Part shown: piece after piece, positions 1 to 35,922 of the stretch
Layout of the letters: each line of letters opens with the position of its first letter
Position numbering within the stretch: the stretch's first letter is position 1
Source: Acidobacteriota bacterium
GTDB lineage: Bacteria > Acidobacteriota > Thermoanaerobaculia > Gp7-AA8
Assembly: GCA_003223635.1 (NCBI GenBank)
Contig: QHVS01000005.1
Span: forward strand, 1 to 35,922
DNA length: 35,922 bases
Reading direction: 5' to 3'
Notes under the pieces: generated by a model
What the model was told of the DNA's origin: nothing
What the model saw: the letters and a program-made list of their open reading frames with translations, nothing else
Databases searched by the model: none
Position numbers and translations under genes: made by a program

Positions 1-878
1 CATTTGATCTCCGGATTCTTGCGGATGGTTCCCGTAGCGCTGCAGGGAGCATCGAGGAGCACGGTTGAAAACCGGCGGCGGAATGCCGCGCGCCGGCCGT
101 CGCTGACGACGATCGCGCGGGAGCGCCCCATCAGCGGCCGCAGACGCCCGAGCGAGATGTCGTTGCTGATCACTCGCGCGCCGCGCGCAGTCATGATCAG
201 CGTCTTGCCGCCGGGCGCGGCGGCCAGATCGAGCACTTCCGTTCCCGTCGCCGCGCCCAGGTCGGCGATGACGGCGCTTCCCTCATCGAGAACATGGCCG
301 TCGATGTCTGCGCTCGAGCCGGTGAGCCTGAACATACCCGGAACTAGTCGTGAGGGCTGCGCCGCCGGGGGCGGAGGTGCCCCACCGAGAAAAACATCCG
401 GGTACGAGAGTTCCTGATTCGCTTCAGCGATCTTTGCCGCGCGGTCGGCGCCGTACATCCGCGTCCAACGTCGCAGAAGCCAATCGGGATGCGCGGTTCT
501 CGTCGGGAGATCCTTCGCCAGCGAGGGAAGATCTGTTTCCGATGCTCGCCGAAGGATGGCGTTGACGAATCCTCGCGCGCGTTTCGCGTAACGGGCCGCG
601 AGATCGACAGACTCCGACACCGCGGCGTACCGTGCCACGTCCATGAACATCAGCTGGTAGATGCCGAGGCGAAGGATATCGACGACGTTGGGATCGAGCT
701 TGCTGATGCGGCGTTCGCTGATCGTCTCGATAGCTTGATCGAGGCGCGAGCGCCAGCGCAGAACCCCCAGCACCAGGGTGCGCACGAATCCGCTCTCGTT
801 CTGCAGCAGGATGGCGGCGTAGGCTGATTCGTGCTCGACGCGCCGCAACAGTTGGAACGCGCGTTCGCGTTCGGTCAC
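1..878 (-). CDS. rsmB: 16S rRNA (cytosine-C5) methyltransferase RsmB/Sun (3' part truncated by window edge)
   Basis: Manual minus-strand translation from GTG at 878 stays open to position 1: VTERERAFQLLRRVEHESAYAAILLQ...VLDLAAAPGGKTLIM...VLLDAPCSATGTIRKNPEIK. SAM-binding and catalytic PCS motifs typical of RsmB. Start overlaps the fmt stop (GTGA). Absent from the ORF track because it runs off the edge. Confidence 0.95.
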   Translation of the reverse strand, partial: MTERERAFQLLRRVEHESAYAAILLQNESGFVRTLVLGVLRWRSRLDQAIETISERRISKLDPNVVDILRLGIYQLMFMDVARYAAVSESVDLAARYAKRARGFVNAILRRASETDLPSLAKDLPTRTAHPDWLLRRWTRMYGADRAAKIAEANQELSYPDVFLGGAPPPPAAQPSRLVPGMFRLTGSSADIDGHVLDEGSAVIADLGAATGTEVLDLAAAPGGKTLIMTARGARVISNDISLGRLRPLMGRSRAIVVSDGRRAAFRRRFSTVLLDAPCSATGTIRKNPEIK

Positions 879-1762
879 GAAATCTGCGCTCCGACGCGCC
901 ATCCCGCGCCGCGGGCGAATTCGGCCGCCGGCATCCTGGCCCGCCCGGCCCGCTGCAGCGTCAGAAGCTTGATCGCTCCATCGCCGGTGGCCACGGTCAC
1001 GCCGTCATCGATGGAAAGAATCGTTCCCGGCTTCCCGCTCCGCTTCGCCGGCCGCAAATCGATCAGTTTCAGGTTGCCGATGAACACGCCGGGCCACGGA
1101 TCGAACGCGCGAAACCGGTTGTAGATCGACGCAGTGCTGTCCTTCCACCGGATTTCGCCTTCACTCTTCTCGATCTTTGGCGCTTGCGTCGCCTCGGCGT
1201 GATCCTGCGGGACGCCCGGGCTGATGTGGTCGAGGGTGCGCAGGAGCGTCAACGCGCCGAGTCTGGCCAAACGCTCCGAAACCTCCGGCGTGCGTTCGTC
1301 GGGACCGATCGGCACACTCCCGGCGGCCAGCATGGGACCGTGATCGAGCTGTTCATCGACGCGCATGATGGTCACGCCGGTGATCGTTTCGCCGTTGGCG
1401 ATGGCTCGCTGAATCGGCGCAGCGCCGCGATATTTCGGCAGCAGCGACGCGTGGACATTGAGGAAGCCCTGCTCCGGAATGGAGAGAAGTACAGCCGGCA
1501 GGATCTTGCCGTACGCGACGACTACGCCGACATCCGGCTTCAACGCTTCCACGTCCGCGAGAACGTCGCGCACCCGGGCCGGCTGTGCGAGCGGCAGGCG
1601 AAGCTCATGGGCCAACCGCGCGATCGCCGGAGTCTGGATCTTCAGCCCTCGCCCGGCAGGCTTGTCGGGCTGCGCGACGACCAGCGCGACGTCATGCGCG
1701 CTGGCCAGCGCCTCGAGCGCGGGCACAGCAAAGTCGGGAGTACCAAAGAAAACGATCCGCAA
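875..1762 (-). CDS. fmt: Methionyl-tRNA formyltransferase
   Basis: MRIVFFGTPDFAVPALEAL..., VVAYGKILPAVLL, NVHASLLPKYRGAAPIQRAI: diagnostic Fmt motifs. Confidence 0.97.
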   Translation of the reverse strand: MRIVFFGTPDFAVPALEALASAHDVALVVAQPDKPAGRGLKIQTPAIARLAHELRLPLAQPARVRDVLADVEALKPDVGVVVAYGKILPAVLLSIPEQGFLNVHASLLPKYRGAAPIQRAIANGETITGVTIMRVDEQLDHGPMLAAGSVPIGPDERTPEVSERLARLGALTLLRTLDHISPGVPQDHAEATQAPKIEKSEGEIRWKDSTASIYNRFRAFDPWPGVFIGNLKLIDLRPAKRSGKPGTILSIDDGVTVATGDGAIKLLTLQRAGRARMPAAEFARGAGWRVGAQIS

Positions 1763-1781
1763 TTCAGCGGGCGATTGTATG

Positions 1782-1837
1782 GTGCTTGGTGCTCAGTGCT
1801 CAGTAGTGGTGGCTACCAGGCACCAAGCACCGAGCAC
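1782..1837. repeat. Inverted pair of 7-bp tandem micro-arrays (family A, GTGCTYR)
   Basis: + strand GTGCTTG|GTGCTCA|GTGCTCA (1782-1802), centre GTAGTGGTGGCTAC (1803-1816), then CAGGCAC|CAAGCAC|CGAGCAC (1817-1837), the reverse complement of GTGCTCG|GTGCTTG|GTGCCTG. Confidence 0.85.
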
Positions 1838-2160
1838 TATGGCGGTGCCGCCAGATGCGTCCCCGTCGCGGCGGTCGACGTCGTCTGCGTCGCGTGCTGG
1901 CTGTCGGTCGTCGGCGGCTGATCCTTCAACGTCGTCGTCGGCGCGGTCGCGTTGATCGGCTGGCGGGTCATGTTCTTTCCCTCCGCGCCGCTGTTTGGCT
2001 CCGGTTTTGGCCCGGGCATGCCGTGCGCCGTCGGCGTCTGCGACGAGGTGGTGACCGGGTGCGTCATTGCCGGCGGATTGTTCTGGTAATCGCGCGGAGG
2101 AGGCTCACCGCGGCACGCCAGCAGAAACGCCAGCGGCAGAATCAACAACGAAACGCGCAT
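1837..2160 (-). CDS. Small Pro/Thr-rich putative lipoprotein
   Basis: MRVSLLILPLAFLLACRGEP: signal peptide with lipobox LLAC; remainder is low-complexity P/T/Q-rich. Confidence 0.7.
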   Translation of the reverse strand: MRVSLLILPLAFLLACRGEPPPRDYQNNPPAMTHPVTTSSQTPTAHGMPGPKPEPNSGAEGKNMTRQPINATAPTTTLKDQPPTTDSQHATQTTSTAATGTHLAAPP

Positions 2161-2209
2161 CGTCTACCGATGGGTTCAATGCACATGCCATGACGTACAA
2201 TCCGCCGCC

Positions 2210-3064
2210 ATGCGAGCGATTGCAGTTTCCGCATTTGTCCTCCTTTCGGCGGCGGTGGGCGCCGGCCAGTTGCCCGACGGCGACCAGCATTGGGCCGCGC
2301 GCGCCGAAGGGCATCAGGGGGGTCGGGCGAGCGCGACACACATCGATGCAGCGATCGCTGCCTATCAGCGCGCCGTTACGCTGAATCCCAACGATCTCGA
2401 GCCGCGCTCGAAGCTCCTTCGGGCAATCCGCTTCAAAGGCGCCTACGTCGCGACGACGAAGGACGAAAAGAAAAAGATCTACGACATGGGCAAAAGCGCC
2501 GGTGAAGAGGCGCTGGCCATCATCGATCGACAACTCGCAGCGAAAGGCCTCCGCTCCGTGACCAAGGCCACAGAAAAAGAGGTGGCCGACGCTGCTCGGA
2601 CGCTTCCCGGCGCCGGCGAAGTATTCCACTGGGACGCAGTGAACTGGGGCGAGTGGGCGCTGGTCTACGGAAAGTTGGCGGCAGTGAGGCAGGGAGCCGC
2701 CGATCGGATTCGCCGCGAGGCGACCATCGCCATGCTCATCAACCCGGCCATGGAAGGCGGCGGACCCGCTCGGGTCCTCGGTCGCCTGCACGATCAGACC
2801 CCTCACGTGCCATTCCTCACCGGTTGGGCCTCCAGCCGTGAAGCGGTGAAGCTCCTGAACGAATCGCTGAAGATCGATCCGACGAACAAGATCACTCGCG
2901 TGTTTCTGGCCGAAGCGATGGTCGACAACAACAGCGACACGGGACCGCAGGCCATTCAGATGCTCCGCGAAGTGATCTCCACGCCGAACGATCCGCAATA
3001 CGAAGTGGAGCAGGCGGCGGCACAGGCGGACGCTCGCGCGTTGCTCAGGAAGTGGGGCGCGTAA
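2210..3064 (+). CDS. Secreted TPR-like repeat protein of unknown function
   Basis: N-terminal signal peptide (MRAIAVSAFVLLSAAVGAGQ); AIAAYQRAVTLNPNDLEPRSKLLRA is TPR-like; a second repeat-like segment follows (AVKLLNESLKIDPTNKITRVFLAEA). Confidence 0.8.
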   Translation: MRAIAVSAFVLLSAAVGAGQLPDGDQHWAARAEGHQGGRASATHIDAAIAAYQRAVTLNPNDLEPRSKLLRAIRFKGAYVATTKDEKKKIYDMGKSAGEEALAIIDRQLAAKGLRSVTKATEKEVADAARTLPGAGEVFHWDAVNWGEWALVYGKLAAVRQGAADRIRREATIAMLINPAMEGGGPARVLGRLHDQTPHVPFLTGWASSREAVKLLNESLKIDPTNKITRVFLAEAMVDNNSDTGPQAIQMLREVISTPNDPQYEVEQAAAQADARALLRKWGA

Positions 3065-3581
3065 GCGCAGCCACCACTTCGCCCGCAAACGTATCGACGC
3101 CTTCGAAGCGCAGGCCGCCGGCGATCTCCGACTGCAGCCGCAAGGGAATTCGTTTCAACGTCGGAATGACGCCGCCATGCTGCTTCCACAGCGCTTCCTT
3201 GGCGCACCAGAAGTGCAGGAGGCGATTGGGGATCGTGCAGCGCTCCATCACTTCGTTCTCATCGTCAGTGAGAAAGAAATGTGCGGCGGCCTCGCGGAAG
3301 TCGCGCATCGCTTCGACGTCGAGCCCCACCGGCTGAGATCCGACCGCCGCGCCGCCATAGGGGCCAGAGTGGGAGAAGGAGACGCAATCGCCGGCCGCTC
3401 CCTGCCGGCGCAGCTCTTTCTCCGCGATGCGGCTCAGCATCCACTGCGTCTGCCGTTTGGGCAGGCGAAATGAGCGCGCCACGGCCAGCTCCTCCTCGCT
3501 GAACCACGACTCCGCTCGATCGACGGCCGAAATGACCAACGCTCGGCCGCGCCAGCTCTCTGGGAGCGAAACAATTCTCAT
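3045..3581 (-). CDS. 4'-phosphopantetheinyl transferase superfamily protein
   Basis: VSFSHSGPYGGAAVG..VGLDVEAM and LLHFWCAKEALWK match Sfp-type motifs (SHS, G-D-x-E, W/F-x-x-KEAxxK). Overlaps the 3' end of the convergent TPR gene. Confidence 0.88.
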   Translation of the reverse strand: MRIVSLPESWRGRALVISAVDRAESWFSEEELAVARSFRLPKRQTQWMLSRIAEKELRRQGAAGDCVSFSHSGPYGGAAVGSQPVGLDVEAMRDFREAAAHFFLTDDENEVMERCTIPNRLLHFWCAKEALWKQHGGVIPTLKRIPLRLQSEIAGGLRFEGVDTFAGEVVAALTRPTS

Positions 3582-6500
3582 GGCTGCCCGGATGGGACGG
3601 CGGCGAGGAAATGCGAGTCACCGTCCGGTTCGACTACCGTGGCGAAAGGCGCGCCTGTGCCGGCGATAGCCGTCACGCGAAGCGTCATCGTCTCATCGAC
3701 GGCGGTCCCCAGCTCGCGCTCAATGTCATTCGTCCACCACACTTCTTCTTCCGGAACACCCGATTCGATCGTACGGCCGACGCGAACGTTGCCGCGGGTC
3801 CATGCGGAGATGCGGAACGTGGCCGGAATCCGGCCCAGGTTGATGACGCCGACGTTCATGCGGCTTCCCAGAGCTCGATGCGCAGGAATGCCGACGATGG
3901 TCGCCTCGGCGACCTCGCTTCCCGCGGTAATGGCGTCGCGCACCGTGAGTGGCGGCTCCAGCGATGCCCTCCCCTCGTGCGCGATGTCGCTGTTCTGCAC
4001 CAGGGCGACGGGCGCACGCCCTTCGCGATGCTCGATCCATAGCGTGCCGATCTCCTGCAATCCGAAATAGGTCCGCACGACATCCGGCCAGCGGATGGTC
4101 TGGCGCGGAGCGAGGGTCAGGTTCCGGTCGACGCTTCGCTGCCCGGCGATGAAACGAAGTGAGACGCTGATCGGATCGCGAAACGGATTGTGCAGCGTCA
4201 AATCGGAAATCCAGAACGAATTGCTCGCTCCAGCCGCGCTACCAATCAGCGGAAAGACCATCGACGCGCGCTCGGACGCGGCCAGCGCCTTCTCGTCCGG
4301 CAATTGAATGCGCCGCAGATACGACTGCAGCGGAGCCGGCCTGGCCCGCGGATCGCGGATCCACACCTGGACTCCGCGCACCGACCGGTAATAGCGATAG
4401 CAGTCGTCGAGATAGGCCGCCACGCCCTGCGCGCGAATGGCGTTCGGCACTCCGTCGAACTCGTCGAAGTTCTCCGGCGATGTTCGGATCACCAAACCCG
4501 GCCTGGCAGCCTGCAGAGCGGCGATGACCTCCGCCTGCAGGGCGCGCGGCGACATGATCGGCACCTGATAGAAGCGCGTCGGATTCGGACGGTCGGCGAA
4601 AAAGTAAAAAGCAGGCTGGTTGGAAAAGTCGAAGATCGAATCATTCGGTCGCGTGAACTCCCGGATCGTCTTCGACACCTGATCGATGCGGAATGCCACC
4701 TCCTCTGCGTACGGATCGCGCTGCACGTGAAGGACCCGCCGCTGGTAGTTGACCAGATCATCGATGCGAGCGTTGATCAGGTCGGGAACCCAGAACAGCA
4801 CGCCGAAAATCGGAATGGCCAGAAGGACAACCATCGATGCGAATGCGCGAGTCCCCGGATCGCCCTCCATCCAGATCTGCCGCAGTCGTCCGATGGCCAC
4901 GACGGCGAGAATCACCAGCATCGGTCCGATGAGAAATGCCGAGAAATACTGATGGCGAAACTCCGCGCGGCCGAACGCGGTCCGCTGCGTGATGGTGGCA
5001 AACACTGTGAGAACCAGGAGTGCACGATCGAGCGTGTCCATGCGCCGCCTCAGAGCGCGCTGGATCAGGTAGATCGCGGCGACAGCGATGGTGAGCGGGC
5101 TGAGGATCAGATGGAACTTCTCGAAGAGAACGAACTCGGCCAGCGTATGCAGATTCAGATTCTTCCGGAATGTGGAGACGAGGTCCGGAAACGGCAACGA
5201 CCAAACCGCATCGATGATGCGCGGGATGGTGACGAACGAGACCGTGGCGAAGTCCGGCAGAACGCCGCGGGCGATCAGATAGACGACAAACGGGGCGCAT
5301 CCCACGATCAGGCCCACGGTGAAGGTTAGTGCGGCGCGCATTGTGTGTAGACCGGCTTCAGCCGGTCGGCCGGCTAAAGCCGGGCCACACACAAGCCAAC
5401 AGAGAGCAATCGAGACAAGCGCCCCGGCAATGCTGTACAGGCCGATCTCATAGCTGAAGAATAGAGCGACCCCCGCAAAGAACCCGCTGAGAGCGACGGC
5501 GACGGTCGACCGTCGTTTCAGCCCGATCCACAGCAGCGCGACCACCGCCACTTGAAAAAACGTCCGATTGTTCTCCGTCGTCGTCCAGGCGGCTGTGGCC
5601 ACGGTGAGGAGCGCGAGCGGAATCGACTCGAAGATGGCCAGGCCGAGGTACCAGATGGCCACGGAGAGAAACGCGCCGAGAACCACGGTCCGCGTCATGG
5701 CCACATCGAGCGATCGGCCGAAGAGTTTCATGAGCCACGCGTCGAGCAGTCCGTCTTCCAGCATCCCATGCAGCGGAAAGACCCCTCGATACGGCGCCTT
5801 GCCTCTCAGATAATCCGACGCCGGTCCGATCGACTCACCGCGATGGAACAGATCGATCGTCAACAAGTGCGCCGTCGACGCGTAGCTGACCAGATAGATC
5901 AGCAGCGGGATCACCACGATCGCGGCCACGTTCCTGGCAACGCCCGGCGAGATCGGATTTCGCAAACCGAGAGCCAGCGCAGCGATGATCACCAGGACAG
6001 CGATCATCACCGCCGCAGAGTGCCTCGTCGGGACAACGAAGAGCGGTAGGACCGGCAGGATGACCATCGGCAACGCTGCGCTCACCACGCGACGGAACAC
6101 ATCCTCTGCGGAGATGCCGAAATTCGGCTCGGTCAGGTGCGCGATCAGAAACGTCACGACCCAGAAGAGCAGCAGAAAAATCGCGACGAAGACCGTCTCC
6201 AGGAAAAGCGTCGGGAAGTGGGCGATGCGACGGCCGGTCACCAGGTAACGGAACAGAAACCAGGAGATCGCTTCGCAGAACAGCAGCGCGTGGTAGGGAC
6301 TGAGCTCGCGTCGAAAGAACTGTCGCAGCCAGCGGCGCGTGTCGAAGAAGAGCAGACCGCGCGTAGCGCCGAACGCGATCGCCACCGGCAGAAGCAGGAT
6401 CCAACCAGCCTTGCCCGTCGTCAGATAGAACAGCGGCGAGAGAAGGAACGGCGCCGTGAAGAGAACTGCGACGGGCATCTGACGCTGCACTCGACGGCGA

Positions 6501-6769
6501 CCAAACCTGCGTTGCTCGCGTTCCAGGAGCTGTGCTCCGATGCGGCGAAACCAGATCGTCAGCGGCGGAACGGCCAGGAAGAAGATCGCGGCCCCGAGGT
6601 AATCCTTCAGCTTCGAGTAGCGCTCAATGGTCACCACTCCGATGGCTACGGGCGGGGTGGGCGGGAGGGAGCGGAAGAGGAGGGTGATGGAGAAAAAGAC
6701 GCCGGAAGCGAAGCAGAATGCGGCGATCCAAAGCAGCGCCGCGGTGATCCGCTCGTAAATTCGCGCCAT
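3578..6769 (-). CDS. Large polytopic membrane protein, GT-C/GT39-like N-terminal region with C-terminal beta-rich soluble domain
   Basis: Many TM segments; GPASDYLRGKAPYRGVFPLHGMLEDGL resembles the first-loop region of GT-C glycosyltransferases. The ORF opens at 6865, but MARIYERITAALLW (6769) avoids overlap with the upstream gene. ATGA overlap with the PPTase start at 3578-3581. Confidence 0.75.
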   Translation of the reverse strand: MARIYERITAALLWIAAFCFASGVFFSITLLFRSLPPTPPVAIGVVTIERYSKLKDYLGAAIFFLAVPPLTIWFRRIGAQLLEREQRRFGRRRVQRQMPVAVLFTAPFLLSPLFYLTTGKAGWILLLPVAIAFGATRGLLFFDTRRWLRQFFRRELSPYHALLFCEAISWFLFRYLVTGRRIAHFPTLFLETVFVAIFLLLFWVVTFLIAHLTEPNFGISAEDVFRRVVSAALPMVILPVLPLFVVPTRHSAAVMIAVLVIIAALALGLRNPISPGVARNVAAIVVIPLLIYLVSYASTAHLLTIDLFHRGESIGPASDYLRGKAPYRGVFPLHGMLEDGLLDAWLMKLFGRSLDVAMTRTVVLGAFLSVAIWYLGLAIFESIPLALLTVATAAWTTTENNRTFFQVAVVALLWIGLKRRSTVAVALSGFFAGVALFFSYEIGLYSIAGALVSIALCWLVCGPALAGRPAEAGLHTMRAALTFTVGLIVGCAPFVVYLIARGVLPDFATVSFVTIPRIIDAVWSLPFPDLVSTFRKNLNLHTLAEFVLFEKFHLILSPLTIAVAAIYLIQRALRRRMDTLDRALLVLTVFATITQRTAFGRAEFRHQYFSAFLIGPMLVILAVVAIGRLRQIWMEGDPGTRAFASMVVLLAIPIFGVLFWVPDLINARIDDLVNYQRRVLHVQRDPYAEEVAFRIDQVSKTIREFTRPNDSIFDFSNQPAFYFFADRPNPTRFYQVPIMSPRALQAEVIAALQAARPGLVIRTSPENFDEFDGVPNAIRAQGVAAYLDDCYRYYRSVRGVQVWIRDPRARPAPLQSYLRRIQLPDEKALAASERASMVFPLIGSAAGASNSFWISDLTLHNPFRDPISVSLRFIAGQRSVDRNLTLAPRQTIRWPDVVRTYFGLQEIGTLWIEHREGRAPVALVQNSDIAHEGRASLEPPLTVRDAITAGSEVAEATIVGIPAHRALGSRMNVGVINLGRIPATFRISAWTRGNVRVGRTIESGVPEEEVWWTNDIERELGTAVDETMTLRVTAIAGTGAPFATVVEPDGDSHFLAAVPSGQP
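5341..5394. repeat. 54-bp palindromic element in frame inside the membrane-protein gene (RPE-like)
   Basis: TTGTGTGTAGACCGGCTTCAGCCGG-TCGG-CCGGCTAAAGCCGGGCCACACACAA: 25-nt arms with 3 mismatches. 54 nt = 18 codons. Confidence 0.85.
6650..6669 (+). other. G-quadruplex-capable G-run
   Basis: GGGCGGGGTGGGCGGGAGGG: five G3+ tracts with 1-nt loops, on the non-coding (template) strand near the 5' end of the membrane-protein gene. Confidence 0.6.
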
Positions 6770-6782
6770 CGGCGCGAGTGTA

Positions 6783-8030
6783 TCAGCGGGCGCCGAGCAG
6801 CCCGTGGCGCGCGGCAATTCGATCCATCGCCGCGAGAAGCGCCGCGATGGTCGCGTCGTCGTCATGCGCCGACCAGCGCGCGATGATCCATTCGAACGGC
6901 GCCGCGCGTGAAGCCGCGCAGCGAAGCTGTTCGATGAACGCGTTCAACCTCCGCTCGTCGATCAGGTTCGCTCGCCGCGGGCGCGACGAAGCCAGCGCCA
7001 CCCGCAGCACGCGCAGCATCCACGGCTGCAGGGCCTCCCGCTGTCCCCTCACGGCCGGCCGACGGGGCCCGAACCCGAGAGGATCTGCCTCGATATCCTT
7101 CGACGCTTCAGGCCGCGGCGGCAGCGGGCGGCGATACGCGCTCTTCGGCGTGCGCGCGCCCTTCTTGCGGGCCGCAAGAATCGCAAAGTCCGACGGGATC
7201 GATCCACGGTCGATCAGGGCTCCCTCCAGCGAGCACAGAAGCTCGATCGCCCCGCGCTCGTGGGGATCGTCAAAGCGAAAGTTCTGGACGATGTCGTACA
7301 GGAGGTGCATCAGAATCGTTCCGCCGAGCTGCTTGACCTCCAGAACGTCAAAGCGCTGCCGGATCATGGGCATCAGATCCGATGCGCGAACGGCCTCGGA
7401 AGGGTCGTTGGCGATCATCTGGTCGATCGTCGGGCGCTCCCTCGCCTCGTAGACTCGATCTTCGAGCGCACCGTGGCGAAGCTGCGCCGGCAGACAGCGC
7501 AAAAGATCGTTGACGATCGCCAGGATCTCATCGCTGAACTGAAAGCGATTCGGTCCGATGTACTCGTTGACGATGAACGTCGCCTCCGGCTTCATGGCCC
7601 GCTCGACCTGCTCGAAAGCATGCTCGAGCTTTTCGACGTGATGAAGGATCGAGTGAGCGACGACGACGTCATACGCGCCGGCTTCGAGAGTGTCGCGATT
7701 GAGGTCGGCGACGGAATAGCGGATCTTCGGCCCCCCTCGCGCCCGCGCTCGCGCCACCGCCGCCTCGGCGAAGTCTAGGGCGTCGATGCGGCTGACGAAC
7801 GACCACTCCGACACCGTTCGCTCCAGCCAACCTTCGCCACAGCCGAGAACTAGAACGCGCAGGTCCTGACCAACGAAATACCGATGCGCCCAGGAGGAGA
7901 GCCAGTCGCGCGCCGGGTCGCCGGTAGCGCGCTCGTTCAGATGCATCAGGACGGCGGTGGACGCCATCCAGCTCACCTCGCCGAGCCTGTGCGTGTAGTC
8001 GGCGGATCCCCAGAGGCGCGCTGCGTCCAT
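6783..8030 (-). CDS. Class I SAM-dependent methyltransferase with C-terminal extension
   Basis: LRVLVLGCGEGWLERTVSEWS...DALDFAEAAVARAR...YDVVVAHSILHHVEKLEHAFEQVERAMKP. About 150 aa of Arg-rich C-terminal extension after the fold. Confidence 0.85.
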   Translation of the reverse strand: MDAARLWGSADYTHRLGEVSWMASTAVLMHLNERATGDPARDWLSSWAHRYFVGQDLRVLVLGCGEGWLERTVSEWSFVSRIDALDFAEAAVARARARGGPKIRYSVADLNRDTLEAGAYDVVVAHSILHHVEKLEHAFEQVERAMKPEATFIVNEYIGPNRFQFSDEILAIVNDLLRCLPAQLRHGALEDRVYEARERPTIDQMIANDPSEAVRASDLMPMIRQRFDVLEVKQLGGTILMHLLYDIVQNFRFDDPHERGAIELLCSLEGALIDRGSIPSDFAILAARKKGARTPKSAYRRPLPPRPEASKDIEADPLGFGPRRPAVRGQREALQPWMLRVLRVALASSRPRRANLIDERRLNAFIEQLRCAASRAAPFEWIIARWSAHDDDATIAALLAAMDRIAARHGLLGAR

Positions 8031-9517
8031 CAGAACGCCTCGACGATCGCATCGCGCAGCGACTCGATGCTCGCCGACGAAGCCTCCACGTTCGGCTCGC
8101 GTCCATGCTTTCTCAGCGCATCGCTGGTCATCGGACCGATGGATGCAACGCGCGCGTCCTGCAGGATGGATGCAGCGCGATCGGCTGCCGCTGCGTAGAA
8201 GTTGTCCACCGTCGATGCACTGGTGAACGTCACGATGTCGATGTCTTGCAGGATCGCCGGATCGGCAGCAAGGCGGCGCGTCTGATAGGCGACGACCAGA
8301 TCGACTTCGCCGCCGCGCCGGCGCAGCTCCTCGATCAGCTCCTCCCCCCCTTCCGCCCCGCGCACGATCGCCGTGCGAATTCCGCGCTGGTCGCCCTCCA
8401 GCAGCGGCAGCAGCGCCGCTGACTGGAACTTCGGCGGCACGAGATCCGGTTCGATGCCGCTCGCGCGCAACTCGTCAGCCGTCGATTCACCCACCGCGGC
8501 GACCATCACCAGGCCCAGAGCCCGCGCGTCTTTGCCGTGGAACCGCAATCGATCGAAAAAAGATCGCACTCCGTTCGTCGAGGTGAAGATCAGCCACTGG
8601 TAATCATCAAGCACGTCGATGAGGCGATCGAGCGATTCGTAGGAATCCGGCGGAGCAATCTCGATCAGCGGGAACTCGATCACCTGCGCTCCCGCTTCCT
8701 CCAGCAGCCGTCTCAGCCCGGACGCCTGCTCGCGCGCTCGAGTGACGACGACGCGCTTTCCAAAGAGCGGCTTCGATTCGAACCAGTTGATCGCGTCGCG
8801 CAACTGAACGACCGCCCCCACCACGACGAGCGCTGGCGTGGCTACTCCCTGGGCGCGATCAGCGATGTCGGCCAGCGTGCCGCGGATGACCTGCTGCTCC
8901 GGCGTCGTCGCTTTGGAAATGACGGCCACCGGTTCAGCGTCGCGCATTCCGTTCTGGCGAAGATTCTTCGCGATCACTGCCAGGTTGGCCGTACCCATCA
9001 TGAAGACCTTCGTGCCCCGCAAGCGCGCCAACGCGGCCCAGTCGACGCCGGCCGAGTCGTCGCCCTCGTGGCCGGTAACCAGCGTGACGGTAGCGGCGTG
9101 TGCCCGATGCGTCACCGGAATGCCGGCGTAGGCGGGGCCGCCAATCGCCGACGAGACGCCGGGAACAATCTCGAACTCGACGCCGGCCGCCGCCAACTCT
9201 TCGGCTTCCTCACCCCCCCGACCGAAGACAAACGGATCCCCGCCCTTGAGCCGCACCACGCGCTTGCCTTCGCGAGCCTTCTGGATGAGCAGGCGATGGA
9301 TCTCCTCCTGAGGCACGGCGTGGGCTCCGGCGCGCTTGCCGACGAAGATCAGCTCCGCGCTTCGCGGCACTCGCGACAGAACGTCCGGAGAGACGAGGGC
9401 ATCGGTGGCCACCACATCCGCTGACTCGATGAGCTCCGCCGCGCGCAGCGTGAGCAGATACGGATCGCCTGGGCCTGCGCCCACGAGGAAGACCTTGCCT
9501 ATCGGTTGTCGGGCCAA
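8030..9517 (-). CDS. cobA-hemD: Uroporphyrinogen-III C-methyltransferase / uroporphyrinogen-III synthase fusion
   Basis: N-terminal [48 protein letters not shown] (SUMT); C-terminal [34 protein letters not shown]... (HemD). TGATG overlap with the downstream gene. Confidence 0.95.
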
Positions 9518-10410
9518 CGCAGGAGCTCCTCAGCGCCCTGACTGATCAGCGCATCGTACACAGCGCCGATTACTTCTTTCGGGTCGGTTCCGCTTTTTGT
9601 GACGCGGACGCTGCGAACACCGTCAATCTCTCCGAAGAAGACCCGAACAGTAATTCCCCGATCGATCGAGGCGTGAACGGCGACGGCCGAGTAGCAGTCG
9701 AGCAGGTTATCGAATTTCTGAAGCACGCCGCGCTCGCAGCGTGCGGCCAGAGCGGCTCGCCAGTCGTTGATGATCTCCACGGCGACTCGGGAGCGATCGT
9801 CGGCCGTCTCCACCACGATGATCCCCTGCCCGGCCGCTGGAATCATCTCCTCGACTGAAAAATGCGACGTGATCTCTGCGTCGAGGCCGAGGCGGTGAAG
9901 GCCTGCCGCGGCGAGAACAGCGCCGTCGTACTGGCCGGACTGCACCTTGGCCACGCGCGAGTCGACGTTGCCGCGGATCTCTTCGAACCGCAGGTCGGGC
10001 CGCAGAGAGCGCAACTGCGCCCGTCGCCGCGGCGCGCTGGTTCCAACCTTCGCACCCGGCGGCAGTTCTCCGAGCGGAACGCGATCGCGCTGCACCCACG
10101 CGTCGCGCGGATCGCCTCGCTCGAGAAATGCGGCCAGGGCGAATCGTGGGGGCACGATCGAGGGAACGTCTTTCAGACTGTGCACCGCGAGATCGATCGT
10201 CCCGGCCATCAGCGCTTCTTCCAGTTCTTTGATGAAAACGCCCTTGCCGCCGATCGATGCCAGACTCGCGTTGTGCCGTTTGTCGCCGGTCGTGCGGATG
10301 GGGATGATCTCGGTTTGGAATTCCGCGTCGACCAGCCGCCGGGCCACCTCATTCGCCTGCCACAACGCTAACTTGCTTCCGCGAGTGCCGATGCGAAGCG
10401 GTCGGCTCAT
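9499..10410 (-). CDS. hemC: Porphobilinogen deaminase (hydroxymethylbilane synthase)
   Basis: LRIGTRGSKLALWQANEV, GGKGVFIKELEEALMAGTIDLAVHSLKDVPS, GTSAPRRRAQL, IRGNVDSR. Confidence 0.98.
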   Translation of the reverse strand: MSRPLRIGTRGSKLALWQANEVARRLVDAEFQTEIIPIRTTGDKRHNASLASIGGKGVFIKELEEALMAGTIDLAVHSLKDVPSIVPPRFALAAFLERGDPRDAWVQRDRVPLGELPPGAKVGTSAPRRRAQLRSLRPDLRFEEIRGNVDSRVAKVQSGQYDGAVLAAAGLHRLGLDAEITSHFSVEEMIPAAGQGIIVVETADDRSRVAVEIINDWRAALAARCERGVLQKFDNLLDCYSAVAVHASIDRGITVRVFFGEIDGVRSVRVTKSGTDPKEVIGAVYDALISQGAEELLRWPDNR

Positions 10411-11668
10411 CGCAATCCGAAGATCTTGCGGATCGTCTGACGCAGCGATTCGCGTTCCTGCGGCTCGTCGGCCGATTCCTTCAGCCGCAGAATCGGATAG
10501 TGGAGGATCTTATTGACGATCTGCGTCGTCAGCAGCTCCAGCGCCTGGCGCTGATCGGCGGTCACCGGACCGAGTCTGCGGAGACATTTCTCCAGCTCCG
10601 CGGTGCGGATCGACTCCAGCCGCTCCTGCAGCTCCACGATGGTGGGTACTGCATCAGCAGGCGCCGGCGGAAATGGTCCACTTCCCGGGCCACGATCTCT
10701 TCCGCCTGCTCCGCCTTCTGCAGCCGCAGCTCGCGGTTGGAGTCGGCAACCTGCTGCAGGTCATCGATGTTGTACAGATAGGCGCCGTCGACCTGAGCGA
10801 TGGCAGGATCGAGGTTCCGCGGCACTGACAGGTCGATCAGAAACAGATTGCGCATACGCCGCGCAGTGAGAGCACGCTCGACCTGCTGCGCCTCCACGAC
10901 GTAATGCGGCGCTGCCGTCGAGGCGATGACGATGTCACACGTGGCCAGGTGCGGGTCAATCTCTTCGAAGCGGATGGCCATCCCGCGGAAACGCGCCGCC
11001 ATCTCCTCGGCTCGTTCATGCGCCCGGTTGGCGACAAAGATCTGCTTCAGCCCGAAGCCAGCGAGATGCTCGGCCGTCAGCTCGCTCATCTTTCCCGCGC
11101 CGAGGAGCAGGGCCTGCAGGCCGTGGAGATCGCCGAAGATCTTCCGGGCCAGCTCCACTGCGGCGTAGGGAACCGACACGGCGTGCTCTCCGATGCCGGT
11201 CTCGCTGCGCACCTTCCTGGCCACGCGCATGGTTTCTTCGAAGAGCCGATGCAGCAGCGGATCGATCGCTCCGCTCCGCTGCGCCGCGAGAAATGAGGTG
11301 CGCACCTGTCCGCCGATCTGCGGTTCGCCCACCACCATCGAATCGAGGCCGGAAGCGACGCGGAAGAGATGCCTGGCCACGTCGGCGTAGCGAAGGATGT
11401 AGAGATGCTTCTCCAATTCCGAGCGGCTGCTTGCGCCGCGCGCGCTCAACCAGTCGACAAATGCCTCGATGACGTCTTCCCTCTCCGCGGAAAGAATGAC
11501 CTCGACGCGATTGCAGGTCGAAAGCAACGCCACGCCGTCGATCGGGGCGATCACCTTGAGCTCGTCGAGCGTTGCGGCGAGCTGCGCATCGGCCACGCTC
11601 ATCCGTTCGCGCACGGCGACCGGCGCGGTGCGGTGGTTGACGCCGATCAGGATCAGGGGCACCGCCAC
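10407..11668 (-). CDS. hemA: Glutamyl-tRNA reductase, apparently split by a frameshift near 10640-10700
   Basis: Frame 1 (10562..11668) carries ILIGVNHRTAPVAVRER, LSTCNRVEV, GEPQIGGQVR, LLGAGKMSELTAEHL and ends in unrelated residues. The expected C-terminus (VPTI-VELQERLESIRTAELEKCLRRLG...) is in another frame (10407..10637), whose stop makes an ATGA overlap with hemC. Confidence 0.9.
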
Positions 11669-11677
11669 CTCCCGCCC

Positions 11678-11756
11678 GGCGAGCGGCGGGCGGCGAGCGG
11701 CGAGCGGGTATTGGAGGCCACTTCTTCCGCTCGCTGCTCGCTGCGCGCCGCGCGCC
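11678..11756. repeat. Inverted pair of 7-bp tandem micro-arrays (family C, GGCGAGC)
   Basis: GGCGAGC|GGCGGGC|GGCGAGC|GGCGAGC (11678-11705), 23-nt spacer, GCTCGCT|GCTCGCT|GCGCGCC|GCGCGCC (11729-11756). Confidence 0.85.
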
Positions 11757-12550
11757 TAAACATGGTGAATTCCCAACATCGCCACCACGATCGCCACGAA
11801 CGCGCCGACGGAGATCAGCGCGGTGCGCCGCGCGCGATACGCACCGCTGATGTAGGACTGAAGGAGCACCGCGAAAAGAATCCAGGCTGTGATTCCGCCG
11901 AGCTGTTTCACACGCATATCGATCGGGCCCGCGGTGGTGCGGTAGGACCACAGAATTCCCGCCAGGATGCCGAGGGTGTAGATGCTGAAGCCGACGGCCA
12001 GCGTGCGGTAGCTCAGCGTGCGGCAGACGCTCAGGCTGGGGATCCACTCCCACAACGGCCCGCGATGCTTCGACTTCAGCGCGCGGTCCTGGGCGTACGA
12101 CAGGGCGGTGAAGGCCAGCCCGGTCAGCAACGCCGCCACACCGACCGCAGAGAGGAGCACGTGCGCGGTGAAGAGCGACGAGCGCAGCGCCGGATCCATC
12201 TGCGCGAACGGCTCATGCACCACCGCGGCGACAGTCAACAGCATCAGCACGAGCGGATAGACGAAAAATGACGCGGCTTGTACGCGGTAGCGGATGAACA
12301 GCGCCAACTCGACGACGAAGATGCACCAGGCAACGAACGCTGCCGCCTCCGGAAGATTGGTCAGCGGCGGGTGATGGGTGCGCGCGCAAATCGTGCCGAT
12401 CCAGGTGGTGTGGCAGAGGAAGCCGCCGATCATCAGCACCAGCGCCGCATGTTGCGTTCGGCGCTCGCGGGTGAACAGCGAGGCCAGCGCGATCAGCGTG
12501 CCGGCGGTGTAGAACAGCAGCGCCGCGTACAGCGTGAAGTTCGGACTCAT
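11756..12550 (-). CDS. CcsA/HemX-like cytochrome c assembly membrane protein
   Basis: 264 aa, about 8 TM segments, CcsA/HemX-type hydrophobic pattern (HVLLSAVGVAALLTGLAFTALSYAQDRALK...), located directly upstream of hemA as is common for hemX. Confidence 0.85.
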   Translation of the reverse strand: MSPNFTLYAALLFYTAGTLIALASLFTRERRTQHAALVLMIGGFLCHTTWIGTICARTHHPPLTNLPEAAAFVAWCIFVVELALFIRYRVQAASFFVYPLVLMLLTVAAVVHEPFAQMDPALRSSLFTAHVLLSAVGVAALLTGLAFTALSYAQDRALKSKHRGPLWEWIPSLSVCRTLSYRTLAVGFSIYTLGILAGILWSYRTTAGPIDMRVKQLGGITAWILFAVLLQSYISGAYRARRTALISVGAFVAIVVAMLGIHHV

Positions 12551-13035
12551 GGCGACAGCTTCTTGCAGAAGACGACTTTGTCATCTTCCACGCGATAGAA
12601 ATCCTTGATCCGCGAGATCTCGTCGTATCCGCTGCGCTGATAGAACCGCAGGGTGGGGGCGTAGCTTTCCTTCGAGGAGGTTTCGATCAGCAGCATGCGG
12701 CCGCGGCTGCGGCGGACCTCATTCTCTACGAAACGCAGGAGCAACTGGCCAAATCCCTGCCCCTGCTGCTTCGGATCGACGGCGATCCAGTAGAGATCGA
12801 ACACGCCGTCCGTCAGAGGCGTGGCACCGAAGCAGACGTACCCCTTCACCGTCGGCTTGGCTTCATCGCGCTCTTCCAGCACATGGACGATGTACTCGCC
12901 ACGCTCAGGATGGGTCAGGGCCTGATCCACGAGATCCACTGCGCAGCGCACCTCATCGTCGGTGAATCGCGCAGTGGCGATCAGGATGTCACGGATGCGG
13001 TCGCGATCTTTGCTTTGAGCTGGACGGATCTTCAT
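12547..13035 (-). CDS. GNAT family N-acetyltransferase
   Basis: Start reassigned to MKIRPAQSKDRDRIRDIL (13035). GVFDLYWIAVDPKQQGQGFGQLLLRFVENEVRRSRGRMLLIETSS..PTLRFYQRSGYDE: GNAT motif A (Q-x-x-G-x-G/A) and B. ATGA overlap with the CcsA-like gene. Confidence 0.93.
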   Translation of the reverse strand: MKIRPAQSKDRDRIRDILIATARFTDDEVRCAVDLVDQALTHPERGEYIVHVLEERDEAKPTVKGYVCFGATPLTDGVFDLYWIAVDPKQQGQGFGQLLLRFVENEVRRSRGRMLLIETSSKESYAPTLRFYQRSGYDEISRIKDFYRVEDDKVVFCKKLSP

Positions 13036-13996
13036 CGGCGCAGCGCGCGTAGGCAGCCATGATAAGGGTCTCCAGAAATTCCGGAAAAGGGACCCTGGCT
13101 GTCTCCAGCGCCTTCCGGAACCCGCTGCCCGGGCCGATGTCGGGATTGGGATTGATCTCGATGAGGTAGAGGCGGCCGTCGCGCGCCTGGCGCAGGTCGA
13201 ATCGGGCCGCCATATCGATGCCCAGCAGCTCGGCGGCTGCGAGGCAAATGCGCGACAGCTCGCCGCGCGTCGCATCATCCAGGTCGACCGCCATCCCGCT
13301 GACCGTGGCCAGATCCTCGGCCGATCCAATGTCCCACTTCGCCTTCGCCCCCACCACCCGCTCCCAAGGCTTCAAATCAGCAGCGAAGAACATCTCACCG
13401 GGCGGCAGAAGACGCCCGCAGTAGAAGGACTGATTCAACTCGCGGCCGTCGATGAACTCCTCGATGAGCGGCGTCTGATCGTATGTCTCCACCACATGAC
13501 GGCAACGGGCCGCCAGCTCTTCCGGACTGCGAACGACCGCCGCTGCTTCGATGCCGATGCCGCCGTCTTCCAGCGACGGCTTCACGATGTACGTCCCGGG
13601 AGGAACAGAGCGCGGATCAGCGAAGCCTCGCGGCGTCGGGATTCCGGCGGTGCGCAGAAGTTTCTTGACCAGGACCTTGTCGGAGACGAGACCCACCGAG
13701 ACGGGCTCGCAGGAGGTGTGGGGAATCCCGAGCATCTCCAGAGCCAGAGCAAAATTTTTCTCCAGCCCCGGCACGCCCAGGACTCCTTCGCAGAGGTCGA
13801 TGACCACATCGAATCGCTGGAGATCGCGCAGCACTCCGTCGATATCTTCGCGAACGGGCACCAGCGTTCCGCCGGTGGTCTCCGCGACTTCCTCCGCCGC
13901 CTCGCGCACCTCGGCTGAACCGAGAAGCTCCGGGGGGCTGAGGTGCGTCTTCAGGTGGGAATCGTCGTTGAAGGCAACCGCTACGCGGCGCGCCAC
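12989..13996 (-). CDS. ATP-grasp ligase, D-Ala-D-Ala ligase-like (divergent)
   Basis: GTYIVKPSLEDGGIGIE, LIEEFIDGRELNQSFYCG, GRLYLIEINPNPDIGPGSGF. Overlaps the GNAT start by 47 bp. Confidence 0.88.
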   Translation of the reverse strand: MARRVAVAFNDDSHLKTHLSPPELLGSAEVREAAEEVAETTGGTLVPVREDIDGVLRDLQRFDVVIDLCEGVLGVPGLEKNFALALEMLGIPHTSCEPVSVGLVSDKVLVKKLLRTAGIPTPRGFADPRSVPPGTYIVKPSLEDGGIGIEAAAVVRSPEELAARCRHVVETYDQTPLIEEFIDGRELNQSFYCGRLLPPGEMFFAADLKPWERVVGAKAKWDIGSAEDLATVSGMAVDLDDATRGELSRICLAAAELLGIDMAARFDLRQARDGRLYLIEINPNPDIGPGSGFRKALETARVPFPEFLETLIMAAYARCADEDPSSSKQRSRPHP

Positions 13997-14916
13997 CGTT
14001 CCTCCGCACTTCCGAGGATCGCGGCAATCATTCGGTTGTAGGTCCAGCCGGCCGCCTCGATCAGAAGAATGAGGTCGCTGTTCGTCGGATGCATGCCCGG
14101 AAGAGGATTGACCTCCACGAAATTGTGGATGCGATCGCGATCCACGCGGACGTCTACGCGAGCGACGTCGCGGAGCTCGAACGCGTTCCAGATGGCCATG
14201 GCCACAGCAGCAGCATTCGGCTCATCGACCAGCCGATAATCGACCCGCTCCTGCCAGTCGCGCTTCACTTCGATCGAGTAGATGAAGTCCTCGTCCAGCT
14301 TTCGCGGAACTACCTGCATGACGCCGACGACCTTTCCAGCCACGATTCCGACCGTGAACTCCTCGCCGTTCAGAAACTCCTCGATCAACACGGGACCGTA
14401 CTTCGATACCCGCGACACGGCGGAATCCAGCTCCCGCTCGTTGCGGCAGATCGATCGCGCCGTGATGCCCATCGAGGAGCCTTCAGCGGCCGGCTTCACA
14501 AAGAGGGGATATCGCAATCCCCCGACCCGCCACCCCCGACCCGCGACGACCCAGGGCGCGGTGGGGATCCCATGCGCCTTCGCCACGAGTTTGCCCAGCG
14601 CTTTGTCCAGCGTGATGCCGATGGCAAGCGGATCGGGTCCGGTGCACGGGATGCCGAGCATCTCCAGCACCGCCGGCACTTGCGACTCCCTCCCACGCCC
14701 GCCCACGCCCTCGGCCAGATTGAACACGCCGTCGACGCGAGTGATGCGCAGCGCATCGAGCATCGGCCGTCCCCATCCGAGGCGGACGGGCTCGTGGCCG
14801 CACGCGCGGAACGCCTCCTCCAGCGCCTCGATCGTTTCGACAGAGTCGAACTCTTCGAAGTCGTCGCTGCCGGTGGCATGTTCCGGCTTCAGGTTGTAGG
14901 TGAGTCCGATGCGCAT
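13981..14916 (-). CDS. ATP-grasp ligase, D-Ala-D-Ala ligase-like
   Basis: VFNLAEGVGGRGRESQVPAVLEMLGIPCTGPDPLA, RYPLFVKPAAEGSSMGI, VLIEEFLNGEEFTVGIV, FVEVNPLPGMHP. Overlaps the next ATP-grasp gene by 16 bp. Confidence 0.93.
   Translation of the reverse strand: MRIGLTYNLKPEHATGSDDFEEFDSVETIEALEEAFRACGHEPVRLGWGRPMLDALRITRVDGVFNLAEGVGGRGRESQVPAVLEMLGIPCTGPDPLAIGITLDKALGKLVAKAHGIPTAPWVVAGRGWRVGGLRYPLFVKPAAEGSSMGITARSICRNERELDSAVSRVSKYGPVLIEEFLNGEEFTVGIVAGKVVGVMQVVPRKLDEDFIYSIEVKRDWQERVDYRLVDEPNAAAVAMAIWNAFELRDVARVDVRVDRDRIHNFVEVNPLPGMHPTNSDLILLIEAAGWTYNRMIAAILGSAEERWRAA
14519..14546. repeat. 7-bp-period array (family G) inside ATP-grasp gene
   Basis: CCCCCGA|CCCGCCA|CCCCCGA|CCCGCGA; also reads as a 14-bp unit x2. 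Encodes the odd segment AGRGWRVGG between PTAPWVV and LRYPLFVKP. Confidence 0.7.
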
Positions 14917-14925
14917 GTCATTGAC

Positions 14926-15010
14926 GTCATCCTGACCCGGAGCGAAGCGAAGGGAAGGATCTCGACCGGCGTACTGGAGATCCTTCGCCGTCTGCGCGGC
15001 TCAGGATGAC
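14926..15010. repeat. 85-nt nested palindromic element between kamA and the first ATP-grasp gene
   Basis: Outer stem GTCATCCTGA (14926-14935)/TCAGGATGAC (15001-15010); inner stem GAAGGATCTC (14954-14963)/GAGATCCTTC (14977-14986). Both 10 bp and perfect. Supplies the TGA stop of kamA. Confidence 0.85.
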
Positions 15011-16353
15011 GAGGTCTTCGACCTCACCTTGATCCCCCGCGGCGTGTCGCGCACAGGCTGCGGCTCGAAGCGGTCGGCGGTGCGATTGAGGAGCTTGGCC
15101 ACGCCGCGCTCATCGAAATGCTCGCGGTCATTGCACCGATCGCAGTTGTGCGGCTGCCGCTGCACGTCGTCGAAGCGGCCGATTACGCCCTCGAAGTTGC
15201 GATAGACCATCGAGTCGCCGTAGTGGCCCAGGACGTAGTTCGGTGCCAGCGGGACCTTGCCGCCACCGCCCGGCGCATCCATCACGAACTGCGGAACGGC
15301 CAGGCCGGAAGTGTGCCCGCGCAGAAACTCGATGATCTCGATTCCTTCGCCGATGGAGGTCCGGAAATGTTCGGCGCCCATGACCTGGTCGCATAGATAG
15401 AGATAGTAGGGGCGGACGCGGATCTTCATCAGCCCCTGCACGAGATCGCGCATGATGTACGGGCAATCGTTGACGCCCCGCAGCAGCACGGCCTGATTGT
15501 TCACCGGGATGCCGGCCCGCAGCAGACGGTCGCAGGCGGCGGCCGATTCCGGCGTGATCTCGTTCGGATGATTGAAATGGGTATTGATCCAGACCGGGTG
15601 GTACTTCTCCAGCATCGAGCAGAGCTCGTTGTCGATGCGCTGCGGCAGAAACACCGGCACGCGCGAGCCGAAGCGGATGATCTCCACGTGCGGGATGGCC
15701 CGCAGTCCGGCGATGATCTTCTCCAGGTACGTGAGGGACAGCGATAGCGGATCGCCGCCGGAGACGATGACGTCGCGAATCTCCGGATGCTCGGCGACGT
15801 ACTCGATCATCTTCTCGACCTTGCGCTGGCCGGTGGTGCCGTCTTCGTCCACCCATTTCCGCTTGCGCGTGCAATAGCGGCAATACAGCGGGCAATACGA
15901 AGTCACCAGGAAGAGGCATCGATCGGGATAGCGATGGACGATCCCCGTGACCGGCGAGTCGCCTTCCTCGTTGAGCGGATCCCAGGTCAGCTCGCCCGGA
16001 TTGAGCAGCTCCTCGACGGAGGGAACCGACTGCACGCGAAGCGGATCGTTGGGGTCATCGAAGTCGATCAGGCAGAGGTAGTACGGCGTGATGGCTGTGC
16101 GGTACAGCTCGAAGATGTCCGAGAGCCTCGCGTTGGTCACGTCGTCGAATTCGAAGAGGCGGGCCAGATCCTGCAGGGTGGTGACGCGGTTTTTCTGTTG
16201 CCACTTCCAGTCGTTCCACTGCTCGTCCGTAACATCGGGATAGAGCCGACGCCGATTGAAACGTGAGATTTCGACTGGATTTTTTCGGGGAGAGGGGGAC
16301 GCTATGCGTGCTGAGGATCGTGTTGGCACATCAGAGACTGGAACAGAGCTCAT
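15001..16353 (-). CDS. kamA: KamA family radical SAM aminomutase, probable lysine 2,3-aminomutase
   Basis: CPLYCRYCTRKRKW (CxxxCxxC), SGGDPLSLS, HVEIIRFGSRVPVFLPQRI, HPVWINTHFNHPNEITPES, RPYYLYLCDQVMGAEHFRTSIGEGIEIIEFLRGHTSGLAVPQFVMDAPGGGGK. Start reassigned to MSSVPVS. Confidence 0.95.
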   Translation of the reverse strand: MSSVPVSDVPTRSSARIASPSPRKNPVEISRFNRRRLYPDVTDEQWNDWKWQQKNRVTTLQDLARLFEFDDVTNARLSDIFELYRTAITPYYLCLIDFDDPNDPLRVQSVPSVEELLNPGELTWDPLNEEGDSPVTGIVHRYPDRCLFLVTSYCPLYCRYCTRKRKWVDEDGTTGQRKVEKMIEYVAEHPEIRDVIVSGGDPLSLSLTYLEKIIAGLRAIPHVEIIRFGSRVPVFLPQRIDNELCSMLEKYHPVWINTHFNHPNEITPESAAACDRLLRAGIPVNNQAVLLRGVNDCPYIMRDLVQGLMKIRVRPYYLYLCDQVMGAEHFRTSIGEGIEIIEFLRGHTSGLAVPQFVMDAPGGGGKVPLAPNYVLGHYGDSMVYRNFEGVIGRFDDVQRQPHNCDRCNDREHFDERGVAKLLNRTADRFEPQPVRDTPRGIKVRSKTSSS

Positions 16354-16438
16354 GAAGGTACACAACCTTTCTGACTTGGACTGGGAATCTTCCGCAGTCT
16401 GATGAGCGACGGTCCGGGACGAAAAGCCAGCTTCATGT

Positions 16439-17704
16439 TCAGCTAACTTTAACGCTTTTCAGCGAATTTGTGATCGAGAAGTTTTCGAAAAGATGAATCG
16501 CCGATTGGGGCACCCATGCGGTGATTCGCACCGCATGGTCCGTGATTTGTTGTTCGTGGACCTCCGAAACGTCATGCAACTTCGCCAACAAACGCGACTC
16601 GTGGTGTGGAAACTCGAGTTGCATGACCTCTCCGCCACGCAGTTCGCGATCGCGAATGGCGACGATGAGACGATCGACTCCGCGGCCGGTAAGAGCGGAG
16701 AGTGTGAGCGCGACGCGGCGGCGGATGTGGACCGCATCGGCGCGATCCGTCTTGTTGTACACCTCGATGATCCGATCGCGGGCCACGCCGAGGTCGCCCA
16801 GGACTTCCTCGCCGATGGCGCGCTGGTCCTCGTACTGCGGATGGCTGACGTCGATGACGTGCAGAACGAGATCGGCGGCCACCGCCTCCTCCATCGTCGA
16901 GCGGAAGGAAGCCACGAGATGGTGCGGCAGCTTTCGGATGAAGCCGACCGTGTCGATGATCACCGTCGGGCGAGGCGCCTCGAACGCAGCGCGCTGCGAT
17001 CGGGCGTCCAGCGTGGCGAATAGTTTGTCCTCGGCCACGGCGCCGCCGCTGGTGAGCCGATTGAACAGCGTTGACTTGCCCGCGTTTGTGTAGCCGACGA
17101 TGGCCACTGTGAAGGTTGCGGCACGCGATTTTCGCTGCGTCTGCCGCGACTGCTCGATCCGCCGAAGATCATCCTTCAGATGGCTGATCCGGTTGCGCAC
17201 GATGCGGCGGTCGATCTCCAACTGCGTCTCGCCGACCCCACGAGTGCCGATGCCGCCCGCCTGTCGGGAAAGGTGCGACCACTGGCGAGTCAGGCGCGGG
17301 AGTATGTACTCGAGCTGCGCCAGCTCGACCTGGGTGCGCGCCTCGCGGCTGCGGGCGCGACCGGCGAAGATATCGAGAATGAGCGCGCTCCGGTCGATCA
17401 CTTTGGCCGGGATGACGCGCTCCAGATTGCGCGCCTGGGCCGGCGAGAGATCGTCATCGAACACCACCAGCGCAGCGTGATGGCGCTCCACGACAGCCTT
17501 CACGTGTTCTGCCTTTCCTTTGCCGATCCAGGTCGCTGCATCGGGAGCGGTCCGCTTGGCGAAGACCTTCTCCACCACCACACCACCGGAAGTCTCGATG
17601 AGCTTCTCCAGTTCGTCCAGGTGCTCTTCTACGACATTACGCGGTACGGTCGGAAGAGCGAGACCGACGGCGATGGCTTTTTCCTGCACGTTTCCTGAGG
17701 ACAT
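16439..17704 (-). CDS. hflX: GTPase HflX
   Basis: GGIGTRGVGETQLEIDRRIVRNRI and GYTNAGKSTLFNRLTSG. Start MSSGNVQEKA at 17704 forms a TGATG overlap with the upstream gene stop. Confidence 0.97.
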   Translation of the reverse strand: MSSGNVQEKAIAVGLALPTVPRNVVEEHLDELEKLIETSGGVVVEKVFAKRTAPDAATWIGKGKAEHVKAVVERHHAALVVFDDDLSPAQARNLERVIPAKVIDRSALILDIFAGRARSREARTQVELAQLEYILPRLTRQWSHLSRQAGGIGTRGVGETQLEIDRRIVRNRISHLKDDLRRIEQSRQTQRKSRAATFTVAIVGYTNAGKSTLFNRLTSGGAVAEDKLFATLDARSQRAAFEAPRPTVIIDTVGFIRKLPHHLVASFRSTMEEAVAADLVLHVIDVSHPQYEDQRAIGEEVLGDLGVARDRIIEVYNKTDRADAVHIRRRVALTLSALTGRGVDRLIVAIRDRELRGGEVMQLEFPHHESRLLAKLHDVSEVHEQQITDHAVRITAWVPQSAIHLFENFSITNSLKSVKVS

Positions 17705-19560
17705 CAATGATACAAGACTCCCGCTCGCGGTGCGTTGTGAAAAAGCAGCCAACGCGAGAATTCGTAGAACGCTTCCGGCAAAGATTCTGTCTCCCCTGCT
17801 CGAACGATCGAGTATCGCGAATCTTGTACCAACCCCAGCATCGGCGGCTGGCGGAACGCGGTGAAGACAAACGCCGCCGATCCTCCAGCGCGCGCGGGAT
17901 CGAACAGGTCGATGCCCAGCGTCTGGTTTTCATACCCTCGCCCGCAGAAGCTGGCCAGCGTCGGCATGATGTCGACGTGACCGGCGGCGACGTCGATCCG
18001 CCGCGGCTGGCGGATGAAACCCGGGGCGTAGATCAGCATCGGGACGTGATACACGATCAGCGACAAATCGCCGAGCGTCAGAACACTTCCCGGCGCCCCG
18101 GTGCGCGTGCCGTGATCTCCGTAGAGCACGAACACGGTGTTGGCGAACCACGGCTCGCGCCGCGCGCGCTCGAAGAAGAGGCCGAGAGCGTGGTCGAGGA
18201 AGCGAAAGGCGTTGTACTCGTCGTTGCCGTCGAAGCCATTCTCATGGAGCAGGTTTTCATCTTCATGCACGACATGAAATCCGTGCGTCTGCTCAGGGAT
18301 CGTGTACGGCCGATGATTCCCCGCGGTCTGGACGATGGCGAAGAACGGCTTCTTCTGCGCGCGGAAGACGTCACCGGCGGCGAGCAGCAGATCTTCGTCG
18401 GAGATCCCCCACACATCGACCACCGGAGCCCGGTAAGAGCCTTCCTCGAAGATGCGCAGGCCATCGATGTTGTGGGCCAGCATGCCGCGGATGTTGCTCC
18501 AGTTGGCGCTGCCGCCGAGGAAGTAGAGTTTGTCGTAGCCGGAGAAGGCGTCGACGATCGTCGCCTGATTCACCGTCAGCGGATTGTGCGCTGAGGCTTG
18601 CCATGGGCTGACATCGGGAATCCCGAATACGACGGCAAAGAGCGCTCGGGCGGTCTTCTCCGACGGCGAGTAATAGTTGGTAAACAGGATGCCGTCGCGG
18701 GCCAGCGCGTCGAAGTTCGGGCAGCCCTTCATGCGGTTGCCGAATGCGCCGCTCTTGAACGCGGCGAACGACTCGAGCTGGATGAGGACGACGTTCGGGC
18801 TTCCATGAGCCTGCGGGAAGAGCGGCGGCGTGCGCTTCAGCGTCAAACTTCGAGGATCGGGATGCTCGAGGCCGAGGTAGCGGACGATGACAGGATAGAG
18901 GCGCCGGACGCGCGCGACATCGAAGCGAGGCGGCTCTTCGCGCGTCGACTCGAACAGATACTGCGCAGGATTCAGGGCCAGATCGCCGACGAATGAGTCG
19001 CGCGAGAAATACGCATCGCTCCACCGCAGCGGGTAGCGCGAGAACTTGCCGTAGATGCACGCCAGAAAGAAGAGCGCCGTGATGAGACGCGCCGATCGTG
19101 ACCCGCGGCTCGCGGTTCGCGGTCCGCGGAAAAGAAACACGATCAGCGCTACGAAGGCAACGATCACCAGGGCGAACAAGACGACGTGATACGACTCCCA
19201 CACCATGTGCAGGGAGATGATCGGGTTGCGCAGAAACTCCAGGACGCCGGCATTGAGCCGCTGCCGGATGTAGGCATACGTAGCGAAATCGGCAGCGTAG
19301 AGGACGGCCAGGAGCGTCTCCGCGATGGCCACGTAGGCGCGACTGCTGAAGAAGAGCAGGGGGACGCTGACGATCGCCGCCAGTCGCGCGTCGAACTTCA
19401 GACCGAGGTAGAAGGCGCGCAGCACATCGGCGGCGGCGATCGGATGGTCGCGGAAGAGGAGAAGGAACACCAGCCGGAGCAGCGTGAACGCCACCAGGTT
19501 GATTGCGAATAACGCGAGCGCGGTCCGCGGAGCGCGGACCGCGGATATCATGCGCCGCAT
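17704..19560 (-). CDS. LTA synthase family / sulfatase-domain membrane protein
   Basis: N-terminal TM segments followed by PNVVLIQLESFAAFKSGAFGNR..PNFDALARDGILFTNYYSPSEKTARALFAVVFG... and VFVLYGDHGTRTG: alkaline-phosphatase-fold/LtaS-like. Confidence 0.9.
   Translation of the reverse strand: MRRMISAVRAPRTALALFAINLVAFTLLRLVFLLLFRDHPIAAADVLRAFYLGLKFDARLAAIVSVPLLFFSSRAYVAIAETLLAVLYAADFATYAYIRQRLNAGVLEFLRNPIISLHMVWESYHVVLFALVIVAFVALIVFLFRGPRTASRGSRSARLITALFFLACIYGKFSRYPLRWSDAYFSRDSFVGDLALNPAQYLFESTREEPPRFDVARVRRLYPVIVRYLGLEHPDPRSLTLKRTPPLFPQAHGSPNVVLIQLESFAAFKSGAFGNRMKGCPNFDALARDGILFTNYYSPSEKTARALFAVVFGIPDVSPWQASAHNPLTVNQATIVDAFSGYDKLYFLGGSANWSNIRGMLAHNIDGLRIFEEGSYRAPVVDVWGISDEDLLLAAGDVFRAQKKPFFAIVQTAGNHRPYTIPEQTHGFHVVHEDENLLHENGFDGNDEYNAFRFLDHALGLFFERARREPWFANTVFVLYGDHGTRTGAPGSVLTLGDLSLIVYHVPMLIYAPGFIRQPRRIDVAAGHVDIMPTLASFCGRGYENQTLGIDLFDPARAGGSAAFVFTAFRQPPMLGLVQDSRYSIVRAGETESLPEAFYEFSRWLLFHNAPRAGVLYH
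19104..19129. repeat. 7-bp array (family E, CGCGGYY) inside LTA-synthase-like gene
   Basis: CGCGGCT|CGCGGTT|CGCGGTC|CGCGG, 3.7 copies; encodes part of RGPRTASRGSRSAR. Confidence 0.8.
19519..19544. repeat. 7-bp array (family E) forming a perfect 11-bp hairpin upstream of waaA and within the 5' end of the divergent gene
   Basis: CGCGGTC|CGCGGAG|CGCGGAC|CGCGG; hairpin CGCGGTCCGCG-GAG-CGCGGACCGCG at 19519-19543. Confidence 0.85.
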
Positions 19561-20818
19561 GTTCCTCGCTTACGAGGTGCTGTTGTACCTCGTCTTCCTG
19601 GTGGCTCTCCCATTCTTTCTATTGACCGGCCTCCTGCGCGGGAAGTATCTGTCGAACTTCACCGAACGCGCCGGCTTTTATCGCTCGCCATCCGCTGCTC
19701 ACGACCTGTGGGTGCATGCGGTGTCGGTCGGCGAGACGCTCGCCGCGCGGCCGGTGATCGACGAGATTCTGCGGCGGCGACCGCAGACCTCCATCGTATT
19801 CACCACCACGACCATCACCGGCCAGGCGCAGGCGCGGCGACTCTATCCCGAAGCGACGATCACCTACTTTCCGTTCGATTTCTCGGCATCGGTGAAGCGA
19901 TTCCTGGCCCATCACCGACCGCGGGTCCTGGCCACGATGGAGACGGAGATCTGGCCGAACGTCACGCGCCTGGCGCGAGCCGCCGGCGTCCGTCTCATCC
20001 TGGCAAACGGAAGACTCTCCGATCGATCCTTCCCGCGATACCGCGCGCTGCGTCCGATCGTCGGCCGCATCCTGCGCCAATACGATCGGGTCCTGGCGCG
20101 CGAAGAGAGCGATCGCACGCGCTTCATTGCCATCGGCGCTCCGGCCGCTCGCGTGGAGACGACGGGCAACGTCAAGTTCGACTTCACTCCCGATCAGCAG
20201 CCTCTGGCCATCGCTCCGCATCTCGAATCCCTCATCGCTTCGCGCCCCGTCCTCATCCTGGGATCGACCGTGGAGGGGGAAGACGAACTCCTGCTGCCGG
20301 AGGTCGAACTGCTGGTGCAGGAGCGCAACGCGTTTCTGATCATCGCGCCGCGGCGGCCGGAGCGATTCGACATCGTAGCGGGGCTGCTGGCGACGACCTC
20401 GCTCGGAGTGGTGCGTCGCTCTACGCTGACCGCAGGCCGCGAACCGCGAACGAAGAATGTCCTTCTCCTCGACACCATCGGCGAGCTGTCCCGCATGTAC
20501 CGCTACGGGGCCATCGCGTTCGTCGGCGGCAGTCTGGTGCGCAGCGGCGGGCACAATCCGATCGAGCCCGCGGCCGCTGGGGTGCCGGTGTCCTTCGGCC
20601 CTCACATGTCCAACTTTCGGGAGATTGCGTCGACGTTTTTGCGCAACGATGCCGCGGTTGAGGTTCGCACCGCGGAGGAGCTGACGGAGTTCGCGCGGCG
20701 GATGTTCGATGATCAAGCGGCGCGACGCGCGTATGGCGAACGAGCGCGCCGGACGGTGGAAGAAAATCGGGGCGCGGCCGGACGCACTGCGCAACGCATC
20801 CTCGAGCTGCTGGCGTGA
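19550..20818 (+). CDS. waaA: 3-deoxy-D-manno-octulosonic acid (Kdo) transferase
   Basis: LWVHAVSVGETLAARPVIDEI..TSIVFTTTTITGQAQARRL, METEIWPNV, LLLDTIGELSRMYRYGAIAFVGGSLVRSGGHNPIEPAAAGVPVSFGPHMSNF. Start placed at MRRMFLAYEV rather than the ORF start at 19484. Confidence 0.96.
   Translation: MRRMFLAYEVLLYLVFLVALPFFLLTGLLRGKYLSNFTERAGFYRSPSAAHDLWVHAVSVGETLAARPVIDEILRRRPQTSIVFTTTTITGQAQARRLYPEATITYFPFDFSASVKRFLAHHRPRVLATMETEIWPNVTRLARAAGVRLILANGRLSDRSFPRYRALRPIVGRILRQYDRVLAREESDRTRFIAIGAPAARVETTGNVKFDFTPDQQPLAIAPHLESLIASRPVLILGSTVEGEDELLLPEVELLVQERNAFLIIAPRRPERFDIVAGLLATTSLGVVRRSTLTAGREPRTKNVLLLDTIGELSRMYRYGAIAFVGGSLVRSGGHNPIEPAAAGVPVSFGPHMSNFREIASTFLRNDAAVEVRTAEELTEFARRMFDDQAARRAYGERARRTVEENRGAAGRTAQRILELLA
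20431..20451. repeat. 7-bp array (family E, opposite orientation) inside waaA
   Basis: CGCAGGC|CGCGAAC|CGCGAAC; the reverse complement gives CGCGGTT|CGCGGCC|TGCGGTC. Encodes part of TAGREPRTKN. Confidence 0.65.
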
Positions 20819-21651
20819 TGACCTGGCTGCTCAAACCCGCCGAGCTGCTCTATCGCGGCATCAACCGGCTCCGCCGCGCGCTCTATCGCGCCGGTGTACT
20901 GCGGCCCAAACGTCTTCCCATACCGGTGATCTCCGTCGGTAACATCGCGATCGGTGGCGGCGGAAAAACGCCGGCGGTCATCGCCATCGCCCGAGCCTGC
21001 GTCAGCCGGGACCTTCGTGTCGTCGTGCTGACCCGCGGATATGGGCGGGCGGGCGAGGGCGGGGAGGTGACCTCGCTGGACGCCAGCCGTTTCGGCGATG
21101 AGCCTGTATTGATTAAAAAGAGCCTCCCTAATGTGCGCGTGATTGTTGGCAAAAAGCGTCACGACAAGGCTGTCGGATTAAAGTGCGACGTTATTGTGCT
21201 GGATGATGGGTTCCAGCATCTGCAGCTCCATCGCGACCTGGACGTGGTCGTCGACAATCCGGGCGCGCGTTTCTTGCGGGAGGGGCGATCCGCGCTCCGT
21301 CGGGCAGACATCGTCCTCCAGCGCAACGTCCGGCCCGTCGTTCCTCCCGCCCTGCAGCAGAAGAGCGTCTTCGCATTTTCCGGGCTGGCGGACAACGAGC
21401 AGTTCTTCGCGTCGCTGCGCAACGCCGGCATGAAGGTCGTGGCCACGCGCGGGTTTGCCGATCATCATCGCTACACGGCATCCGACGTTGAATCGATCAA
21501 GCGCGCCGCCGCCGAAGCAGGCGCGAAAGCGATCGTGACCACGGAAAAAGACGCGGTGAAAATCGACGATCCGCAGATCGTGGCCATCCCCGCGGAAATG
21601 ACGCTCCCTCCCGAAGTGCTCTCCCGCATCCTCGCCGTGGTGTCTCGATGA
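20815..21651 (+). CDS. lpxK: Tetraacyldisaccharide 4'-kinase
   Basis: PVISVGNIAIGGGGKTPAVIAIA, VVLTRGYGR, GDEPVLI, VIVLDDGFQHLQLHRDLDVVVDN, KAIVTTEKDAVKI. ATGA overlap with waaA. Confidence 0.96.
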   Translation: MMTWLLKPAELLYRGINRLRRALYRAGVLRPKRLPIPVISVGNIAIGGGGKTPAVIAIARACVSRDLRVVVLTRGYGRAGEGGEVTSLDASRFGDEPVLIKKSLPNVRVIVGKKRHDKAVGLKCDVIVLDDGFQHLQLHRDLDVVVDNPGARFLREGRSALRRADIVLQRNVRPVVPPALQQKSVFAFSGLADNEQFFASLRNAGMKVVATRGFADHHRYTASDVESIKRAAAEAGAKAIVTTEKDAVKIDDPQIVAIPAEMTLPPEVLSRILAVVSR

Positions 21652-22565
21652 GCCGCCGCAAAAAGAGCGTGGTGCTGCAGCGGGTGGAATATGCGCTGTA
21701 TCGCGCCGTTGCAGCCGGCGCAAATCGGGCGTCGGATCAGGCCATCGCTCGTTGGGGCAAGCGGCTCGGCCGGCTCTCGCGGAATCTTCTTCGCCGCCGC
21801 GATGCGCTGGCGCTTCGCAACCTCTCGGCGGCATTTCCGCAGATGAGCGCGGAGCAGCGCCGAGGAATCCTCGACGCCTGCTGGGAACACTTCGGGCGGG
21901 AGACCCTGCGCACGATTCGCATGCAGAACCTTCCCGTCGCGGAGATCGCGATCCGCTGCCCATTCGTCAATGCCGAGCTGCTGGAGCAGGCGATCGCCAG
22001 GGGCCGCGGCGTGATCCTGATCAGCGCGCATTTCGGCGGGTGGGAGGTGGGGGGGCTGGCGTTGATGTCGCTGGTGAAAAACGTGCGGACGATCGCCCGC
22101 CCCCTGGACAACGAATTCCTGGAGCGCGACCTGGGCCGCATCCGCGCCCGCACCGGCGCCGAGGTTCTCGACCGCCGCCGCGCGGCGCGAGCGATGCTCA
22201 AAGCGCTGTCGGAGAACGCCGTAGTGGTCATTCTTCCCGACCAGGCGGTCCTCCCCCGCGAGGGGGTTCTAGCCCCTTTCATCGGACGCAACGCATGGAC
22301 CACCCCCGCACCAGCTAAAATGGCTCTCCGGTTGGGATCTACAATTGTGTTCGCTTTTTGCATACCCGACGCGACCGGGCACCGTCTCGAGTTCGAAGAA
22401 ACGATTTTTGTCGATCAACTGAGCGAGGAAGAGCGAGACCCTGTAGCGCTGACGAAACGAATCAACGACGTGATTTCTCGCCGCATCGAGCGGCGCCCCG
22501 AGCTTTGGTTATGGATGCATGACCGGTGGAAAGGGACTGAAAGCGAAGGAGTGAATGGCGAGTGA
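21648..22565 (+). CDS. LpxL/HtrB-like lysophospholipid (lauroyl) acyltransferase
   Basis: RGRGVILISAHFGGWEVGGLALM (H-x5-E class), VVILPDQAVLPREGVLAPFIGRNAWTTPAPAKMALRLG, RRPELWLWMHDRWK. ATGA overlap with lpxK. Confidence 0.94.
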   Translation: MSRRKKSVVLQRVEYALYRAVAAGANRASDQAIARWGKRLGRLSRNLLRRRDALALRNLSAAFPQMSAEQRRGILDACWEHFGRETLRTIRMQNLPVAEIAIRCPFVNAELLEQAIARGRGVILISAHFGGWEVGGLALMSLVKNVRTIARPLDNEFLERDLGRIRARTGAEVLDRRRAARAMLKALSENAVVVILPDQAVLPREGVLAPFIGRNAWTTPAPAKMALRLGSTIVFAFCIPDATGHRLEFEETIFVDQLSEEERDPVALTKRINDVISRRIERRPELWLWMHDRWKGTESEGVNGE

Positions 22566-23574
22566 CACTGTCGTAATCGGTCTCAATTGGGTCGGCGACA
22601 ACGTCCTCGCTCTCCCCACCTACCGAGCCTTGCACCATCGGTTCCGCGGCGAGGGTGGAATCTCCGTCGCCGCGCCGCAGCATCTGGCCACGCTGCTGAC
22701 CTCCGTCGGTCCGTTCCGCAGGGTGATCGCCTGGAACGGCAAGACCGGCGATCGCATTCGACTCCTGAAGGAGGGAGGATTCCGCCGCGCGGTCATCCTG
22801 CCCAATTCTTTCCGCGCCGCCATGATCGCCTTCGCCGCCGGCATCGACGAGCGGTGGGGATATTCGACCGATGCGCGCGGATTGCTGCTCACTCACGGCA
22901 TCCGACGCGTTGGCCCGCGCGGTCACCAGCTCGACGACTACTCGACTCTGCTGGCAGCGATGAACGCGCCGCGCGTGGTGGACGAGATTCCTACGATGAC
23001 TCTCCCGGTGCACGTGCGTGAAAAGGCGCATCGACGCCTGCGCAGCGTGGGGGTCGATCTCGATCGGCCGCTCTTCGGATTGCACGCCGGTGGACTCTAT
23101 GGACGGGCGAAGCATTGGGGCGACGATCGCTATGGCGAGCTGGCCGAGGCGCTCCTCGCCGATGGCTATTCGGTTGCGTTGCTGACCAGTCCCAGCGAAC
23201 GAAAGCAGGCCGAGGCGATCGCCGCGCAACGGAGCAATCTGCCGATCGTCGGACACGACGGCGACGTCCTCTCCCTCGCCGCTGCGATCTCGCATTGCTC
23301 GGTCATCGTCACCAACGACAGCGGGCCTCTTCATCTGGCCACCGCGCTCGCGGTGCCATCGGTGTCCATCTTCGGGCCGACTGATCCGGCCCGAACAGTG
23401 ATCCCCGGCGCCACGCGTGTGGTCCAGAAGCCACAAGCCTGCGGCCCTTGCTACAAACGGGAGTGTCCGCTTCGCGATCACCCCTGCATGACGCAGATCT
23501 CCGTGGAAGAGGTGTTCGCCGCTGCGGTCGGCCTGCTCAGCGAGGTCACGGCGGGCGAAGTGCGAGTCCTATAA
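22555..23574 (+). CDS. Lipopolysaccharide heptosyltransferase II-like, GT9 family
   Basis: VIGLNWVGDNVLALPTYRAL, FRRAVILPNSFRAAMIAFAAGI, HCSVIVTNDSGPLHLATALAVPSVSIFGPTDPART. Confidence 0.93.
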   Translation: MASDTVVIGLNWVGDNVLALPTYRALHHRFRGEGGISVAAPQHLATLLTSVGPFRRVIAWNGKTGDRIRLLKEGGFRRAVILPNSFRAAMIAFAAGIDERWGYSTDARGLLLTHGIRRVGPRGHQLDDYSTLLAAMNAPRVVDEIPTMTLPVHVREKAHRRLRSVGVDLDRPLFGLHAGGLYGRAKHWGDDRYGELAEALLADGYSVALLTSPSERKQAEAIAAQRSNLPIVGHDGDVLSLAAAISHCSVIVTNDSGPLHLATALAVPSVSIFGPTDPARTVIPGATRVVQKPQACGPCYKRECPLRDHPCMTQISVEEVFAAAVGLLSEVTAGEVRVL

Positions 23575-23583
23575 TCGTCGTCG

Positions 23584-23925
23584 ATGGCGGGCGACGAGAA
23601 CCGGCTCTACAAGATCGGGGAGGTCTGCAAGATCGCCGACGTGCAGCCGTACGTCCTCCGCTACTGGGAGACTGAATTCCCCGCCCTCGCCCCGAACAAG
23701 AGCGGAGGCGGCCAGCGCCTCTACACGCAGCACGAAATCGACATCATCCTCCGCATCAAGCAGCTCCTCTACTCCGAAGGATTCACGATCGCCGGCGCGA
23801 AGAAGAAGCTGGAAGGCGAGCCCGAATCTCCGGGGCCGGGTCGGCCGAAGAAGGATTTGACGCGGGCGCTGCTGCATGTTCGGGACGAGCTTCGAAAGAT
23901 TCTGCAGATGCTTGATGCGGGTTAA
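23584..23925 (+). CDS. MerR family helix-turn-helix transcriptional regulator
   Basis: [69 protein letters not shown]. Confidence 0.93.
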
Positions 23926-23997
23926 CGGTGTAACGGTTAACGGTGTAACGGTTAACGGAGACAGACGCCTTAGCCTTTGGCACCGTTAACCGTTAAC
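23921..23997. repeat. Inverted GTTAACG micro-arrays (family F) between convergent genes
   Basis: GTTAACG|GTGTAACG|GTTAACG|GTGTAACG|GTTAACG (23921-23957) and CGTTAAC|CGTTAAC (23984-23997). Confidence 0.85.
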
Positions 23998-24138
23998 TTC
24001 AAACCGGTGGGCGAGGACGGAGTTGATGGTGGCCATCAGAGCGATGTCGTCGAGGCTCTTGCCTCCCTCATCGCGCCAAATGGCAACGATGTCTCGATAG
24101 CATTCATCGTAGATAGCCGCTTTCATTGCAAGTGCCAT
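23986..24138 (-). CDS. Possible 50-aa small ORF downstream of glgA
   Basis: Manual translation: MALAMKAAIYDECYRDIVAIWRDEGGKSLDDIALMATINSVLAHRFEVNG*. Starts 3 nt after the glgA stop (TGAGGGATG); stop falls in repeat F. Below the ORF-track length threshold. Confidence 0.4.
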   Translation of the reverse strand: MALAMKAAIYDECYRDIVAIWRDEGGKSLDDIALMATINSVLAHRFEVNG

Positions 24139-24141
24139 CCC

Positions 24142-25608
24142 TCAGCCACCCATGGCTCGCTGGTAGGTGCTCTCGTACTCGCGCGCCGACCGCTCCCAAG
24201 AGAAATCCTCGGCCATGGCGTTGGTCTGCAAGTGCTTCCAGACTCGCGCTTCACGATAGTTGAGCATGCCCAGCCATGCGGCTGTGTAAAGGTCGGCAGG
24301 ATCCGGCATCACAAAGCCGAAACCATTCGCAGACTCTTCGTTCGTGCCATCGAAAGGGATCACCGTGTCGGCGAGGCCGCCGGTCATCCGAACAACAGGC
24401 AGCGTGCCGTAACGAAGCGCGTACATCTGATTCAGTCCGCATGGCTCATAGATCGACGGCATGAGCAGCAGATCGGCTCCGGCGTAGATTCGGTGGGCGA
24501 GCGCATTGTCGAACCCGATCCAGACGCGGCAGCGTTCCGAATACTCCGATCCGATCTGCGCCAACGCAGTCTCATATCGCCCTTCACCACTGCCCAGAAT
24601 GACGGCGTTGGCGCCGGCACGGAGCATGTGCCCGAGAGCCGGAATCAGAAGATCGACACCCTTCTGATCGACCAGACGCGACACGAACGAGAACAGCGGC
24701 CTTTTCGGCTTCGAGCGCAACCTGGCTTCATCGAGAAGGGAGTGCTTGGAGAGTGCTTTGCCATCCAGTTGACCTGCCTCGTAGTTGGCCGGGGTGTGCG
24801 GATCGGTGGCCGGGTTCCACTCGTCCATGTCGATGCCGTTGAGGATTCCGGTCAGCTTGAAGGAGAGGCTGCGCAGCACGCCGTCCAGCCCGGCGCCGAG
24901 CGCTGGAGTCTGGATCTCGCGCGCGTAGTTCGGCGAGACGGTCGTGATCTGATCGGCGAAGATGATGCCGCCCTTCATCAGATTGACCTGGCCGAAGTGT
25001 TCGAGCGCGTCCGGAGCCCAATAGCGGCTGTGCAGACCGACCGCAGCGAATTGAGCGGGCGAGCCGATGCCCTGGTAGTTGAGGTTGTGAATCGTGTACA
25101 CAGAACGCGTGCTGCGAAACGCATCGCTGGTGCGAAGCCCGGAGTGCAGATAGGCCGGCAGAAGCGCCGTGTGCCAGTCATGAGCGTGCACAATCTCCGG
25201 CGCGATGGAGAGAAGCTCGCAGCCGCGGATCACGGCGCGGCAGAAGAAGGCATATCGCTCCACGCCATCGTCGTATCCATCGGGACGCGGCGAGTAGATC
25301 TGGTCGCGATTGAAGAAATGGTTGTTGCCGACGAGATAGAGGGGAATGTCGGTTCCCGGCAGCGTCGCGCGGAAGAAGGTCGCCTCCGCAGCCCAGTTGG
25401 CCCACAGGATCTGGGTCGTAGGGAGTGTCTGCTCCACGATCTCGCCGGAACGCTCGAACCAATCGCGCGCCTGACGGTACAGCGGCATGAAGAGAATGAC
25501 CTCATGCCCCATCTTCGCCAGCTCTTTGGGCAGCGAGCCGACGACGTCGCCCAGACCTCCCGTCTTGGCGATGGGCGAAACCTCGGCGCTGGCGAAGAGG
25601 ATGCGCAT
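24142..25608 (-). CDS. glgA: Glycogen synthase (ADP-glucose type, GT5)
   Basis: MRILFASAEVSPIAKTGGLGDVVGSLPKEL, VHAHDWHTALLPAYL, YTIHNLNYQG, NGIDMDEWNP, LMPSIYEPCGLNQMYALRYGTLPVVRMTGGLADTV. Confidence 0.98.
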   Translation of the reverse strand: MRILFASAEVSPIAKTGGLGDVVGSLPKELAKMGHEVILFMPLYRQARDWFERSGEIVEQTLPTTQILWANWAAEATFFRATLPGTDIPLYLVGNNHFFNRDQIYSPRPDGYDDGVERYAFFCRAVIRGCELLSIAPEIVHAHDWHTALLPAYLHSGLRTSDAFRSTRSVYTIHNLNYQGIGSPAQFAAVGLHSRYWAPDALEHFGQVNLMKGGIIFADQITTVSPNYAREIQTPALGAGLDGVLRSLSFKLTGILNGIDMDEWNPATDPHTPANYEAGQLDGKALSKHSLLDEARLRSKPKRPLFSFVSRLVDQKGVDLLIPALGHMLRAGANAVILGSGEGRYETALAQIGSEYSERCRVWIGFDNALAHRIYAGADLLLMPSIYEPCGLNQMYALRYGTLPVVRMTGGLADTVIPFDGTNEESANGFGFVMPDPADLYTAAWLGMLNYREARVWKHLQTNAMAEDFSWERSAREYESTYQRAMGG

Positions 25609-25613
25609 TGGAT

Positions 25614-26429
25614 TCAGGCCACGCTCATCGCGGCGTACCCCACCACGTGTGAATAATCACCGTTGATGTCGCCGGACGTGGCGTGCTTGATGAGCTTCGA
25701 TCTCGAAGCACCGAGTTTTTTCGCCGCAATGAGCATCGTCGTGGTCGGGATGAATCCGCACATCGAAATGTCCTCTTCATCCACGGTCCGCCACAAGGCG
25801 CGCGGGTCGAGCCCCAGCACCTGATCGATGGCCTTTTGATCTTTCTGCAGCGTGATCTGCTGATTCTCGTAGTGATTCAGATCGGAGCTGGCCAGGATGC
25901 CGACCGATTCCTTCTGATCGGCGACAACGTCGGCGACCGCGCTCCCAACCTCCTCGCAGAGGTCGTAGCGCGGCGCGGCCAAGCAGATCGGCACGAAGGT
26001 GAAGCTGCCCAGAAGCCGCTGCAGAAACGGAAGCTGAACCTCGAGCGAATGCTCCTTCGCGTGCGCCCGCCAGTCGTCGCCGAGGACGCGAGCCTTCTGC
26101 ATCAATGCCTCGGCCAGCGGCGCATCGATCGACACATTTCCGAGCGGCGTCTGCCACTCGCCCTCGCGGTTGATGGCGGCAGAATGACCATAGCCGGTGT
26201 GATTGGGGCAGAGAATGATGAATCGCCTGGGCAGTTCGGCCTGCGCGTAGAACGCGGCAGCGACATGTCCGCTGTACATGAGGCCCGCGTGCGGCACGAC
26301 CGCGCCGATGAAGGGCTCTTTCGCCTGCGGCTTCGGATTCGCGGCAAGGCACGCGTCGACCTGCGCGCGCAAGCGGTCGGGCGACGCTTCATAGAAGCTG
26401 CCGGCGACGGCTGGCGGGCGGGTGGTCAT
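25614..26429 (-). CDS. amrB: AmmeMemoRadiSam system protein B (MEMO1 family)
   Basis: RPPAVAGSFYEASPDRL, GAVVPHAGLMYSGHVAAAFY, FIILCPNHTGYG, KEHSLEVQLPFLQ, ILASSDLNHYE. Confidence 0.95.
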   Translation of the reverse strand: MTTRPPAVAGSFYEASPDRLRAQVDACLAANPKPQAKEPFIGAVVPHAGLMYSGHVAAAFYAQAELPRRFIILCPNHTGYGHSAAINREGEWQTPLGNVSIDAPLAEALMQKARVLGDDWRAHAKEHSLEVQLPFLQRLLGSFTFVPICLAAPRYDLCEEVGSAVADVVADQKESVGILASSDLNHYENQQITLQKDQKAIDQVLGLDPRALWRTVDEEDISMCGFIPTTTMLIAAKKLGASRSKLIKHATSGDINGDYSHVVGYAAMSVA

Positions 26430-26430
26430 G

Positions 26431-28977
26431 TCACTCTCGCGGAAAACTGGGCGTGTACAGAATTGCGTTCATGAAGAGCGGCAGCGTTCCCCGCCAGAAC
26501 AGCCGGTAGTGCGGCTCGTCGGCGAAGGTGATCACCTGTCCCCTTCCGTACGGCTCACTAACCACGTACACAGCGCCCTTCACCCGCTCGAGCGACTCGG
26601 CCCAGGCCACTCCGGAAACCAGCGGATTGTCCTTGGCGATGGTGACGATGTTGTCGACCTTGTGGGCAACTGGTTGATATGCCGTCGATCCTTCGACCAG
26701 GACGAAGGGCGGCCGGGGCACGCCAAACGTGAGATAGGAACGGTCGTTGATCGCGGTGCGGAACGTGGCGCCCGGAATGCGAGGCTCGTTGTACCGCTCG
26801 TCCAGCACCGGCGTCTTGTCATCATCTTTCTTCTTCGGCGGCTCCCACGGTTTCAACTTGGAGATCTCGACATCCTTGTCCCGCAGAAAGCCGCTGGCGC
26901 CTTTGATGGCCACGAGCGTTCCGCCATTGCGCAGCCAGCCCTGCAGCCGCTCGACGCCGCGTTTGCCGAGGCGGTCGGCGTAGACCTCGCTGTCGGGAAG
27001 AATCAGCACGTTGAACTTCGACAGATCGATTCCGCGGAGCGCGTCGATGGAAACCGTGCTGTGAGGGACCGGCGTGTCGATGTCCAGCGTGTACCACAGC
27101 ATGCCGTAGGAATTGGCCCCCACACCCGACCCGCCCACCAAAGCGATCTTCGGATCGCGAACGAAGTGCAGCTTCTCCGAACCGAACGCAGCGCCGCCCA
27201 GCCAGCCTGACGCGAGCGGCACGAATGCGGCGCCCGTGTCGCGGCTGATCCGCTCGAGCGTGCCATCGACGTCGGCCTTGTTGTTGCCCTTCAGAACGAT
27301 GATCGTTCCGCGAGCGAACGCTCGATCGGGGACGGCCACGGCATCCTCACTCACGCTGAACTTCACGTCAGCGGCGAGCATCCGGCCGACGGTGCGATAG
27401 AGGTTCGGCTCATTACCGTCGATCATGTAGCCGTACGACGCGGCGCGGAACGGCGGCGCTCCGGCTGGCTGATACGGTTGTACGTCGGCGACGGCCGCCG
27501 TGGTGACGAACGCCTCGACGTTCATGGCCAGCGGCAGCGACCACGATGTCAGGTCGTAGAAGTCATCCGATTCGTCGGCCTGCGTTTTCTGGCGCTGCTC
27601 TTCCAGAAATCCCTTGGAGAACGTCGGACTCTTTTCCAGCAGCGTCTGCACCAATCCGCCCAGCGGCTGTCGCGTGCTGATCACCGCCGTTCCGGCCGGG
27701 AAGGTGCGGCTCTCGGCGGCGTCGGAGTCAACGCGCGTGGCGCGCAGAGTCGCGCCGGCGGTCAACGTGCCGATCTGAATCGACTGGCGCTGCATCATGT
27801 CCAGGAGCGGCCGGAAATTCGGCGACGTGGGCGGAAGCAGATACGTGTTCTGTCCCGATGTCGCCTGCGTGCGCATCGCGTTGAACGTGTACTGCAGCAG
27901 CTCTTGGGCATGCGCCGACGTCGTGCGCAGTGTGGTCATCGCGGTGGTGTAGTGCCGCTGAATGCGATCGGCCAGCGTGAGCGTCGTGCCGTCGTCCCGC
28001 AGCACGGTGGTACCGCCGCGGGGACCGCCGGCGGCTTCGTAGGTCATTCCGATCGCGCCATGCAACGCCGGCCAGGAGTCGCCGTAGCCGGGATAGAAGA
28101 GATCGAATCGCTCGGCGACGAAGAAGGGCCAGCCGTGCCGCGTGAACGCCTCGGCGTTGGCCCGGCCGAAGACTTCCAGCCATTTCTCCACATCCTTCGG
28201 CAGATTCGCGTTGATCGGCTTCGCGTCCGGCGGGAAAAAGTAGGTCGACTGCGCTCCCATCTCGTGGAAATCGACGAATACCTGCGGGTACCACTTGCGA
28301 TACTCGGCGATGCGGGCCCTCGTCTCCTGCTGCGAAGACCAGGCCCAATCGCGATTCATGTCGATGAGGTAGTGGTTGTAGCGGCCGCCCGGCCACGGCT
28401 CGGTATGTTCGAACGCTTCCGGATTAGGATCGGCGGCCGCCCCGCGAGTGCGCGTGTACCACTGAATGTATCGCTCGCGTCCATCGGGATTCTGCAGCGG
28501 ATCGATGATCACCACGACGTTGTCGAGAATGCGTGCAGCATCCTGATCGCGCAGCAGCGTGCTGGCCACGAGCATCGCCGCCTCGGAGGACGACGACTCG
28601 TTGCCGTGCACGCCGAAGCCGAGCCAGGCCACAGCCGGAGTCGAACCGGCGATTTCCGCGGCACGCGCCGGCGTGGTGGCATTGGGATCGGCCAACGCCA
28701 CGAGCTTCTGACGGATCGCGTCGAAAGCCGCGTGATTCCTGGCCGATGTGAGCACGGCCAGAACGAGCGGCCGGTGCTCATAGGTCTCCCCGAATTGCTG
28801 GACGGTGATCAGATTCGATCGCTTCGCCAGCTCGTTGAAGTAGTCGAGAATGCGCGCGTACGACGTAAAGCGATCGCCGAGCTTGTATCCGAGAAACTCG
28901 TCGGGCGTCGGCACCTGAGCGTGCGCGGCGGCGGCCAGAGCGGCGACGAGCAGAAACGCTGCGAAACGTCGGATCAT
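26431..28977 (-). CDS. Secreted M14 family zinc carboxypeptidase-like protein
   Basis: Signal peptide; FGETYEHRPLVLAVLTSA; LGFGVHGNESSSSEAAM (HxxE); VIIDPLQNPDGRERY; VDFHEMGAQS. Long C-terminal region. Confidence 0.92.
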   Translation of the reverse strand: MIRRFAAFLLVAALAAAAHAQVPTPDEFLGYKLGDRFTSYARILDYFNELAKRSNLITVQQFGETYEHRPLVLAVLTSARNHAAFDAIRQKLVALADPNATTPARAAEIAGSTPAVAWLGFGVHGNESSSSEAAMLVASTLLRDQDAARILDNVVVIIDPLQNPDGRERYIQWYTRTRGAAADPNPEAFEHTEPWPGGRYNHYLIDMNRDWAWSSQQETRARIAEYRKWYPQVFVDFHEMGAQSTYFFPPDAKPINANLPKDVEKWLEVFGRANAEAFTRHGWPFFVAERFDLFYPGYGDSWPALHGAIGMTYEAAGGPRGGTTVLRDDGTTLTLADRIQRHYTTAMTTLRTTSAHAQELLQYTFNAMRTQATSGQNTYLLPPTSPNFRPLLDMMQRQSIQIGTLTAGATLRATRVDSDAAESRTFPAGTAVISTRQPLGGLVQTLLEKSPTFSKGFLEEQRQKTQADESDDFYDLTSWSLPLAMNVEAFVTTAAVADVQPYQPAGAPPFRAASYGYMIDGNEPNLYRTVGRMLAADVKFSVSEDAVAVPDRAFARGTIIVLKGNNKADVDGTLERISRDTGAAFVPLASGWLGGAAFGSEKLHFVRDPKIALVGGSGVGANSYGMLWYTLDIDTPVPHSTVSIDALRGIDLSKFNVLILPDSEVYADRLGKRGVERLQGWLRNGGTLVAIKGASGFLRDKDVEISKLKPWEPPKKKDDDKTPVLDERYNEPRIPGATFRTAINDRSYLTFGVPRPPFVLVEGSTAYQPVAHKVDNIVTIAKDNPLVSGVAWAESLERVKGAVYVVSEPYGRGQVITFADEPHYRLFWRGTLPLFMNAILYTPSFPRE

Positions 28978-29003
28978 TCATTGCACCTCGCGGAGCGGAT
29001 TTT

Positions 29004-29243
29004 ATGTTCTATCAATTCATTTCGATCATCGGCGCAGTGTTGATCCTGGTCGCCTACGCCGCACTGCAACTGAACCGGCTGCGCGCCGAAACGATAGCCT
29101 TCCAGATGCTGAACCTCTTCGGCGGAGTCTTTCTCTGTATCACCGCCGTGTCGCTGCGGCAATACGGGTTCATTCTTGTGGAAGGGTTGTGGGCGATTCT
29201 GAGCGGGGTGGGACTGTGGCGGGTGGTCACTCGCCGACCGTAA
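29004..29243 (+). CDS. Small CBU_0592-like membrane protein
   Basis: MFYQFISIIGAVLILVAYAALQLNRLRAETIAFQMLNLFGGVFLCITAVSLRQYGFILVEGLWAILS: pattern matching CBU_0592-type small membrane proteins from memory. Confidence 0.8.
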   Translation: MFYQFISIIGAVLILVAYAALQLNRLRAETIAFQMLNLFGGVFLCITAVSLRQYGFILVEGLWAILSGVGLWRVVTRRP

Positions 29244-30636
29244 CTTCGTCTTCGATCGCGGCGTTCGATTTCGCGTGGATGCCCAGCCGCTTCATCATCT
29301 CGTTCAGCGTGGAGGGCTTGAGCTGCAGCAGCTCGGCGGCTTTCTTCTGCACTCCGTTGGCCATCTCCAGCGACTGCAGAATCATGGCCCGCTCGTATCG
29401 CGAGACGGCGTCCTTCAGAGCAAGGCCTTCCGCCGGCACGATCATCGACGGTTGCTCCGTCTGCACCGGGTAGCGCAGATAGTCCGGCAGAAGCTCCGGC
29501 CCGATGCGATCGCCGGTGCAGAGCACGACGGCTCGCTCGATGGTGTTCTCCAGCTCGCGTACATTCCCCGGCCAGGAGTGATCCATCATGATGCGCATGG
29601 CATCAGGTGTCACTTCGCGCACGCGGCGCTTGTTCTCGTCCGCGTATTTCTCCAGGAAATGAGCGACCAGCAGAGGGATGTCCTCGCGCTTCCGCCTCAG
29701 CGGCGGCAGGCTGATGGTGATGACGTTGAGCCGGTAGTAGAGATCTTCGCGGAAGCGATTTTCCGCCATCAGCTTCGACAGATCGGCGTTGGAGGCGGCG
29801 ATGATGCGCACGTCGACTTTGATCACATCGACGGAGCCCAGGCGCATGAACTCCTTCTCCTGGATCACGCGAAGGAGCTTGGCCTGCGTATCGAGATTGA
29901 TGTTGCCGATCTCGTCGAGGAAGATCGAGCCGCCATCGGCCACCTCGAAGAGGCCGCGCTTCGTGGCGATCGCTCCGGTGAAGGCGCCCTTCATGTGACC
30001 GAAGAGCGACGACTCCAGAAGCTCCGGCGGGAGCGATCCGGAGTTCACTGTGACGAAGGCATTCCGCGCCCGCGGCGAGGCGTGATGGATGGCCTTGGCC
30101 ACCAGCTCCTTGCCGGTGCCCGACTCGCCGGCAATGAGAATGTTCGAGCGCGATGGCGCGGCCAGGCGGATCAGATCGAACACTTTCCGCATCGTCTCCG
30201 ACTTCCCGATGATGTTCGAGTAGGCGTACTTCTCCGACAGCTCCGCTTTCAGCCGCTCGTTCTCTTTCGACAGCCGCCGCTGCTCGAGCGCCTTGTTGAC
30301 GGTGAGAATCACTTCCTCGTTCTTGAACGGCTTGGGGATGTAGTGGAAGGCGCCGTGCTTCATCGCCTCGATCGCGCCGTCGATCGACGAGTAGGCGGTG
30401 ATCACGATGACCGGCAGATGGGGATTGGCGATGCGGATCGCGCGCAACGTGTCGATCCCGCTGATACCGGGAAGCATGATGTCCAGGATGACCAGATCGA
30501 CATTCTCGTCCTCGTCCAGCACGGAGAGGGCCTGCTCGCCGCTGGAAGCCATGGCCACGTCGAACCCTTCGCTGCGGAGGACGGCATCGAGGACGTCGCG
30601 GAGGACTTCCTCATCGTCAACGATCAGAATTCGCAT
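29227..30636 (-). CDS. Sigma54-dependent NtrC-type response regulator
   Basis: REC domain (MRILIVDDEEVLRDV..VDLVILDIMLPGISGID), AAA+ with GESGTGKELVAKAIHHAS and GAFTGAI, C-terminal Fis-like HTH (VQKKAAELLQLKPSTLNEMMKRLGI). Confidence 0.97.
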   Translation of the reverse strand: MRILIVDDEEVLRDVLDAVLRSEGFDVAMASSGEQALSVLDEDENVDLVILDIMLPGISGIDTLRAIRIANPHLPVIVITAYSSIDGAIEAMKHGAFHYIPKPFKNEEVILTVNKALEQRRLSKENERLKAELSEKYAYSNIIGKSETMRKVFDLIRLAAPSRSNILIAGESGTGKELVAKAIHHASPRARNAFVTVNSGSLPPELLESSLFGHMKGAFTGAIATKRGLFEVADGGSIFLDEIGNINLDTQAKLLRVIQEKEFMRLGSVDVIKVDVRIIAASNADLSKLMAENRFREDLYYRLNVITISLPPLRRKREDIPLLVAHFLEKYADENKRRVREVTPDAMRIMMDHSWPGNVRELENTIERAVVLCTGDRIGPELLPDYLRYPVQTEQPSMIVPAEGLALKDAVSRYERAMILQSLEMANGVQKKAAELLQLKPSTLNEMMKRLGIHAKSNAAIEDEVTVGE

Positions 30637-33460
30637 TGATCTCCGTCCAAGTGTCCTTCCCCACGCTCATCGCCCGCGGCAACGATACTGTGAACTCGGC
30701 GCCCTTCCCCGGGTCGCTGGTCACTGTGATATCGCCATCCGTGGCATGGAGGATCCGGCGGGCGATAGCGAGCCCCAGACCGGTGCCTCCCTGCCCTCGC
30801 TTCGTGGTCACCAGCGGCTCGAAGATCCTGGCCATCAAGTCTCTTGGGATCCCCTTGCCATCGTCCCTGATTCGGATGTCCACCCTTTCACCGCTCTCCT
30901 GTACGGCAATCCAGATGTTGCCGCGTTCGCGCACCGCATCGCGAGCATTGAGGAGAACGTTGGTCAGAACCTGCTGCAGATCGTGAAAGTTCCCTCGGAC
31001 CTGCATTTCGGCGATGTCGCCGACATGGACGGAGATCTGTTTGGCTTTCAGCAGGTCTTCGTGGAGGGCAAGGGTCGAGATGAGGAGGTGGGGAACGCTG
31101 ACGATCTCGCGGGGCCGCGGGCGGTTGGCAATCAGGTCGAGCAGGTTGTTCACCAGGCTCGAGGCACGGAACGACTGCTGCTCCATTTTTTTCAGAAGCC
31201 GGTACTTCGGATCGTCCGGCGACATGTCCTTGAGCAGCAGTTGCGCGTACGAGGAGATGCCGGTCAGCGGCGTGTTGACTTCATGGGCCACGCCGGCAGC
31301 GAGCAGTCCGAGCGACGCCAGCCGCTCTTTGTCCTGCAGCTCGCGCTCCAGGCGAACGCGATCGCTGATGTCGCCGATCACCAGCACGCGCGCGTCGTCG
31401 GCGACGTCGTCGGCATGCAGGGGACTCAGGGTGACGGTCACCGCTTTCTCCACGCCCGCTCGATTGACGAAATGCGTTTCCATCGATCGCGATGGGGATC
31501 GGTGCAGCTCTTCATAAGGTGGGAAGAGTGAGGCGATCGATTCGTCGATCCCTTCGCCGCCGACCAGATCCCAGAAGGCGCGGTTCGCCGTCAGCACGGT
31601 TCGATCGTCGGCCACCACGGCGATCGCGGATGACGACGACTCGATGATGTTCTCGTTGTATTCCTTGAGCGCGCGGATCTCGTCGAGCTGCCGGCGCAGG
31701 CGTCCGTACAAGCGCGCGTTCTCGATGGCCAGCGCCAGCGGCGCAGTCAGCGATTCGAGCAGATGAAGATCGTCGCGCGACAGCGGCTCCTCGCCGCGCT
31801 TCGTCCCCAGAAGCAGCAGTGCCTGCAGCTGACCGCGGTTGCGCAGCGGCAGAACATAGCGATAGCCGGCCTTCAGAAGTTGCCAGGGAAGCTCGGAGGC
31901 GTCCGGCAGGCGCGGCTCGCTCAGCATCATCGGTCCCTCCGCCGGCATCGTCCCGAACTCGCTGATCGCCGTGCGCTCCGGCACTCCCCGCTCCTCCTCG
32001 TAAATGAGCAGCGACGAACCCTCGCGCGTGAAGAGGTTCATCTTCTGGATGTCGAGCGCGGCGCGCAGACGCTCGCGCATCATCGAGATCAGCTCGTGCA
32101 CGTCATGGAACGTGGCCAGCTCCTGGGCGAAATCGGCCATCGCTCGCCGGTGCCGATAGCTCTCGCGATAGACGAACATCTCGATGACTGATTCGATCCG
32201 CCCCTTCACCGGGATGAGCACGCCGGCGATGAGCAGCCCCGAAGCGAACGCCAGGAAGTTCCTCTCCAGCGCCGATCGCTCCTCGATCAGATGCGAGAGC
32301 ACCAGGTTTACGGTGGAGAAGGCGATCATGCCGAAGATGAAAGTGACCGAGTAGGCCAGAGTCTCCTTGATCACAACTTCGACGTCCCACAGCTTGTACT
32401 TGAGAATGGAGACGGCGAAGGCCAGCGGAATCAACGCGAGCGGAAGAATGGAGATCGTCGAGTAGATCGGCTTCACCGATCCGACGACGAGATACGGGAC
32501 GATGTACACCAGCAGGAACGGCAGGAATCCGAGAGCCGTCCCCAGGTAGATCCACTTGATCTGCTTCTTTCCGACCGCCGCCGCAGTGCGGTACGTATAG
32601 GCCAGGGCCACGACCGCGAGCGTGAAGTAGATGGCGAAGTGCGCGATTTCCCAGCGCTGGATCACATCGAGCGAGCGGTAGGCAGGGGCCAGCGCAATGC
32701 GGTTGTTGAAAACCAGGACGTCGATGTCCCACGCCGCGAGCAGCGCCGGCGGAAGGTATAACGCCGCCAGCAGACCCTTGTGTCGCACGATCGGGCGCGG
32801 GAAGACGAGGAAGAAATTCAGCGTCAGAGGCGCCAACAGGATCGTGGCCAGATCCTCCACGAGCTGCAGGACCTTGTAGGTGAAATCGATGTCGCCCGCC
32901 GGCGTGTACACGTAGACGATGAACGACAACAGGGTGACGAAGAAGAACAGCGTGCTCTCCCGCTTCCCTCCTCGGAACAGCGTGAACAGCCCGATGGCCA
33001 GATAGAGAAATCCGATGAAGCTGAGGATCAGATACGGGTAGTCGATCTTCAGCTCCGGCACGCGGTAGGTCAGCTTCAACATCTCGTTGCCGCGCGCCAC
33101 GACCAGCGGTGTCGATTGCCCGATCCTGCGGAGAGTTTTCTGCAGCCCCTCGACTTCCGTGCTCGGCGTCTCGCCGATCATCCAGATCTTGTCGGCGGGG
33201 CGAAGGCCGGCACGCTCGGCGCCGCTTCCAGCATCGACCGCCTTGACCACGATCACGCCGTTGTCGCGAGTGAACGTGAAGTCGATTCGCTCAAATGACG
33301 AGCGTTTTCGCTGGAAGGAAACGAACGCGCCGATCACCACCGCCACGGTGAGGGCCAGGATCAGAAGATTCGAGAAAATCGATCGACGCATGACCGGTGG
33401 GCGAAGCCGATTCAACGGGGATGCCTTCCGGAATTCAGGCTTAACCCTTTGATTTTGCAC
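30617..33460 (-). CDS. Membrane sensor histidine kinase: PDZ - multi-TM - GAF-like - PAS - HisKA - HATPase
   Basis: VKAVDAGSGAERAGLRPADKIWMIGETP (PDZ-like); multiple TMs; AGVAHEVNTPLTGISSYAQLLL (H-box); LLNARDAV, RIRDDGKGIPRDLM, GQGGTGLGLAIARRIL. Overlaps the response regulator by 20 bp. Start could be MRRSIFSNLL at 33391. Confidence 0.95.
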   Translation of the reverse strand: MQNQRVKPEFRKASPLNRLRPPVMRRSIFSNLLILALTVAVVIGAFVSFQRKRSSFERIDFTFTRDNGVIVVKAVDAGSGAERAGLRPADKIWMIGETPSTEVEGLQKTLRRIGQSTPLVVARGNEMLKLTYRVPELKIDYPYLILSFIGFLYLAIGLFTLFRGGKRESTLFFFVTLLSFIVYVYTPAGDIDFTYKVLQLVEDLATILLAPLTLNFFLVFPRPIVRHKGLLAALYLPPALLAAWDIDVLVFNNRIALAPAYRSLDVIQRWEIAHFAIYFTLAVVALAYTYRTAAAVGKKQIKWIYLGTALGFLPFLLVYIVPYLVVGSVKPIYSTISILPLALIPLAFAVSILKYKLWDVEVVIKETLAYSVTFIFGMIAFSTVNLVLSHLIEERSALERNFLAFASGLLIAGVLIPVKGRIESVIEMFVYRESYRHRRAMADFAQELATFHDVHELISMMRERLRAALDIQKMNLFTREGSSLLIYEEERGVPERTAISEFGTMPAEGPMMLSEPRLPDASELPWQLLKAGYRYVLPLRNRGQLQALLLLGTKRGEEPLSRDDLHLLESLTAPLALAIENARLYGRLRRQLDEIRALKEYNENIIESSSSAIAVVADDRTVLTANRAFWDLVGGEGIDESIASLFPPYEELHRSPSRSMETHFVNRAGVEKAVTVTLSPLHADDVADDARVLVIGDISDRVRLERELQDKERLASLGLLAAGVAHEVNTPLTGISSYAQLLLKDMSPDDPKYRLLKKMEQQSFRASSLVNNLLDLIANRPRPREIVSVPHLLISTLALHEDLLKAKQISVHVGDIAEMQVRGNFHDLQQVLTNVLLNARDAVRERGNIWIAVQESGERVDIRIRDDGKGIPRDLMARIFEPLVTTKRGQGGTGLGLAIARRILHATDGDITVTSDPGKGAEFTVSLPRAMSVGKDTWTEINANSDR

Positions 33461-33542
33461 GCATGATCTGCTTCATGGAAAGGTCAATATCAAGTGGCTG
33501 TCCAACCGATTGGATTCCGGCGACGGAAAGTTGAAGGGTGAT

Positions 33543-34382
33543 TCAGATCACCGGAAACCGACAGACGTCGCGAAGCAGGCAGACGTCGCACTGTTCCTTC
33601 CGCCGGCGGCGGCTGCAAAGATCGAGAATGCCCAGCCGGCAAATGGCAAAGTCGTAGCGAACGGGATCGGCTTCATCGAATCGGGCCAGGCGATCGGTGA
33701 TGCTGCGCGCCGCCTTCCAGTCGGCGCTCTTACGGCGATTCAGGCCGAGAAATGTGGTGATTCGATGGACGTGCGTGTCGAGCGGCACGACGAGCTTGGC
33801 CGGATCGACAAAATCCCAGATGCCGAGGTCGGGTGGAGTGCGGCGGACCATCCAGCGGAGGAAGAGGTTCATCCGCTTGCACGCGCTGCCGTCGCGGGGA
33901 GAGCTGAGTAGGTATTGCAGCACCTTGTCATGACAACGCAGCGTTTCAACGAACCTCGTGAGCGATGGCCCGATATCCTCATCCGTCGATCGATAACATG
34001 CCCGAAACAGCGCGCCGAGGGAGCCGTAGGACGAGATCGCCGCGGCGATTCTCTCGAGGAACGCGACCAGCTCCGGCGTCTTCTGAAAACGATGAGCGAA
34101 GCCGGCGAAGCGACGCGTTGCCTCGCGTCGACGAAAACCCGACAGATACGCGTGCGGCGACGGCGTCATGCGATCGAGAACGCTCCCGATATTGGCCACC
34201 ACGATGTCGGCGCGGCCATACGCGAATGCGGCCGCGATCAATCCGGCCACTTCCTGATCGAGCCGATCGTCGTAGCGAAGGACGAGCTGGAGTGGATCGG
34301 GAGTGATGGTAGAGATGTCGAATGTAGCGACCAGCGAATCGAGCCGCTGTCTCAAAATTTCCTGGCGAACCGGACGTTTCAT
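33543..34382 (-). CDS. TIGR02757/DUF2400 family protein (HhH-GPD-like, C-terminal Cys cluster)
   Basis: Start placed at MKRPVRQEIL (ORF opens at 34427). VAGLIAAAFAYGRADIVVANIGSVLDRM; LVVPLDTHVHRITTFLGL; C-terminal LCSRRRRKEQCDVCLLRDVC. Confidence 0.85.
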   Translation of the reverse strand: MKRPVRQEILRQRLDSLVATFDISTITPDPLQLVLRYDDRLDQEVAGLIAAAFAYGRADIVVANIGSVLDRMTPSPHAYLSGFRRREATRRFAGFAHRFQKTPELVAFLERIAAAISSYGSLGALFRACYRSTDEDIGPSLTRFVETLRCHDKVLQYLLSSPRDGSACKRMNLFLRWMVRRTPPDLGIWDFVDPAKLVVPLDTHVHRITTFLGLNRRKSADWKAARSITDRLARFDEADPVRYDFAICRLGILDLCSRRRRKEQCDVCLLRDVCRFPVI

Positions 34383-34440
34383 CTCGAGTGGGCCACCAAC
34401 GCGCAACGCGGAAACCCCGAGCCCCATTCTCCGTCTAATT

Positions 34441-34460
34441 CAGCGGATTCGACTCCGCTG
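34441..34460. promoter_or_regulatory. Short perfect hairpin in the divergent intergenic region
   Basis: CAGCGGA-TTCGAC-TCCGCTG, 7-bp stem and 6-nt loop, 34 nt upstream of the ATG at 34495. Confidence 0.4.
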
Positions 34461-34494
34461 CGTAATTCGTGTCAACGACTACAAGGAGAGCCCC

Positions 34495-35922
34495 ATGCGG
34501 ATCCGTACCCTCCTCATTACTGCTTTCCTGAGCGCATCTTCTGCTCTGGCAGCCATTTCCGGAACCGTGATCAACAGCGATGGGCAACCGGTCGCCGGCG
34601 CGAAGGTGTCGATGTATGCGCCCGAGACACTCGAGGCGCGACGGGTCCGGCTGATGTCGACCACGCCCGAGCGAGCGCCTCTGGCGACGCGGCAGACCGA
34701 TTCGAGAGGCAACTTCTCATTCGATACGCCGAAAGAGCCGGTCGTCGATCTTCGGATCGAAGCCGTCGGCTTCGCGCCCGATGCACTGCGCCTGCTGAGC
34801 GACGACGAGTCGGGGGCAATCGCCCTCATGGCCGCGCCGACGCAGAAGGGGACGATCACCTCGAACGGCAAGCCGGTCGCCGGCGCAACCGTTGTCTGGA
34901 GCGGCGCAGCCGAGTACGCAACCACCACCGATGCGGACGGCCACTACAACGTTCCCGATCCGAACAAGTGGGCGAACAGAATCGTGGTCATCCATCCCGA
35001 TTTCGCCATCTTCGAGGAGAGCGCTCTGGGATTCGGCCGCAGCACTGCGCGCCTGGCCATCGATCGCAGCCTCAATCCGGGAGTGGCAATCAACGGCCGA
35101 GTGATGAAAGAAGACGGGCAGACGCCGGCCGCCAAGGCGGCGATCTTCGTGAATGAGTGGCCTCTGGCCATCTCCGGCGACGACGGGACATTCACCGTCG
35201 CTCATGCGCCGAAAGATTGGCGCGAACTCGAAGCGCGAGCCGGAACTCTCGCCGGCCTTCGCGCCCATTCCAGCAGCTCGACAACCATTCGGCTGGCAAA
35301 ATCGCCGACCGTGACCGGCGTGGTGAGGGAGGCAAGGAGCCAAACCGCCCTCGCCGGGGCCGCCGTTCGCGTCGCGCAGGGTGGGCCATTCGCCGCTGCG
35401 GCCGCGTCACGGGACGGTTTCACCGACGCAAAGGGCAATTTCACGATCACCGCTCCGCCGGGAAGCTACGAGTTGATGATGACCCGGCCGGGATCGGTGG
35501 CATCGCCGGTTACGGTGTCGCTGATGTCGGGAAAGGCAGTTCAGAAATCGATCTACGCGAATCAGCGGGCTCGCGTCGTGGGCAGCGTTCTCGATGAGGA
35601 CAAGCGCGCGGTAGCCGGGGCGCGCATATCGGCGCGCCCGGCGAGTCGCGAGCCGATGATGATGGGGCCGCGGATGTTCGGCCAGGACACGCCCGCCGCC
35701 GTGAGCGGGCCGGATGGCCGCTTCGTTCTGCGCAACGTCATCACGGAGAGCGATCTGCAGGTCGACGCGGCAAAGAAGGGATTCCCCACTGGGCGCAGCG
35801 CATCGCTCCGACTCAATCCAGGCGAACGAAAGAGCGGAGTAGTGATCACCATCCCTCGCGGCGTCGCGTTCAGCGGAAAGGTGACCGACGCCGATGGCCG
35901 GCCTCTCTCCGGAGTAGAGATC
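34495..35922 (+). CDS. Secreted protein with repeated carboxypeptidase-regulatory-like domains (3' truncated by window edge)
   Basis: Manual translation from ATG 34495 (SD AAGGAGA upstream): MRIRTLLITAFLSASSALAAISGTVINSDGQPVAGAKVSMY...GRVMKEDGQTPAAKAAIFV...GVVREARSQTALAGAAVRV...GSVLDEDKRAVAGARISA...GKVTDADGRPLSGVEI. Open to the end of the window. Confidence 0.9.
   Translation, partial: MRIRTLLITAFLSASSALAAISGTVINSDGQPVAGAKVSMYAPETLEARRVRLMSTTPERAPLATRQTDSRGNFSFDTPKEPVVDLRIEAVGFAPDALRLLSDDESGAIALMAAPTQKGTITSNGKPVAGATVVWSGAAEYATTTDADGHYNVPDPNKWANRIVVIHPDFAIFEESALGFGRSTARLAIDRSLNPGVAINGRVMKEDGQTPAAKAAIFVNEWPLAISGDDGTFTVAHAPKDWRELEARAGTLAGLRAHSSSSTTIRLAKSPTVTGVVREARSQTALAGAAVRVAQGGPFAAAAASRDGFTDAKGNFTITAPPGSYELMMTRPGSVASPVTVSLMSGKAVQKSIYANQRARVVGSVLDEDKRAVAGARISARPASREPMMMGPRMFGQDTPAAVSGPDGRFVLRNVITESDLQVDAAKKGFPTGRSASLRLNPGERKSGVVITIPRGVAFSGKVTDADGRPLSGVEI

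Follow-up and report, generated by a model that had tools for sequence, protein, structure and literature searches.

The window analysed here, a stretch of 35,922 bp from a draft acidobacterial genome (GCA_003223635.1, contig QHVS01000005.1), raises the question of how a long palindrome comes to lie in frame inside a gene for a membrane protein. A preliminary description had noted the palindrome and likened it in concept to the palindromic elements of Rickettsia (RPEs). REPs are short dispersed palindromes that are thought to be moved by RAYT transposases, and the palindrome is very probably a copy from a REP family, arranged as a REPIN-like doublet, that would have been mobilised by a RAYT, landed in frame in a loop of the membrane protein and been kept where it does little harm.

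The palindrome and its host gene

Recalculation of the 54-bp palindrome at positions 5341-5394 returned it exactly as first described, with 25-nt arms, mismatches at arm positions 9, 11 and 19, and a 4-nt centre; a second palindrome with 25-nt arms, a 4-nt centre and 3 mismatches was found neither in the window nor in 20 shuffles. RNA folding also upheld the claim that two of the three mismatches become G-U pairs on the coding (minus) strand. The fold has an energy of -43.7 kcal/mol on this strand versus -35.2 kcal/mol on the plus strand, with a shuffle mean of approximately -17.5 kcal/mol, and was matched by no shuffle. The conserved element is shorter than the palindrome as reported, covering 50 bp (5343-5392, GTGTG..CACAC), and the outer TT/AA lies outside the consensus of the family described below. 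The features of the locus are as follows:

3578-6865, minus strand: host gene for a multi-spanning membrane protein of 1095 aa, from the ORF; no named Pfam or NCBIfam family
5341-5394, no strand assigned: palindrome as first reported (doublet plus TT/AA); arms and mismatches recomputed, RNA folded
5342-5392, minus strand: host codons 492-508, peptide VCGPALAGRPAEAGLHT, entirely REP-coded, from translation and orthologue alignment
5343-5392, no strand assigned: head-out (HH) REP doublet, REPIN-like, 50 bp; 33 like doublets in two genomes and BLAST copies genome-wide
5343-5367, plus strand: REP unit 1, TTC loop, GTGTGTAG-A-CCGGCTTCAGCCGG-T-C, head reading GTAG; 1 mismatch to the family consensus GTGTGNGGRCCGGCTTYAGCCGGYC
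5368-5392, minus strand: REP unit 2, TTT loop, inverted, GTGTGTGG-C-CCGGCTTTAGCCGG-C-C, head reading GTGG; 1 mismatch to the family consensus

The palindrome is in frame within the membrane-protein ORF, as had been proposed, and the coding score of this frame is high on both sides of it (40 and 46 bits, over up to 300 nt each). Orthologues of the host protein in relatives exhibit 46-64% identity, and neither the palindrome nor its residues are kept in them, as would be expected of the acquired element that was originally envisaged. The accompanying idea of an extra 18-residue insert, however, was not borne out: 17 REP-coded residues are present versus approximately 12 unrelated loop residues in the nearest orthologues, a net gain of approximately 5 residues. 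Given its in-frame position within a gene, the palindrome would be expected to be translated, yielding a loop of 17 residues in place of the membrane protein's original one. An AlphaFold2 model of the host protein had a mean pLDDT of only 36 (three sequences), which is too low for use.

A dispersed family of REP doublets

The palindrome had been suspected to recur elsewhere, and it is indeed not single-copy: approximately 39 copies are present in its own genome, a draft of 3.73 Mb in 395 contigs that is 93% complete. The closest orthologues that bear a name belong to uncultured acidobacteria, and the organism was assigned accordingly. BLAST returned 30 places in this genome, or 42 with a looser cut, and CCGGCTNNAGCCGG cores number 56 versus 3 for a reversed control; 39 copies, with element lengths of 46-53 bp, were fetched and read individually. 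Among 60 sampled relatives, in a comparison of draft genomes beyond the genus, the family is present in three members of the same taxonomic family, being abundant in G014 and less so in G006 and G009, and is absent from the other 57.

The family unit, GTGTGNGG-R-CCGGCTTYAGCCGG-Y-C, is 25 bp long and is composed of a head, a stem and a 2-nt variable loop. Of 102 units drawn from two genomes, 95 have either G-C or A-T as the outer stem pair R..Y, a two-sided compensating change of the kind expected in the conserved stem-loop of a REP, and a 25-bp unit at approximately 39 loci agrees with the short (20-40 bp) palindrome in many dispersed copies by which REPs are recognised. In the commonest arrangement, two units lie with their heads outward and their cores 0 or 4-9 bp apart, and two inverted REPs are thus a common unit, as in REPINs. 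Every clean HH doublet (33 of 33; 19 from the window's own genome, G000, and 14 from G014) joins one TTC-loop unit to one TTT-loop unit. Compared with the unpaired GTAG or GT(A/G)G head of the GTAG REP super-family, the consensus head is GTGTGNGG; the window copy has GTAG in one unit and GTGG in the other, some copies have GTGTAGG or GTGGAGG, and GTAG is the head of sister REPs at RAYTs.

Position -4 of the family head (N) is nearly random, whereas its neighbours are almost fixed (L056-L089, L138-L170), and no correlation was found between this free base and 12 flanking positions. The free base is identical between the arms of a doublet in 7 of 33 cases, with 8.7 expected by chance, which indicates that the individual short hairpins are kept and not the long hairpin. 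A conserved long RNA hairpin was rejected on this basis. The same result bears on whether the palindrome serves its host gene as an RNA or DNA signal, for instance as an mRNA hairpin by which translation is slowed or the mRNA stabilised. The hairpin is very stable and is better on the coding strand than on the other, but orthologues do without it, pairing between the arms is not maintained, and the repeat is also present in unrelated genes and at intergenic sites; furthermore, no Rfam family was matched at threshold, two sub-threshold matches to miRNA precursors being taken as chance hairpin matches. Such a role is therefore very unlikely.

Copies inside genes and at gene ends

Coding calls were based on codon statistics and homology. 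In the window's own genome, 10 of 39 copies lie in frame within genes by a strict test (both flanks at least 15 bits in one open frame) and 13 of 39 by a lenient test, which adds three copies near N-termini that are backed by known domains or orthologues. The strict test is passed by 8 of 33 copies in G014, and the in-gene share of the sister genus is similar. The hosts include dnaX, bshC, a type-4 uracil-DNA glycosylase, a HisC-like aminotransferase, a BNR/sortilin-type protein, an M28 peptidase and several membrane proteins. In PDB searches, the copies in bshC, the aminotransferase and the uracil-DNA glycosylase are N-terminal to the parts that align with solved structures. Copies in genes are no further from the consensus than those elsewhere (0.81 versus 1.07 mismatches per unit), and no gene broken by a frameshift from a REP copy was found among the copies read. 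As a separate observation, the bshC linker of G004 and G017 (L206, L207) contains a shared GC-rich stretch, CGGCGGCCCGCCGGCTGGACCGCCGCCGGC, which resembles a further palindromic insertion at this position.

Four further copies form C-terminal tails, one of them in sixA (NCBIfam) and the others in genes whose names were read from sequence ends only:

L064 3173-3225, L085 1595-1626, L188 207-238 and L064 1523-1590: C-terminal-tail copies (apparent uvrA, proS, ribE; sixA)

The remaining copies adjoin gene ends, often 10 nt or less from the stop codon. With 26 of 39 copies not inside genes, the family is predominantly extragenic and near 3' ends, as REPs are, though its in-gene share is high.

The 10-13 in-frame copies in unrelated genes recall the in-frame insertions of RPEs, and the palindrome could in principle be an RPE-like selfish element adapted to proteins, with its frames kept open by selection and its spread independent of RAYTs. 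A quarter to a third of the copies lie within genes in frame, internal stops are absent from four of the six frames of the 50-bp doublet (window copy), and two frames are used repeatedly, all of which would suit such an element. About two-thirds of the copies, however, are outside genes or at gene ends; the REP head, the stem, the loop heterodimers and the occurrence of sister REPs beside RAYTs are as expected of a REP; and sequence and length are unlike those of RPEs (105-146 bp, PMC2229807). We therefore regard an RPE-like element as unlikely.

Replacement of host loops

Orthologues without the element were found for all four hosts tested. The stretch that is wholly REP-coded comprises 17 residues in the window protein, 17 in L056, 15 in L069 and 17 in L079, and the orthologues have at the same place a median of 11, 9, 12.5 and 8 unrelated residues, respectively. 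In these four hosts the REP thus stands in for a variable loop of approximately 8-12 residues and does not add 17-18 residues. A clean insertion predicts that orthologues have no residues at the site, whereas 8-12.5 are seen, indicating that host bases were lost with or after insertion. The L069 case is weak because the length of the bshC linker varies (9-19 residues), and in the family of the window protein the loop is much shorter in a few distant orthologues. The core lengths of in-frame doublets are 46, 50 and 52, none of which is a multiple of three.

The loss of host residues may reflect either the mode of entry or later selection for short loops. We tentatively propose, as a possibility that we rate below even, that REP doublets enter genes by replacement, a variable loop of approximately 8-12 residues being swapped out through cutting, deletion and repair coupled to movement; loops of 15-17 residues from one family would in this way have arisen repeatedly in unrelated proteins.

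The lost loop residues and the core lengths also speak for a product of recombination or repair, in which template switching or gap repair, with no transposase involved, would have placed a copy of an existing REP in the loop, as does the failure to find a cognate RAYT in the window's own genome. Such an origin is nevertheless highly improbable, given that the dispersal of many copies, their sharp head-to-head ends and the sister REPs that flank RAYTs are better explained by transposition.

Candidate transposases

The window's own genome contains two Y1_Tnp genes, on contigs C69 and C307. The C69 gene (L059 7131-7707; G000:C69:10133-10707) matches NCBIfam NF047646, which makes it a RAYT, and inverted copies of a second, different REP family, GTGGGGCGCCGGCGCCCTCGCCGGCG, flank it; this second family is present at 29 places in this genome (16 exact). 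The C307 gene (L089 5056-6150) encodes a longer Y1 transposase bounded by 23-bp terminal inverted repeats, GGGGTCAGGCCTTTCCTTCGTAC, and is of the TIR-flanked type, like that described for Acidobacteria (PMC3733652). The RAYT gene of G009 (L131 1258-1827) has doublets of ATGTAGGGCCGGCTCTCCAGCCGGCC on both sides, a sister of the window family with a GTAG head, and the RAYT genes of G014 and G006 (L130, L135) have GTGTAGCGGCGGGCTTTAGCCCGCCG repeats at their ends, which are likewise sister REPs. The sister REPs at these three RAYTs resemble the window family in head and stem, and the RAYTs of G014 and G006 are a possible source of its mobilisation. The Y1_Tnp genes of G012 and G018 (L101, L105, L120), which are flanked by TAGCCCCCGGCTTCAGCCGGGGG repeats, were discounted as the cognate transposase because TAGCCCCCGGCTTCAGCCGGGGG possesses the family core but another head.

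A RAYT flanked by exactly the window family (GTGTGNGGRCCGGCTTYAGCCGG) was found in none of the four carrier genomes, all of which are drafts, and so the RAYT step is one that we infer. The cognate RAYT with the same REP that characterises a REPIN or REPtron is likewise missing from the window's own genome, where the incomplete draft means that its absence is not final. This result and the head GTGTGNGG, which is not strictly GTAG or GTGG, count against the REP/RAYT reading.

Proposed history of the window copy

If the palindrome is a REP doublet, each of its units (TTC-loop and TTT-loop) could form its own hairpin in single-stranded DNA, and a RAYT, as a Y1 HUH single-strand transposase, would probably have mobilised the doublet. 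The window copy would have landed in the loop between two transmembrane segments, where the host gene would have survived because the net change in length left the frame intact and no stop codon lies in the frame that is used; the repeat would now code for a 17-residue loop in place of the ancestral one. Most landings in genes are presumably lost, and those that keep the frame in tolerant loops would survive and be translated, with a near-neutral effect on the protein. Under purifying selection, copies would persist where they do little harm, which is to say beside stop codons and in frame in variable loops, linkers and protein ends.

REPs are generally regarded as extragenic, whereas here at least 10 in-frame copies are present in one genome, with orthologues that display the REP-free state. 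These copies open two questions to testing: whether a REP extends a protein or takes the place of part of it, and how RAYT-linked repeats choose their sites outside Proteobacteria.

Comparison with known systems

The likeness to RPEs that was first proposed holds in part: a dispersed palindrome lies in frame in a gene whose orthologues lack it, but the closest family is REP/REPIN and not RPE. RPEs are also in-frame palindromes in unrelated genes, expected to be translated and probably tolerated in loops or linkers (PMC2229807). They are, however, Rickettsia-specific and 105-146 bp long, versus 46-53 bp for the present element, which has REP anatomy and belongs to an acidobacterium, a member of another phylum. 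Some short RPEs (RPE-4, RPE-6) have been classed as CGTC REPs (PMC3733652).

REPINs (Bertels and Rainey 2011, PMC3116915) resemble the window family in that two inverted REPs form one probable mobile unit and singlets are present too, and differ in that the window family has a spacer of 0-9 bp and no cognate RAYT was found for it. In-gene copies make up 10-13 of 39 in the window family, versus 14 of 1067 REP 16-mers that overlap genes in P. fluorescens SBW25 (PMC3116915).

GTAG REPs (Di Nocera et al. 2013, PMC3733652) are likewise short palindromes headed at one end, which form head-out dimers, often of two different units, lie beside stop codons and include some in-frame copies, among them copies in DNA replication and repair genes; the window family differs in its head, GTGTGNGG, with a free base. 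The GTAG families of that study come from Proteobacteria, Cyanobacteria, Chloroflexi and the PVC group, and for Acidobacteria it reports only TIR-flanked transposases. In-frame REPs, including dimers that code for 20-30 aa, were already described there. Given that in-frame REPs and RPEs have both been published, the window element is not an element of a new kind but represents a new REP family, in which an unusually large share of the copies lies in genes. Novel here are the family, the phylum it comes from, this large share and the pattern of replacement.

Follow-up and report, generated by a model that had tools for sequence, protein, structure and literature searches.

A conserved cassette of a lysine 2,3-aminomutase-type enzyme, two ATP-grasp ligases and a GNAT acetyltransferase as a candidate pathway to an acetylated beta-lysine (pseudo)peptide

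A four-gene locus of about 3.8 kb is found on the minus strand of a contig from a soil acidobacterium, and it consists of kamA, two genes for ATP-grasp ligases with the fold of D-Ala-D-Ala ligase (Ddl), and a gene for a GNAT N-acetyltransferase. In the window, which is the whole stretch of 35,922 nucleotides that was analyzed, these genes and their surroundings are arranged as follows.

16439..17752, minus strand: hflX GTPase gene, upstream neighbor, context only (TIGR03156, 429 bits)
15001..16353, minus strand: kamA, radical SAM enzyme of the lysine 2,3-aminomutase type; ATG start at 16353, stop at 15001 (Pfam LAM_C and Radical_SAM)
14926..15010, no strand: palindromic dispersed repeat of 85 bp between kamA and ATPG1, including the kamA stop codon
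13981..14916, minus strand: ATP-grasp ligase 1 (ATPG1), Ddl fold, not Ddl (Dala_Dala_lig_C)
12989..13996, minus strand: ATP-grasp ligase 2 (ATPG2), Ddl fold, more divergent (Dala_Dala_lig_C)
12547..13035, minus strand: GNAT N-acetyltransferase of the family of PDB 2r7h (Acetyltransf_7 and Acetyltransf_1; 2r7h at E=2e-32)
11756..12550, minus strand: ccsA-like cytochrome c assembly gene, context only (Cytochrom_C_asm)

An open reading frame check reproduced the gene order and strand given in the initial annotation, as well as the overlaps of 16 bp between ATPG1 and ATPG2 and of 47 bp between ATPG2 and GNAT. The description of the locus as an overlapping cassette is accurate for these three genes but not for kamA, which overlaps none of them and is set off from ATPG1 by an 84-bp gap; the corresponding gap is much shorter in close relatives. 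On the other side, GNAT overlaps the ccsA-like gene by 4 bp, after which heme genes continue the run.

The association of the four genes exceeds chance and recurs in independently anchored loci. Among 80 loci collected by a search with GNAT alone, which served as the independent anchor, all four genes lie on one strand within 3.0-5.3 kb in 50, in the order ATPG1-ATPG2-GNAT-KamA or KamA-ATPG1-ATPG2-GNAT. Since this linkage is spread over about 11 bacterial phyla, the gene-neighborhood survey proposed in the initial annotation finds the cassette conserved well outside close relatives. The four proteins also diverge in a correlated manner, with mirror-tree coefficients of r 0.69-0.89 compared to a shuffle maximum of 0.30. 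Separate searches for KamA and ATPG1 in 247 genomes of the phylum placed 35 of 50 lysine-type KamAs at most 5 kb from ATPG1, and 36 of 42 ATPG1 genes adjoin KamA, one of these being a KamA fragment. Of the 18 genomes in the window's family, 9 have KamA and ATPG1 side by side and the other 9 have neither. One genome (G026) carries GNAT-ATPG2-ATPG1 and has no KamA at E below 1e-60. A mobile or phage origin was rejected; one weak match came from the plasmid records searched, and viral contigs yielded three matches to the ATP-grasp proteins (33% identity), with no cassette in either.

The loosest member is GNAT because it persists alone in relatives. It is present in 16/18 genomes of the family, compared to 9/18 for KamA and ATPG1, and seven of the nine genomes lacking both still carry it. 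In close relatives it keeps its place by ccsA in the absence of kamA and the ATP-grasp genes, and it is unlinked in several other genomes; therefore, it may serve a separate reaction. The functional core would then be KamA with the two ligases, and GNAT, belonging to another reaction, would be a merely frequent neighbor. This explanation, which we regard as unlikely but credible, also draws on the interleaving of solo and cassette GNATs within one clade and on a second GNAT copy of the window genome, which adjoins an M28 peptidase gene. It is opposed by the adjacency of GNAT across about 11 phyla, by the correlated divergence of GNAT and KamA (r 0.84), by the overlapping reading frames, and by a protein in which an HDAC-type domain is fused to a GNAT domain; this HDAC-GNAT protein accompanies five cassettes, from at least two lineages, and is fused once to the cassette GNAT.

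The window KamA, the only KamA of its genome, scores over the cut-off of the KamA family model TIGR00238 (NCBIfam). Its best-scoring model is the AblA equivalog TIGR03820, for which its 505 bits lie just under the cut-off of 525. It matches PDB 2a5h at E=4e-144 and conserves the 2a5h residues C125/C129/C132, R134, D293, D330, and K337. In the wider set, the radical SAM CX3CX2C cysteines are kept in 86/86 KamAs, and among those covering each site the PLP lysine Lys337 (2a5h numbering) is kept in 83/83, Arg134 in 86/86, Asp293 in 85/85, and Asp330 in 83/83. We take Asp293 and Asp330 to bind the epsilon-amine of lysine and Arg134 to bind its carboxylate. With the substrate residues of lysine 2,3-aminomutase kept in the cassette KamAs, the earlier assignment to the lysine type is upheld, and these residues suggest that the enzyme would convert lysine to its beta isomer.

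AblA/AblB is the known pathway for making an acetylated beta-lysine osmolyte (PMC3543383, PMC9337991), with a lysine 2,3-aminomutase followed by an acetyltransferase, as in the cassette. Together with the AblA-like score of KamA, this speaks for a pathway of the AblA/AblB type. However, the cassette adds two ATP-grasp ligases, its GNAT is of a different family, and it has no AblB. AblB (TIGR03827) has no match in the window genome, the cassette GNAT does not match AblB even with the E threshold relaxed to 10, and among the 247 genomes of the phylum AblB occurs in one, about 2 kb from a non-cassette KamA. Such a pathway would also leave the joint gain and loss of KamA and ATPG1 and the loose attachment of GNAT unexplained. 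We consider it decidedly unlikely, and the AblB-type pathway as such is rejected since AblB is missing from the window genome.

KamA-type enzymes also provide beta-lysine for EF-P, and ligases of the Ddl fold function in wall synthesis. By analogy with EpmA/EpmB on EF-P, where a KamA-fold enzyme supplies beta-lysine as in the cassette, or with wall cross-bridges, beta-lysine or a beta-lysyl peptide might be put on a protein or on peptidoglycan. This appears very unlikely, because the window KamA is AblA-like rather than EpmB-like, far under the cut-off of the EpmB model TIGR03821 (242 compared to 369 bits), and wall genes are not constant neighbors; moreover, the cassette ligases are ATP-grasp enzymes and not lysyl-tRNA-synthetase-like. 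Lysine 2,3-aminomutase is the first step of clostridial lysine fermentation, but a kamA for lysine fermentation or nitrogen supply, with ligases from a neighboring pathway, is highly improbable, because in the window's family KamA and ATPG1 strictly occur together and no fermentation gene was seen near the annotated cassettes.

The AlphaFold models of ATPG1 and ATPG2 have pLDDT values of 94.3 and 94.9, and Foldseek aligns them to Ddl with TM scores of about 0.8 and 0.75, respectively. The nearest fold is only Ddl, and therefore carries no substrate hint. The cassette ligases share with Ddl (VanA/VanG families) the fold and the ATP and Mg2+ residues; Lys97, Lys144, Glu187, Lys215, Arg255, Asp257, Glu270, and Asn272 are 100% kept, with the exception of Glu270, whose position is Glu or Asp in ATPG2. 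In contrast, the substrate residues are replaced. Tyr216 is missing from 105/105 ATPG1 and 125/125 ATPG2 proteins, Ser150, Tyr216, and Gly276 are all replaced in ATPG2, and the Ser281/Leu282 positions are mostly altered. The scores with curated Ddl models, at most 140 bits for ATPG1 (cut-off 243) and 78 bits for ATPG2, are below every curated cut-off. Although Ddl is the best named match and the best fold match of both, the idea that they are ordinary Ddl paralogues beside kamA by chance is rejected as extremely improbable given these scores, the lost substrate residues, the separate true Ddl (342 bits) encoded elsewhere in the window genome, and a linkage to KamA that spans phyla. The initial annotation was thus right to set the two ligases apart from ordinary Ddl. 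In a myxobacterium, ATPG1 and ATPG2 are fused.

Collectively, the linkage, co-inheritance, conserved catalytic residues, and loss of Ddl substrate residues point to the four genes as a probable biosynthetic module for an N-acetylated short peptide or pseudopeptide that includes beta-lysine, probably of primary metabolism. KamA would supply L-beta-lysine from L-lysine. For the reactions after KamA, their order, the acetylated nitrogen, the co-substrates, the product, and its physiological role, we infer a scheme in which each ligase could activate a carboxylate by forming the acyl phosphate and then couple it with an amine. The two new amide bonds would place beta-lysine within a short peptide or pseudopeptide, and GNAT would acetylate one amino group, which would either finish the molecule with a cap or serve as protection. 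In the lineages that carry the HDAC-GNAT protein, its HDAC-type deacetylase could remove or recycle the acetyl group.

A similar pairing of N-acetylation with amide formation is known from the N-acetylglutaminylglutamine amide (NAGGN) trio asnO-ngg-peptidase (PA3459-PA3461), a small operon that makes an acetylated dipeptide (PMC8070244). The proposed module differs in its ligase and GNAT families, in having two separate ligases, and in having KamA where NAGGN has an asparagine synthase-like amidotransferase; neither annotated neighbor beside the window cassette is an amidotransferase. Ngg includes an ATP-grasp part, and the Ngg model TIGR03103 has no match to the cassette GNAT and is not listed for the ATP-grasp proteins.

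The product is most likely a small internal metabolite and not a secreted natural product, with a compatible solute as the leading guess. The annotated neighbors of the cassettes are mostly housekeeping genes (such as V-ATPase, CTP synthase, PrmA, RecG, and hem genes) that differ by lineage, and no regulator, exporter, or NRPS/PKS is a constant neighbor among the annotated neighborhoods. As a point against the proposal, neither a riboswitch nor a salt-response element turned up around the 14 cassette-bearing stretches searched. The acetylated beta-lysyl (pseudo)peptide pathway of the initial annotation is supported in part, by the conserved module, the lysine-type KamA, and the non-Ddl ligases; the gene neighborhood does not favor a role in the cell wall or in secondary metabolism.

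More tentatively, the product could be an ancient, widespread, unnamed acetylated (pseudo)peptide based on beta-lysine in the primary physiology of many uncultured phyla, either a compatible solute or cofactor-like. If so, metabolic maps miss a small metabolite of at least 11 phyla, among them many uncultured ones that are common in soils and sediments. Annotation by the best named families, D-alanine ligase and lysine aminomutase, would mispredict wall biosynthesis and lysine fermentation. No description of the combination of KamA, ATP-grasp, and GNAT was found in the literature searched; it may have been noticed earlier in publications outside that set, such as the amidoligase survey of Iyer and colleagues (2009). 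The module is small enough to be expressed whole, and its product can therefore be found directly.

The palindromic repeat, which is made up of the kamA-ATPG1 gap and the kamA stop codon, is not part of the mechanism. Its hairpin has z=-3.6, and its half-site gives 25 matches genome-wide, compared to 0 for a reversed control pattern.

The gene-neighbourhood survey proposed in the initial annotation, which had proposed a candidate N-acetylated beta-lysyl (pseudo)peptide pathway from the following four genes, revealed that the set is conserved in many phyla.

15001-16353, minus strand: kamA, lysine 2,3-aminomutase-type gene
13981-14916, minus strand: ATPG1, ATP-grasp ligase of the D-alanine--D-alanine ligase (Ddl) fold
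12989-13996, minus strand: ATPG2, second Ddl-fold ATP-grasp ligase
12547-13035, minus strand: GNAT gene

Named bacterial and archaeal genomes were scanned with the GNAT profile alone, which gave >500 relatives, and in 50 of the best 80 of these, all four genes lie on one strand within 3.0-5.3 kb. The order is ATPG1-ATPG2-GNAT-KamA in 38 of the 50 complete loci and KamA-ATPG1-ATPG2-GNAT in 10, the remainder being variants. According to the genome records, the cassettes (including L140, Gemmatimonadetes) belong to Acidobacteriota, Aminicenantes, Gemmatimonadota, KSB1, Marinimicrobia, Ignavibacteria, Bacteroidota, Lentisphaerota, Planctomycetota, Chloroflexota, and Desulfuromonadales/Deltaproteobacteria, where single assignments may be wrong because most are MAGs. 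Between the four proteins, pairwise divergence correlates with r of 0.69-0.89, against a permutation maximum of 0.30; part of this correlation comes from shared organism phylogeny.

KamA and ATPG1 were also searched separately in 247 genomes of the window's phylum, and the tables were counted by hand. Lysine-type KamA lies within 5 kb of ATPG1 in 35 of 50 cases, and ATPG1 adjoins KamA in 36 of 42, one of these KamAs being a fragment; save for that fragment, low-scoring KamA relatives do not adjoin ATPG1. In the single-contig genome G156, the cassette KamA is a fragment (L189 7519-8001), and a longer KamA match is found elsewhere. Of the 18 genomes in the family of the window, 9 have KamA and ATPG1 side by side and the other 9 lack both; GNAT is present in 16. 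Some relatives, including L038, L042, and L049, carry GNAT between hflX and ccsA with no other cassette gene. KamA and the ligases are therefore a tight core, of which GNAT is a frequent, looser partner. Solo and cassette GNATs are intermixed in the GNAT tree. A GNAT-ATPG2-ATPG1 locus (L153 3232-5700) occurs in G026, a 95% complete genome in which no KamA was found at E below 1e-60; this locus may draw beta-lysine from another source or use another substrate.

The cassette KamA, the only one in the window genome, is a lysine 2,3-aminomutase-type radical SAM protein (2a5h match, E=4e-144), scoring slightly below the cut-off of the AblA equivalog and far below that of EpmB, the EF-P beta-lysylation aminomutase. 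Among 86 KamAs taken from the retrieved loci, virtually all of them from cassettes, every sequence that covers the position keeps Arg134, Asp293, Asp330, and Lys337, the known lysine- and PLP-holding residues. The ligase models are confident (pLDDT 94-95) and resemble Ddl structures with TM of about 0.75-0.82. In the alignment to Ddl, the ATP and magnesium residues are kept in 105 ATPG1 and 125 ATPG2 sequences, the second-D-alanine residues are mostly changed, and Ser150 and Gly276 are lost from nearly all ATPG2. An identity as ordinary Ddl was rejected for both ligases, since Tyr216 is lost from every one of these sequences and a separate true Ddl (342 bits) is encoded elsewhere in the window genome. 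In the myxobacterium Hyalangium (L142 7189-9366, L113 7801-10128), the two ligases are fused in frame into a single polypeptide, and another long ATP-grasp ORF adjoins a GNAT. The cassette GNAT groups with the structural-genomics entry 2r7h and not with AblB, the acetyltransferase partner of AblA, and is thus ruled out as AblB; only a single genome of the 247 has an AblB, ~2 kb from a non-cassette KamA. None of the curated NCBIfam equivalogs fits ATPG1, ATPG2, or GNAT. At L180 1929-6141 (contig C149), the window genome has a second GNAT-family copy overlapping an M28 peptidase gene, and the pair is followed by a saccharopine-dehydrogenase-like gene.

Two accessory proteins recur: a GNAT-HDAC fusion inside or beside five cassettes of Acidobacteriota and KSB1, to which the cassette GNAT itself is fused in L186, and a third, RimK-like ATP-grasp without a Pfam match near six cassettes of KSB1 and Deltaproteobacteria.

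GNAT-HDAC fusion: L187 6088-7872; L186 5916-8159; L082 11663-13450; L106; L085
RimK-like ATP-grasp: L065 3940-4899; L087 11621-12559; L097; L102; L106; L082

Other annotated neighbours are mostly housekeeping genes, which vary with the lineage (heme, V-type ATPase, CTP synthase, PrmA, RecG). V-type ATPase subunit genes directly precede the cassette at L052 3997-11593 and 12 similar loci, mostly of Aminicenantes.

KamA would convert lysine to beta-lysine; for the later steps, we infer that ATPG1 and ATPG2 would form two ATP-dependent amide bonds, GNAT would acetylate, and the HDAC-type protein could optionally deacetylate. HDAC-fold enzymes prefer acetylated long-chain amines, which hints at acetylation of the epsilon nitrogen. 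The housekeeping neighbours, together with the long shared inheritance of the genes, point to an internal primary metabolite more than to a secreted one. An osmolyte role is the leading guess, the analogues being N-acetyl-beta-lysine (PMC3543383, PMC9337991) and N-acetylglutaminylglutamine amide (PMC8070244); no salt-linked elements were found near 14 cassette-bearing stretches. The literature searched, its scope excluding a 2009 amidoligase survey that is the likeliest place for an earlier notice, yielded no description of the four-gene set. We file the cassette with the ATP-grasp/GNAT pseudopeptide systems, which are of the same general kind, the proposed beta-lysine base being its own feature.

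In the window, hflX lies upstream of the cassette, and GNAT overlaps a ccsA-like gene, the first of a heme run. An ORF check confirmed the four positions and the 16- and 47-bp overlaps initially annotated; kamA overlaps none of the other three genes and is followed by an 84-bp gap. This gap and the kamA stop codon constitute a dispersed palindromic repeat of 85 bp (14926-15010; GTCATCCTGAGC...GAAGGATCT) with a strong predicted hairpin (z=-3.6). Its half-site has 25 matches in the genome, often paired head-to-head, versus 0 for a reversed control pattern. The kamA-ATPG1 gap is much shorter in relatives, so this repeat probably inserted late. Nearby, 17704-19560 encodes a 618-aa membrane-anchored sulfatase/LtaS-like protein that scores under every curated LtaS cut-off.
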